The notes: generated by a model not told the origin, from the sequence alone. A stretch of 52,184 bases of DNA from an uncultured Myxococcales bacterium (GCA_903936705.1 CAIZWN010000067.1:1-52184); one strand, 5' to 3'. Shown: positions 1 through 52,184, counted from the first letter of the stretch. Translations and numbers: made by a program.

Positions 1-224
1 CCCTTTGGAGGACCAGCGGGACCCGACGGGGTGACGGCGGCCTGTTCGCGCGCAGCGCGACGCGGCCCACTGTTTGAGGCCCCTACAGGGGGCCGAGTTT
101 GGGCCGCGAAGGCCGCCGGCCCCCAGTCGGGTGCGGGGGCACCGGCGCGGCCCCGCTCCGCCCCCCTCGCTCCGGCCCCCTTCTCCAGATACGTGCGTGC
201 CCCAACTCGCTCTTCTCAACGATT
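1..224 (+). repeat. Dispersed GC-rich repeat, copy A (5' end cut by window start)
   Basis: This stretch matches an inverted copy at 50838-51097 and a direct copy at 52037-52184. Homology runs from base 1 through the segment AGATACGTGCGTG and stops near CTTCTCAACG at about 224. It includes a perfect-stem hairpin at 78-94 (GGCCCC paired with GGGGCC). The right end corresponds to the inverted terminal repeat of copy B but is degenerate here. ORFs can be drawn through it, but they only translate repeat DNA. The remaining bases 225-341 are AT-richer, and I see no gene in them. Confidence 0.9.
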
Positions 225-341
225 TCTTAAGATAACGAAATTTGATGGTGAATCACGGGGTGAGCGGAACTTGCCGAGATCGGGACCTTTCCCTTAGGAT
301 CGTCATTCATCCGGCTCGAACCGGGGTCGCATCGAGGTTGC

Positions 342-1193
342 ATGAAGCCGTGCGTCGTGATGCGTGCCCGCAACGACATGCCCCTGATCAGGCAGACGCT
401 CGAGGCGCTGGCAAGCCAGTCGATTCCCTTCGACCTCGTGGCTTTCGACAACGCGTCCACTGACGGTACCCGTGACGCGCTGGCTGCAATTGCAACGCGT
501 GTCGTGGACGTCCCGGCCGGGGCCTACGTGCCGGGGCGGGTGCTGAACCAAGCGATGCGGGCGACGCGCGGCGATGTCGTGGCGTTCTTGAACAGCGACT
601 GCACGCCAACCGACGCAACATGGCTTGCTCGGCTGCTGGAGGCAGGCGCAGACCCGGCCGTTGCAGCGGTGTTCGGCCGGCAGGTGCCTCGCCCCGGCTG
701 TCACCCGATCCATGCCATGGATACCGAACGGGCATACGGCGACGGGTCGGGGCATCGGAACTGGCGGCACTTCTTTTCGATGGCGTCGTCTGCCATCAGG
801 CGCCAGGTTTGGGAATCGATGCCTTTCGACGAGACGCTGCAATACTCCGAGGATATCGACTGGACATGGCGGGCGCGGCAGGCAGGTCTTGAAATTCGCT
901 ACGTCCCCCAGGCAGTGGTCCTGCACTCGCACGACTATTCGCTGCGCCAATTGTACCGTCGTCACGAGGGCGAAGGGCGGGCTGATGCGCGAATTTTCGA
1001 CTGGTCCCAGTGGGAAAAGAACGTGGTCCGGTTTTCGGTGCTGCCCTGGGGGCGACAGGTTCTGCATGACTGGCGTGATCTGGGGGCTGCAGGGCATTGG
1101 GGCGCCGTTATTGAGGCACCGGTCATACGCGCGATCCAGGCTGCCGGCCGGCGTGCAGGTTTCGTTGAGGGCGGGAAGGAACGGTTGCGATGA
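342..1193 (+). CDS. Glycosyltransferase family 2 protein
   Basis: The 283-residue protein has a GT-A fold signature. It starts with an N-terminal strand (VVMRARNDM), then FDNASTDGT at about residues 36-44 for nucleotide-sugar binding. FLNSDCTP near residue 83 fills the DXD-type metal position, and EDIDWTWRARQAG near residue 176 is the ED acceptor-side motif. The family moves a sugar from an NDP-sugar to a glycan or lipid acceptor at the cytoplasmic face; the acceptor cannot be told. No membrane segment is apparent. Its stop overlaps the next start by ATGA, so the two genes are probably translationally coupled. The ATG at 342 is the natural start because the motif begins within ten residues. 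Confidence 0.85.
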   Translation: MKPCVVMRARNDMPLIRQTLEALASQSIPFDLVAFDNASTDGTRDALAAIATRVVDVPAGAYVPGRVLNQAMRATRGDVVAFLNSDCTPTDATWLARLLEAGADPAVAAVFGRQVPRPGCHPIHAMDTERAYGDGSGHRNWRHFFSMASSAIRRQVWESMPFDETLQYSEDIDWTWRARQAGLEIRYVPQAVVLHSHDYSLRQLYRRHEGEGRADARIFDWSQWEKNVVRFSVLPWGRQVLHDWRDLGAAGHWGAVIEAPVIRAIQAAGRRAGFVEGGKERLR

Positions 1194-2260
1194 ATGTTTA
1201 TGCTGGCCACGGTTCTCCTGACTTCAACCAGAGTCTGCACCTGGAACTGGTTTCGATCACCGCCGATATTGCAGCCGTGCTTGGCACGTCGATGGAGGCG
1301 CTGGTTCTGGGTGGTGGGTACGGACGGGGCGAGGGTGGGGTAGTCGAGGTCGATCGGGTCCAGGTGCCGTACAACGATCTTGATCTGTTTTTGTTCGTCA
1401 AGCCTGGGGCCCTGCCCGGGTTTCGCGCGCTGCCTTCGGTCCTGGAACCTCATGCACGCCGACTGGGGATTCACGTCGATGTCAGTCGGCCGATCCGCCT
1501 GGACGAGATTCGGCGCTGGTCGCCCGCCCTGATGTGGCTGGATCTTCTGGAGGGTCACAAGGTTCTGGCCGGCCCAGCCGACACGCTGACGTCCCGGGCA
1601 CCTGCCTGGCTTGGGCGACCGCTGCCGCCTATCGAGGCAATGCGTTTACTGCTGAATCGCGGTGCCGGGCTGCTGTGGTCGATGCGTATCGTTCGTGACC
1701 TGGAAATGCCCCCTGACCCGGAGTTCGTGCGGCGCAATGCGTACAAGGCGGCCCTGGCGCTTGGCGACGCGCTGCTGATCCTTCATCAGCGATACCGGTC
1801 CAAATGCGAGGGGAGGGACCTGCTGTTCCAAACATTGGCCGATGAGGTTTTCGAGGTCGGGGCCCTGGACGTGGTCGGCTATCATCGCGAGGGGTTGGCA
1901 TTCAAATTTCGTCCAGACCGGGCGTCCAGGTTGGCTTGGTCGTCCTCTGATCTGGATGCTCTTTGCGGCGCCTTTGTGCGGGTGTTCCGAGCGGTCGAAC
2001 CTCGTTGTCACGATGTAACGCCTGGCGATCCTGCACTGGCGAAAGCTCCAGGCGCCCCGTTTGCGCTTCAGGATTGTCGGTTGCGCCGGCAGTTGCGACA
2101 TGCCGTGCAGAACCTGCGCCATGGCCGGCTGTCGTTGCGTTCTCCAAGGAACAGGCTGTACCAAGGTTTGCCGCAGCTTCTGGCCCCGTCGGCCTTCGAC
2201 GGCAAAACCTGGCCCGCCAAATCGAGCGTCTGGCTGGACGACTGGCGACTGACGTTGTAG
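1190..2260 (+). CDS. Nucleotidyltransferase-fold protein, partner of the GT2 gene
   Basis: The 356-residue protein contains LGGGYGRGEGGV at about residues 40-51, followed by YNDLDLFLFV at about 64-73. This is the G-G-x-G-x-G plus D-x-D arrangement of the polymerase-beta/MNT nucleotidyltransferase superfamily. The metal-binding Asp pair is present, so catalysis is possible. The C-terminal 250 residues are mainly helical-looking with no domain I recognise. It overlaps the glycosyltransferase by four bases, which suggests a shared task such as building or tailoring a surface glycan. The substrate is unknown; a nucleotidylated sugar, protein or antibiotic would all fit the fold. Confidence 0.6.
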   Translation: MNVYAGHGSPDFNQSLHLELVSITADIAAVLGTSMEALVLGGGYGRGEGGVVEVDRVQVPYNDLDLFLFVKPGALPGFRALPSVLEPHARRLGIHVDVSRPIRLDEIRRWSPALMWLDLLEGHKVLAGPADTLTSRAPAWLGRPLPPIEAMRLLLNRGAGLLWSMRIVRDLEMPPDPEFVRRNAYKAALALGDALLILHQRYRSKCEGRDLLFQTLADEVFEVGALDVVGYHREGLAFKFRPDRASRLAWSSSDLDALCGAFVRVFRAVEPRCHDVTPGDPALAKAPGAPFALQDCRLRRQLRHAVQNLRHGRLSLRSPRNRLYQGLPQLLAPSAFDGKTWPAKSSVWLDDWRLTL

Positions 2261-2329
2261 CAATACGTGCCCGCCACCGGGTCGGGATGTCGCGAATACC
2301 GGTGTTGGAGGGGGGCATGAATCGAGGGG

Positions 2330-3427
2330 ATGGACTTGTCTGAACATGGAACTGTGGACGTTGACGAACTTCCGATCGAGGCACGGCTGGAGTCATGGCG
2401 GTTCGATCTGCCTGAAGTCCTTATTGCGCAGGTGCCGGCTTCTGATCGTGACGGTTCGCGACTGATGGTGCTGCCGCGGGTCGATGGAAGCCCGATTCAC
2501 GCCGGTTTCAAGGACCTGCCTTCCTGGCTGCGTTCCGGTGATGTCCTGGTAGTCAACGATACCCGGGTGCTGCCTGCGCGATTGTTTGCCCGCAAGGACA
2601 CCGGGGGCCGCGTCGAATTGCTGGTGCTGGACCGGCGGCACGACAGATTTTCGGCGATGTTTGGCACGCACCGTGGCCTGCGGCAGGGCGCGCGACTCGA
2701 GGTGCTGGACCTGGATGGCCAACCAACCGGGATATGCGTGCTGGTCCAGGGGCTGCGGCCGGGAGGCATTGCGGACCTTTCCTGCGTTGACGCTGCGATG
2801 ATTGACGAACTACTGGCGCGACATGGCCGCATGCCGTTGCCTCCATACATTCGTCGGGAGGGGCGCGACCATTCCGATCTGGATCGTGAACGATATCAAA
2901 CCGTGTATGCGTGTCGGGAAGGGGCCGTTGCTGCGCCGACAGCAGGGCTTCATTTCACGCCTGATCTGCTTGCCACTCTTGAGGCTGGAGGCATACGGAT
3001 ACTGCGGGTGACGTTGCACGTAGGACCCGGAACATTCAAGCCGATATCCACCCCGGACGTGCGGGATCACGATGTCGGCGAGGAGCGATATGACGTTTCA
3101 TCGGACACTGCGCTGGCTGTGAACCAGGCTTTGGCTGATGGGCGTCGCGTGATTGCTGTTGGCACGACGGCGGTGCGTACGCTGGAAGCCGCCGGCGCCA
3201 CCGGGCGCGTGGTGGCGGGCGAAGGGGCGACGCGCCTGCTGATCACGCCTGGGTACCGCTTCAAGGTTGTCACGGGTATGGTGACGAACTTTCACCTGCC
3301 CGGTTCATCCCTGGTGGTCCTGGTCGGCGCGTTGGCGGGGCGGGAACGCGTGTTGTCAGCCTATCGCGAGGCCATAGGGGCTGGGTACCGGTTCTATTCG
3401 TACGGCGATGCGATGCTGGTGCTGTAG
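2330..3427 (+). CDS. queA: S-adenosylmethionine:tRNA ribosyltransferase-isomerase
   Basis: QueA transfers and isomerises the ribosyl of SAM onto preQ1 at tRNA position 34, giving epoxyqueuosine. Seen here: FDLPEVLIAQVPASDRDGSRL near the N terminus, VVNDTRVLPARLFARK near residue 68, PLPPYIRREG in the middle, YQTVYA with EGAVAAPTAGLHFT, VGPGTFKPI, and the C-terminal TNFHLPGSSL with RFYSYGDAML. At 365 residues the length is normal. The first ~20 residues exceed the usual N terminus, so a GTG at 2354 is an alternative start, but a G-rich Shine-Dalgarno about 14 bases upstream favours 2330. tgt follows after 21 bases, forming a queuosine operon. Confidence 0.96.
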   Translation: MDLSEHGTVDVDELPIEARLESWRFDLPEVLIAQVPASDRDGSRLMVLPRVDGSPIHAGFKDLPSWLRSGDVLVVNDTRVLPARLFARKDTGGRVELLVLDRRHDRFSAMFGTHRGLRQGARLEVLDLDGQPTGICVLVQGLRPGGIADLSCVDAAMIDELLARHGRMPLPPYIRREGRDHSDLDRERYQTVYACREGAVAAPTAGLHFTPDLLATLEAGGIRILRVTLHVGPGTFKPISTPDVRDHDVGEERYDVSSDTALAVNQALADGRRVIAVGTTAVRTLEAAGATGRVVAGEGATRLLITPGYRFKVVTGMVTNFHLPGSSLVVLVGALAGRERVLSAYREAIGAGYRFYSYGDAMLVL

Positions 3428-3448
3428 ATCGAGATTGGGGGTGGGACG

Positions 3449-4597
3449 ATGTCTGTGGGGTTCAGCTTCGAGGTTTCGCACCACGACGTGCGGACTGCTG
3501 CCCGCAGGGGTGTACTGACGACGCCGCATGGTGCGATCGAGACCCCGGCCTTCATGCCGGTAGGCACTCAGGGGACCGTCAAGGGCCTTCTGCCGGGGCA
3601 GGTGCGTGATGCCGGTTTCGGGCTGATCCTCGGAAACACATACCACCTGGCGTTGCGCCCAGGGGCCGAGATTGTTGCAAGACACGGCGGTCTGCATCGT
3701 TTCATGGACTGGGACGGCGCCATCCTGACCGATTCCGGCGGCTTCCAGGTTTACAGCCTGGCCGCGCTGCGCAAGGTTGCCGAGGCCGGGGCTACGTTTC
3801 GCAGCCACCTTGATGGTTCACTGCACGAGTTCACCCCGGAGGGCGTGATCGAAATCCAGGAGGCGCTGGGCTCGGACATTGCCATGGTGCTGGACGTCTG
3901 CCCGCCGTCCACGTCGACGCGTTCCCAGTTGGAGGACGCCCTTTCCCTGACCACGCGCTGGGCGGAACGTACCGTTGCGGCCCGGAAGAAGGCGGACCAG
4001 GTGGTGTTCGGGATCGTGCAGGGCGGGCTGGACATGGAGCTGCGCCGACAGCACGCCGCGGCGATTTCAGCGCTGCCGTTCGAGGGCATCGCCATCGGGG
4101 GCCTGTCTGTCGGGGAGCCGCCCGCCGCCATGTACCCGATTGCGGCTGCCACGGCCGCGGTTCTGCCGGTCGATCGTCCCCGCTATCTGATGGGCGTGGG
4201 GATGCCTCCGGACCTGCCAAGGTGCGTGATGGGGGGAATCGACTTGTTCGATTGCGTATTCCCGACGCGGGCGGGGCGCAACGGGCTGCTGCTGACCAGG
4301 AAGGGCCGCGTGGTCATCAAGAACGCCCAGTATCGCGAGGACCTTACACCGCCCGACCCCGATTGCGACTGCCCGGTTTGTACGCGTTATACCAAGGCGT
4401 ACCTGAGGCACCTGTTCGTAGCGAAGGAGATCCTTGCATCGGTGCTGAACACCATGCACAACCTGCATTTCTACTCGAGGCTTATGCGTGAGGTGCGGCA
4501 GGCTGTCCTTGATGGCACACTTCCGGAACTGGCCGGCGAACTGGACCTTGCCTACCCGGTTGGCGAGGACAGTGGCGAGGCAAGTGCGCGCGAGTGA
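3449..4597 (+). CDS. tgt: tRNA-guanine transglycosylase
   Basis: Tgt swaps guanine 34 of GUN-anticodon tRNAs for preQ1, the step before QueA. The 382-residue protein has DSGGFQ with the general-base Asp at residue 95, GIVQGG, GGLSVGE, and GIDLFDCVFPTR with the nucleophile Asp. A zinc site CDCPVC is followed by YLRHLF, which gives the C-x-C-x2-C...His ligands. The substrate-recognition segment reads LDVCPP, where bacterial enzymes usually show LDEC. The length is normal and the start has a GGGGTGGGA Shine-Dalgarno. It is co-transcribed with queA. Confidence 0.96.
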   Translation: MSVGFSFEVSHHDVRTAARRGVLTTPHGAIETPAFMPVGTQGTVKGLLPGQVRDAGFGLILGNTYHLALRPGAEIVARHGGLHRFMDWDGAILTDSGGFQVYSLAALRKVAEAGATFRSHLDGSLHEFTPEGVIEIQEALGSDIAMVLDVCPPSTSTRSQLEDALSLTTRWAERTVAARKKADQVVFGIVQGGLDMELRRQHAAAISALPFEGIAIGGLSVGEPPAAMYPIAAATAAVLPVDRPRYLMGVGMPPDLPRCVMGGIDLFDCVFPTRAGRNGLLLTRKGRVVIKNAQYREDLTPPDPDCDCPVCTRYTKAYLRHLFVAKEILASVLNTMHNLHFYSRLMREVRQAVLDGTLPELAGELDLAYPVGEDSGEASARE

Positions 4598-4701
4598 TTG
4601 GCAACGAACGCCTGAACGGTCCGGATTCGCTTGACGACCTGGGCTGATAAACGGCACACTTCCCGGCGAACACCCGGCATTCGGGTCCCTCGGAGGACGG
4701 C

Positions 4702-7197
4702 ATGATGACGACGCGACGGACCTGTTGGCTGGCCGTATCGGCTTGCTGGATCGTGGGTTGCGGCTCGGGGGGCGGCGACAACCCGTCCGACCGTGGCATG
4801 CCTGATACCCTTCAAGTCGACACCCCGGTTGGCCCCGAGGACGTCGGCGCTGAGGAAGTCGGGACGAAGGACGAGGGATCCATTGATTTGGGCCAAGGTC
4901 TGGACGTGTTTGACGTAAGGACCGTCGATACCGGCGAGGTCGAGGACCCCTGCTCGTGGGGAGCCACCGGCTGTCCTTGCAAGGCTAATGAGGACTGCAT
5001 TTCCAACCTGTGCGTCGATACCATGGACGGGTTTCGTTGCTCCATCGGATGTCAGACTTCGGCAGTGTGTCCAAAAGGCTGGTATTGCGGAATGCTGGGC
5101 GGCGGTGGATCGGACGTCGTGTCAGGGTGCATCGACCCGTTCTCCAGCCTTTGCCAGCCGTGCGTCAAGGACCAGGAATGCGTTCCGGCCATCGCCTCGA
5201 CCGACTACAAGTATGTCTGTGTCGATTTCGGGGTGAACGGGTCCTTTTGCGGCGTTTCTTGCAAAGCGGATGACAATTGCCCCGACGGCTTCGAGTGTGC
5301 CGAGGCGTTGACCGAGGGCGGTTCGGTCAAGCAGTGCAGGCCCGCCGCGGGCGCGGATTGCCCGTGCACCTTGAAGTACCAGCAGCAGGCTAACGTCACC
5401 GTCTGCCGCGTCCAGAACCCCGAGGGGGTGTGCCGAGCCGAGAGGACGTGCGATCAGGATTGCAGCGCCAAGGTGCCCGAGGCCGAGACCTGCAACAATG
5501 TCGACGACGACTGCGACGGCGATACGGACGAGAATATCCCCGATGAGGAATGCACCCTTACCACCGGGGAATGGAAGTGCCCTGCGAAGAACATCTGTAC
5601 TGACGGAACGATGGTCTGTACCGGCGTCGAGCCTGTCGAAGAGGCCTGCAACGGGAAGGACGATGATTGCAACGGCGAGACCGACGAGGAAGGTGCCCTG
5701 AACTGCACGCAATGGGTGCGGGATGAAGACAAGGACGGCTATGGAGTCGACGGCGACGAGAAGTGCCTGTGCGATCCGCTGGCTCCGTACACGGCGACTA
5801 TCGGTGGCGACTGTGACGACACCAACAAGCAGGTGTTCACCGGCGCTGCCGAGGTGTGCAACGGCAAGGACGATGATTGCGACGGCGAGACGGACGAGGA
5901 GGGTGCCCAGAAATGCATCCAGTTCTACGTCGATCAGGATGGGGACATGTTTGGCCTCACCACGGACACGAAGTGCCTGTGCGCCTCTGAAGGACTTTAC
6001 TCGGCGCGTGTCGGCGAGGACTGCAACGACCAGCTTTTTGCCGTGAACCCAGGTGCGACCGAGACCTGCAACGTCAAGGACGATGATTGCGACGGCGAGA
6101 CGGACGAGGAGGGGGCCCTGGGGGCGTTCCCTTGTACTCGCTACTATCTGGATTCGGACCGTGACAAGTACGGCAAAAGCGATGTTTCGAAGTGTTTGTG
6201 CGCGGCTGTGGCTCCCTACGATGCCGGGGAGAACCCGTCTGGTTTGCCTGCCGGTTTCGACTGCAATGACGACAACAAGGCGGTAAACCCGAATGCAGTC
6301 GAGAGGTGCAATGGCCTTGACGACGACTGCAACGGTGTGACTGACGATCCTGGGATAGCACTGGGTGGCAAGCAGTATTTCAAGGATCTGGACGGCGACG
6401 GGAGGGGCAGCGGCAAGGATTACCAGGTTCGTTGCGCGCCGGGGGAAGGATACACGTCCTTGACCAACACGGACTGTGACGACAACGACCCGAATGTCTA
6501 TCCGGGAGCCACCGAATTCTGCAACGGCCATGACGACAACTGCGACAACGCGGTGGACGAGGACGGAGCCAGCGGATGTACCCCGTACTACTACGACAAG
6601 GATGGGGACGGGTACGGCCTGACGCTTCTGGTCCAGTGTCGCTGCAACGGACCAAACGGGTTCTATCGTGCCGTCAAGGACGGGGATTGCAACGACAACA
6701 GTTCGATGATTCACCCCGGAGTGGCCGAAGTGTGCACTGACGTGTCCTCGGGTGGTATCCGCGTCGACGAGGATTGCGACGGGCAGACGGACGAGGAAGG
6801 CGCGACAAACTGTATCAATTACTTCGTCGACATGGACGGAGATGGCCACTCGCCGGACCCGAACAATTTCAAGTGCCTGTGCACGCCCAAGGCGCCGTAC
6901 ACGGGTACCGATGCAACAGGTGACTGCTGCGACCAGGATGCGAACGTTCATCGTGGCCAGGCGAACTGGTTCACCTCTGCCAACGTCTGCGGCAATTTCG
7001 ACTACGACTGCAACGGGAGACCGGACAAGGAGTATTCGAACATGGTTTCGTGCAGTTGGAGCTTTGGGTGCAGCGCGAATGCCGGATGGACCGATTCGGT
7101 CCCCGATTGTGGCGGATCGGGTTGCTGGTCGAACAATTGCTCGGGTTTCCCGTGTTCGGGCGATTGCGACCTGACTAGAACCCAACGCTGCAAGTAG
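4702..7197 (+). CDS. Secreted MopE-like Cys/Asp repeat lipoprotein
   Basis: The 831-residue protein begins with a lipoprotein signal (lipobox IVGC near residue 20), then an acidic Asp/Val/Glu tether to about residue 80. A Cys-rich segment resembling dickkopf/EGF-like modules covers residues 85-230. After that come eight units of the type CNGKDDDCDGETDEEG alternating with D-x-D-x-DGYG...KCLC...GDCDD. This is the pattern of the MopE/putative metal-binding repeat (PF11617-like), whose Asp ladders resemble calcium-binding loops. Three central units are spaced exactly 210 bp apart. GGAGG at 4692-4696 sets the ATG at 4702. Likely role: surface protein binding Ca2+ or another metal; no catalytic domain is visible. 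Confidence 0.85.
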   Translation: MMTTRRTCWLAVSACWIVGCGSGGGDNPSDRGMPDTLQVDTPVGPEDVGAEEVGTKDEGSIDLGQGLDVFDVRTVDTGEVEDPCSWGATGCPCKANEDCISNLCVDTMDGFRCSIGCQTSAVCPKGWYCGMLGGGGSDVVSGCIDPFSSLCQPCVKDQECVPAIASTDYKYVCVDFGVNGSFCGVSCKADDNCPDGFECAEALTEGGSVKQCRPAAGADCPCTLKYQQQANVTVCRVQNPEGVCRAERTCDQDCSAKVPEAETCNNVDDDCDGDTDENIPDEECTLTTGEWKCPAKNICTDGTMVCTGVEPVEEACNGKDDDCNGETDEEGALNCTQWVRDEDKDGYGVDGDEKCLCDPLAPYTATIGGDCDDTNKQVFTGAAEVCNGKDDDCDGETDEEGAQKCIQFYVDQDGDMFGLTTDTKCLCASEGLYSARVGEDCNDQLFAVNPGATETCNVKDDDCDGETDEEGALGAFPCTRYYLDSDRDKYGKSDVSKCLCAAVAPYDAGENPSGLPAGFDCNDDNKAVNPNAVERCNGLDDDCNGVTDDPGIALGGKQYFKDLDGDGRGSGKDYQVRCAPGEGYTSLTNTDCDDNDPNVYPGATEFCNGHDDNCDNAVDEDGASGCTPYYYDKDGDGYGLTLLVQCRCNGPNGFYRAVKDGDCNDNSSMIHPGVAEVCTDVSSGGIRVDEDCDGQTDEEGATNCINYFVDMDGDGHSPDPNNFKCLCTPKAPYTGTDATGDCCDQDANVHRGQANWFTSANVCGNFDYDCNGRPDKEYSNMVSCSWSFGCSANAGWTDSVPDCGGSGCWSNNCSGFPCSGDCDLTRTQRCK
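5647..6120 (+). repeat. 210-bp tandem coding repeats inside the MopE-like gene
   Basis: The segment encoding GKDDDCNGETDEEG recurs with near-identical DNA starting at about 5647, 5857 and 6067, an exact period of 210 bp (70 residues). The shared core is AAGGACGATGATTGC followed by ACGGCGAGAC and GACGAGGA. Further units downstream (about 6301 onward) are more diverged. Such identity can drive unequal recombination and change the number of units. Confidence 0.8.
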
Positions 7198-7231
7198 TCC
7201 GTGCGCCGGCCTTTATTAGCCATGCCAACTA

Positions 7232-10200
7232 TTAGGACGACTCTTCCACGATGCTCAGGACTGCCTTCCCGTGGCGCTCGACGAACTTCCCGCCGATGCC
7301 CGGCAGGCCGTACAACTCGACGGCAGTGCGGGGTCTGGCTGCGATGATGGCTCGCAGCGCCTTGTCGGTCAGGATCCGGAACGCCGGGACGCTCTCCTGG
7401 CGAGCGGTCGACAGACGCCATTTTTTCAGCCGGTCCAGCAGTGACGTGTCGGCTTCATCCAGGATTGGCGCTGCCGTCGGCTTGACCGCGGCTTCGACCT
7501 TCGGACGTCGGGTCGTAGTTGCGGCCTTGCGCCCTGTTCGCACACGGTCCGCGGGTCCTTCCGGGCGCACCTCGATCGGAACTTCGATGTCCTGAATGCT
7601 GTCCAGCCGTCCAGCCGTTTTTGCAAGGTGAGCCCGTCTGAACGTGACGGTCTTGCCCTCGCGCTCCATCGCGTCCTCGGACAGCGTCAGAATGCGGGCC
7701 TGCTGCATTGCGCTGATCAGTCGCTCAAAGTCCGAGCGTTCGATTCGACCATCAGGGAACAGGTTTCTGTGCAGTGTTCCCGTCGCCAGGCCATCGCGGT
7801 GGCGCAGTTCGCCGAGAACCCCGTTCATAGCCGCTCGTTCGTCGTCGGTTGCTGCGCGAAAGCGTCTGACGGAACAATCGGCGGGTGCGCACGTGTCGCA
7901 CTTGCCGCAGGCGCCTCCGGACTTGTCGCCGAAATGCCGAACCAGCATCGCCATGCGGCAGGCGCCCGAACGCGCCAGATCCAGGACCTGGTCGATTTGC
8001 GCCTCGCGGTGGCCCCGGATTGATTCGTAGGATCCTTCCCAACCGGTCGCGCCCCGCTGCACCGCGTCGTCCGCGTCCACGGTGACGCCACCGTGAATCC
8101 ACAATTTGGCGATGGCGTTCTCGGCCACTTCGGGCTCGAGCCCGCATGTACGCACCAGAAGTTCGCGGGACATGCCGCCGTTCGGCACCATGTCGCGAAC
8201 CGATTTCAGCGTTGCGGTGGGCGGGTAGTCACGTTCGAAAAACCCCTCATGGACCCGTCGGTCTCCCCATCCGTACAAGAGAATGGCACGGGCGCCCTGG
8301 CCGTCACGCCCGGCGCGCCCAATCTCCTGGTAGTAGGCTTCCATGGATCCTGGCAGGGCCAGGTGGAACACCGTTCGCACGTCCGGCTTGTCGACCCCCA
8401 TGCCGAAGGCGATGGTGGCAACGATTACGTCCAGATCCCCCCCCAGGAAGCTGTCCTGGACGCGCGACCTCGTAGCCGGGTCCAGTCCCGCATGATAGGC
8501 GGCGGATTTGTACCGCTCGGACAGGCGTGTCGCCGCATCCTGGGCTGCCTTGCGGGTAGGTGCGTAAACGATTGCCGGGCGCCGGGCCGGGTCAGCCAGG
8601 ACGCGCTCTACCTCGTCCATGCGGCGGGAAGGCAGTCGCTCGGCCATTTCCAGCGACAGATCATCGCGGCGGAAACCCCTGGCAAATCTTAGCGCAGTGG
8701 GGACGTTCAACTGCGCGCAGATGTCGTCCTGGACCCTCAAGGTGGCAGTGGCGGTCAGGGCAATGACGGGTGTTGGCATCAGCAGTGGCAGCCGGTCCTT
8801 CAGCAGCCGGTAGTCGGGCCTGAAGTCATGCCCCCAGTGGCTGATGCAATGGGCTTCGTCAACGGCCACCAGGGTCGGGCGCCGTTTTGCAAGCATTTCG
8901 GGGAAACCCTGGACCGACAGGCGTTCGGGGGCGATGAACAGGAAATCCAGGCGGCCGTTAAGGTAATCGAAGCAGGCGGTACGGCTGTCTTCTCGCGTGC
9001 GGCCCGAATGGATGCGTTCAGCGCGAATACCTCGCGACTTCAGTTTGCCGACCTGGTCTTCCATCAGGGCGATCAGCGGGCTGACGACCAGCGTGGTGCC
9101 GCCGCGGGCCAGCCCGGGCAACTGGTAGCACAGCGACTTTCCGCGACCGGTGGGCATGACTACCAGGGCGTCTTTGCCAGCGGTGACGGCATCGCAGACC
9201 TCCTCCTGGCCCTCGCGGAAGGAATCGAAACCGAAACGTTCGTGCAGCATCCGGGTCAGACTAGGCTTGGCTGGCGTGAAAGGCATTGTCGCTGCGGCCG
9301 TGGCCGCCCGGCTGCTGCCATCGGTCGCTTTCGGGATTGATGACGCCTGGCCCGCGGTTGTTTCCCTGGGCCCTGACGACGACGACACCCCCGACGTCGT
9401 TCCTGCCTCGCTCTGTGCCGTGCCGCTGCGATACGCCGTACCGCCATCACGCCCCAGTGACTTCACTGCACCAACGACCTCGCTGACATAGCGCTCGATG
9501 CCTTCCATGAAGGCTTCCAGCGTGCCCTCGCCCTTCTCCATGCGCTTCAGGCGCAACTCCCATTCGCCCGTCATCGCCGGGCTCTTCACCTTTTCGTGCA
9601 CGACCTCGATCAGCCAGATCCCGTCATCGGTCGCCCGCATGGACTTTCCCTTGCGCTCGACATAGCCCCGCGAGATCAGCGTTTCGATGGTTGCGGCCCT
9701 CGTGGCCGGCGTGCCCAGGCCGCGCTCGCTCATGGCCTCTTCAAGTTCCCGGTCGTCAAGTGTCTTGCCGGCTGTCTCCATGGCCGTCAGCAGGCTGGCA
9801 TCAGTGAAGCGCTTGGGTGGGGTGGTTTCCTTGCGCAGGGCCTCGACGTTGGTCACCGGCCGGACCTGCCCCTCGGCCAGCCCGTCCGGCAGGCGACTGG
9901 AGCCTGCCTCGTCCCCCTTATCATCGGCGTCGGCGCCTGCGTCGGTCGGTGTTACTGCCTTTGGCTTTTTGGGCTTCTTCTTGCCGTCGGTCTTCTCGGT
10001 CCGGGCGCCTCCAACGTCCAGGACCTTCCAGCCGACCTGCGTCACGACGGTGCCTGATGCCCTGAAATGGTCGGTTGCGCCTTCGGTGACCACGCGCGTC
10101 ACGACGGTAGTAACCCGGGTTTTGTAGTCCTTGTGCCATGCCATCAGCAGGCGACGGCAGATCAGGTCGTAGACCCTTTCCTCGTCAATCGACATGGACT

Positions 10201-11389
10201 TGCCGTGCGGGTCAACCGAGGTCGGAAGAATCGCGTGGTGGTCGGTTACCTTGGAATCATCTACAAATCGCGCCGTCAGCGGCCGTGTGCCTGTGCCTGC
10301 GGCAACGGCGTCGCCGTAGTACTTCGCGACAACGTCGGTCACCGATTTCACGCGGGCGGCGACGTCCTTCGACAGGTGGCGCGAGTCGGTACGCGGGTAA
10401 GTGATCAGCTTGTGCTTCTCGTACAGCGCCTGGGCCGCCGCCAGCGTGTCGATAGCTGGCAGCCCGTACAGCCGGTTGGCGTGGCGCTGCAGTTCGGTCA
10501 GGTCGTACAGCAGGGGAGGTGCCTGGTTCCGGTCGGCTCCAGAGAGCGAGACGACCTCGCCGGAACCACCTAGGACGCGCAACCTGATGGCGGTCGCTTC
10601 GGCCGGGTCTGCCGGCAGTCGCGACGCATTCCGGGCCTCGCCCTCGGAGGTTGCCCGTGCCGGGTCGAACCAGGTTGCCTGGTACCCGTCGGTTCCTTCG
10701 CCGAAGGTCGCGACAACCTCGTGGTATACATCTGGAACGAAGTCGCGTATCGCCTTTTCGCGCTCGACCAGCATGGCCAGTGTCGGGGTCTGGACGCGCC
10801 CGACCGACAGCAGTTTCCTGCTGCCACCAGGTTCGGTCTGCTGGCCAAACCTGAGGCTGTAGGCTCGCGACAGGTTCATGCCCACCAGCCAATCGGCCCT
10901 TCCTCGGGCCTCGGCCGCCCGCCCAAGCGCGTCGTAGTCCGATCCCGGCCGCAGTCCGGCGAATCCCTCGCGTATGGCCTCGGGTGTCAGTGAACTGATC
11001 CACAGTCGTTGCACAGGCCTGTTGCACCCAGCCATCCTGGCTATGTATCTGAAGATCAGTTCGCCCTCGCGTCCTGCGTCGGTGGCGCACACGACATGAT
11101 CGACATCCGGGGCGGACAAGTGGCGGGCAACGGTATCAAAATGGTCCTTCGTGGCGGCCAGGGCGTGCAGCAGGAATTCCTTCGGCAGCATCGGAAGGCG
11201 GTCGAACCTCCAGGGCTTCCAGTCGGGGTTCATCGCTGCAGGCTCGGCTATGCCCACCAGGTGGCCGATGGCCCAGGTGACCACGTAGCCGTTCCCGGAC
11301 AAACCTGCATCAACCCTCCTGGTGGCCCCAAGGATAGCTGCGATGTCCCGTGCTACCGATGGCTTTTCGGCGACGACTACGATTGACAC
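7232..11389 (-). CDS. DNA topoisomerase III - RecQ helicase fusion
   Basis: One 1385-residue chain holds two enzymes. Residues ~1-635 are type IA topoisomerase (TopB-like): AEKPSVARDIA and ATDAGREGELIF of the Toprim domain, active-site Tyr331 in LITYPRTDSRHLS, and GLGTPATRAATIE in the C-terminal part. A Lys/Pro-rich insert lies at ~468-500. Residues ~650-705 are a Ser/Thr/Ala linker. Residues ~706-1385 are RecQ: Walker A MPTGRGKSLCYQ (Lys751), VDEAHCISHWGHDFRP, TATAT, QEIGRAGRDG, a zinc site C-x16-C-x2-C-x2-C at 1144-1167, winged helix, and a C-terminal HRDC domain. I chose the GTG at 11389 (GGGAGG five bases upstream) over a longer frame from 11437 because Toprim starts there. Expected role: decatenation and resolution of recombination intermediates. 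Confidence 0.95.
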   Translation of the reverse strand: MSIVVVAEKPSVARDIAAILGATRRVDAGLSGNGYVVTWAIGHLVGIAEPAAMNPDWKPWRFDRLPMLPKEFLLHALAATKDHFDTVARHLSAPDVDHVVCATDAGREGELIFRYIARMAGCNRPVQRLWISSLTPEAIREGFAGLRPGSDYDALGRAAEARGRADWLVGMNLSRAYSLRFGQQTEPGGSRKLLSVGRVQTPTLAMLVEREKAIRDFVPDVYHEVVATFGEGTDGYQATWFDPARATSEGEARNASRLPADPAEATAIRLRVLGGSGEVVSLSGADRNQAPPLLYDLTELQRHANRLYGLPAIDTLAAAQALYEKHKLITYPRTDSRHLSKDVAARVKSVTDVVAKYYGDAVAAGTGTRPLTARFVDDSKVTDHHAILPTSVDPHGKSMSIDEERVYDLICRRLLMAWHKDYKTRVTTVVTRVVTEGATDHFRASGTVVTQVGWKVLDVGGARTEKTDGKKKPKKPKAVTPTDAGADADDKGDEAGSSRLPDGLAEGQVRPVTNVEALRKETTPPKRFTDASLLTAMETAGKTLDDRELEEAMSERGLGTPATRAATIETLISRGYVERKGKSMRATDDGIWLIEVVHEKVKSPAMTGEWELRLKRMEKGEGTLEAFMEGIERYVSEVVGAVKSLGRDGGTAYRSGTAQSEAGTTSGVSSSSGPRETTAGQASSIPKATDGSSRAATAAATMPFTPAKPSLTRMLHERFGFDSFREGQEEVCDAVTAGKDALVVMPTGRGKSLCYQLPGLARGGTTLVVSPLIALMEDQVGKLKSRGIRAERIHSGRTREDSRTACFDYLNGRLDFLFIAPERLSVQGFPEMLAKRRPTLVAVDEAHCISHWGHDFRPDYRLLKDRLPLLMPTPVIALTATATLRVQDDICAQLNVPTALRFARGFRRDDLSLEMAERLPSRRMDEVERVLADPARRPAIVYAPTRKAAQDAATRLSERYKSAAYHAGLDPATRSRVQDSFLGGDLDVIVATIAFGMGVDKPDVRTVFHLALPGSMEAYYQEIGRAGRDGQGARAILLYGWGDRRVHEGFFERDYPPTATLKSVRDMVPNGGMSRELLVRTCGLEPEVAENAIAKLWIHGGVTVDADDAVQRGATGWEGSYESIRGHREAQIDQVLDLARSGACRMAMLVRHFGDKSGGACGKCDTCAPADCSVRRFRAATDDERAAMNGVLGELRHRDGLATGTLHRNLFPDGRIERSDFERLISAMQQARILTLSEDAMEREGKTVTFRRAHLAKTAGRLDSIQDIEVPIEVRPEGPADRVRTGRKAATTTRRPKVEAAVKPTAAPILDEADTSLLDRLKKWRLSTARQESVPAFRILTDKALRAIIAARPRTAVELYGLPGIGGKFVERHGKAVLSIVEESS

Positions 11390-11419
11390 GATGGCCTCCC
11401 GCGGCGCGAGTTTAGTCGT

Positions 11420-11428
11420 TGGTAGAAT
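11420..11428 (+). promoter_or_regulatory. Candidate extended -10 promoter for the flavoprotein gene
   Basis: TGGTAGAAT has the TG-n-TANAAT form of an extended -10 element. It lies in the 105-bp gap between the divergent topoisomerase-RecQ gene and the flavoprotein gene, about 67 bases before the ATG at 11495. No good -35 is visible. The same nonamer occurs upstream of secA. Confidence 0.35.
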
Positions 11429-11494
11429 CGTCCGCAACGCCCGAGCGTTTCATACGGCTTGCGGAGGAACTCCGATTCTGTTAGTCGGTGCGGC

Positions 11495-12721
11495 ATGCTT
11501 GATGTGATCGTCATCGGTGGCGGGGCGGCTGGACTGACGGCGGCGATCCGGTCTGCGTCGCTTGGCGCGCACACGCTTTTGCTGGAGCGCGGGCCTCGTG
11601 CAGGGCGCAAGCTGCTGTTGACCGGTGGGGGCCGTTGCAACCTTGCTCTTGACCGCGACGCGGCAGCGTTTGTCCGGGATTGCGGCCCGCAGGCTCGGTT
11701 TCTGCACAACGCGATCGGGCGGTTCGATTGTGCTGCGACCAGGGCATGGTTCGGCGAACTGGGCCTTGCAACCATCAGGGAGCCTGACGGGCGTTGTTTT
11801 CCAGCTTCGGGGCGAGCGCTGGACGTCTTGCGCGTGCTGGAATCCGGACTGGCCCGGACCCGAGTCCAGGTCGCGTACGAGGTTCGTGTCACGCGGATCA
11901 GCCGGGTCGGGGCTTCTTTTCAGGTGCAGGCCGGGACTACCAGTCACGAGGCGCGTTCGGTCATTCTGGCGACCGGAGGGCTTTCATATCCGGATACAGG
12001 CTCCAGCGGCGACGGCTATGGCATCGCGGCGGCGCTTTCGCACCGGGTGGTTGGGCAGGTGCCAGGCGAGGTGCCACTTGTCGCAGGCCCTGCCTGGATC
12101 CGTGAACTTTCTGGCCTGGGACTCGAGGACGTTGTCGCCCGTTTCGTCCAGGGGAAGCGGTCAGTCGAGGTGCGAGGGGCGCTGCTGTTCACGCACTTCG
12201 GGGTATCCGGGCCGGCGGTGCTTGACGGCAGCCGTCTTGTTGCCCGCTGGTTCGGCGGGGGGCCGGTTGCGCTGATGCTGGATCTTGTGCCTGACATCTC
12301 CCTGGAGGAACTGGACAGGGACCTGGAATTGTCTGCCGCGTCAGGCGAGCGTCGGTCTGTCCGAACCATGCTGCGACACCATCTTCCGGAGCGCCTTGCG
12401 AACGGGATTGTTGCAAACGTGTTGTCGGGAGGCGATGCAAGAGTCGCCGGCTTGCCGGCCCGTTCACGCCGGGAGCTTGCGATGTCGCTGAAGGGGCTGG
12501 CTCTGACAGTCACCGGAACCAGGGGATTCGCCGAGGCGGTCGTGACGATCGGGGGCGTTGATACATCCCAGGTTCATCCGGTCACGCTTGAATCGCGTCT
12601 GGTGCCGGGCCTGCACTTTGCCGGGGAACTTCTGGATGTGGATGGCCCGCGTGGCGGTTACAACCTGCAGATCGCATGGAGCACCGGCTTCGCTGCCGGT
12701 ACGCATGCGGCGGGGAAGTGA
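11495..12721 (+). CDS. HI0933/YhiN-type FAD-dependent oxidoreductase
   Basis: The 408-residue protein starts with a Rossmann FAD-binding motif, DVIVIGGGAAGLTAA. It continues with LLLERGPRAGRKLLLTGGGRCNL, which is diagnostic of the HI0933 family (PF03486). ATGGLSYPDTGSSGDGY lies mid-protein, LLFTHFGVSGPAVLD follows, and FAGELLDVDGPRGGYNLQIAWSTG ends the domain. Members are cytosolic flavoproteins whose physiological substrate is not established. An in-frame TTG at 11459 would add 12 residues, but the Rossmann strand starts immediately after the ATG at 11495. Its length is normal, and it is divergent from the topoisomerase-RecQ gene. Confidence 0.88.
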   Translation: MLDVIVIGGGAAGLTAAIRSASLGAHTLLLERGPRAGRKLLLTGGGRCNLALDRDAAAFVRDCGPQARFLHNAIGRFDCAATRAWFGELGLATIREPDGRCFPASGRALDVLRVLESGLARTRVQVAYEVRVTRISRVGASFQVQAGTTSHEARSVILATGGLSYPDTGSSGDGYGIAAALSHRVVGQVPGEVPLVAGPAWIRELSGLGLEDVVARFVQGKRSVEVRGALLFTHFGVSGPAVLDGSRLVARWFGGGPVALMLDLVPDISLEELDRDLELSAASGERRSVRTMLRHHLPERLANGIVANVLSGGDARVAGLPARSRRELAMSLKGLALTVTGTRGFAEAVVTIGGVDTSQVHPVTLESRLVPGLHFAGELLDVDGPRGGYNLQIAWSTGFAAGTHAAGK

Positions 12722-12804
12722 CTGGCTGCCTGGCTTGGAGCGATAAGACCGTAGACAATGCTTCCTGGCGTGGCCGTCCGAATGCATCAAGTGATATCAA
12801 GAAA

Positions 12805-13359
12805 TCACGGTTGAATCTCAATCATCTGGGCCAGTTCGCTGGAGATTCTGTATTCGAGGTACAAACTCGTGCCGGTGCCGGCGTAGGTGCGCGCCCTGGC
12901 GAACCACCAGCGTCGGCTGAGGTCGCGAATCCACGGCCCTCCTTGCGGGTTGTTCCCGGGGTCGGCTGCAGTAGGCGACCAGCCAATTGTCACGTACTGG
13001 AAGTAGGTATCTTCCGATTGGGGCGTGATCCCGAGGGCGCAATATCCACTGTTGGCGCTGGTCGGGGCGGCGCAGTTCCAGACACCGTCTGAATTCCAGG
13101 GCGACGGCGGGTAGTTGAATGTTGCAGGCATCCACCCGTCTGCCGAGTCTGCCGTGCTTACGTACCTGGAGTAAGTCATGAAGTACGTTTCCTGCTTCAT
13201 CTTGATGTCCATCAGGAAGGCGACTCCCTCGGCGTTGTGGGCCCTCCTCATGTAGGACCTGTAGGAGGTGATAGCGACCGTCGACAGCACCGCCAGAATG
13301 GCGACGACAGCCATCAGTTCCATCAAGCTGAAGCCGCGTGTCCTGTGATTGGGCAGCAT
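12805..13359 (-). CDS. Type IV pilin-like protein
   Basis: The 184-residue protein carries a class III prepilin leader. Nine residues end in Gly9, followed by FSLMELMAVVAILAVLSTVAI, so the mature protein starts with Phe and has the required Glu at position +5. The hydrophobic helix is followed by a soluble region with paired cysteines (WNC and GYC). The length fits a major or minor pilin. No pilus-assembly gene is nearby, so whether it builds type IV pili, a pseudopilus or a sensor cannot be told. A Shine-Dalgarno GGAG precedes the ATG, and a plausible promoter lies directly upstream. Confidence 0.8.
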   Translation of the reverse strand: MLPNHRTRGFSLMELMAVVAILAVLSTVAITSYRSYMRRAHNAEGVAFLMDIKMKQETYFMTYSRYVSTADSADGWMPATFNYPPSPWNSDGVWNCAAPTSANSGYCALGITPQSEDTYFQYVTIGWSPTAADPGNNPQGGPWIRDLSRRWWFARARTYAGTGTSLYLEYRISSELAQMIEIQP

Positions 13360-13385
13360 TGGATAGCTCCGAGGATTCCATACGT

Positions 13386-13415
13386 AGGATAGCGGTGCAC
13401 GAAGGCTGCGGTCAA
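13386..13415 (-). promoter_or_regulatory. Candidate sigma70-type promoter of the pilin-like gene
   Basis: On the minus strand, TTGACC (13410-13415) and TATCCT (13386-13391) are separated by 18 bases. They sit about 27 bases upstream of the pilin ATG. Two direct repeats lie immediately upstream of the -35, where an activator would bind. Confidence 0.45.
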
Positions 13416-13421
13416 ATTACC

Positions 13422-13448
13422 CAGGTTACAGGTTGCGCAGGTTACAGG
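13422..13448. repeat. Two 11-bp direct repeats upstream of the pilin-like gene
   Basis: CAGGTTACAGG occurs at 13422-13432 and again at 13438-13448 (period 16 bases). The second copy overlaps the stop codon region of the upstream protease ORF. Their position just upstream of the candidate pilin -35 suggests a transcription-factor site; this is inference. Confidence 0.6.
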
Positions 13449-15271
13449 CATTTCCAGGCGTTTCGAGGAAAGGTCTTCGATGCCGGAGGCGGCTGGCTGG
13501 CCAGGACGTGGATCGTGCGGCGGTTGCGGGCCTCGTCGGTCTCGTCGGCAGTCTGGATGGACAGTGCGTCCTCGCCGAAACCTTGCCAGCAGGCCCGTAC
13601 CTTCATGCCGTGTGCCTGGAACCATGAGGCGATTGCCAGGGCGCGCCTGGACGACAAATCCTGGTTGTAGTCCCGGCTGCCGACCGTGTCGGTATATCCG
13701 GCGACGTACAACTTCGCCTTCAGTTCATTGCCAAACTTCAGCAGCGCGGCGTGGATGCCATCCAGCGTGCGTGCCAGTTTCGGCTCCTCGGCGGCCATGA
13801 TGTCGGACTTGGCAGAATCGAAATTGACCTCTTCGTGCGGGACTTCCACGAAGAAGGGGGCCATCTCGACACCGTTGAAAAAGCCGTCGGGGTCGGTGGC
13901 AGTCAGACGCAGCAGGGTGATCGCCCCGCGATTGGTCGGGAAGCGCACAGTAATCGGGGTTCCCGCTGCGGCCTGCCGATCCTCGGTAGCATCGGTCAGG
14001 ACGCGCCCTTCCTCGCCCAGTACCGTCATGGTCACCTTCGCCACAGGCTCGGAAGCCGTGAAAGTGATGCGGCCATCGGCCAGGTCAACGGTGTCCTTCG
14101 TCACGTCAATCTTCATCGGGCGCGCCACTACAACCGGGATCTCGTAGGCCTCGGGTTCCTTCATCGACTTCGACGAAACCTCCAGCGTGATTGTCATTCG
14201 CCCGGGATCGTCGGGCAGTGGAATGATCTTCGATTGCCCCATCTTCATCAGGCCCACGGCGACTGTTTTAGCGCGTCCGTCTGGAAGGCGCAGCGTGACC
14301 GTGACGCCCTGCAGTGGACGCAGCGCCTTGATTGTAGCGGTCGGCTTGTCGCTTCCCATAAGGACGCGGCTGTTGGTGGCCAGGTCGATGGCCGCCTCCT
14401 GGGCCCCGGCCGGAATCGAAATCAGCAGCAGTGCCACCAGCATCAGCGGGGCAGCACGACGCCGCCGGGCCGCAATTGCCAGCCCAGCCAGGCCCAGCAG
14501 CGCGGGTAAAAGCGCTGCGCTCGACGTCCTGCCACCAGCCTGGCAGCCACCACCACCGTTCTCGCCCAGGCCCTCGTCAGGGTTCACCTCGGCGTACTTC
14601 TGGCTGTAGAGGGTGCAAAGACCATTGGTGTCGTCGGTCGCAAGGATGCGCTTTGAAGTTTCGCCTGGGGGCGCAGTAGAGAACATCGTGGAATCGCGCA
14701 CGTCGCTGTGGTCCAGTGCCATCACGTGTCCCAGTTCGTGGGTCAGCGTATTTGCGAGGTCAATTCCATGGCCCCCGGCCTGGTCCAGGATGTCGAACGT
14801 GTATGCGGATTCGCTCATTTTCAGTTTCATTTCAAGGGCGTACGACCTGATTTGACCGGTCCCCGGGTCGTAGAACAGCGTCGTAAGGGCCAGGACGTTA
14901 CCGCCACCGTTGCCGTATTCAGGCGGCTTGTCGGAATTCCAGGCGTCGATATCCTGGAACACGATGACGTTGCCCCCGACCTCGTTGCCATTGACCTTGC
15001 GTATCGGGACTATGCCGGCCACCACGCCCAGTTCGTCCAAGGGAGGCTGGCTGCAGGGCACAGCGTTCCATGTCGCGATCGAACTGCGAATTGCTGCCAG
15101 CGTGTCTTCTTCTGGAAGATTCGAGCACAAAGCCTTGTCGATGTTCGCTGGAATCCCTTCCAGGTACCACCTCAGGGGAAGGCCGCTCTTGGTCTCGTAG
15201 AACTTGTAGCCTGTGTGCGAGAAACCCACGACCGCCACCAGCAGCAGAGCGAGGCGTTGCGATGTGATCAT
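13442..15271 (-). CDS. Matrixin-like metalloprotease fused to an OmpA-like protein
   Basis: The 609-residue ORF looks like two proteins end to end. Residues 1-20 are a signal peptide. Residues ~30-225 are a matrixin-type zincin with HELGHVMALDH (zinc His178, His182, His188; Glu179) and a Met-turn DSTMF at 193-197. Cys243 starts GCQAGG, a hydrophobic stretch (252-268) and RRRR, the architecture of a MYXO-CTERM C-terminal sorting tail. The frame then runs straight into LMLVALLLISIPAGAQ (275-290), a typical N-terminal signal peptide. After it come beta-sandwich-like repeats and, at ~490-590, an OmpA peptidoglycan-binding domain (VAGYTDTVGSRDYN, LSSRRALA). Its start overlaps the upstream gene by ATGA. 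Either a natural gene fusion or a lost stop/assembly error would explain this. Confidence 0.85.
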   Translation of the reverse strand: MITSQRLALLLVAVVGFSHTGYKFYETKSGLPLRWYLEGIPANIDKALCSNLPEEDTLAAIRSSIATWNAVPCSQPPLDELGVVAGIVPIRKVNGNEVGGNVIVFQDIDAWNSDKPPEYGNGGGNVLALTTLFYDPGTGQIRSYALEMKLKMSESAYTFDILDQAGGHGIDLANTLTHELGHVMALDHSDVRDSTMFSTAPPGETSKRILATDDTNGLCTLYSQKYAEVNPDEGLGENGGGGCQAGGRTSSAALLPALLGLAGLAIAARRRRAAPLMLVALLLISIPAGAQEAAIDLATNSRVLMGSDKPTATIKALRPLQGVTVTLRLPDGRAKTVAVGLMKMGQSKIIPLPDDPGRMTITLEVSSKSMKEPEAYEIPVVVARPMKIDVTKDTVDLADGRITFTASEPVAKVTMTVLGEEGRVLTDATEDRQAAAGTPITVRFPTNRGAITLLRLTATDPDGFFNGVEMAPFFVEVPHEEVNFDSAKSDIMAAEEPKLARTLDGIHAALLKFGNELKAKLYVAGYTDTVGSRDYNQDLSSRRALAIASWFQAHGMKVRACWQGFGEDALSIQTADETDEARNRRTIHVLASQPPPASKTFPRNAWKCL

Positions 15272-15855
15272 CGTCCCACCTCGACGTCCGGTTGAACCGC
15301 AGTGGGAACAAACGCCTTTATGGCCTGTCGCAGCGTGTCCAGGTCGTCAGGGATCGGTACCGCATCCCAGCCTGTCAGGACCAGTCCGTCCATGTGTCTG
15401 GTCAAGATCGGCTGTCCGGAAGAACGCGTCACGTGGAAGACACCCTGTGAAAGGCCGACGACAAAGGTTCTTGCCAGTGGCGAGTGCGCCCCCGGGCGCT
15501 GAAGGAACAGGACCACCTCGTCGCCCGCCAGCAGTTGAGGGCTGCCAGGGACGCGCTGGCCGCGATCTCCGATTTCACCCCCCAGCGTTGTCACGACGAG
15601 GGTGTCGCTGCCGGCCTCTCCCACCAGCAACTCGTCAATATGAACCACCGTGTCGGTAAAAATGCGGCCGGTCTCGCCGACCCGGCACGATCCCGAAGCT
15701 ACGATGCCGCGGATCACCAGGTCCGAGGCAGCGACCAGTGCCGGCAGTTCCATGCGCAAAACCGTGGCGGCATTGGCTGTTGACCCGGCGCCATGCAGCA
15801 TGCAGGCGCCTGCGATCAGCGCGAAAAGGGTCTTCAGGTACCGGTTTGCGCGCAT
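15268..15855 (-). CDS. Secreted protein of unknown function, coupled to the protease
   Basis: A 195-residue product follows from the ATG at 15855; the open frame extends 100 codons further upstream but lacks coding character there. Residues 1-29 form a signal peptide (LKTLFALIAGACMLHGAG, cleavage after STANA). The mature part has the pattern LVAASDLVIRGIV...IFTDTVVHIDELLVG...VTTLGGEIGDRGQRVPGSPQLLAGDEVVLFLQ, probably an all-beta fold. I know such proteins as uncharacterised neighbours of matrixin genes but cannot name a function. The stop overlaps the protease start by four bases, which implies joint export or regulation of the protease. Confidence 0.7.
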   Translation of the reverse strand: MRANRYLKTLFALIAGACMLHGAGSTANAATVLRMELPALVAASDLVIRGIVASGSCRVGETGRIFTDTVVHIDELLVGEAGSDTLVVTTLGGEIGDRGQRVPGSPQLLAGDEVVLFLQRPGAHSPLARTFVVGLSQGVFHVTRSSGQPILTRHMDGLVLTGWDAVPIPDDLDTLRQAIKAFVPTAVQPDVEVGR

Positions 15856-15959
15856 TGCGACCCCGTGTTCAACCGGGGGAATGATACAGACCCGGCCTTG
15901 CAAGTGAAAGATCCGGCGCGGGCGACGCCAGCCATCAAGGTTCAATAATTGGCGGCAAT

Positions 15960-16919
15960 CTACGCAACGTCGAACGGGAACGCAATGACGTCCCGGATCG
16001 TCGATGCGCCCAGCAGCAGCATCGCCACGCGGTCGAAACCCAGCGCCACACCGGCGCAAGGTGGCAAACCGTCGCGCAGCATCGAAACGTAGCGGTCGTC
16101 GATGGGGTAGGCGGGCAGACCCAGGCGCTGGCGCTCGCGCAGGTCGGTCTCGCACCTGGCAAGGTACTCGTCAGCATCCGGAAGTTCGGTAAACCCGTTT
16201 GCCAGTTCCAACCCGCCGGAATACAGCTCAAAGCGCTCGGCCACCCTGGGGTCGCCGGGCTTGACGCGCGCCAGTGACGCCTGGTCTACAGGGTACTCGA
16301 TCAGAAATTCCGGGGTGTTTGCGCCAATCGTCGACTCGACGCGCTCGACAAGGGCCAGGTCGCGTTCCTCGGGCGTCATGGCAAACGGATCTTCCGCCCC
16401 GGCGCGGGCAAAGGCATGTTCAAACGCAATGCGAGGGTAGGGTGGCACAAGAACCGAAGGGCCGCGCAGGCCTTCCACTGCCGGCGCGTCCTCGACGCCT
16501 ACTGCGTCGCCCATTGCCCACAGAAGTTCCTCGGCGTCGTTCATGATCGCGTCGTAGGTCTCGCCAGCCCGATACCATTCGACCATCGTGAACTCGGGAT
16601 TGTGGCGGTCTCCGAACTCGGCGGCCCTGAATGCCCGCGTGACCTGGAAGATCCGGTGAAAACCCGCAGCGACCAGGCGCTTCATGTGGAACTCGGGGCT
16701 GGTCGTCAGGTAGCGCGGCTGGTGCAGGCCGGCCCCGCGCAGCTCGAAAGCCGCAAGATGAGTTTCCACCCCGGGTGAAGCACAGGCAATTGGGGTCTCG
16801 ACCTCCAGGAATCCCTTGTCCCTGAAGAAGGCGCGTAGGGCGTCCAGCAGGCGAGCTCGCAGCGGCAGGTTACGACGCAACATGCCGTCATGCCCAGCGA
16901 AACGGACAATGTCACTCAT
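15960..16919 (-). CDS. epmA: EF-P lysine ligase (EpmA/PoxA/GenX)
   Basis: The 319-residue protein is a class II lysyl-tRNA synthetase catalytic core without the anticodon-binding domain, which is the hallmark of EpmA. It shows FLEVETPI, TTSPEFHMKRLV, motif 2 as FQVTRAFRAAEFGDRHNPEFTMVEWY, GGLELANGFTEL, and motif 3 as GVALGFDRVAMLLLGA. EpmA attaches (R)-beta-lysine to a conserved Lys of elongation factor P, which helps ribosomes through polyproline stretches. It lies 40 bases downstream of efp on the same strand, so the enzyme and its substrate are probably co-expressed. Confidence 0.94.
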   Translation of the reverse strand: MSDIVRFAGHDGMLRRNLPLRARLLDALRAFFRDKGFLEVETPIACASPGVETHLAAFELRGAGLHQPRYLTTSPEFHMKRLVAAGFHRIFQVTRAFRAAEFGDRHNPEFTMVEWYRAGETYDAIMNDAEELLWAMGDAVGVEDAPAVEGLRGPSVLVPPYPRIAFEHAFARAGAEDPFAMTPEERDLALVERVESTIGANTPEFLIEYPVDQASLARVKPGDPRVAERFELYSGGLELANGFTELPDADEYLARCETDLRERQRLGLPAYPIDDRYVSMLRDGLPPCAGVALGFDRVAMLLLGASTIRDVIAFPFDVA

Positions 16920-16959
16920 GAAGGAATTCCGCTGATGAGAAAAGGGCCAGGACGGGGCA

Positions 16960-17523
16960 TCACTTCTTCACGCGCTCGACGTACTGGCCATCGCGGGTAT
17001 CGACCTTGATCGTGTCGCCCTGGTTGATGAACAGGGGCACCAGGACCGTCGCACCCGTGCTGATTTTTGCCTGCTTGGTTGCGCCGGTGGCCGTGTCGCC
17101 CTTCTTGCCTGGCTCGGTGTATGCGATCTCGGCAACAATGAACGTCGGAAGGTCCACGTTCATGGGCGCGCCATCGTAGAAGAGGATCGTCAGTTCCATG
17201 TTCTCCATCAGGAAGTTCTCGGAACCGCCCATGGCCGCCTTGACTATCGAGATCTGTTCGAACGAGTCCTGGTCCATGAAATGGTAGGAATCGCCGTCCG
17301 TGTACAGATACTGCGCGCGGTGCTCCTCGATGTTGGCCTCGTCCAGCTTCTCGCCCGTCTTGAAGGTCCGCTCGAGCACCGAGCCGGTCTTCAGGTTCTT
17401 CAAACGGCAGCGTGTAAACGCCGATCCCTTACCGGGCTTCACGAACTGGAAGTCCACCACAATCCACGGGTAGCCATCCATCGTGACCTTCAGACCCTTG
17501 CGGATGTCCGACGTTTCGTACAT
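16960..17523 (-). CDS. efp: Translation elongation factor P
   Basis: This is a 187-residue three-domain EF-P. The N-terminal KOW-like domain shows FQFVKPGKGSAFTRCRLKNLKTG. The modified residue is Lys32 in the PGKG loop, as expected for EpmA substrates. YLYTDGDSYHFMDQDSFEQI and the C-terminal TGATVLVPLFINQGDTIKVDTRDGQYVERV complete the family pattern. It rescues ribosomes stalled at consecutive prolines. It sits between secA and epmA on the minus strand. Confidence 0.96.
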   Translation of the reverse strand: MYETSDIRKGLKVTMDGYPWIVVDFQFVKPGKGSAFTRCRLKNLKTGSVLERTFKTGEKLDEANIEEHRAQYLYTDGDSYHFMDQDSFEQISIVKAAMGGSENFLMENMELTILFYDGAPMNVDLPTFIVAEIAYTEPGKKGDTATGATKQAKISTGATVLVPLFINQGDTIKVDTRDGQYVERVKK

Positions 17524-17604
17524 TGGTGCTTCCTGCAGGAGTTCAAGCCGGCGGTCTTATTACCCGAATTCGTAGGGAAGCGCAACCTGGTCACCGGATA
17601 AAAG

Positions 17605-20469
<2,865 letters not shown>

Positions 20470-20539
20470 TCACCCTCCTGGGCCAACCGAGGCCAAATTC
20501 GGGATGATCCCTGAACCGTGGGCCTCTTCGGGCGCGCGG

Positions 20540-20548
20540 ATTCTACCA
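20540..20548 (-). promoter_or_regulatory. Candidate extended -10 promoter of secA
   Basis: Minus-strand TGGTAGAAT (TG-n-TANAAT) lies about 70 bases upstream of the secA ATG in the 207-bp gap between secA and the divergent gene at 20677. No convincing -35 is visible, as is common for extended -10 promoters. Confidence 0.35.
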
Positions 20549-20676
20549 TAGGCGCCACGGATATCGGACTGCCCATTTCAGACTGGCAGAAACGACGGCA
20601 AGTTTGGCGGATGATGGCTGCGGTTTGCCGGTATGGAACCGAAGCGCGTACGATTCGTTCGTCAATGGAGGTCGAA

Positions 20677-21102
20677 ATGGAAGATCCGGATCGGCTGCCG
20701 AACGAGGGTCATGCGCCGCGCAAGGTGACCGAGGGTATCGTCTTCGACTTTGCCCGCAAGGCCGTCGCCAGTTCTGTCAAATCTTTGCTGTCCACCGAGG
20801 AAGGTCTGCGTGCCGTTGTTGGCGCGATTGTTCCGAAGGAGGTGGGTCAGTATGTCCGCGGTGAACTGTCCCAGTTGCGGAAGGACTTTCTTGAGGCGGT
20901 GGTCCGCGAACTGACCAGCTTTCTGGAGCGATTGGACCCGGCGACCGAGATTCAGAAAGTGCTGTCGGGGCTGACATTCGATGTCCATCTCACGCTTGGC
21001 ATTTCGAAGAAGGAAGGCGGCGGGAGAAGGGGCTCATCTAGGGACGAAGAAAACCCTGCCAAGGTGAAGACGCCACGCAAGGCGCCCAAGCGAAAACGCT
21101 GA
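20677..21102 (+). CDS. Small basic-tailed protein of unknown function
   Basis: The 141-residue protein starts at the ATG at 20677, chosen because GGAGG ends five bases upstream; the open frame runs further back without coding character. Residues 15-95 are predicted mostly helical and amphipathic (FDFARKAVASSVKSLLS, VGQYVRGELSQLRKDFLEAVVRELTSFLERL). Residues 110-141 form a Lys/Arg-rich, disordered-looking tail. I do not recognise a family. The helical body with a basic tail could suit a nucleic-acid- or granule-associated protein, but that is speculation. It is divergent from secA. Confidence 0.65.
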   Translation: MEDPDRLPNEGHAPRKVTEGIVFDFARKAVASSVKSLLSTEEGLRAVVGAIVPKEVGQYVRGELSQLRKDFLEAVVRELTSFLERLDPATEIQKVLSGLTFDVHLTLGISKKEGGGRRGSSRDEENPAKVKTPRKAPKRKR

Positions 21103-21160
21103 TCGAAAGGGCTGCCGCCTGATCGCGACTTCCTGATCCAGTTGAACCGGCTGCGAATTT

Positions 21161-21640
21161 TCAGGACGGGTCGGCTCGGGGTGGGAGCATCGATCTCACA
21201 GCCTGCCTGTCCGGCATGCTGGGATGCAGCGTGACGACAAGATTGCACGCGGCATCGGCAGAAAGTCCCTGGGAAAGAACCAGGTAAGCCGAGACAACGG
21301 TCGGGGAACGGCTCATGCCTGCAGCGCAATGCACGTAGATGCATCTCCCGCGCGAACGAAGGTGCGAAACAAGGCCTGCTGCCAGCGGAGTTCGAGCCTT
21401 CAAGGCCGGGGCAGAAAGGTCGGTAATTTCCATGCGGTAAAGCGACATGCCCAGGGCGGCAACGATTCGGGTCGCTACGGGTGGCAGAATCCCGCCCAGG
21501 CGCGCCTCGTCCTCGGTCTGAAGAGTCACGATATCCTGAACACCAATATCGTGCAGGAGGGAGAATTCCTCCGGAGTCAAGGGCGCGCGGCCAAGCCACA
21601 GGCCTTCCTCGATCCGGTGGGGTTTGAAGTCCTCGTTCAC
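21161..21640 (-). CDS. Dual-specificity protein phosphatase
   Basis: The 159-residue product contains the cysteine-phosphatase loop VHCAAGMSRSPTV, with nucleophile Cys105 and phosphate-binding Arg111, and a probable general acid Asp74 in MEITDLSAP. The N-terminal part (IEEGLWLGRAPLT, IGVQDIVTLQTEDEA) matches the DSP fold. Substrates could be phosphoproteins or other phosphomonoesters. The start is uncertain: a GTG at 21640 fits the fold but has no clear Shine-Dalgarno, and the open frame extends far upstream into the divergent ferredoxin region. It converges with the preceding small gene. Confidence 0.82.
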   Translation of the reverse strand: MNEDFKPHRIEEGLWLGRAPLTPEEFSLLHDIGVQDIVTLQTEDEARLGGILPPVATRIVAALGMSLYRMEITDLSAPALKARTPLAAGLVSHLRSRGRCIYVHCAAGMSRSPTVVSAYLVLSQGLSADAACNLVVTLHPSMPDRQAVRSMLPPRADPS

Positions 21641-21714
21641 GCGCGCATTGTACAAAATCCGACTTCGAAATCCCGAAAAATCGCCTGCGGGTGGCGCTTG
21701 CGTCCGAATCGGGG

Positions 21715-21743
21715 TTGACACTGTGTATCGCTTCCAACAAAAT
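21715..21743 (+). promoter_or_regulatory. Candidate sigma70 promoter of the ferredoxin gene
   Basis: A perfect -35 TTGACA (21715-21720) is followed by 17 bases and CAAAAT (21738-21743), a four-of-six -10. The ferredoxin ATG lies 67 bases downstream. Confidence 0.5.
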
Positions 21744-21809
21744 CCGCGGCGTTGGTCGGCTGGTTTGCCGGCGTGAAACGGTTTGGTCTCAGAATTAGGA
21801 GGCTTCCCC

Positions 21810-22004
21810 ATGGCCATGAAGATCGATGCTGACCTGTGCGTTTCCTGCGGCGCCTGCGAGGATGCCTGTGACGTCAACAACGCGATTACGGCGGGCGACA
21901 CGACGTACCTGATCGATGCCGCAAAGTGCGACGAGTGCAAGAGCGCCGGTGGCGACCAGAAGTGCGTTCCAACCTGCGGCGTGGACGCCATCGTCAAGGC
22001 GTGA
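21810..22004 (+). CDS. 2[4Fe-4S] ferredoxin, Alvin type
   Basis: The 64-residue protein has a first cluster motif C-x2-C-x2-C-x3-C (CVSCGACEDACDV) and a second as CDEC, eight intervening residues, then CVPTC. The insertion between the second and third Cys of cluster II is typical of Allochromatium/nitrogen-fixation-type (Alvin) ferredoxins. The usual Pro after the fourth Cys of cluster I is Asp here. It is a soluble electron carrier; its partner is not evident from the neighbours. GGAGG seven bases before the ATG at 21810 sets the start. Confidence 0.92.
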   Translation: MAMKIDADLCVSCGACEDACDVNNAITAGDTTYLIDAAKCDECKSAGGDQKCVPTCGVDAIVKA

Positions 22005-22126
22005 CGTGGCCGCCCGGGTCTTGTTTCGATAGATCGCCCTCATCCACCTGCACTTTCGTGATCACGATTGCGATGCGGCAGATCGGTCGGGTTTGTCGTC
22101 CGTTTCGAAGGCGGTCCCGTGGACCG

Positions 22127-22156
22127 TTGCATAGAGGACCGGCTGACTGGTAGACT
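22127..22156 (+). promoter_or_regulatory. Candidate promoter of the lipoprotein gene at 22183
   Basis: TTGCAT (22127-22132), 18 bases, then TAGACT (22151-22156). The -10 is preceded by TGG, giving an extended -10. The ATG is 27 bases downstream with a GAGGA Shine-Dalgarno. Confidence 0.45.
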
Positions 22157-22182
22157 CCTCGAATCAGAATCGCGAGGATCCG

Positions 22183-22662
22183 ATGCGTCAGCGAACCGGT
22201 ATTGCAGCGTCGGCTGTGGTCGCCGTGGCCTTCTTGGTAGCTGTCGGGTCAACTGCCGGGTGTCAGAAGATCAGGATTCGGCTGGGGCTTGGCGAGGTCG
22301 TGACGAACCCTGATCCGGGGACGCCCGAAAAGCTGATCCAGGAGGTATTCAAGGCCGCGCGAATGGCGGACGAGTCCGATGCCTGGCAGGCATTTGCCTT
22401 CCTGCTGCACTCCCGCGAGGTTTCATCGCCAGCGGCCATGAACGAATGGCAGACGATTCGATTTCCGGCGCTGCAACGCAAGTCCGGGTATCTGCTGCTG
22501 GACAAGTCGTCACTCTCATACAAGCTTATTGACAAGCAGGGGGAAGGTCCTGAGATGCGGGTCTTCGTGGCCAATTCGCAAAGCGACATGCCAACGCCGT
22601 GTACCCTGCGCCAGGACCCGACCCAGGGCAACGCGTGGCGCGTCTTCAACGCCTGCTTCTGA
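22183..22662 (+). CDS. Lipoprotein of unknown function
   Basis: The 159-residue product has a lipoprotein signal peptide ending in the lipobox STAGC near residue 27. The mature part begins QKIRIRLGLGEVV and carries a roughly 110-residue domain (PEKLIQEVFKAARMADESDAWQAFAFLLHSRE...WQTIRFPAL...) that suggests a small alpha+beta module of the SnoaL/NTF2-like type, although no catalytic residue is evident. It ends WRVFNACF. I cannot assign a function. Confidence 0.7.
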   Translation: MRQRTGIAASAVVAVAFLVAVGSTAGCQKIRIRLGLGEVVTNPDPGTPEKLIQEVFKAARMADESDAWQAFAFLLHSREVSSPAAMNEWQTIRFPALQRKSGYLLLDKSSLSYKLIDKQGEGPEMRVFVANSQSDMPTPCTLRQDPTQGNAWRVFNACF

Positions 22663-22872
22663 CCCCCCACCCCAGGTCCCAGGCATGAACCTGATGGTCT
22701 CATCATCCTCCCGCTGGCTGTCGTCGGTTCGATTTTTGCGACTACGATTTTGGCGAGGTGCAGGGATCAGCCGATTGACTGCGGATAGTGATAGAGTCCC
22801 AGCGAATCGTGCCGGGCTGGTTTCGGCCAGTCGATCGATTCATGGTTTTGACCTTAACCTACGGAGAACCTG

Positions 22873-24279
22873 ATGGCTGATTCCTCCGGAACAAACCCTT
22901 CTGTCGGGAACGCACGTATCGAACCCGGCGTCGGGAAGATGATCGCGTACGGGGCGGCGAACTTTCCCACGGGATTCCTGCTGCTGGCTGTTGGTGTCTG
23001 GCTGATGCGCGTCTACTGTCCAAACGAGCCTGACCGACCTACGCTGATCAGCCCACTGATGTTCGGAGCGGTGTCGTTCTGCGTGATGCTGGTGGCCGGC
23101 TTCACGGACTTCCTTGTCGGATTCTGGTCCGACCGTGCCCGTTTCAAGTCGGGGCGTCGGCAGCCGTTCATCCGATGGGGATTGCCGTTCATGGCAGTTG
23201 CGTTCCTTCTGGCCTGGTTCCCGCTTGATCCGACCGGCGACGGAGTCTGGTGGATCAGCGAGTCCCTGGGCATCCATCTCAACGCTCTGTGGCTGGCGCT
23301 GGTTCTTGGGATGCTCTACGTTTCGTTTACCGTGGTGGTAAATCCCTGGCTGGCTCTGATGCCCGAAGTATGGCAGGACGAACACAACCGAGTTCGGGTT
23401 TCGGCGTGGATGACTGCCTTCAATTCGCTGGCGCAGATTTTCGGGTTCGCCGGTTTTGGGGCTGCAAGCTTCCTTCTGGCTGGTGGCGGGCAGGTCTTCG
23501 GGATCCATTTCGATGACGGCTTCAAGCTGGCCGGCGCGATTGGCGCCGTGATGACGATCCTTTTCTTCCTGCCGACACTGTGGGTGAAAGAGCCGCCACA
23601 CGCAGCCGACAAGGCCGTTCCCTACAACCTTGCGCAGGCGAGCCTGGAGACCCTGAAGAATCCTGCATTCCTGCCCTACATCGTGTCAGGTTCGCTGATG
23701 GCCGCATCCTTCCAGTTGATCATGGCGGCGCTGCCTTACATTTCGAACACGGTTCTCGTGGATCAACAGTCGGATGGCGACATCGTTGCCGGTGTAATCC
23801 TCGTTGGGCTGGCGTTGCTTACCGCAGCCTGGTGCCCCCTGGCGGATTCCCTGGCGCGCAGGTTCAAGAAGAAGACCCTCTACATGATAAGCCTGGTCTG
23901 GTTCGCCGCTCTTCTGCCATTCGTCACGCTCGTAGGTCATGTCGACTTTGTACCGGCCAAGGTGCACATGGCGGTGATCTGCTTCCTGCTGGCCCCGGGT
24001 ATGGCCCTCAGTCTGATTATTCCCAGGACGATCCTTGCCGATGTCATGGACCACGATATTCAGCGGACGGGATTCCGTCGCGAGGCAATGTACAACGGGA
24101 TGGAGGGGCTGCTGCAGAAGATCGCGATGGGCCTGGTGATGCTGGTCCTGGGGGCTCTGTTCCAGGCTTTCGGATACAGCGAAGAGTCGCCATTGGGCAT
24201 CATCCTCAGCGGAGTTGCCGCCAGCTTGTTTGCGTTGCTGGGCATGGTGGCTTTCATGTTCTATCCACTTGACAAGTAG
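22873..24279 (+). CDS. GPH-family (MFS_2) sugar:cation symporter-like protein
   Basis: The 468-residue integral membrane protein has about 12 hydrophobic segments. It shows FTDFLVGFWSDRARFKSGRRQPFIRWG after the second or third helix, the GPH/MFS_2 (PF13347) counterpart of the MFS loop motif. GFRREAMYNGMEGLLQKIA near the C terminus is the second family signature. Relatives import melibiose, xylosides, glucuronides or sugar oligomers with Na+ or H+. The lipoprotein alpha-mannosidase gene follows after about 170 bp, so a mannose-containing product is a reasonable guess; the sequence itself does not prove a substrate. Confidence 0.85.
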   Translation: MADSSGTNPSVGNARIEPGVGKMIAYGAANFPTGFLLLAVGVWLMRVYCPNEPDRPTLISPLMFGAVSFCVMLVAGFTDFLVGFWSDRARFKSGRRQPFIRWGLPFMAVAFLLAWFPLDPTGDGVWWISESLGIHLNALWLALVLGMLYVSFTVVVNPWLALMPEVWQDEHNRVRVSAWMTAFNSLAQIFGFAGFGAASFLLAGGGQVFGIHFDDGFKLAGAIGAVMTILFFLPTLWVKEPPHAADKAVPYNLAQASLETLKNPAFLPYIVSGSLMAASFQLIMAALPYISNTVLVDQQSDGDIVAGVILVGLALLTAAWCPLADSLARRFKKKTLYMISLVWFAALLPFVTLVGHVDFVPAKVHMAVICFLLAPGMALSLIIPRTILADVMDHDIQRTGFRREAMYNGMEGLLQKIAMGLVMLVLGALFQAFGYSEESPLGIILSGVAASLFALLGMVAFMFYPLDK

Positions 24280-24451
24280 GCCAGGCCGGACGATTCGAAC
24301 CATCCTTGTGGGAGTCTCGGCAAGCATCAGGCGTCCGGCGGGGCGTTCGCTGGGCAAAATGGGGCAGCTTGCGAAAGTGCGCGCTGGATTGTAGAAGGTC
24401 CGGTGCGACTTGATTTCGGGTCGTTGCAACTATCATCGCGTGGGGGCTGAC

Positions 24452-26869
24452 ATGATGAAGCGGGGCCACTCGGCTGGGGTTATCTTGGCGGTCATGGCGA
24501 TCGTTGCCGGGGTCGGATGCAGTGAGGGCGCGGGTGCCGTGGCTGACGCGGATGCCGTGGCTGATGTTGCTGACGTGGATTCCTGGGACGTGCCGGGCGA
24601 GGTCAGCCTTGACGTGGAGGGGGACGATACGCCTGGCGTTGACATCCCTGCGGTCCAGGACCTTCCTCGCGAGGTCGAATTGCCCCCGATTCCGGACCTT
24701 ACGCCGCTGGTCAACCCCTTCATCGGGACCACCGCCGTCGGCAATGTGGTGCCAGGACCTAGTGTCCCGCGCGGCCTGGTCAAGCTGTCGCCAGATACGA
24801 ACGTCGAATCTAACTCGGTCGAAGGCTATAACTGGTCCAACGACCACATCCAGGGTTTTTCCCACACGCACTGGGAGGGGCCCGGAGGGTCCGGCAACGG
24901 CTACAGCCAGATCCTGGTCATGGCGACCACCGGTGAATTGAAGACAAAGGTCGAGGAGTACGCTTCCGCATTCTCCCACGATGACGAGATTGCGTCGCCC
25001 GGCTACTACGCGGCCACGCTGAAGGACTATGCCGTGCGCGCTGAACTGACGGCCACTGCGCGGTGCGGCGTTCACCGGTACACGTTCAACGAGGGGGGCG
25101 AGGCTCGCCTGCTGATCGACCTTGCCAGGACTCGTGGTCAGGCACTTTCCGGCGACGCGGCTCTTGTGGGAGATCGTCGCGTCGAGGGATTCGGGAAGTA
25201 CCAGGTCAATCCGTTGGTTGCGGCTCCTTTGATTGATACGAACCCAGGTACCGGCGAGGCGACTGTCTATTTCTCCGCGGAACTGGACAAGCCCTTCCTG
25301 CCAACGTCGGCGACCTACCCGTCGGACGACTCGGTGGGCGTGCATCTGGACTTGTCGCCGGCCGCTGGCGACGCCGTTGTTTTGAAGGTGGGCATCTCGC
25401 TGATTTCCGTTGAACAGGCGCGCAAGAACCTGGAATCGGAATGCCTGGGGCGCACGTTCGAACAGGTGCGCGCCGCTGCGGTTGAAGCCTGGAACCGCAA
25501 GCTGTGGCGGGCCGAGGTCACGGGAGGTACGCTGGCGCAACAGCGCATGTTCTATACCGCCGTGTACCATTCATTCCTGGTCCCGGCCGACTCATCCGAG
25601 GACGGTAGGTTCTTTTCGGGCTGGGACGGTGTCGGGCAGGTGGTGGACAGCCCGGATTGGCGCTTCATGACCGACGACTGGTGCGCCTGGGACACCGCCC
25701 GGACCACGCACCCGCTGCACACCATCCTGGATCCCGAGTCGCGAGATGACGTTGCCAAGACCTACATCCACACGTTCGAGGCCGCAGGCTGGATGGCCAA
25801 GCAGACCTGGAACGCCCTGGGTGATTCACGTTGCATGACCGCGAACTTCCAGTTCTGCATCCTGGCCGATGCATACGTCAAGGGTTTCACTGGCTTTGAT
25901 ACAGACAAGGCCTGGGCTGGAATCGTCAAGGGCGCCACGCAGGATTCCGAAAACGTACTGCAGAACGGCTTGTGCGGTTACCTTGACCAGGGAACCCCGC
26001 CGGACTACGTCAACCTTGGATACGTCAGCGACCAGTGCGATAGTGATCAGTCAGCCAGCATGACGCTTGAATACGCTTTCATCGACTCGTGCATCTCGAA
26101 CTTCGCGAAGGCTATCGGCAAGCCAGACGAGGCCGCGAAGTACCTGGCGCGATCAGACAATTGGCGCAAGGTGTTCGACACCAGTATCGGGTTCGCGCGG
26201 CCGAAGAACCGTGACGGAACCTGGGTCGAGCCCTTCGACCCGACCGCCCCCAGGGGATTCACCGAGGCCGATTCATGGAAGTACACCTGGCACGTGGGGC
26301 ACGACGTTTGCGGGTTGGTTGAAGCGATGGGCGGGGCCGCCAGTTTCGAGGCGAAGTTGGACGAGTTTTTTGCCGGCGGCCATTTTGCCATGGACAACGA
26401 GCCTGATTTTCAGGCGCCGTTCCTGTACGACTACATTGGGAAGGCATCGAAGACGCAGGCGCTGACTCGCGATTTGCTTGCCAGGCACTTCAAGGACGCG
26501 CCAGACGGCCTGCCCGGAAACGACGATTCGGGGGCCATGTCCTCGTGGCTGGTGTTCGCTATGATCGGCCTGTATCCCGTCGCGCCATCGGACGGGTATT
26601 ACGCGATCACGGCTCCGGTGTTCCAGAAGACGGTCCTGCACATCGATCCCGAGCGGCAGGCTGGCGTGGACTTCGTCATCGAGGCTGCCGGAGCATCGGA
26701 CGAGAATCCATACATCCAGTCTGCCACGCTGAACGGCCTGGTTCTCGAAACGCCGCGGATTGCTCATGCGGACATCGCCAAGGGTGGCAAGCTGGCGTTG
26801 CAAATGGGTCCGGCGCCATCGACCTGGGGTAAGGCCTTGTGCCCGGCCATAGGAACGACAACCAAGTGA
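24452..26869 (+). CDS. GH92 alpha-mannosidase-like lipoprotein
   Basis: The 805-residue product starts at the ATG at 24452 (a second ATG follows at once). It has a signal peptide with lipobox VAGVGC (Cys23) and a tether of repeated Asp/Ala/Val (residues 24-75). The glycosidase opens with LTPLVNPFIGTTAVGNVVPGPSVPRGLVKLSPDT at ~85, the beta-sandwich start typical of GH92. The (alpha/alpha)6 domain includes WDTARTTHPL and ends with GLPGNDDSGAMSSW near residues 687-700, the GH92 catalytic-site signature. Family members are Ca2+-dependent exo-alpha-mannosidases. It would act outside the cell, anchored in a membrane. The upstream symporter may import released sugar. Confidence 0.93.
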   Translation: MMKRGHSAGVILAVMAIVAGVGCSEGAGAVADADAVADVADVDSWDVPGEVSLDVEGDDTPGVDIPAVQDLPREVELPPIPDLTPLVNPFIGTTAVGNVVPGPSVPRGLVKLSPDTNVESNSVEGYNWSNDHIQGFSHTHWEGPGGSGNGYSQILVMATTGELKTKVEEYASAFSHDDEIASPGYYAATLKDYAVRAELTATARCGVHRYTFNEGGEARLLIDLARTRGQALSGDAALVGDRRVEGFGKYQVNPLVAAPLIDTNPGTGEATVYFSAELDKPFLPTSATYPSDDSVGVHLDLSPAAGDAVVLKVGISLISVEQARKNLESECLGRTFEQVRAAAVEAWNRKLWRAEVTGGTLAQQRMFYTAVYHSFLVPADSSEDGRFFSGWDGVGQVVDSPDWRFMTDDWCAWDTARTTHPLHTILDPESRDDVAKTYIHTFEAAGWMAKQTWNALGDSRCMTANFQFCILADAYVKGFTGFDTDKAWAGIVKGATQDSENVLQNGLCGYLDQGTPPDYVNLGYVSDQCDSDQSASMTLEYAFIDSCISNFAKAIGKPDEAAKYLARSDNWRKVFDTSIGFARPKNRDGTWVEPFDPTAPRGFTEADSWKYTWHVGHDVCGLVEAMGGAASFEAKLDEFFAGGHFAMDNEPDFQAPFLYDYIGKASKTQALTRDLLARHFKDAPDGLPGNDDSGAMSSWLVFAMIGLYPVAPSDGYYAITAPVFQKTVLHIDPERQAGVDFVIEAAGASDENPYIQSATLNGLVLETPRIAHADIAKGGKLALQMGPAPSTWGKALCPAIGTTTK

Positions 26870-26952
26870 GCTGATCTGACAGGATCGCTAGTCATCATCG
26901 CCGCAGCCCGCGCCTTCCAGGGGGCCGAACCTCCGACATCAGGCATGTGTCG

Positions 26953-26970
26953 ACAAGCCGGCTTGTTTTT
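26953..26970 (+). terminator. Possible intrinsic terminator after the GH92 gene
   Basis: ACAAG (26953-26957), a CCGG loop and CTTGT (26962-26966) form a short hairpin that runs into a T tract (26966-26970). The stem is only five pairs, so it would be weak. It lies 84 bases after the GH92 stop. Confidence 0.35.
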
Positions 26971-26997
26971 GCTCGCGTGCCAGTGCTGTCGTATACT
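26969..26997 (+). promoter_or_regulatory. Candidate promoter of the gene at 27031
   Basis: TTGCTC (26969-26974) and TATACT (26992-26997) are separated by 17 bases. The -10 differs from TATAAT at one position. The ATG lies 33 bases downstream, preceded by GTGAG. Confidence 0.45.
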
Positions 26998-27030
26998 GAA
27001 CGGGTTGGCTTGCGGTTGACGTGAGATACG

Positions 27031-27399
27031 ATGGACGAGGCGAAAAACACGCTTGACGCAGGAGAGGTCGAAAGGAACCTCGTTCTGATTGCGGGCGTCG
27101 ATTCGCGTCGGCAGGAAATCCACGTTCTGAAGCCTGGCGAAGATGGCATCGAGACCGCGGTCTTGCGTCCCGTCGAGCACGGCCAGACGCTGACTGGTGA
27201 TCTTGTGCGTCTTCACCCGCACAAGAACTTGCCCATGGTTGCGGAATTGGAAACGGTGTTACGGCACCCGGATTCATCGCTGCAAGCGGCGCGTTCCCAC
27301 AAGGGGCCGGCGATGGTCGCCTCGGAAGCCTATAGGCGAGGCTGGGATGCGGTTTTTGGTACTCGGCCTGCCGGTCCGTCGGACGTCTATTCCAATTGA
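27031..27399 (+). CDS. Small cytosolic protein of unknown function
   Basis: The 122-residue protein has no signal peptide or membrane segment. It contains GVDSRRQEIHVLKPGEDGIETAVLRPVEHGQTLTGDLVRLHPHKNLPMVAELETVL, which reads as a beta-rich domain, and a C-terminal tail GPAMVASEAYRRGWDAVFG. Coding character is good: codon third positions are GC-rich, and it has its own promoter-like sequence. I do not recognise a family. It converges with the membrane gene that follows, with only a few bases between the stops. Confidence 0.6.
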   Translation: MDEAKNTLDAGEVERNLVLIAGVDSRRQEIHVLKPGEDGIETAVLRPVEHGQTLTGDLVRLHPHKNLPMVAELETVLRHPDSSLQAARSHKGPAMVASEAYRRGWDAVFGTRPAGPSDVYSN

Positions 27400-27403
27400 T
27401 TCA

Positions 27404-28084
27404 TCACCAGATCCAGGGTAGGAAGCGCCTGACCCGGGAACGGTAGGTTGAGTATTCCGGGAAGGCCGATTCCAGCACTCGTTCCTCCCAACCCATCCGC
27501 AGGATCTGGAGGCCCAGGTGGACCAGCCCTGCCAGGACGGAAACCACGTGCAGGTGGTTTACGATCATGCCGATGATCACCAACTCCTCAGCCAGGTAAA
27601 GCGGGTGTCGGACCAGCGCGTATGGGCCGGTGGTTATCAGGCGTCTGGCTTCCGGGAAGATGCTGAACGACTTTCCCAGCTTGGCCAGCGTGACCAGTGC
27701 GAACACATTTCCAATTACACCTAGAAAGGCCGCGATCAGGACGGCGGTCGGATTGTCGAAGCGTGGCAGCAGCACAACATACGGCAGGCCCAACGCCGCA
27801 AGCAGAGCGGCAATCCTAGGTCCTGCGCCAGGCTGCTTGCGGACAGGCCGATGGCGCACGACGAAGATCCCGACCAGCAGCGCAAGGAACACCAAGTCGG
27901 CGGTGTTCGACAGCAGGTCGAAGCCAGCCTTTGCGTCGATGCCATTGACCAGCAACAGCATGACCTTTGGCACCGCGATGATTGACATCGCGATCAGCAG
28001 CGAGCCGAACACGGCAATGCCTAGAACGCGGGATGCGATATCGACGAGACGGTCGCGTTGCTGGGCGGTTGTCGGACCGTTCAA
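27404..28084 (-). CDS. Isoprenylcysteine carboxyl methyltransferase-like membrane protein
   Basis: The 226-residue protein has four to six hydrophobic segments and the C-terminal signature GPYALVRHPLYLAEELVIIG, then WEERVLESAFPEYSTYRSRVRRFLPW. This matches the ICMT/PEMT/MddA superfamily of membrane methyltransferases, in which the RHPxY and ERxL...FPEYxxYxxRV parts bind SAM. Bacterial relatives methylate varied small substrates, so the true substrate is not predictable. It lies downstream of the Fe-ADH-like gene on the same strand, 51 bases away, and could be co-transcribed with it. Confidence 0.82.
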   Translation of the reverse strand: MNGPTTAQQRDRLVDIASRVLGIAVFGSLLIAMSIIAVPKVMLLLVNGIDAKAGFDLLSNTADLVFLALLVGIFVVRHRPVRKQPGAGPRIAALLAALGLPYVVLLPRFDNPTAVLIAAFLGVIGNVFALVTLAKLGKSFSIFPEARRLITTGPYALVRHPLYLAEELVIIGMIVNHLHVVSVLAGLVHLGLQILRMGWEERVLESAFPEYSTYRSRVRRFLPWIW

Positions 28085-28135
28085 CTGAGGCTCCTGGCTG
28101 GACGCGCCTGGTATTGTCGCAGAAACCCGGGTTAC

Positions 28136-29164
28136 TTACTCCCCCAGTCCTGCGGCTGCCATCACCGCTTCAACCTCCTGGGATGAGATACCGTTGCGAA
28201 AGTGGAACACGCCTGGCAGCAACTGCGACTCGTGAACCACGTAGTCGCCCATTGCAAGCAGGCAGTCTCGGACCTCGTTGCGGTTCGTTCCAACGGCCTG
28301 GTATGAAGAGTCCAATTGGACATTCCGCAGGAAGGCAGCGACCGGGGCTATGTCCTGGCCCTGATACGCCCCGGCCAGCAGCACTCCCATTCCGACCAGC
28401 GCCCCGTGCAGGTAGTGGCGTTGCGTCCGGTGTTCCAGGCAGTAGGCGACGTAGTGTTCGCTGCCCTCCTCGGGACGGGCGTTGCCGACCATCTCGCACA
28501 GGCGCACTTCGCCGACGTAGAGTTCGGACAGCAGGTGCAGTCCGGCCTCGGTACAGTTGCCGATTTCCACGGCACCCTCGAACATGCGTTCCAGCAGGGC
28601 CTTGGAGTCATCGGCAATGCCCTGGTCGTAGGGCTCGCCCAGGCGTGCGCCCGCCTCGCGCCAGTCCCACAGAGCGGTGAATATAGACAGGATGTCCCCG
28701 ACACCTGCGCGGTTGAGGACAGGTTCGGCGGCCTGGAGGATGTCGTAGTCGACAAGGAAGTGGTCTGGATACATGGCTCCGACATAGCGCACGCGCGATC
28801 CCTCGCGGATTCCGATGGCCTTGGTATAGGCGGCATCAACGGACAGAATCGACGGTACAAGGACCAGCGGCAGCCCTGTCTTCCACGCGGTGAATTTCGC
28901 GTGATCAAGGGCGGAACCTCCGCCGATGCCAAACACGGCCGAACCGCCGCCAAACGCCGATGTGACTTCCTGGACGCGCGAATGTTCCATCGTGGCAACG
29001 TGGTGGACCTGCGTGCGGTCGTTGGGGAATGCGCCACACGCGAGTGCCCATGGTTCTGGCTGTGTCAGCACGATTGGATTCTCAAACACGGACGCGGGCA
29101 GCGTGCGCAGAAGGTTGCGGCCATAGGTCGGCAGTGCAACTCGTGGTTCGTGAGGTTGCGGCAT
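28136..29164 (-). CDS. Iron-alcohol-dehydrogenase-fold enzyme, AraM/glycerol-1-phosphate dehydrogenase-like
   Basis: The 342-residue protein has the NAD(P)-binding motif FGIGGGSALDHAK (about 78-90), then TGLPLVLVPSILSVDAAYT. Candidate metal ligands are Asp157 in GVGDILS, His237 in GSEHYVAY and His253 in YLHGALVGMG, the layout of the AraM/EgsA group within the Fe-ADH/dehydroquinate synthase superfamily. That group reduces dihydroxyacetone phosphate to sn-glycerol-1-phosphate. The substrate-side sequence departs from classical AraM (SILSVDAAY where AraM has a TAPSTDG-like stretch), so another polyol phosphate is possible. GAGG seven bases before the ATG supports the start. Confidence 0.7.
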   Translation of the reverse strand: MPQPHEPRVALPTYGRNLLRTLPASVFENPIVLTQPEPWALACGAFPNDRTQVHHVATMEHSRVQEVTSAFGGGSAVFGIGGGSALDHAKFTAWKTGLPLVLVPSILSVDAAYTKAIGIREGSRVRYVGAMYPDHFLVDYDILQAAEPVLNRAGVGDILSIFTALWDWREAGARLGEPYDQGIADDSKALLERMFEGAVEIGNCTEAGLHLLSELYVGEVRLCEMVGNARPEEGSEHYVAYCLEHRTQRHYLHGALVGMGVLLAGAYQGQDIAPVAAFLRNVQLDSSYQAVGTNRNEVRDCLLAMGDYVVHESQLLPGVFHFRNGISSQEVEAVMAAAGLGE

Positions 29165-29276
29165 CAGATCACCTCGTCGGTTTCAGTTTTTGCCCACCCG
29201 GCAAATGCTGCCGGCATGCGCCGAAGGTAGCCGGATCAACGTCGGGATGTAAAGTGGCAGACAATGACTAAATGGG

Positions 29277-29304
29277 TTTCGCCTGGTGAAACTCCGGGTA
29301 TAAT
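29277..29304 (+). promoter_or_regulatory. Candidate promoter of the lipoprotein gene at 29356
   Basis: A consensus -10 TATAAT (29299-29304) lies 16 bases after a weak -35 TTTCGC (29277-29282). The start codon is 52 bases downstream. Confidence 0.4.
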
Positions 29305-29355
29305 CCGGCGTCAGGTCGGCGTAAACCACGCTGCATGTCTGCAAGGGAGGCTTCG

Positions 29356-31020
29356 ATGACCGCATTCAAGATTCGATGGATTTCCTGGATGCCATTTGTA
29401 GTGCTGGCGGCTTTTGCGTCATGCGTGGATGGCGACGGCAATTGCACGAAGTGCGACGTTAGTTGCAGGACCTGCGATGCTGGCTGTCTGGGGGCCGATC
29501 TTCCCGACGCGACTTCTGATTCAGCATCGGATGCTGGTGTGGACATGCAGGCTGATGTCGCGGACGACGGAACCGGCGACGTGGCAGCCGAGATTCTTCC
29601 TGACGTTATTCAGGACGACGGACCTCATGTACCCACCTACTGGACGGCCGAGGCGACGAAACCTGTCGATGACCTTGTTTTCGTGACGCACAAAGGCAAG
29701 CGAGTCTTTGGCCTGGGTATTCATCCGGGACGCAATGGCGGTTGGGACGGCATCACTGGCGCAAACGGTTGCCACTGTGACCAAGCAACCCAGACGTGTG
29801 TCGGGCTGACGAACGACGGCATCCAGCAGACCCATGCCGCCGCCCAGGCCGGCGCGAATTTTGCCTATACGTGGGGATACGACCGGGACCCCGAGTACCT
29901 GAAGGTCGATCCGCCATTTCTCGGGGTCTGGCACAGTGAATATGGCCAATTGGATCAGCAGTACGGGCCCGGAACCGAGGCCATTCCCGTGATGGCTTGC
30001 GAGTATGGCGAAACCGACATGGACGGCTTCAATCCAGCCAACGTGCAGAAGATGAAGGATGATTTCGAGGCGTTCAAGACGCGCAGTGGCCGCTGGTCCA
30101 AGGAGGCCATGCCAAATTTGCCGTCCTACGAGGACATGCCATGGTTCTGCTGGCACCCGACCTTCAGGATGCGTGGCGGCGGCGATGGAAACGGCGAGGC
30201 GTTCACCGACGATCAGGTCGAGGTTTACGCGAAAGCCACGAACATGCTGATTGGCGACACCTACAGTTACGTATGCAACCGCTTTGAAGGAATCGAGGCC
30301 ATCATCATGGGTCAGGATGGCCCAAAGGGTGAGTGCTATGACGACTGGCTGGCCCGTGACGACCCGGCTCATCGCAGCTACTTCGAGGCAGGCTGGGCGC
30401 TGGCCCACAGCCTGCGTCTGCATGCGAATCCCGACGCGTGCGTCTGGATGTGGATGCAGGGCCATGCCTTCGACGACGACATCGGCGGCGCAACCTGCTG
30501 GAACGGCAGTTCCGATCTGTGGGCCAGCGGCCCGTTCCCGACCGATCGCTACCTGCGCAAGGAAATCATGTCGACAGCCGTGGCCGGCGGGACCGGCTTC
30601 ATCTATTTCGGGTACGGCTATGGCCGGGACACTACATCGTCGAGGGCTCGTAACCTGATCCGGGCGCTGGCATGGGAGGAGGTCTACGAACCGGCACTGC
30701 TGTCGCCGCGCCTGGACATGGAACAGGATTTGACGTTTACGGGCGAAGGTGGCCGGGCGCACCTGATGGCGAAGTGGGACGCGACAACGCGAACGGCGTA
30801 TCTCCTTGGTGCCAATCCCGGTGCCAGCGTGACGCCCTTCGAGGTGACGTTCCCTTGGTCCATCGCTGGTGTAGACCTGCTGGACTGGTGGACCCCGGCG
30901 TGGATCGAGGACCCGGCGGTTCACGGCGTGCAGATAGCGGATCGTACAATCAGATGGACTGCTCCGCAGGACGATGGATTCATCATCCGAGTAAGGCCTC
31001 TATTTGCTCCGGAGCCATGA
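29356..31020 (+). CDS. Lipoprotein with a TIM-barrel, glycosidase-like domain
   Basis: The 554-residue product starts at the ATG at 29356 (GGGAGG upstream) and has lipobox AFASC. A Cys-rich patch (CTKCDVSCRTCDAGC) and an Asp/Val/Ala tether reach about residue 90. The body looks like a (beta/alpha)8 barrel: KRVFGLGIHPGRNG, GANFAYTWGYDRDP, IPVMACEYGE, MPWFCWHPTFRM, IIMGQDGP, VWMWMQGHAFD, GGTGFIYFGYGYG. A C-terminal beta domain follows (RTAYLLGANPG...TFPW...). The layout resembles barrel glycoside hydrolases, with possible acids in CEYGE and MGQDG, but I cannot name a CAZy family. It converges with the GH84 gene, with eight bases between stops. Confidence 0.7.
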   Translation: MTAFKIRWISWMPFVVLAAFASCVDGDGNCTKCDVSCRTCDAGCLGADLPDATSDSASDAGVDMQADVADDGTGDVAAEILPDVIQDDGPHVPTYWTAEATKPVDDLVFVTHKGKRVFGLGIHPGRNGGWDGITGANGCHCDQATQTCVGLTNDGIQQTHAAAQAGANFAYTWGYDRDPEYLKVDPPFLGVWHSEYGQLDQQYGPGTEAIPVMACEYGETDMDGFNPANVQKMKDDFEAFKTRSGRWSKEAMPNLPSYEDMPWFCWHPTFRMRGGGDGNGEAFTDDQVEVYAKATNMLIGDTYSYVCNRFEGIEAIIMGQDGPKGECYDDWLARDDPAHRSYFEAGWALAHSLRLHANPDACVWMWMQGHAFDDDIGGATCWNGSSDLWASGPFPTDRYLRKEIMSTAVAGGTGFIYFGYGYGRDTTSSRARNLIRALAWEEVYEPALLSPRLDMEQDLTFTGEGGRAHLMAKWDATTRTAYLLGANPGASVTPFEVTFPWSIAGVDLLDWWTPAWIEDPAVHGVQIADRTIRWTAPQDDGFIIRVRPLFAPEP

Positions 31021-31028
31021 CTTGAACG

Positions 31029-33338
31029 TTATTGGCACGGGTCAGTACAGACGATTGCAACCTCCCGGAAGGCCCATCCCGGAATAGGCGAGTCGGCAAA
31101 GCCGGTGAAGATCGCAGAATAGGTACCACCATGAGCAGGTCTGAAGCCGACAGTTCCGTCAAAGTCGACTGTTGCTCCGGGAAGACCTGACACCGACACT
31201 TCAGTCGCGCCGGTGAAAGGCTTGAAGCCAAGTTCGCTTCCCACAAGACATTTAGCCGGAGTTTCTTGTCCATTTGCTAGTTGATTTGCGGCCCCAGTCT
31301 GAACCGGAACCGATCGGACTGCTTTTACGACGCTCGAGACAGCGTCAGGGCTGAACAGAAAGCGGCTGGAGGCCGACAGCAGGACCTCGTCATCCATCAG
31401 TGAGAGTTTGGTACTGGCGTCCTTGCCCGATAGTCGCTGAGCAAGGGCCGAAAGAGCCAGCAATCCAGTTCGGCCCTCGTGAGCAGCCTTGATCAGCGGA
31501 AATACCAGGTCGTCGACGAGGTCGGCGTCAAGTCCCGAGTGGTCCAGTTCGGAGGCCAGGCCAACCATACGGCCCAGCAATGGCAGCAGTGTGCGTACCT
31601 TGGTGGCATCGAAGGCCGCTCCGGTCTTCAAAACCGCAACCAATGCCGAGGCCGCGTTTTCGAGGGCCATGAAGTGCGGCGGATCGTCCTGCGACGAACC
31701 TTGGAACAAATCGCCCGCCCGCGCCAGCAACTGGGCGTCCAGCTGGGAGTCTCGGGATGCTCCGTATCCGTAACGCATCTCGTGTTTGATGCCTCTGGCC
31801 GCGAAAATGGTTGTATCAGCCTGGCCAGGATCGTCGCTCCAGCCGCCAAAAGTGGCTAGCGATATACGGGAAATCGCCCCCTGAATGGACATGTTTTGCG
31901 CGATGCCAGCAACTGCCGGTGGTTCTCCTACAAGGTCCTTGCTGCGCCCCTGGTAAGGAGCAAGGAAGATGCGGCCAAACGCTCCATCTCCACCGTCGTT
32001 TGCCCAGTAGTTGTCCCAGATCAGCGGCCTGCGCCCGATTGCCGCCGATACGGACACCATGTTTGCGGCATTCAAGGTTAGGTTGCCAGTGTCGGGTCCT
32101 GTCCACAGAACGTCAACCGACGCGTCCAGTCCCTTCACCGTATCGAGGTACGCCTTTCCTCCTGGCATTTCGCCTACTCGGCTGTCGCTGTATACCGTTG
32201 GTGTGAACCAGATGGCGACGTTCATAACACCAAGGTCATCGACCAGTCGATTCACGACATCAACGTGCATGGCGCCTAGTGCCGCATCCACTTTCACCCC
32301 TGGTGCAAACTCGATGTCGTCCGCAAGAATGGCGATGATCTGCGCGCCGGCATCGATGAATGTCATGCATTTCGTCTTTAGAATGTCATAGTCTTCCTGG
32401 TCCGAAAGATAGTCTATGAATGGGCTGATGCCGAACGCGAATCTGACCCCCATTGTGGCCGCGTTCCCGGCCAGGTCGGCAAACCGTTTCATCTGGTCGG
32501 CAGGGTAGGGGGTTCGCCATTGTGCGCGGTGCAATGGGTCGTCCTTGGGTGCGTAAAGGTAGGTGTCCATTCCGTTTTGTGCCAATTCGCTTACCATGTT
32601 CTGGCGTTCGCGCCAGGACCATGGGACCCCATAGAAGCCCTCGATTACGCCGTTGTTGGGATGGATGACTCCGGGGGAAGTGATGTCAACTGGCCGCGTA
32701 TCGGGCCATTCGATCCGCGCATCGCGAGACTGAAGGTCCAGGCTGGTGACGGACAGCGAGTCGTGTGCGGTCAGACGCACCCTTATGCATCCGGCTGTCG
32801 TCTGGAGTTGCAGCGGTATAGCCAGATCCGACCACGCAATCGTCTGCCTGGCGGTGGCGCCGCATGATGGCATCAAGTCTACGGTGACCGATTCGGGAGG
32901 CGTGCCATCGAACGTGATTGACAGTGTGTCCATATGGACCTGGAGTGCCGTCCAGGGCTGTAAGTCGATTTCGATCCAGGAGGGTTCATTGACTGGGGCC
33001 TTCCAACCGGTGGCATCCTGGGAATCGCGGATTGTCGCAATTGCGTCGTGCGCCTCGATCGGCCACAGGCCGTATGGCTGCGTCCCACTTGTACGCAGCC
33101 GTGCGTATTCCACAAGGTTGCGTGACCGCAGCCCCAGTGGCGGCGGGGTCTCGGGCAGGCACTGGACATCTTGGGGCGCGTCCATCGAGGTTTCGGGCAG
33201 GTCTGCTTCACCGCCTTCATCGAGAGTCTGTGAAACGTCGTGCGAAAGCACGTCCTTGGTCGGCCGTGTTGCCGATTCGCAAGCCGATGTCAGCAGCAGG
33301 AACGAAACGGCGTATATTGCGTATGAACGTCGGGGCAT
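31029..33338 (-). CDS. GH84 beta-N-acetylglucosaminidase-like lipoprotein
   Basis: The 769-residue product has a lipoprotein signal peptide (LLLTSAC, Cys20) and an acidic tether. Residues ~70-210 form a beta-rich F5/8 (CBM32)-like module. The GH84 barrel follows: GVIEGFYGVPWSWRERQNMV at ~230, YLYAPKDDPLHRAQWRTPY, FGISPF, and the catalytic Asp pair Asp340-Asp341 in AILADDIEF, then DVLWTGPDT and PLIWDNYWAND. GH84 enzymes cut terminal beta-GlcNAc (O-GlcNAcase or hyaluronidase type) using the substrate acetamido group. The C-terminal ~250 residues are helical plus a small beta domain. It is probably surface-exposed and complements the GH92 mannosidase. Confidence 0.93.
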   Translation of the reverse strand: MPRRSYAIYAVSFLLLTSACESATRPTKDVLSHDVSQTLDEGGEADLPETSMDAPQDVQCLPETPPPLGLRSRNLVEYARLRTSGTQPYGLWPIEAHDAIATIRDSQDATGWKAPVNEPSWIEIDLQPWTALQVHMDTLSITFDGTPPESVTVDLMPSCGATARQTIAWSDLAIPLQLQTTAGCIRVRLTAHDSLSVTSLDLQSRDARIEWPDTRPVDITSPGVIHPNNGVIEGFYGVPWSWRERQNMVSELAQNGMDTYLYAPKDDPLHRAQWRTPYPADQMKRFADLAGNAATMGVRFAFGISPFIDYLSDQEDYDILKTKCMTFIDAGAQIIAILADDIEFAPGVKVDAALGAMHVDVVNRLVDDLGVMNVAIWFTPTVYSDSRVGEMPGGKAYLDTVKGLDASVDVLWTGPDTGNLTLNAANMVSVSAAIGRRPLIWDNYWANDGGDGAFGRIFLAPYQGRSKDLVGEPPAVAGIAQNMSIQGAISRISLATFGGWSDDPGQADTTIFAARGIKHEMRYGYGASRDSQLDAQLLARAGDLFQGSSQDDPPHFMALENAASALVAVLKTGAAFDATKVRTLLPLLGRMVGLASELDHSGLDADLVDDLVFPLIKAAHEGRTGLLALSALAQRLSGKDASTKLSLMDDEVLLSASSRFLFSPDAVSSVVKAVRSVPVQTGAANQLANGQETPAKCLVGSELGFKPFTGATEVSVSGLPGATVDFDGTVGFRPAHGGTYSAIFTGFADSPIPGWAFREVAIVCTDPCQ

Positions 33339-33521
33339 CGCCTTTCTCGTCAGTCATGAGGTCGAAGGCGGGTGCGGCGAGTCCCGCTGGCCGTACCGGC
33401 TTTCGATCGTCGATTTTCGGCCAGATGAACGCCGATATCCAGCACAAAGAACGGGTTTTTGGCATTCGCTGACGGAAAGTTGATTCCAGGGTGGTTTCCA
33501 GGCTCGCTGGCGTAAATCACA

Positions 33522-34319
33522 TCAAGCAGTGCCTTCGCATTCGTCGCTCGTTGGCGTCGAAGCCACGAGCACCGGATTCAGCCTCAAAGCCTCGGAAACC
33601 GCAGTAACCAGTGCCTGCGCCAGGTCCTTGCGCGAAGGAGGTGGATCCGAGACAGGCCCAAGGGCTGCCAGGATGCGGGATGCATCAACCCCGAAAGCGC
33701 TGGCATGCAGCGCAGCGTCAACGCCTCTCAGCATCGTACAGTGCACCAGGACCCGGTTCTTTCGCCATGCCTGGGCGCAGCCGATAGCCTTCCTTCCGCC
33801 GGCCAGCAGCGTCTCGCCCCAGTTGTCCTCGAAGCATATCGGCGAACGCGTCTTTCCGTGATGCCGGGATTGCGCGGGACGATCAAGCGAAACTCCAAGA
33901 GGTTGCATGGCCAGGAGGATAGCCGCCAGGAATCGTTCGTACAGGCCGCCGATCGATCGCGTCCAGGGATGGTCAACCGGCAGGATCAGCGATATTGCCA
34001 GGTCCGACCCGTGCAGCACGCCGGTTCCGCCCGAGATTCGCCTCAGCACCGGCACGCCCAAGGTTGCACAGGCATCCTGGTCAATCGACCTCGGATCCTG
34101 GCCGAATCCCAGCACCATTACCGGGTGGTTCCAGCCGTACAGGAACAGTATCGGGTCTTCGGAAGCGTCCTCCCTGACCAGCCATCCCTCGATCGCAAGA
34201 TCGTGTTCCGGAATGCCGTTGAACGAGCGGATCACCCGCAGTGTTGAATCGTTGCCGAGTTTCGAGTCGCGTAGGGTCATTGGTTCCCATTGGCGCAATC
34301 GTTCGATACTACTCGTCAT
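33522..34319 (-). CDS. Lipoate-protein ligase/octanoyltransferase-like protein
   Basis: The 265-residue product starts at the ATG at 34319 (GGACAGG just upstream; an ATG at 34280 is an alternative). It has the BPL_LplA_LipB fold (PF03099). NHPVMVLGFGQDP comes first, then LGVPVLRRISGGTGVLHGSDLAISLILP, the counterpart of the RRxSGGGAVYHD lipoate loop. GRKAIGCAQAWRKNRVLVHCTML provides the conserved Lys. It would attach lipoyl or octanoyl groups to lipoyl domains of 2-oxoacid dehydrogenases or GcvH. The loop differs from classical LplA, so an LipM-like octanoyltransferase is also possible. It is divergent from nadA, about 60 bases apart. Confidence 0.8.
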   Translation of the reverse strand: MTSSIERLRQWEPMTLRDSKLGNDSTLRVIRSFNGIPEHDLAIEGWLVREDASEDPILFLYGWNHPVMVLGFGQDPRSIDQDACATLGVPVLRRISGGTGVLHGSDLAISLILPVDHPWTRSIGGLYERFLAAILLAMQPLGVSLDRPAQSRHHGKTRSPICFEDNWGETLLAGGRKAIGCAQAWRKNRVLVHCTMLRGVDAALHASAFGVDASRILAALGPVSDPPPSRKDLAQALVTAVSEALRLNPVLVASTPTSDECEGTA

Positions 34320-34379
34320 ATCCTGTCCGAGGAAGGCGATCGCGTTGACGCACTGGAACTGCCTGGATATCCTCTGCGC

Positions 34380-35450
34380 ATGTTGACGCCACCTGACTCG
34401 ACAAGGAACAGGGAATCGGAAGCCGCAAGGTTGCACGAATACCTGCGCAGTGTTGGCTGGTCCCTTGCCGAGTGCGCGATGATTGCGCCGTTGACCTTGC
34501 GAATTCGCGAACTGGCCCGCCTGAAGAATGCGGTGATATTGGGACATTCATACCAGACGCCGGACGTACTTTTCGGCGTGGCCGACCACCGTGGAGACTC
34601 GCTGGGACTGTCGAAGATTGCCAGGGATACCGACGCCGACGTGATCGTGTTCTGCGGCGTCAAGTTCATGGGCGAGACTGCAAAGATTCTTTCCCCGTCA
34701 AAGACGGTTCTGCTGCCCGACCCCGACGCGGGATGCAGCCTGTCCGAATCGATTACCGGCTTGGATGTTCGTCGCCTGCGGGCCATTCATCCGGATGCCG
34801 CCTTCGTCTGTTATGTGAACACATCGGCCCAGGTGAAGGCCGAGTGCGACGTGGTCTGTACGTCGGCGAATGCCCTGGCCATTGTCGAGGCGGTCCCGCA
34901 GCGCAAGGTGGTCTTTCTGCCCGACCGCTTCATGGCTGCAAACCTGCGGCCGCTGACGTCCAAGGAAATCATCGGGTACGACGGTCGCTGTATCGTCCAC
35001 GAGACCTTTTCGAGTGATTCGCTGACGGCTTGGCGGCGCGCGGTCCCGGGCGTTCGCATCCTTGTCCATACGGAATCGCCCGATGACGTCGTCGCGCTGG
35101 CGGACCTGGCGGGTGGCACCGGCGACATGGTTGACTACGTCAGGAAATCCAGCGCGTCCGACTTCATGCTGGTAACCGAGTGCGGTCTGACCGACAGGCT
35201 GCGCATCGAGTTTCCGGACAAGCACTTCATCGGGACCTGCGTCATGTGCCCGCATATGAAGCGTGTGGATTTGCGCAAGATCTTGCAGGTGCTGGAGGCC
35301 CCGAGGCCGGAACAGGTTGTAACAATTCCTATGGACGTCAGCGAGCGTGCCTTGCGGGCGATCGATCGGATGTTCGAACTGACCGCAAAGGGGGCGGATG
35401 GATCTCGGCCGCACAGCAATACCGGTGAATCGACCAGACTGTGCGACTAG
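34380..35450 (+). CDS. nadA: Quinolinate synthase
   Basis: NadA condenses iminoaspartate and dihydroxyacetone phosphate to quinolinate in NAD synthesis, using a [4Fe-4S] cluster. The 356-residue product shows AVILGHSYQTPDV, GDSLGLSKIA, FCGVKFMGETAKILSPSKTVLLPD, CYVNTSAQVKAECDVVCTSANA, FLPDRFMAANL, GRCIVHETF and CVMCPHMK. Probable cluster Cys are 119 (AGCSLSES), 204 (GRCIVHE) and 287 or 290. The ATG at 34380 is the first good start; the frame continues upstream to a TTG that overlaps the divergent lipoate-ligase gene, with no supporting ribosome site. No nadB or nadC is nearby. Confidence 0.94.
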   Translation: MLTPPDSTRNRESEAARLHEYLRSVGWSLAECAMIAPLTLRIRELARLKNAVILGHSYQTPDVLFGVADHRGDSLGLSKIARDTDADVIVFCGVKFMGETAKILSPSKTVLLPDPDAGCSLSESITGLDVRRLRAIHPDAAFVCYVNTSAQVKAECDVVCTSANALAIVEAVPQRKVVFLPDRFMAANLRPLTSKEIIGYDGRCIVHETFSSDSLTAWRRAVPGVRILVHTESPDDVVALADLAGGTGDMVDYVRKSSASDFMLVTECGLTDRLRIEFPDKHFIGTCVMCPHMKRVDLRKILQVLEAPRPEQVVTIPMDVSERALRAIDRMFELTAKGADGSRPHSNTGESTRLCD

Positions 35451-35456
35451 TGATTG

Positions 35457-35741
35457 TCACGCCTTGAGGATCGGCCTGATCTTTTCGTGCAACTGGTCGT
35501 CCAGTTTGCTGCGGATTGCCTTTTCAAGGAACCAGTTCAAATCGACCGTGACCAGGATTTCATTGTCGCCAACGGTAACGTTTGCATCGACGCCGGTCCG
35601 GTGCAACCGGAACTTTCCGGCGGTCGTGGTGTCAAGGGTCAACTGGTAGGTTCGCAGCAACTCGTCCAGGACCGGTCGGACCCGTGCCGTGGCCTCGCTG
35701 CTGCCCAGTTCGTGCAGGAAGCGGTACTCCTTCGTTGCCAT
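35457..35741 (-). CDS. Polyhydroxyalkanoic acid system-like small protein
   Basis: The 94-residue protein reads VRPVLDELLRTYQL..KFRLHRTGVDANVTVGDNEILVTVDLNWFLEKAIRSKLDDQLHEKI. This fits the PF09650-type pattern: an N-terminal helix, then a beta-hairpin with Gly-Val and an alternating hydrophobic strand, then an amphipathic C-terminal helix. Members have been linked to PHA granules, but the function is weakly established and no PHA synthase is nearby. It converges with nadA, with six bases between stops. Confidence 0.55.
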   Translation of the reverse strand: MATKEYRFLHELGSSEATARVRPVLDELLRTYQLTLDTTTAGKFRLHRTGVDANVTVGDNEILVTVDLNWFLEKAIRSKLDDQLHEKIRPILKA

Positions 35742-35908
35742 GAAAGCCTCCGAATTGGAAATGAAAGGATTTTCCGAAAAACGCGCCCTGTCAAGCTGGG
35801 CGCAAACTGACTATGGAGTTGCACGACAATTCGGATGGATACGAACAGCAATGGGTGCGGCTATTCATTTTGCCGGTCCCTGCCCCTGTCGCCAGAACTA
35901 CCTTCGGC

Positions 35909-35914
35909 TATAAT
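35909..35914 (+). promoter_or_regulatory. Candidate -10 element of the kamA gene
   Basis: A consensus TATAAT lies 44 bases before the kamA ATG, in the 216-bp gap between divergent genes. The expected -35 position reads CTGTCG, a weak three-of-six match. Confidence 0.4.
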
Positions 35915-35957
35915 GCCCCCGCGCCGCAGGCTGAGGGGCGGCGAGGAGACACCGGCC

Positions 35958-37121
35958 ATGGCTGACGAATCGATCGCAAGTCCCGTTCATGCTGCCATTC
36001 TTGAACGATTCCAGCCAGCTTCGCGAGGGCCGTGGGTGGACATCCCCGATACGGAATGGAACGACTGGCGTTGGCATATGAGGAACAGCCTCACGACGCT
36101 TGAGGATCTGGCTCGGGTCATCGAGATCAGCGAGGATGAATCAGCCGGGGCCGAGGGGGGGCGCGATGCCTTCAAGATAGGCATTACCCCCTATTACGCC
36201 GCACTGATGGACCGGATGGACCCAGGCTGCCCGGTGCGTTTGCAGGCGACTCCGCGAACTGCCGAACTGCATGCCGACTCGTGTGATGTCGAGGACCCTC
36301 TGGCAGAGGAACGTGACATGCCGGTCAGGGGTATCACCCATCGATATCCTGACCGCGTTCTGTTCTACGTTACCCACGATTGCGCAATGTTCTGCAGACA
36401 TTGCACCCGCAAGCGCAAGGTGGCCAACCCGGCGACCGCTGCCAACGAGGCGCAGATCCAGGAGGGAATCGAGTACATTCGCCGCACGCCGGCAGTTCGC
36501 GACGTGATCGTATCTGGCGGCGACCCGCTGACCTGGGGTGACGATCGTCTGGCAGCGCTGCTGGCCCAACTGCGCGACATCCCGCACGTCGAGATAATCC
36601 GGATCGGTACGCGCACTCCCGTCACGTTGCCGCAGCGCATCACTCCGGACCTGGTGTCCATCATCAGACGCTTCCAGCCTGTGTTCGTGAACACGCACTT
36701 CAATCATCCGAAGGAGACCACCAGGGAGGCTTTTGAAGCCTGCGGCCGACTGGCGGATGCCGGTGTTCCCGTTGGCAATCAGATGGTCCTGTTGCGCGGA
36801 ATAAATGACGATGCGCAGACGGTGATGGAATTGAACCATCGCTTGCTGATGATGCGGGTGAAACCCTACTACATCTTCCAATGTGACCCAACCCGTGGCA
36901 ACAGTCATTTGCGGACCACGGTGGCGCGAGGACTGGAGGTCATGGAGGGGCTGCGCGGCTGGACCAGCGGGATGGCGGTTCCCTACTACGTGATTGACGC
37001 GCCGGGCGGTGGCGGCAAGGTTCCCCTGCTGCCGTCCTACGTGAAGTATCGAGACTCCAGTAAGATTGTTGTTCGCAACTACCGTGGAACCGAGCACACA
37101 TACTGGGAACCCGAGACTTGA
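35958..37121 (+). CDS. kamA: Lysine 2,3-aminomutase family radical SAM enzyme
   Basis: The 387-residue enzyme converts L-lysine to beta-lysine using SAM, a [4Fe-4S] cluster and PLP. Cluster motif C-x3-C-x2-C is Cys142, Cys146 and Cys149 (DCAMFCRHCTRKRK). WNDWRWHMRNSLTTLEDL, GITPYYAALMD, EDPLAEERDMPVRGITHRYPDRVLFY, SGGDPLTW and the PLP Lys354 in APGGGGKVPLLPSY follow in the KamA order. The N-terminal segment and length favour KamA over the shorter EpmB (about 340 residues). GAGGAG nine bases before the ATG at 35958 sets the start. No beta-lysine acetyltransferase gene (ablB) is adjacent, so supply of beta-lysine for EpmA is an attractive alternative. Confidence 0.92.
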   Translation: MADESIASPVHAAILERFQPASRGPWVDIPDTEWNDWRWHMRNSLTTLEDLARVIEISEDESAGAEGGRDAFKIGITPYYAALMDRMDPGCPVRLQATPRTAELHADSCDVEDPLAEERDMPVRGITHRYPDRVLFYVTHDCAMFCRHCTRKRKVANPATAANEAQIQEGIEYIRRTPAVRDVIVSGGDPLTWGDDRLAALLAQLRDIPHVEIIRIGTRTPVTLPQRITPDLVSIIRRFQPVFVNTHFNHPKETTREAFEACGRLADAGVPVGNQMVLLRGINDDAQTVMELNHRLLMMRVKPYYIFQCDPTRGNSHLRTTVARGLEVMEGLRGWTSGMAVPYYVIDAPGGGGKVPLLPSYVKYRDSSKIVVRNYRGTEHTYWEPET

Positions 37122-37137
37122 AGACAGGAGGATGACG

Positions 37138-38592
37138 ATGTCCAGACGAAACGGAGTGCTGCTGGCGATCGCGGTCGTGTTCGTGATCGCGGCAGTGGCG
37201 GCGTGCCGGAAGCCGGCCAGGATCCTGTTGACCAAGGACCAGCAGGCCAGGATCGGCGAGAATCTGTTGAAGCAGGCGCCTGCCCCGAAATTCAAGTCAG
37301 GCGCGAACTTCGGCGACAATATCAGGCTGGTCGGGATGGACATCGCGCCCGAACAGATTCGCGCGGGACAGGAAATCTCCCTCACCTACTATTGGGAATG
37401 CCTGCGGCCGACGGCGGGAGACTGGAAGGTGTTCGGGCACCTGGAACTGCCCGGCGGCAAGCGGATGATTCTTGACCACGTCCCCGTTGGCGAACTGTAC
37501 CCCATCAGCCAGTGGAAACAGGGCGAGATTATCAAGGACGTCCAGAAGGTGACTGTCGACCCGGAGTCGAAGGCTGGTTCGGCCGTTTTATGGGCGGGCC
37601 TGTTCAGCGAGGAAATCTACCGGGAGCGCGGCGGTGGCGACCGGATGCCCCTGGTCAACAAGGACCAGGTGCAAAACGATGGAGACAATCGTGTTCGCGT
37701 CGCGAGTTTCGCGGTTCAGGGCAAGGAGGCTGCGTCGCGTGGGCCCGCCTTGATCAAGGCCCAGCGTATCAGCAGTTCGCTGGTCATCGATGGTCGGCTG
37801 GACGGGGCGGACTGGAGTTCGGCGCCGGCGGTGACGTTGAACGATGCCAGCGGGCGCGCGGCAGACCCCAAGGCTTTGACGACCGTTCGCGCGGTGTGGG
37901 ACGAGTCGAACCTGTACCTGATGTTCCAGTGCCTGGACGGCGATATCGACAGTCCGTACAAGAACCGGGACGACGAATTGTGGAATCGCGACGCAGTCGA
38001 GGTCTACCTGGACGCCGGAGCGGACGGGAAAGACTACCTGGAACTTCAGGTTTCCCCAGGAAACGTTTCCTTCGATGCCAGATTCGATACGCGTCGTCAG
38101 CCCGAGTGGCAGAAGGCCAAGAACTTCAACTTGCAAGGCTTGCAGACGGCGGTTTCGCTGAACGGCACCCTTAACGATTCCAGCGACGAGGACACCGGTT
38201 ACGATGTCGAGATCGCTGTTCCGTGGTCGTCGATCCCTGGCTGGACCAAGATGCCGCCCAAGGGTGGTGACGAGATCAGGGTGAACTTCTTCCGCATCGA
38301 ATCCAAGGATGGCAAGGTGACTGGGGCCCAGGCGTTCGCTCCGGCTGGCGGGGATTTCCATGACCTGGAAAAGGCTGGGACCTTGAGGCTGTTCCCGACG
38401 GCGGCCGAGGGCGAGGTCAGGAAGGACCTGCCGGCTGACAATGTTCAGCCGCCGCCAGCGGCGGGGAAGGCCGTCGAACTGAAGGTGAACCCAGGACTCA
38501 TGCGTTCGGTCCAGATGCAGGATAGAAGCCAGGGTGCAGTGCCTTCGTCGAGGGTGTTGTCGCCGAAACCGATCCCATCAACAGGTCAATAG
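37138..38592 (+). CDS. Lipoprotein with a CBM9/DOMON-type carbohydrate-binding domain
   Basis: The 484-residue product begins at the ATG at 37138 (AGGAGG six bases upstream). It has a lipoprotein signal (VFVIAAVAAC). Residues ~55-190 form an immunoglobulin-like beta domain (RLVGMDIAPEQIRAGQEISLTYYWE...WKVFGHLELPGG). Residues ~215-430 match the CBM9 family: IDGRLDGADWSSAPAVTL, TTVRAVWDESNLYLMFQCLD, LWNRDAVEVYLDAG, YDVEIAVPWSSI, and a C-terminal strand before AGTLRLFP. Family members bind sugars at beta-sandwich ends or act in surface redox/adhesion proteins. It starts 16 bases after kamA, so it may be co-transcribed. Confidence 0.82.
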   Translation: MSRRNGVLLAIAVVFVIAAVAACRKPARILLTKDQQARIGENLLKQAPAPKFKSGANFGDNIRLVGMDIAPEQIRAGQEISLTYYWECLRPTAGDWKVFGHLELPGGKRMILDHVPVGELYPISQWKQGEIIKDVQKVTVDPESKAGSAVLWAGLFSEEIYRERGGGDRMPLVNKDQVQNDGDNRVRVASFAVQGKEAASRGPALIKAQRISSSLVIDGRLDGADWSSAPAVTLNDASGRAADPKALTTVRAVWDESNLYLMFQCLDGDIDSPYKNRDDELWNRDAVEVYLDAGADGKDYLELQVSPGNVSFDARFDTRRQPEWQKAKNFNLQGLQTAVSLNGTLNDSSDEDTGYDVEIAVPWSSIPGWTKMPPKGGDEIRVNFFRIESKDGKVTGAQAFAPAGGDFHDLEKAGTLRLFPTAAEGEVRKDLPADNVQPPPAAGKAVELKVNPGLMRSVQMQDRSQGAVPSSRVLSPKPIPSTGQ

Positions 38593-38643
38593 CGGCGGCC
38601 ATTTCAACCTGCACGACTTTTCATCCATGCCAGAGAGGGGACG

Positions 38644-39441
38644 ATGAACGACGAGCGTCGTGACGAGATTGGCCGGGCTTTCGTGGAACTGGTCGAGGTG
38701 ATGCGGCGGTTGCGTGCTCCCGATGGCTGCCCGTGGGACCGTGCCCAGACCCTGCAGACACTGAAGACCTACTTGATCGAGGAGGCGTACGAGGTTCTGG
38801 ACGCCATCGATTCAGGGAAGCCCATGGAACTGAAGGAAGAACTGGGAGACCTGCTGCTGCAGGTGCTGTTCCAGTCCCAGATAGAAAACGAGGCGGGCGC
38901 CTTCGACATTGCCGATGTGTGTCAAAGCACCGTCAAGAAGCTGGTTTCACGGCACCCGCACGTATTCGGTGGCGAGCAGCGGGCGAATGATGCCGACGAG
39001 GTCCTTCAGCGCTGGGAAGGCTACAAGAGGAAGGAGGGGCGCGGGGTGTTGGCTGGTGTCCCGAATACTCTGCCGGCGCTGCTGATGGCCCTGAGGGTCA
39101 GCCAGAAGGTGCGCAGCGTGGGGTTCGACTGGCCCGACGTGCAGGGAGCGATTGACAAGCTGGACGAGGAGGTCGCGGAGTTGAAGGCGGCGATTGCGTC
39201 GGGTGACGTGAACGCGATCCGATCCGAGATTGGCGATGTCCTGTTCACCGTTGCCAACCTGGCCCGCATCCAGTCGATCGATCCCGAGGATGCGTTGCGT
39301 TCCATGCTGGCACGTTTCAAGGCGCGTTTCCAGCATATCGAGCGCCGGTTGGCCGAGCAGGGCCAGCAGGTTGCCGGCACCCCGCTCGAGACGCTGGATG
39401 CGCTGTGGGAAGAAGCGAAGCGCGGTGAAGCCGTTACCTGA
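38644..39441 (+). CDS. mazG: Nucleoside triphosphate pyrophosphohydrolase MazG
   Basis: The 265-residue protein has two MazG domains. The first shows CPWDRAQTLQTLKTYLIEEAYEVLDAI and ELKEELGDLLLQVLFQSQI. The second shows FDWPDVQGAIDKLDEEVAELKAAI and EIGDVLFTVANLARI. The EExxE...ExxD metal ligands are present in both. It hydrolyses (d)NTPs to NMP and pyrophosphate, as a house-cleaning or stress enzyme. GAGAGGGGACG precedes the ATG. It follows the CBM9-type lipoprotein gene closely. Confidence 0.94.
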   Translation: MNDERRDEIGRAFVELVEVMRRLRAPDGCPWDRAQTLQTLKTYLIEEAYEVLDAIDSGKPMELKEELGDLLLQVLFQSQIENEAGAFDIADVCQSTVKKLVSRHPHVFGGEQRANDADEVLQRWEGYKRKEGRGVLAGVPNTLPALLMALRVSQKVRSVGFDWPDVQGAIDKLDEEVAELKAAIASGDVNAIRSEIGDVLFTVANLARIQSIDPEDALRSMLARFKARFQHIERRLAEQGQQVAGTPLETLDALWEEAKRGEAVT

Positions 39442-39549
39442 AACCTGTTCGAGATTCGACTTCCGAAATTGATTTGCGTGCACCGTCGTCTTCTGTTCCC
39501 CGGACCTCTGGACAGCGGATAATCGGCGCGGTACCGACGAGGGTTTTCG

Positions 39550-41175
39550 TTGTCGCATTCCCTGGAAGCGTCTGAATCAAAACCTTCCTCGTCGGGGGAC
39601 AACTCGGGCCGCCGGTCCTTCATGCGTTCCACCCTGGTGACCAGCGTCCTGACTGTTCTGTCGCGTATCGTCGGCCTGGTTCGAGAGCAGGTTCGTGGCT
39701 ACTACCTTGGCACCGGCATGGAGTCGGATGCCTTCGGAATCGCTGCCACAATCCCGAATATGCTGCGCCGGTTGTTTGCCGAGGGGGCGATGACGGCGGC
39801 CTTCGTTCCGGTCTTTTCGGGGCTTAGGACAGACGAGGACAGGGAGCGCCTTGGGCGGTTCTTCGCGGGATTCATGACACTGTTCACGTTGCTGATGCTG
39901 GCGGTTACGGCAGGCGGAATCCTGCTGGCGAGGCCGCTGGTCGAGACGCTGTTCTCCAGCCAATTCGGTGATGTTCCAGGAAAGGTGGAACTGACGGTCG
40001 GCCTGACGCAGGTGATGTTCCCGTTCCTGTTCCTGGTATCGATCGCGGCCATCGTGCAGGCGACCCTGAACTCGTTCCACGTGTTTGGGCCGTCGGCGTT
40101 CACCCCGGTGCTGCTTAGTGCGACCAACATCCTGGTGGTCGTCTGGTTTCACGACTCGTTCGAAAACGCTGCTTGGGCACTGGCGGTTGGTTTCCTTGCG
40201 GGCGGCGTCCTGCAGACGGCGTTCCAGATTCCGTACCTGCGAGAAAAAGGGCTGCGGTTCCGTCCGACGCTGGCAGGCTTCAAGGACCCGGCGGTAAGAC
40301 AGGTGGCGCGCATCTTCGTTCCGGGCATCTTTTCGGCCGGCATCTACCAGATCAACGTGACCATCGCGCAGGTCATCGCTGCTGGGCTGCCCGAGGGGGC
40401 CGTGGCGTCGCTGCAATACTCGCTGCGTCTGCAGGAACTTGTCCTTGGGGTCTTCGCGGTCTCTGTCGCGACAGTGCTGTTGCCGACAATGTCGCAGCAG
40501 GTTCACCGAGGTGAGTGGTCTGCCGTGAAGGAGACCCTAAGCTTCTCGATCGGCCTGCTGGCGTTCATCACGATCCCGGCAACGGCAGGATTGATGGCAC
40601 TGGCAACACCTATCGTCAGGGTGCTGTACGAGTACGGAAAATTCGACGCCAGATCGACCGACATGACTGTCTGGGCGCTGTACTTCCATGCAGCAGGCAT
40701 CTTCTTCATTGCGATGCAAAGAAACGTGGTGCAGGTCTTCTACGCCATGAGGGACTTGAAAACCCCCACAATAATTGCCGCTGTGGTCATGGCGGCTCAC
40801 ATCTGTCTGTGCTGGCTGTTTTCCGAACCGCTGCAGATGCAGCAGGGAGGCATTGCGCTGGCTGGATCGGTGTCTGCGGTTCTTAATGTGGCGCTTCTGT
40901 ACTTCGTTCTGCGCAGCCGAATCGGGTTGCTGGGGACGCGGGTCCTGTTGAAATCACTTGCCAAGACCACAGGCGCCACAGCCGCCATGGGGCTGGTGCT
41001 GGCTGTGCCTTTGGCACTGGGTTTCTTCGACTCGGTTCGTGGTGTGGCGTTGGCCCTGCGGCTTGTGCCTGTCGTCGTGGCGGCAATGGCGGCATTCGTG
41101 TTGGCAGCGCGCCTGCTGCATTGCGAAGAGCTCGAGGAATTCGCGCGTCTTGTGCGGCGAAAAGTTCGCAAGTAG
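39550..41175 (+). CDS. murJ: Lipid II flippase MurJ/MviN
   Basis: The 541-residue membrane protein has about 14 hydrophobic segments of the MOP exporter superfamily. It shows STLVTSVLTVLSRIVGLVREQ, FGIAATIPNMLRRLFAEGAMTAAFVPVF near the N terminus, and QYSLRLQELVLGVFAVSVATVLLPTMSQQV in the middle. The essential-Arg region of MurJ is preserved (RIVGLVR, LRRLF). It flips lipid-linked peptidoglycan precursor across the inner membrane. The start is uncertain: the TTG at 39550 has GAGGG six bases upstream, while an ATG at 39622 would drop 24 Ser-rich residues. Confidence 0.93.
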   Translation: MSHSLEASESKPSSSGDNSGRRSFMRSTLVTSVLTVLSRIVGLVREQVRGYYLGTGMESDAFGIAATIPNMLRRLFAEGAMTAAFVPVFSGLRTDEDRERLGRFFAGFMTLFTLLMLAVTAGGILLARPLVETLFSSQFGDVPGKVELTVGLTQVMFPFLFLVSIAAIVQATLNSFHVFGPSAFTPVLLSATNILVVVWFHDSFENAAWALAVGFLAGGVLQTAFQIPYLREKGLRFRPTLAGFKDPAVRQVARIFVPGIFSAGIYQINVTIAQVIAAGLPEGAVASLQYSLRLQELVLGVFAVSVATVLLPTMSQQVHRGEWSAVKETLSFSIGLLAFITIPATAGLMALATPIVRVLYEYGKFDARSTDMTVWALYFHAAGIFFIAMQRNVVQVFYAMRDLKTPTIIAAVVMAAHICLCWLFSEPLQMQQGGIALAGSVSAVLNVALLYFVLRSRIGLLGTRVLLKSLAKTTGATAAMGLVLAVPLALGFFDSVRGVALALRLVPVVVAAMAAFVLAARLLHCEELEEFARLVRRKVRK

Positions 41176-41188
41176 GAAGGGAGAGTCC

Positions 41189-42127
41189 TCAGCGCCTACC
41201 TGCCCGCGGCATGAGCTCGCGAACCGCCCAGGACGTGCCGCCGACCAAGACGGTCGGGACCAGATGAAGACCGTGGTACAGCAGGGCGAAAGAAAGTGCC
41301 ACCTGTGTGTCCACTCCGAATTTGGCCAGGGCGAACACTACTCCAGCCTCGAATGTGCCCAGGTTGGCTGGTACCCCAGGAAGCGCGGTTGCCACGTTGA
41401 TCGAGATGACCACCAGCGCCGCCGTACCCAGGCCTGAGGGCAGGCCCACCGCACCAAGAACCAGATGCAGCATAAGCATTTCGGAACACCACCCGGCGAA
41501 GGCCAGGCCGGTCATGGCCGCCACGTTGCGCATGTTCAGAGCCGAGGCCATGCCCGAAAGACCCGCGTGAATTCGAGGCCAGCGAGCCAGTAGCGGTGCA
41601 ACCCGCGGGTGCCACCGTGCCATGGCGGCCATGGCGCATGCCAAGGAGAACGGCGCGGCCAGCCACGGCAGCGGGATCACGCCGATGATTGCGGTCGTGC
41701 CCAAAAGGATGGTCAGAGCAAGGTACTCGCAGACGCGGTCGGCCAGGGATGAACCAAGGTCCGTCGCAAACGAGGCCGGCCGCCCAAGACGCGCGGACCT
41801 GACAACGTCTCCTACGGCAGTTCCCAGGATGGCGCTGGTCGCCGATCCCTCGACCACAGCCGCCAGGATCGTCGGGAAGCGCGGGGGATCGGTCATTGCG
41901 ACCCGCCAGCGCAATGCGCGAATAGGTTGGAATATCAGGAAATTGACGGCGATCGCCAGAACGAATGGCAACCAGTCGGCATCGGCCAGCCGCGGCGCCA
42001 TCTGATCGAAGGGGCCGGTGGTGGCGACCCACGCGACAAGAGCGATCGGCGGCAGGGCCCGCAGAAGTGTTTTCACAGCGCGCAAGGCCAAAGTCCGCGC
42101 GGTTCTCTGCGGGGCGTTCGAACTCAC
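41189..42127 (-). CDS. LPG_synthase_TM/UPF0104-type membrane protein
   Basis: The 312-residue protein has seven to eight hydrophobic segments and the family pattern (PF03706): FLIFQPIRALRWRVAM, GSATSAILGTAVGDVVRSARLGR, SLADRVCEYLALTILLG, and INVATALPGVPANLGTFEAGVVFALAKFGV. Members resemble the flippase half of MprF and include AglD-like proteins for lipid-linked or surface polymers. It starts with GTG whose GTGA overlaps the stop of the GT4 gene upstream, so the two are coupled; together they may make and move a glycolipid. The substrate is unknown. Stops of this gene and murJ lie 13 bases apart (convergent). Confidence 0.85.
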   Translation of the reverse strand: MSSNAPQRTARTLALRAVKTLLRALPPIALVAWVATTGPFDQMAPRLADADWLPFVLAIAVNFLIFQPIRALRWRVAMTDPPRFPTILAAVVEGSATSAILGTAVGDVVRSARLGRPASFATDLGSSLADRVCEYLALTILLGTTAIIGVIPLPWLAAPFSLACAMAAMARWHPRVAPLLARWPRIHAGLSGMASALNMRNVAAMTGLAFAGWCSEMLMLHLVLGAVGLPSGLGTAALVVISINVATALPGVPANLGTFEAGVVFALAKFGVDTQVALSFALLYHGLHLVPTVLVGGTSWAVRELMPRAGRR

Positions 42128-43281
42128 GGCGACACGTTTGGCGAATCGGCTGTGGTTGCCAGGAGGGGCCTGATACCGGGAAGCCCCCTGTAAACCTCCA
42201 GGATGCGCGCGCCGACGTGGGGCCAGTCGTAATTGATCACGATTTTCCTGCCGCTCGCCACGCGCTCGCTCTGGTCGTGACTGAGCACCTCGATCAGACC
42301 TTCGGCGATTGCCGCCGGGCTGTAGTCCCGCGTCAGTCGAACAGGATCCCAGTGGCTGTCCCGGTGGTGAGGATCGACGAAAGGCGTGGCCACGATCGGG
42401 GCACCTGCAGCAAGGGCCTCAAGGACCATGATCGAGAACGTCCCGCCAAACCGTGCCGGGATGACGAATGCGTCCGCTGTGGCGTACAGGTCGGCTCGTT
42501 TGTCGTTGTCCACAAGCCCCAGGAAAACGACCCTGTCGCGAAGTGTTTCCGGCACCTGCTGATGCAGCGACTGGTCCATGGGGCCTGATCCGCCAAGAAT
42601 GAACCGGGCGTCAGGATGGGCTGCGGCCACAGCTGGCAGGGCGGCCAGCAGCAGGTCGGGGCCGTTGCGTGGCTCGAGTCGGCCCAGGTACACGACGTTC
42701 TTGCGGCCGTCATCGAAGGCCTTCATGCGTTGGCCCCTGGCGAATTCGGCGACGTCGACTCCGTTAGGGATCACTATCGAGTCGAAGCGTGCGTAGCGGC
42801 CCATCGTCGCCGCGGCCAAAGGCGACACCGCGATGACCGCATCGGTGCGCCGCATGACCCACTTGTACCATGGCGCGGCCAGCGACCGCCCTGGTCCGTG
42901 CTTGAAAGCCGAGTGTAGCGTCGCGACTATGGGACCCTTGTAGTAAAGGTACGTCAGCAAGGGCAGGCCGAAGTCGTTCGGCCCGTGGACATGGACCAGG
43001 TCGAAGTGTTCGTCAGCAAACAGCCGACGCATGCGGGCTGCCACCCGTGGGCCGATAGTAAAGTCGGTGTACGTCCCCATGGTGCCGAAACGGACCGATT
43101 CTCCAACGCGGATTACCCAGTCCTCGTCTTGGGGGCCAACCCAGCGAGGCACCCGTTTCACGCCGGTTATCACACGTACGTCGTGGCCGGCGTTGCGCAG
43201 GAAAATCGCCTGGTTGTAGATGTGTTCCTGGATTCCGCCAACGGTTGGAAAGTAGTTTTCTCCGACGATTCCGATCTTCAT
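42124..43281 (-). CDS. Glycosyltransferase family 4 protein
   Basis: The 385-residue product has the GT-B fold. The N-terminal part shows KIGIVGENYFPTVGGIQEHIYNQAIFLRNAGHDVRVIT and DLVHVHGPNDFG. VIAVSPLAA and VIPNGVDVAEF link the two domains. VVYLGRLEPRNGPDLLLAALP opens the donor domain, and GTFSIMVLEALAAGAPIVAT carries the conserved ExxE-like donor site. GGGGACGCA precedes the ATG at 43281; the upstream 23 codons in frame lack coding character. It probably adds mannose or a similar sugar to a membrane lipid, judging from its overlap with the LPG_synthase_TM gene. Confidence 0.9.
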   Translation of the reverse strand: MKIGIVGENYFPTVGGIQEHIYNQAIFLRNAGHDVRVITGVKRVPRWVGPQDEDWVIRVGESVRFGTMGTYTDFTIGPRVAARMRRLFADEHFDLVHVHGPNDFGLPLLTYLYYKGPIVATLHSAFKHGPGRSLAAPWYKWVMRRTDAVIAVSPLAAATMGRYARFDSIVIPNGVDVAEFARGQRMKAFDDGRKNVVYLGRLEPRNGPDLLLAALPAVAAAHPDARFILGGSGPMDQSLHQQVPETLRDRVVFLGLVDNDKRADLYATADAFVIPARFGGTFSIMVLEALAAGAPIVATPFVDPHHRDSHWDPVRLTRDYSPAAIAEGLIEVLSHDQSERVASGRKIVINYDWPHVGARILEVYRGLPGIRPLLATTADSPNVSP

Positions 43282-43420
43282 TGCGTCCCCGTCGCGTTTC
43301 GCAAGGTCCGAATAGGGGCGGATTCTAGCAGAGGTCGTGCAGGGTCGCACCTTCCCGAAGTTGGCGATGGCAATCCGGTTCGCAGAACTGTATCCTCCCG
43401 TGCCCGGTGGGGAGCGGACC

Positions 43421-44437
43421 GTGCCAGGATTTCTTCTCGTCGTCGCCGCAATCGTCTTGCTTCCTCTGCCAGTCCTGGCGTTCGGCCCAATCGTGCATCT
43501 GGACCTGGGCCTGGACCTGCTTGGGAGTGCCGGCCTGATGGCGGCCGGTGTTTCGCGCCTGTTGCGCCGGCATCCCGAGTCCTTTCTTCGCGGGACGCTG
43601 GATCCTGACCGGTCCCTGGCAAAGAATCTGGCATCGTATTGTAATCATTCGCATAACTGGACGCATGCCTTTCGGCAGGTCAGGCAGGCGCGAGACGAGG
43701 TCGAGCGCGCGGCCTTTCTGGGCTACCTATGCCACCTTGCAGCCGATACCGTGGCGCACAACGGGTTTGTCCCGTCGCGAATCGTCGAGGCCTGGCGAAA
43801 TCCTGTTGCGGGTCATCTGTACTGGGAGATGCGTGCCGACGCGCGGGTGCGCCGCCGGTCCGGGGCCTCGCTGATGTGGCTGGTCAGGCCCGAGGACCCG
43901 GCCCACAGGGAATTCCTGCGGCGCACCGTACGGCCTAGTTTACCGGGGCGGCGATTGCAGGTTCGTCTGACCGGATTGGCCCTGAAGATCCAGCGAGGCA
44001 ATGCTTACGGCAGCGCGACCGATCTGCTGGATCGGCGCTCCAGCCTGCTGCTGGATGGAGACGAGATCAACCGGGCGTGGACCCTTGCTCTTGCCGCCCA
44101 GAAGCAGGTGCTTGAGGAACTCGATGATGCCGGGATCTCCGCTATCGATCCGCGGGGCATTGCTGCCTTGAAGCATGCCCGCGAGGTGAGGCGCGAGTTG
44201 CGTTCGATGTCCATCCGCGGGGCCTCGCCACAGCAGGTCTCTGGCAGGATCGATGCGGCACGAATGCATTTTTTGGGTCTGGTCTCCACGGGTCTTGATC
44301 TGGCTTGTGCGGAATCGGCAGGTGCTGCGGGCCACTGTCCCAGTGACGGGATGCCGCCCGAAGCTGCGCGCTCCGATCTCGAGTGTTCGGACGCGGGGTT
44401 GACCGCAGTTTCCCGTGCTGCGATCATGTCACGGTGA
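43421..44437 (+). CDS. Zinc-dependent phospholipase C-like protein
   Basis: The 338-residue product starts at the GTG at 43421 (GGGGAG six bases upstream). This exposes a signal peptide (GFLLVVAAIVLLPLPVLAFG) right at the N terminus. The domain contains HLDLGLDLL, SYCNHSHNWTHAFRQV and AAFLGYLCHLAADTVAHNGFVP, the His/Asp cluster of the Zn_dep_PLPC family (PF00882), which holds three zinc ions. A helical C-terminal region follows. Known members cleave phospholipids or occur with lipid and surface enzymes. The stop overlaps the next start by GTGA, so the radical SAM gene is coupled to it. Confidence 0.78.
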   Translation: MPGFLLVVAAIVLLPLPVLAFGPIVHLDLGLDLLGSAGLMAAGVSRLLRRHPESFLRGTLDPDRSLAKNLASYCNHSHNWTHAFRQVRQARDEVERAAFLGYLCHLAADTVAHNGFVPSRIVEAWRNPVAGHLYWEMRADARVRRRSGASLMWLVRPEDPAHREFLRRTVRPSLPGRRLQVRLTGLALKIQRGNAYGSATDLLDRRSSLLLDGDEINRAWTLALAAQKQVLEELDDAGISAIDPRGIAALKHAREVRRELRSMSIRGASPQQVSGRIDAARMHFLGLVSTGLDLACAESAGAAGHCPSDGMPPEAARSDLECSDAGLTAVSRAAIMSR

Positions 44438-45735
44438 GTCAAGCCACCTCGGTCCTGTTCTCCCCTGTAGTTTCGCGTCTTGCCCACTCGTCGCTTGGTT
44501 TTCATGCCGCGTATGCCGGCCTTTCTCCATGCGAACGGGCTCCTGCCGGGGAGGATGCAACCAGGGCGCCGCGGACCATTGAAACTGGTCGGTTGCTTCG
44601 TGATTTCGATGTGGTATGGGTCAGCCTCTCCTGGGAGCCAGAGGCCCTTGACGTGGCCAGGGCCTTGCGGAACTCGGGTATCCAGCCGGTCAGGTCCCTG
44701 CGTCCCGGTTCAGATCCGCTGGTTGTTGCCGGAGGTCCTCTGACGTTCTCGAACCCGGACCTTGCTGCCGCCTTCGCAGACGCCGTGTTTCTAGGCGAGG
44801 CCGACGGGGCATTTCGGGACCTGGCTTCGGCTGTCAATGATGCGCGTGATCGTGAAGATGCCCTGGTGCGTCTGGCAGCGGTTCCGGGGACATGGGTGCC
44901 AGCAATCCACGGGATTCACGATCCTCCGGTGGCCTTGATTTCAGCCCCACCTGAAACCCCACCGGCCCGGACGGTCCTTCGGGGCGAACCCAATGAATTC
45001 GGGGATGCCTTCATCGTCGAGGTCGGGCGCGGGTGTCCGCGTGGCTGCACCTTTTGCGTTGCGCGAAACGGTGTTCGCCGCTGTTCGTTTTTTTCCGCCG
45101 AATCGATTTTTGCCGCGATCCCGGACGATGCCAGGCGAGTTGGCTTGCTGGGAGCCGCGGTGTCGGATCATCCCGACCTGTTCCGCATTGTCGAGACCCT
45201 GCACCGAAGGGGTGTGGGGGTGACGCTGGGTTCAGTTCGTGCGGATCGAGTGACGCCCGAACTCATGGCTTTGTTGGCCCAGTCGGGGCTGAGGACCCTG
45301 ACCGTCGCGGCGGACGGGCCATCCGAGGTGCTGCGGGCTTTTCTGCACAAGGGAATCCACGCGGACGATCTGCGCCGATGCGCCGACCTGGCGCGGCTGC
45401 ATGGAATCGGTCGCCTGCGCCTGTACGTGATGGTCGGCTTGCCGGGAGAGACCGAGGCCGACATCGAGGAGCTTGCCGATCTGGTTCGAGATCTCGCCGG
45501 CCGCGTCCGCCTGGCGGTGTCGGTGTCGCCATTTGTGCCCAAGCGTTTCACCCCACTTGCCGATTCGCCGTTTGCCGGCGCCAAGCAACTGAAGCGTCGT
45601 CTGGCGCTGCTGTCCAGAAGGGTAGGTGGGGTGGCTGCGTTGAAGGCCACGTCGCCACGACATGCGGAACTGGAATGGATACTTTCGCACGTCCGTGGTG
45701 AAGATGCCGAGGCGGCCGTGCGCGATGCAAGGTAG
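44434..45735 (+). CDS. Radical SAM protein with an N-terminal B12-binding-like domain
   Basis: The 433-residue product begins at the GTG at 44434, which overlaps the PLC stop. Residues ~1-150 look like a Rossmann/cobalamin-binding-like region (FDVVWVSLSWEPEALDVARALRNSGI, VVAGGPLTFSNPDLAAAFADAVFLGEAD). A radical SAM core follows: EVGRGCPRGCTFC with Cys201, Cys205 and Cys208, GVTLGSVRADRV, LYVMVGLPGETEADIEEL. YgiQ/BchE-like and TsrM-like relatives are candidates; no specific substrate can be named. The B12-binding HxxG motif is not evident, so cobalamin use is uncertain. Confidence 0.85.
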   Translation: MSQATSVLFSPVVSRLAHSSLGFHAAYAGLSPCERAPAGEDATRAPRTIETGRLLRDFDVVWVSLSWEPEALDVARALRNSGIQPVRSLRPGSDPLVVAGGPLTFSNPDLAAAFADAVFLGEADGAFRDLASAVNDARDREDALVRLAAVPGTWVPAIHGIHDPPVALISAPPETPPARTVLRGEPNEFGDAFIVEVGRGCPRGCTFCVARNGVRRCSFFSAESIFAAIPDDARRVGLLGAAVSDHPDLFRIVETLHRRGVGVTLGSVRADRVTPELMALLAQSGLRTLTVAADGPSEVLRAFLHKGIHADDLRRCADLARLHGIGRLRLYVMVGLPGETEADIEELADLVRDLAGRVRLAVSVSPFVPKRFTPLADSPFAGAKQLKRRLALLSRRVGGVAALKATSPRHAELEWILSHVRGEDAEAAVRDAR

Positions 45736-45780
45736 ATAAGGCGAGGATGGTTCCAACACCCAGTTTTGCTCGAGGTCCTA

Positions 45781-46593
45781 TCAGGCCAGTTCCAGCCGAT
45801 CCAGGTCCTCGTCCTCCAGCCCAAAGAAATGCCCGACCTCGTGCAGCAAGGTGATCTCGATCTCGGTCACCAGTTCGCCCTTGTCGCGGCACTGTCTCTC
45901 GATGTTCTTCTGGTACAGGTGGATTGTCGGGGGGACCTGGGACCACGCGTCCGACGGCAACCGTTCGGTGATCGAGTAACCGTCGAAGGCGCCCATGATC
46001 AATGGTGACAGGTTGCCTTCCTCGGTCAGTTTCGGCTGGGGCAGGTCCGACACGAAGATCTGGACGCCATCGAGGCGTTTTCGGAATTCGTCGGGCAGCA
46101 ACGCCATGGCCTTCTTCACGGACTCGTCAAAGACCTTGCGGGACACGCGGATGGGCATGGGACAGCTGTCGGGATCCAGACGGTTGGCTTGACGAAACGC
46201 GTTGTCGGCCAGGCGGAACCGGCCTTCCAACTCAAGAAGGATCGCCCTGACGTAGTGGGCCTCGGGATTGTCAGGGTCCAGTTCCAGCGCGCGTTCAATG
46301 TCGGCTGATGCCTCGTCGATCTCGTTCTGCTCGATCAGGCAATTGGCCCTTGCCGAGTAGGCGTCCGACCATTCAGGGTCCAGTTCCACGGCGCGATCGT
46401 ACAGTTCGACCGCATAGTCGATGTCCCCCACGCGCAAGGCGGTGTCGCCCATCAGCGCCATCACCTCGGCCGAGTCGGGGAATTCCTGTTCCAGGCGCCC
46501 CAACAGCACCCAAGCCTGATCAATCTCGTCGGCAGCTATCATCTCGTACGCCGAATCCAGCTGGGATTGCAGTTCGTTTGACACTTCCGCCAT
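45781..46593 (-). CDS. TPR protein with a C-terminal zincin metallopeptidase domain
   Basis: The 270-residue product starts at the ATG at 46593 (GGAG just upstream), two bases from the end of the HD gene; a GTG at 46599 would add two residues. Residues ~1-145 hold about four TPR units (AVELYDRAVELDPEWSDAYSARA, ADIERALELDPDNPEAHYVRA). The C-terminal half is a Zincin_1-type domain (PF06262) with LLHEVGHFFGLEDEDLDRL, where His/His of HEVGH bind zinc and Glu is catalytic. It is cytosolic, with no signal peptide. Proteins of this family are widely distributed but their substrates are not defined. Confidence 0.86.
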   Translation of the reverse strand: MAEVSNELQSQLDSAYEMIAADEIDQAWVLLGRLEQEFPDSAEVMALMGDTALRVGDIDYAVELYDRAVELDPEWSDAYSARANCLIEQNEIDEASADIERALELDPDNPEAHYVRAILLELEGRFRLADNAFRQANRLDPDSCPMPIRVSRKVFDESVKKAMALLPDEFRKRLDGVQIFVSDLPQPKLTEEGNLSPLIMGAFDGYSITERLPSDAWSQVPPTIHLYQKNIERQCRDKGELVTEIEITLLHEVGHFFGLEDEDLDRLELA

Positions 46594-46595
46594 GT

Positions 46596-47888
46596 TCACT
46601 CCGCGTCCACGATCTCGGCCACCCGAGCCTCGACAGACCTCACATCGTCCTCGGCGCAGTAGATCCTTACAACCCGCTTTCGTCGGGCCTGGCGCACGTA
46701 CAGGTCACTGTGTTCCGCAACCGGGACTACAGTGCGGCGCGAACCGGCGTGGGCAACCCGGACCAGCAATTGCCGTCCACCAGGCACTGGCCTCCCACCG
46801 GTGAATTCATGAGAAAACTCGATTCCCGATTCGGTCCATTCGCATGATGAAGGCAGGTCGGCAAGCTGCGTCTTGTGCAGCGCAGCCAGCGCATCGGCTT
46901 CGTCGTCCCACGCTTCGACCGCCAGGGACAAGGGTCTGCCTTCAACGATTCGTCGTGCATACGAATCGCTGGACCCTCGCAAGTGGCGCAGCAGCCATTC
47001 GTCGTCGCAGTCGGCGAACGCCTCGGGTGCCGTCGGAACCTGGAGGTTGCTGCCCTCGCCGCTTAGGAACAGGGCCAGCAGTTTGTGGTACGACATGGTC
47101 CGCTGGTGTGCGTAGACCATCAGAAACATGTGGTAGCGCGAAAGAAGGTAGTCCTCGAAGGCGAAGATGGCCGAAGAATCAATGGCCTGCCGCCATGTTC
47201 CGTCAGTCCGGTGTGCCCCCATGTGGGACAGCAGCCAGTCCTTCTCGAAGTGGCCGTACGAGACTCCGGTGAAGTAAGAGTCGCGCCTGAGGTAGTCCAT
47301 CCGATCCACGTCCAACTCGCCGGCGATCAACTGGTTCAGCAGGCCCAGTGCGCTGGTGGATCCGAAGCAGAACGGGTCGTTCCCGTCCCCGCCAAGCACG
47401 ACGGCGACGTCCTCGGCCCTGACGCCCTCGTTAGCGAAGGCATCGTTGATGACGTCGTAAAGACTGCTGTGCAACAGCAGGTAACGGGTCATTTCCTCAT
47501 GGGTCACGCGGTGTTTTTCTTCTACATCCTGCCTGGTAGCACCAGGAACATCACTCGCCTGCGGCAGCATCCCCTCGCCGGTATGGGACATGGGGCCGTG
47601 GCCCAGGTCGTGCAGCAGTGCAGCCAGGCGCAGAGTGGACCTTGCCCGGAAAAGTTCAGTTGGCGGGACGTCGACAAGATCACGCGCCACGGCGTCGAAT
47701 GCGACACCGGCAAGGTGCATGGCTCCAACGGAGTGCAGGAAGCGCGTGTGAGTCGCACCGGGGAACGTGGCCTCCGAGAATCCAAGCTGTCGCACGCGGC
47801 GCAAGCGCTGCACCAGTGGGTGTTCCAGCACGCGCCTCTCGGGTGGCCGAACCTCGATCGGTCCGAGAATAGGGTCGCGGATCTCCAT
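46596..47888 (-). CDS. HD-domain phosphohydrolase
   Basis: The 430-residue protein is an HD hydrolase of the dNTPase/SAMHD1-like type. VLEHPLVQRLRRVRQLGF is followed by FPGATHTRFLHSVGAMHLA and then LRLAALLHDLGHGPMSHTGE with the HD pair. FALAxD-type residues appear as LIAGELDVDRMDYLRRDSYFTGVSYG. Members hydrolyse dNTPs or other phosphoesters with a metal ion. The C-terminal 100 residues include a beta domain (LLVRVAHAGSRRTVVPVAEHSDLYV). It lies 13 bases downstream of pyrC', and the zincin gene follows at once, so the operon may run pyrRBC'-HD-zincin. Confidence 0.88.
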   Translation of the reverse strand: MEIRDPILGPIEVRPPERRVLEHPLVQRLRRVRQLGFSEATFPGATHTRFLHSVGAMHLAGVAFDAVARDLVDVPPTELFRARSTLRLAALLHDLGHGPMSHTGEGMLPQASDVPGATRQDVEEKHRVTHEEMTRYLLLHSSLYDVINDAFANEGVRAEDVAVVLGGDGNDPFCFGSTSALGLLNQLIAGELDVDRMDYLRRDSYFTGVSYGHFEKDWLLSHMGAHRTDGTWRQAIDSSAIFAFEDYLLSRYHMFLMVYAHQRTMSYHKLLALFLSGEGSNLQVPTAPEAFADCDDEWLLRHLRGSSDSYARRIVEGRPLSLAVEAWDDEADALAALHKTQLADLPSSCEWTESGIEFSHEFTGGRPVPGGRQLLVRVAHAGSRRTVVPVAEHSDLYVRQARRKRVVRIYCAEDDVRSVEARVAEIVDAE

Positions 47889-47901
47889 CGGAAGAAAACC
47901 T

Positions 47902-49197
47902 CTAGCGACCGCCGCTCCGGGCGAATGTAACCTTGCCGCCGCGGACAGTCATCTCGGTACGGCCAGCGAACGAGTTGCCCATGAATGGGCTGTTCTTGCT
48001 GCTTGAAACCAGGCCTGCTCGGTCCAGCGTCCAGGGTGTGGCCCGATCCAGCAGAACCAGATCGGCGGGCGAACCGGCAGTTATTGAACCGCCTGGCAGC
48101 CCAAGCAATCGGCGTGGCGCCAAGGCCAGCGCCCTCAACGCGATGACGATGTCCAGTTCCTCGGCCAGTACCAGGCGGTTCAGTATCGGCCATACCAGTT
48201 CTATTGCCGAGGCGCCCGGAACCGCCAGGTCGAACTCCAGTTCCTTGTCCTCGATCGAACGCGGCGCGTGGTCCGATACGATCGCGTCGATCGTGCCATC
48301 TGCCAAACCTGCCAGCAGAGCCTTGCGATCCTCCTCGGAACGACATGGCGGCCACACCTTTGCCGCAGGGTCCCAACCGGCAACTGATTGTTCGGTCAGC
48401 GCCAGGTGGTGCGCCGTAACGGACGCGGTCACCGGGACACCGCGTTTCTTGGCATCCTTCACAATGCGCACTGCCGCGGCGCTGGAAATCTTCAACAGGT
48501 GGGTTTGCGCGCCGGTCAGTTCTGCCAGTGCAACGTGGCGCGCGACGGCGGCTTCCTCGGCTGCTGCGGGCGTCGCCTTCAGGCCTCGGATTGTCGATAC
48601 GAAACCCTCGTGAGCCATGCCGGAAGCCAGCGTCGGGTCCTCGTTGGTCAGCAGGATTGGCAGCCTGAAGTTCGTGCCGTATTCCATGCAGCGGCGCAAA
48701 AAGCCCGTTCTGGTGATGTACTTGTCGGCTTCGCAAAGGGCGATTACGCCAGCCTCGGCCATTTCTCCAATCTCGGCCATCGATTCCCCTGCGAGGTTCT
48801 TCGACAGCGCGCCCAGCGGCTTCACATCGATCAGGCCAGCCCTTGCCGCGCGTTCCAGAACAAACCTCGCGGTGTCGGCGCCATCAATTACCGGACTGGT
48901 GTCTGGGCTGATGCACACGGTGGTGTACCCACCAGCGGCCGCGGCAGCGGATCCCGAAGCAACGTCCTCGCGCGACTCGTTTCCCGGCTCGCAAAAATCC
49001 GCGTACAGGTCAACGAATGACGGTGTCAACAGGTGGCCTCGGCCGTCGATCACCTTGATGCCATCGGGCTCGTCAACCATGCCAGGACCGGCGCGCTTGA
49101 CAGTCGTGATTATCCCGTCTTCCCACTCGACGAATCCCCAGAAGCGCTTGCCCTTCTCGGGGTCCAGGATTTCGCAGTTTGCCAGTCGCGTGCGCAT
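47902..49197 (-). CDS. Non-catalytic dihydroorotase homologue (PyrC')
   Basis: The 431-residue product has an overall dihydroorotase architecture: GHLLTPSFVDLY, GSAAAAAGGYTTVCISP, VTASVTAHHLALTE, VSDHAPRSIEDKELEFDL, GLPGGSITAGSPADLVLLD. The catalytic HxHxR of the family (normally DxHxHxRxPG) is replaced: residues 65, 67 and 69 are Tyr, Asp and Cys (VDLYADFCEPG). The later metal-binding positions also change (TNEDP at ~184-188 and HLLKIS at ~233-238 carry Asn/Lys where His is usual). Such PyrC' proteins assemble with PyrB as a scaffold in other bacteria. It starts three bases after the pyrB stop, and the frame upstream is overlapped by pyrB. Confidence 0.9.
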   Translation of the reverse strand: MRTRLANCEILDPEKGKRFWGFVEWEDGIITTVKRAGPGMVDEPDGIKVIDGRGHLLTPSFVDLYADFCEPGNESREDVASGSAAAAAGGYTTVCISPDTSPVIDGADTARFVLERAARAGLIDVKPLGALSKNLAGESMAEIGEMAEAGVIALCEADKYITRTGFLRRCMEYGTNFRLPILLTNEDPTLASGMAHEGFVSTIRGLKATPAAAEEAAVARHVALAELTGAQTHLLKISSAAAVRIVKDAKKRGVPVTASVTAHHLALTEQSVAGWDPAAKVWPPCRSEEDRKALLAGLADGTIDAIVSDHAPRSIEDKELEFDLAVPGASAIELVWPILNRLVLAEELDIVIALRALALAPRRLLGLPGGSITAGSPADLVLLDRATPWTLDRAGLVSSSKNSPFMGNSFAGRTEMTVRGGKVTFARSGGR

Positions 49198-49199
49198 GA

Positions 49200-50132
49200 T
49201 CAGGCCCCCTCCAGAAGGTGCGCGCTCAGCAGGTACAAAACCGCCATGCGCACCGCCACACCGTTCTCGACCTGCTCGAGGATCACCGATCGGCTGCCGT
49301 CCGCGACTTCCGGCGTGATTTCGACGCCACGATTCATCGGGCCCGGGTGCATCACGATGGCGTCGGGTTTGGCCAGGCGCAGCTTTGACGAATCCAGCCC
49401 GAAAATCCGGGCGTACTCGCGGTCCGACGGGAAAAGATCCTTTCCCATGCGCTCTTTCTGGATGCGCAGCATCATCACGACATCGGCGCCTTCGATTGCC
49501 GGTTCGATCCGGTCGAACACCTTCACGCCCAGTCTGTCGAGGTGGACCGGCAGCATCGTGCGCGGGCCTGCGACGCGGACCTTCGCACCCATGGTCGTGA
49601 GGCCCCAAAGGTTCGACAGCGCAACGCGGCTGTGGCGGATGTCGCCCACGATCGCGACCTCGAGGCCGTCCAGGCGCCCCTTCTTGTCCTGCATCGTGAA
49701 CATGTCCAGCAGTGCCTGCGTGGGGTGTTCGTGCTGGCCGTCGCCGGCGTTCACGACGGCAGCATCCACATTCTTTGCCAGGAAGTGCGGGGAACCGCTG
49801 AAGGCATGACGCAGAACGATCACGTCCGGCTTCATCGCCATGATGTTCTGTGCCGTGTCCAGCAATGTTTCGCCCTTGGACAGCGCAGAGGTTGATGCCG
49901 TGAAGGCCAGCGTCTCGGCCGACAGACGCTTGGCCGCAACCTCGAACGACATCCGGGTGCGTGTGGACGGTTCGATGAACATCAAGACGACAGTGATGCC
50001 ACGCAAAGTGGGCACCTTCTTGATGCGCCGCTGTCCGACGGCCTTGAACTCGCGTCCCAGGTCCAGAATCGTCTGGATCTGTTCCCGGGACACGCCCTCC
50101 AGACCCAGGAGGTGGTTCATCCGCGTGCTCAT
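49200..50132 (-). CDS. pyrB: Aspartate carbamoyltransferase catalytic chain
   Basis: PyrB makes carbamoyl-aspartate from carbamoyl phosphate and aspartate, the committed step of pyrimidine synthesis. The 310-residue product has the phosphate-binding STRTR at residues 56-60 ([18 protein letters not shown]), [38 protein letters not shown] and [11 protein letters not shown]. The ATG at 50132 overlaps the pyrR stop by ATGA. No regulatory chain pyrI is present; control through PyrR and assembly with PyrC' are likelier. Confidence 0.96.
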
Positions 50133-50689
50133 CGGGACTCCCTTTCGTAGATCACCACGCGGTCGCAGCCGCATCCCATCTCGGTCAGTTCCACCTGGAC
50201 GGTCTCGTTCGGTACGGTTTCGATGCGGTCACCGACCAGGTCAGCCTGGATCGGATACTCGCGTAAACCGCGGTCCACCAGGACTGCCAGCCGAATCAGG
50301 CGGGGGCGTCCAAAATCGACCAGTGCGTCCAGGGCTGCCCTTATGGTTCGCCCCGTATACAGCACGTCGTCCACCAAAATCACGTCCATCCCGCCGATAT
50401 CGAACGGGACGTCGGTATGGCGCACGACCGGTTGCTGCAGGCCCAGGAACGTGTCATCCCGGTACAGGGTGATGTCCAGGACGCCCAGCGGCGGTGTTGG
50501 CAGGCCTCGACTTGAAAGGCGGACCAGCAAGCGGCTGGCCAGATAGGCTCCGCCAGTCTGGATACCGACCAGGCAAGCATTCCCGCCGGAAATCAGCGGG
50601 ACCAGGGTGTCGGTCATTCCGTCCAGCGCGCGATCAAGCGCCTTGGCGTCCATGAGTATTCGCTTCTGGACGAGGGTCGTAGCAGGCAT
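50129..50689 (-). CDS. pyrR: Bifunctional pyrimidine regulator/uracil phosphoribosyltransferase PyrR
   Basis: The 186-residue protein has the PRPP-binding loop [16 protein letters not shown] (residues 103-118). It also has AIN-type contacts [15 protein letters not shown] and the family pattern DITLYRDD and [10 protein letters not shown]. In Bacillus-type systems PyrR binds pyr leader RNA with UMP and acts as a weak uracil phosphoribosyltransferase. Here it heads pyrR-pyrB-pyrC' on the minus strand. I looked at the upstream ~150 bases and could not confirm a PyrR leader hairpin, so the control mode is open. AAGGGGGG lies a few bases before the ATG. Confidence 0.93.
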
Positions 50690-50837
50690 GGTCCCCCCTT
50701 CGGCAGTCGCCTGGCGGAGTCTAGACGGTCAGCTTGATGTTTGCAACGCCACTAGCGTCGCCATAATCCGCCGCCTGGGTCAGCGGGATTCCGTCCGGGA
50801 GTATTTAGAAGCTAGTTTTAGGCACCCATGCGGCTTG
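50690..50837. other. Upstream region of the pyr operon
   Basis: This is the gap between the pyrR start and repeat copy B, part of a 494-bp gene-free interval to 51183. It holds the presumed promoter and leader of the pyr operon. I see no convincing -35/-10 pair, riboswitch or terminator in it. Confidence 0.5.
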
Positions 50838-51097
50838 AATCCGTTGAGAAGCGCGAGTAGGGACACGCACGTATCTGGTGAAGGGGTCCGGGCCGAGGGG
50901 GTGGCGGGGCCGCGCCGGTGCCCCCGCACCCGACTGGGGGCCGGCGGCCTTCGCGGCCCAAACTCGGCCCCCTAAAGGGGCCTCAAACAGTGGGCCGCGT
51001 CGCGCTGCGCGCGAACAGGCCGCCGTCACCCCGTCGGGTCCCGCTGGTCCTCCAAAGGGCCCCGCCCCCCCTCGGCCCGGACCCCGCGGACGTTTGC
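50838..51097 (-). repeat. Dispersed GC-rich repeat, copy B (complete, inverted)
   Basis: This is the complete copy, oriented opposite to A and C. Its core at 50883-51085 (203 bp) has near-perfect terminal inverted repeats: the left end 50883-50911 begins GGGGTCCGGGCCGAGGGGG, and the right end 51058-51085 is its reverse complement with one indel. The shared flank continues to AGATACGTGCGTG on one side and CAAACGTCCGCGG on the other. A hairpin at 50966-50982 (GGCCCC...GGGGCC) lies inside. No transposase is encoded. It resembles a miniature inverted-repeat element or a large palindromic repeat. Confidence 0.9.
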
Positions 51098-51183
51098 GGA
51101 TACACGGCGGTTGGACAGGGTGTCGTGGAGCCTTTCTCGGGTGCTGAAGAAAGGGTAGCACCTCGGTGTCTCCTTCATCTTGA

Positions 51184-51819
51184 ATGGCTATTACACGTCT
51201 TGCCAATAGTCGTTTCATCAACGAGGTGAACGGATCGTGCGGCAATGCGTGCTCAGATGTAATTGTCGTCAACGCTCAGGTGGGATTGTCGCTGGGCACG
51301 CTTGATGCACCTCTTGGTTGGCCCGTCGCGCTTGGCTCCGCACTGCTGAACCACTCGGCTGGTCAAGAGATGAGGGTGTCGTCAGATAAGCTCTTTCGAC
51401 TAGAAACCGACGACCACATCTACCGTAGACTTGGGAAGAGGCCGCTGAAGGTGGGGGCGAATCTGATCGCTCGCACAGCAGTAGCAGCCCTTGGATTGCT
51501 CGGTAGACTTCGCAAACCTACCGGAAAGCCAATACCCATTTCCGTTACTCCAAACTCGATTGAAGGCTTCTGCGCTATCGAAGTCTATCCCGCAGCGACG
51601 AGGATTGGACACCGAGCGCTCGATCAAGGAGGTTCATTCGATGGTCTTAGGCACCTGATCGATGTATCACTTGTTTCCGCCGTCGTTCAAAGATCCGCAG
51701 ACGCGGCAGATGCTACCGTTTGCGCGCTCGCCGCTGCCGACTTCATGCTTGAAAAGTCCGAACCACCGACAGACTTGAAACTTGCCACGACTGAAGGGTG
51801 GATCTGGGCAGTTCGGTAG
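51184..51819 (+). CDS. DUF429 family protein, probably N-terminally truncated
   Basis: The 211-residue frame shows LDAPLGWP (41-47), RLETDDHIYRRLGKRPL (72-88), IEVYPAATR (132-140), DATVCALAAADF (176-187) and EGWIW (204-208), the pattern of the DUF429 RNase H-like family. The usual N-terminal strand (GIDxA with a catalytic-type Asp) is missing; an in-frame TGA precedes the ATG, and no other frame upstream supplies it. The DNA averages about 50-57% GC in lines I counted, lower than its neighbours. It lies between inverted repeat copies B and C. It may be a foreign or decaying gene; its function in the family is not established. Confidence 0.65.
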   Translation: MAITRLANSRFINEVNGSCGNACSDVIVVNAQVGLSLGTLDAPLGWPVALGSALLNHSAGQEMRVSSDKLFRLETDDHIYRRLGKRPLKVGANLIARTAVAALGLLGRLRKPTGKPIPISVTPNSIEGFCAIEVYPAATRIGHRALDQGGSFDGLRHLIDVSLVSAVVQRSADAADATVCALAAADFMLEKSEPPTDLKLATTEGWIWAVR

Positions 51820-52036
51820 ACCCGCCACGCGGGCCGGCCTCAAATGGCGACAAGCGCGCGCCCTCTCCTTGGTCCGCCGCAGGCGCGGACTGGCGCCCAG
51901 GAGTCGACGGACGCCCAGATTCTGACGGCGCTGATGGTCCTGCACCTGGCCGGGGCGACTGCGTGGACGGCTTTGGACGCTGGAAGCGGACGAGGATTTC
52001 TGCCTGGTGCTTCCTCCTATCCCGTCGCCGCGCACC
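51820..52036. other. Non-coding stretch between DUF429 and repeat copy C
   Basis: This is part of a 365-bp gene-free tail. It returns to high GC immediately after the DUF429 stop. ORFs in it read into the repeat and have no recognisable domain. I see no RNA gene. Confidence 0.4.
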
Positions 52037-52184
52037 CACAAACGTCCGCGGGGTCCGGGCCGAGGGGGGGGGGCGGGGCCCTTTGGAGGACCAGCGGGAC
52101 CCGACGGGGTGACGGCGGCCTGTTCGCGCGCAGCGCGACGCGGCCCACTGTTTGAGGCCCCCACAGGGGGCCGAGTTTGGGCCG
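52037..52184 (+). repeat. Dispersed GC-rich repeat, copy C (cut by window end)
   Basis: This copy begins with ACAAACGTCCGCGGGGTCC, matching the outer end of copy B. The inverted-repeat arm starts at 52050 with a longer G run than in B. Bases 52079-52184 equal bases 1-106 except for one substitution (T84 versus C52162). That change sits at the base of the hairpin loop and keeps pairing. Confidence 0.9.

Follow-up and report, generated by a model that had tools for sequence, protein, structure and literature searches.

The combined reaction of a RecQ helicase and topoisomerase III is known both for the E. coli enzymes in vitro and for the BLM/Sgs1 dissolvasome. E. coli encodes the two enzymes in unlinked genes, topB (b1763) and recQ (b3822); in Listeria recQ and topB are adjacent and co-directional, in that order and 23 bases apart, and give two separate proteins. 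Reverse gyrase, too, is a single chain with an SF2 helicase-like part and a type IA topoisomerase, helicase first, and its two parts make up one compact enzyme. The eukaryotic RTR dissolvasome (Sgs1-Top3-Rmi1 or BLM-TOP3A-RMI1) likewise pairs an HRDC-bearing RecQ with a type IA topoisomerase III, through a non-covalent contact of the disordered Sgs1 N-terminus with Top3-Rmi1 (PMC3905885). Engineered Top3-Sgs1 fusion proteins have been made for yeast (Bennett and Wang 2001, as cited in PMC3905885). The bacterial pairing in cells is disputed, with in vitro stimulation known and the genetics conflicting: E. coli RecQ is able to modulate Topo III in vitro, physical contact between the two is unobserved to date, and later E. 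coli genetics did not substantiate a joint role (PMC13244152, 2026).

Here we describe a bacterial gene that encodes both enzymes in one chain, found in a window of 52,184 nucleotides (the whole stretch of DNA analysed) from an uncultured Myxococcales bacterium. We read its product as a one-chain RecQ-topoisomerase III strand-passage enzyme, with a probability of about 0.72. The topoisomerase comes first, opposite to both reverse gyrase and the Listeria gene order; the engineered yeast proteins covalently fuse the same two enzymes but are man-made, whereas the present fusion is natural. The parts are of familiar kinds, and two-protein systems already provide examples of the pairing. We found no natural TopB-RecQ fusion in the open-access literature, and the architecture may be listed in a resource such as InterPro without a paper. 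The gene and its start are as follows.

7232..11389, minus strand: topoisomerase III-RecQ fusion, complete CDS, GTG start at 11389 and stop codon at 7234-7232
11395..11400, minus strand: GGGAGG, ribosome-binding-site-like sequence immediately 5' of the GTG start

Translation of 11389..7232 gives a single open frame of 1385 residues plus stop, with zero internal stops, while the plus strand has many stops there. The original prediction had placed a 1385-residue frame at 7232-11389; its continuity held, and the strand, which had been left unstated, is the minus. The GTG at 11389 is favoured as the start because GGGAGG lies upstream and because the homologues begin at the same residue, with the common start M/V-x-VVVAEKPS; a longer reading from TTG 11437 is disfavoured on the same two grounds. 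Frames in genomes G001 and G002 extend some 500-600 residues further upstream. We rejected these extensions as an extra N-terminal domain, since they precede the conserved start and look like antisense sequence of the flavoprotein gene that runs divergently. The gene appears to be transcribed alone, because its neighbours are a convergent gene for a MopE-type protein (4702-7197, plus strand) and a divergent HI0933-like flavoprotein gene (11459-12721, plus strand). The sole RecQ_Zn_bind match and the sole topoisomerase III of the host genome both lie in the fusion; TopA (C51) and RuvC are separate genes.

The N-terminal half has these features.

9455..11389, minus strand: topoisomerase III half, residues 1-645 (PRK07726; structure match 1d6m)
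residues 4-133: Toprim (Pfam, above curated cut-off)
residues 152-628: Topoisom_bac (Pfam, above curated cut-off)
11060..11080, minus strand: Toprim acidic motif DAGREGE, residues 104-110, invariant in 23/23 fused proteins
10397..10399, minus strand: catalytic Tyr331 (LITYPRTDSRHL), aligning with E. coli TopB LITYPRSDCRYL, invariant in 23/23

Glu8 and the motif SVGRVQTP (residues 195-202) are also invariant in all 23 aligned fused proteins. Gly106 stands where DxD has its second acid, and it is almost invariant among the unfused TopB proteins too. Among NCBIfam models, DNA topoisomerase 3 (PRK07726, NF005829) scores 635 bits against a cut-off of 597, and TIGR01056 scores 519 bits against 516. 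The AlphaFold2 model, which covers residues 1-1170, matches E. coli Topo III (1d6m) with Z 40.1 over 578 residues at 3.4 A, and a loop at the position of the E. coli decatenation loop is of similar size, without shared sequence. Membership of the reverse gyrase family is rejected, because TIGR01054 scores 100 bits where the cut-off is 472 and the domain order is opposite.

The C-terminal half is a RecQ helicase.

8228..9262, minus strand: RecQ helicase core, two RecA-like lobes, residues 710-1054 (Pfam DEAD and Helicase_C; structure matches)
residues 726-888: DEAD (Pfam, above curated cut-off)
residues 931-1030: Helicase_C (Pfam, above curated cut-off)
9134..9157, minus strand: Walker A MPTGRGKS, residues 745-752, lysine invariant in 23/23
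8849..8860, minus strand: DEAH box, residues 844-847, invariant in 23/23, followed by the RecQ aromatic-rich loop
8048..8224, minus strand: winged-helix-like insert, residues ~1056-1114, between core and zinc site (AlphaFold2 helices and strands)
7883..8041, minus strand: RecQ zinc-binding domain, residues 1117-1169, four invariant cysteines (Pfam RecQ_Zn_bind 1125-1167)
7625..7846, minus strand: second winged helix, beyond the zinc site at an RQC-like position, residues ~1182-1255 (AlphaFold2 secondary structure; Foldseek alignment along the BLM core)
7247..7447, minus strand: HRDC, residues 1315-1381 (Pfam PF00570, E 3.8e-17)

The zinc cysteines (1144, 1161, 1164 and 1167) and the GRAGRDG arginines are invariant in 23/23 fused proteins, and the aromatic-rich loop and SF2 motifs are invariant or nearly so in the same alignment. 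The RecQ family model TIGR00614 scores 371 bits against a cut-off of 220, and the stricter equivalog TIGR01389 falls below its cut-off (473 < 640). Against RecQ cores the model gives Z of ~33-40 over ~390 residues (39.7 at the top, 32.7 for the E. coli RecQ core). The best solved relatives by sequence, RecQ and topoisomerase III of E. coli, are homologous to the two halves over nearly their full length and have the same catalytic motifs. The Pfam domains, model cut-offs and 23/23 invariance thus agree with the original prediction of a complete type IA topoisomerase (DAGREGE, Tyr331) and a complete RecQ with Walker A, DEAH, zinc site and HRDC, and the Pfam order confirms its remark that the arrangement is opposite to that of reverse gyrase.

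One part of the RecQ half, a winged-helix insert that the prediction did not mention, sets it apart from E. coli RecQ. The spacing from GRAGRDG to the first zinc cysteine is 120 residues here and ranges over 119-124 among the fused proteins; E. coli RecQ, which lacks the ~65-residue insert, has 55. AlphaFold2 models the RecQ half with pLDDT 88.7 and places a winged-helix-like unit at ~1056-1114. Judged from sequence spacing, the insert characterises the RecQ subfamily and did not come about through fusion, because unfused members of the subfamily have the same spacing; in several other RecQs it is 123-147.

We found 27 intact fused frames, and one more split at contig ends, in genomes of Myxococcota and Acidobacteriota. 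Within the Myxococcota the fusion occurs in family f1, where the fused frame is present in nine of 13 genomes (interrupted by contig ends in some of them) and three have neither half; in f3 and f8, which contribute one each at class level (52 genomes); and in f18, f21, f30 and f39, the source of ten more in the phylum sample. In one f1 genome (G004) each half stops at a contig edge, and the gene is probably fused there. Among the Acidobacteriota, two named records (L042 and L043) are fused, together with four further sampled genomes. The phylum census drew on a sample of 113 genomes for the Myxococcota and one of 119 for the Acidobacteriota, and it shows the fusion to be real and present at modest frequency in two phyla. 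No relative was found on viral contigs, and on plasmids no single place covered 80% of the protein.

The host genome is a fragmented draft of 84 contigs, in which a chimeric assembly or an annotation error might have joined two genes. The chance of this is negligible, and the independent assemblies refute it: the 27 intact fused frames were found in separate assemblies, their topoisomerase halves are monophyletic, and over the linkers of 23 genomes the coding frame has 0 stops in 1239 codons, whereas the two remaining forward frames contain 17 and 9. A stop or frameshift in the linker had been set beforehand as a refutation of the single chain, and none was found in these 23 genomes.

9263..9454, minus strand: predicted disordered linker, residues 646-709, with pLDDT ~28 and hardly any conservation

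Across the family the linker is 21-119 residues long and rich in Pro, Ala, Ser, Thr and Gly, with no conserved sequence, which bears out the low-complexity linker of the prediction. AlphaFold2 assigns residues 648-707 a pLDDT of ~28, and its pTM of 0.53 for the two-part chain predicts no fixed arrangement of the halves. Both values fit a tether: the model suggests two confident halves on a flexible leash, and not a compact body like that of reverse gyrase. The fusion differs from reverse gyrase also in that its helicase is a genuine RecQ, complete with HRDC and zinc site, in its topoisomerase III-type partner and in the length of its predicted disordered tether. As in the RTR dissolvasome, coupling of the partners would run through a disordered segment.

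A linker of this kind is a likely protease target, and the one in the host gene has a GTG preceded by a weak AGGA, so cleavage or a second start inside it could leave two ordinary proteins in cells. We consider this very improbable. An internal start with a ribosome site, likewise set beforehand as a refutation, is not conserved: an in-frame start with ribosome-site-like sequence occurs in three of 23 linkers, at unrelated places. Nor was any promoter-like site found on either strand over 7000-11600, although in this lineage a sigma-70 consensus tests for promoters poorly.

All 28 fused topoisomerase halves fall into a single clade (support 100) that has no unfused member in the sampled genomes, which makes a single origin of the fusion probable. 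The RecQ halves are members of one distinct subfamily. Their grouping as a single fused clade is rejected by the AU test (p 7e-9), and unfused RecQs therefore nest among the fused. The simplest reading of these trees, in which the RecQ backbone is weak, would be a single ancient fusion, after which the topoisomerase half was lost several times; RecQ halves may also have been exchanged. No TopB remnants were found by tblastn beside the unfused RecQ genes. Acidobacteriota and Myxococcota are interleaved in the tree of fused chains, which may be due to horizontal transfer or to limited resolution. In three pairs, the host gene against same-genus genomes, dN is 0.12-0.14 and dS 1.0-1.2 for both halves, and the linker varies freely. 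With dN far below dS in each, the substitutions indicate that both halves are under purifying selection. We take the fusion to be old, and it is conserved in two bacterial phyla.

The continuous chain, its intact catalytic sites, the constraint on both halves, its conservation in two phyla, the predicted disorder of the linker and the lack of a second RecQ or TopB in the host genome are directly supported. By analogy with the known systems we infer its enzymatic activity, coupling, substrate and cellular role. The RecQ half would load at branched DNA, be it a double Holliday junction, a D-loop, converging forks or a hemicatenane, and would unwind it 3'-5', exposing single-stranded DNA. The tethered type IA half could then cut the exposed strand via Tyr331, pass the other strand and reseal, so that joined molecules would be unlinked without crossovers. 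The flexible linker would hold the topoisomerase beside the strand exposed by the helicase, standing in for the contact that Sgs1 or BLM makes with Top3-Rmi1 in eukaryotes. Known biochemistry makes it reasonable to expect that the chain would act as a coupled RecQ-Topo III unit.

Alternatively the halves could be merely co-expressed, the fusion setting a 1:1 dosage of enzymes that act largely independently, the topoisomerase on any single strand and RecQ in fork and gap repair. The long, unconserved, disordered linker and the pTM without a fixed arrangement speak for this, as does the persistence of the RecQ half alone in relatives, with no TopB nearby, a sign that the helicase has a use of its own. 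Even in a fused chain coupling is not assured, given the unobserved contact and unsupportive genetics in E. coli (PMC13244152). We nevertheless think independent action unlikely: the fused state is kept across Myxococcota and Acidobacteriota, the topoisomerase clade is never unfused in the samples, and the f1 genomes keep or lose both halves jointly, which favours a coupled enzyme.

A coupled strand-passage enzyme could also serve chiefly in replication termination and decatenation rather than as a recombination dissolvase, a variant that overlaps the preferred reading. RecQ and Topo III are reported to resolve converging forks in vitro (Suski and Marians 2008, as cited in PMC13244152). RuvC in the host genome would be available for junction cleavage. 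Against this specialisation, the chain retains HRDC, a domain linked in BLM to the dissolution of double Holliday junctions; we regard the variant as a possibility, on balance doubtful.

The most specific form of the strand-passage reading is a natural, ancient and obligately coupled one-chain dissolvase of two phyla, its RecQ-Topo III partnership covalently fixed without an RMI1-like mediator and its RecQ, with the extra winged helix, suited to passing single strands to the tethered topoisomerase. We put this forward tentatively, at somewhat less than even odds. A natural fusion bears on the dispute over RecQ and Topo III because in E. coli their interaction is unobserved and genetically unsubstantiated (PMC13244152), and its conservation is independent evidence for a functional link. 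One purified protein would permit direct tests of coupling, cis-action and linker dependence. The fusion would also be a second, independently built chain of helicase and type IA topoisomerase, comparable with reverse gyrase.

Among named records, two 'uncultured Myxococcales' MAGs (L044 and L045) are nearest. Several of the fused genomes (G019, G106, G123 and G139) carry further RecQ or TopB copies, a point against the strand-passage reading.

In Listeria monocytogenes, recQ and a topoisomerase III gene adjoin with a gap of 23 bases (locus L188, 2480-6429), and their order is the reverse of the domain order in the topoisomerase III-RecQ fusion. An unfused RecQ from an Acidobacteriota genome (locus L197, genome G252) belongs to the RecQ subfamily of the fusion. 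Its open frame runs to 1075 aa, and the several hundred residues upstream of RecQ in that frame show no TopB similarity. Genome G007, which has a fused gene, carries at the end of contig C459 a second TopB N-terminus (locus L140, 71% identity), which reflects either an additional copy or mixing of genomes during binning.

Besides the fusion gene, the window holds the following genes.

2330-4597, +, adjoining queuosine genes, QueA-type and tRNA-guanine transglycosylase
4702-7197, +, cysteine-rich protein of 831 residues with MopE-type metal-binding motifs
13445-15271, -, matrixin-type (Peptidase_M10) and OmpA protein of 609 residues, from its domain content
15963-16919, -, short class II tRNA-synthetase-like protein of 319 aa

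The MopE-type motifs number at least five, and the gene is overlapped by an antisense open frame of 687 residues, of a kind that is frequent in high-GC DNA. Between its Peptidase_M10 domain and its C-terminal OmpA domain, the 609-residue protein has a hydrophobic segment and a run of arginines; finding both domains in one chain is unusual. The synthetase-like protein is perhaps a lysyl-tRNA synthetase paralogue of the EpmA/GenX type, EpmA being our guess.
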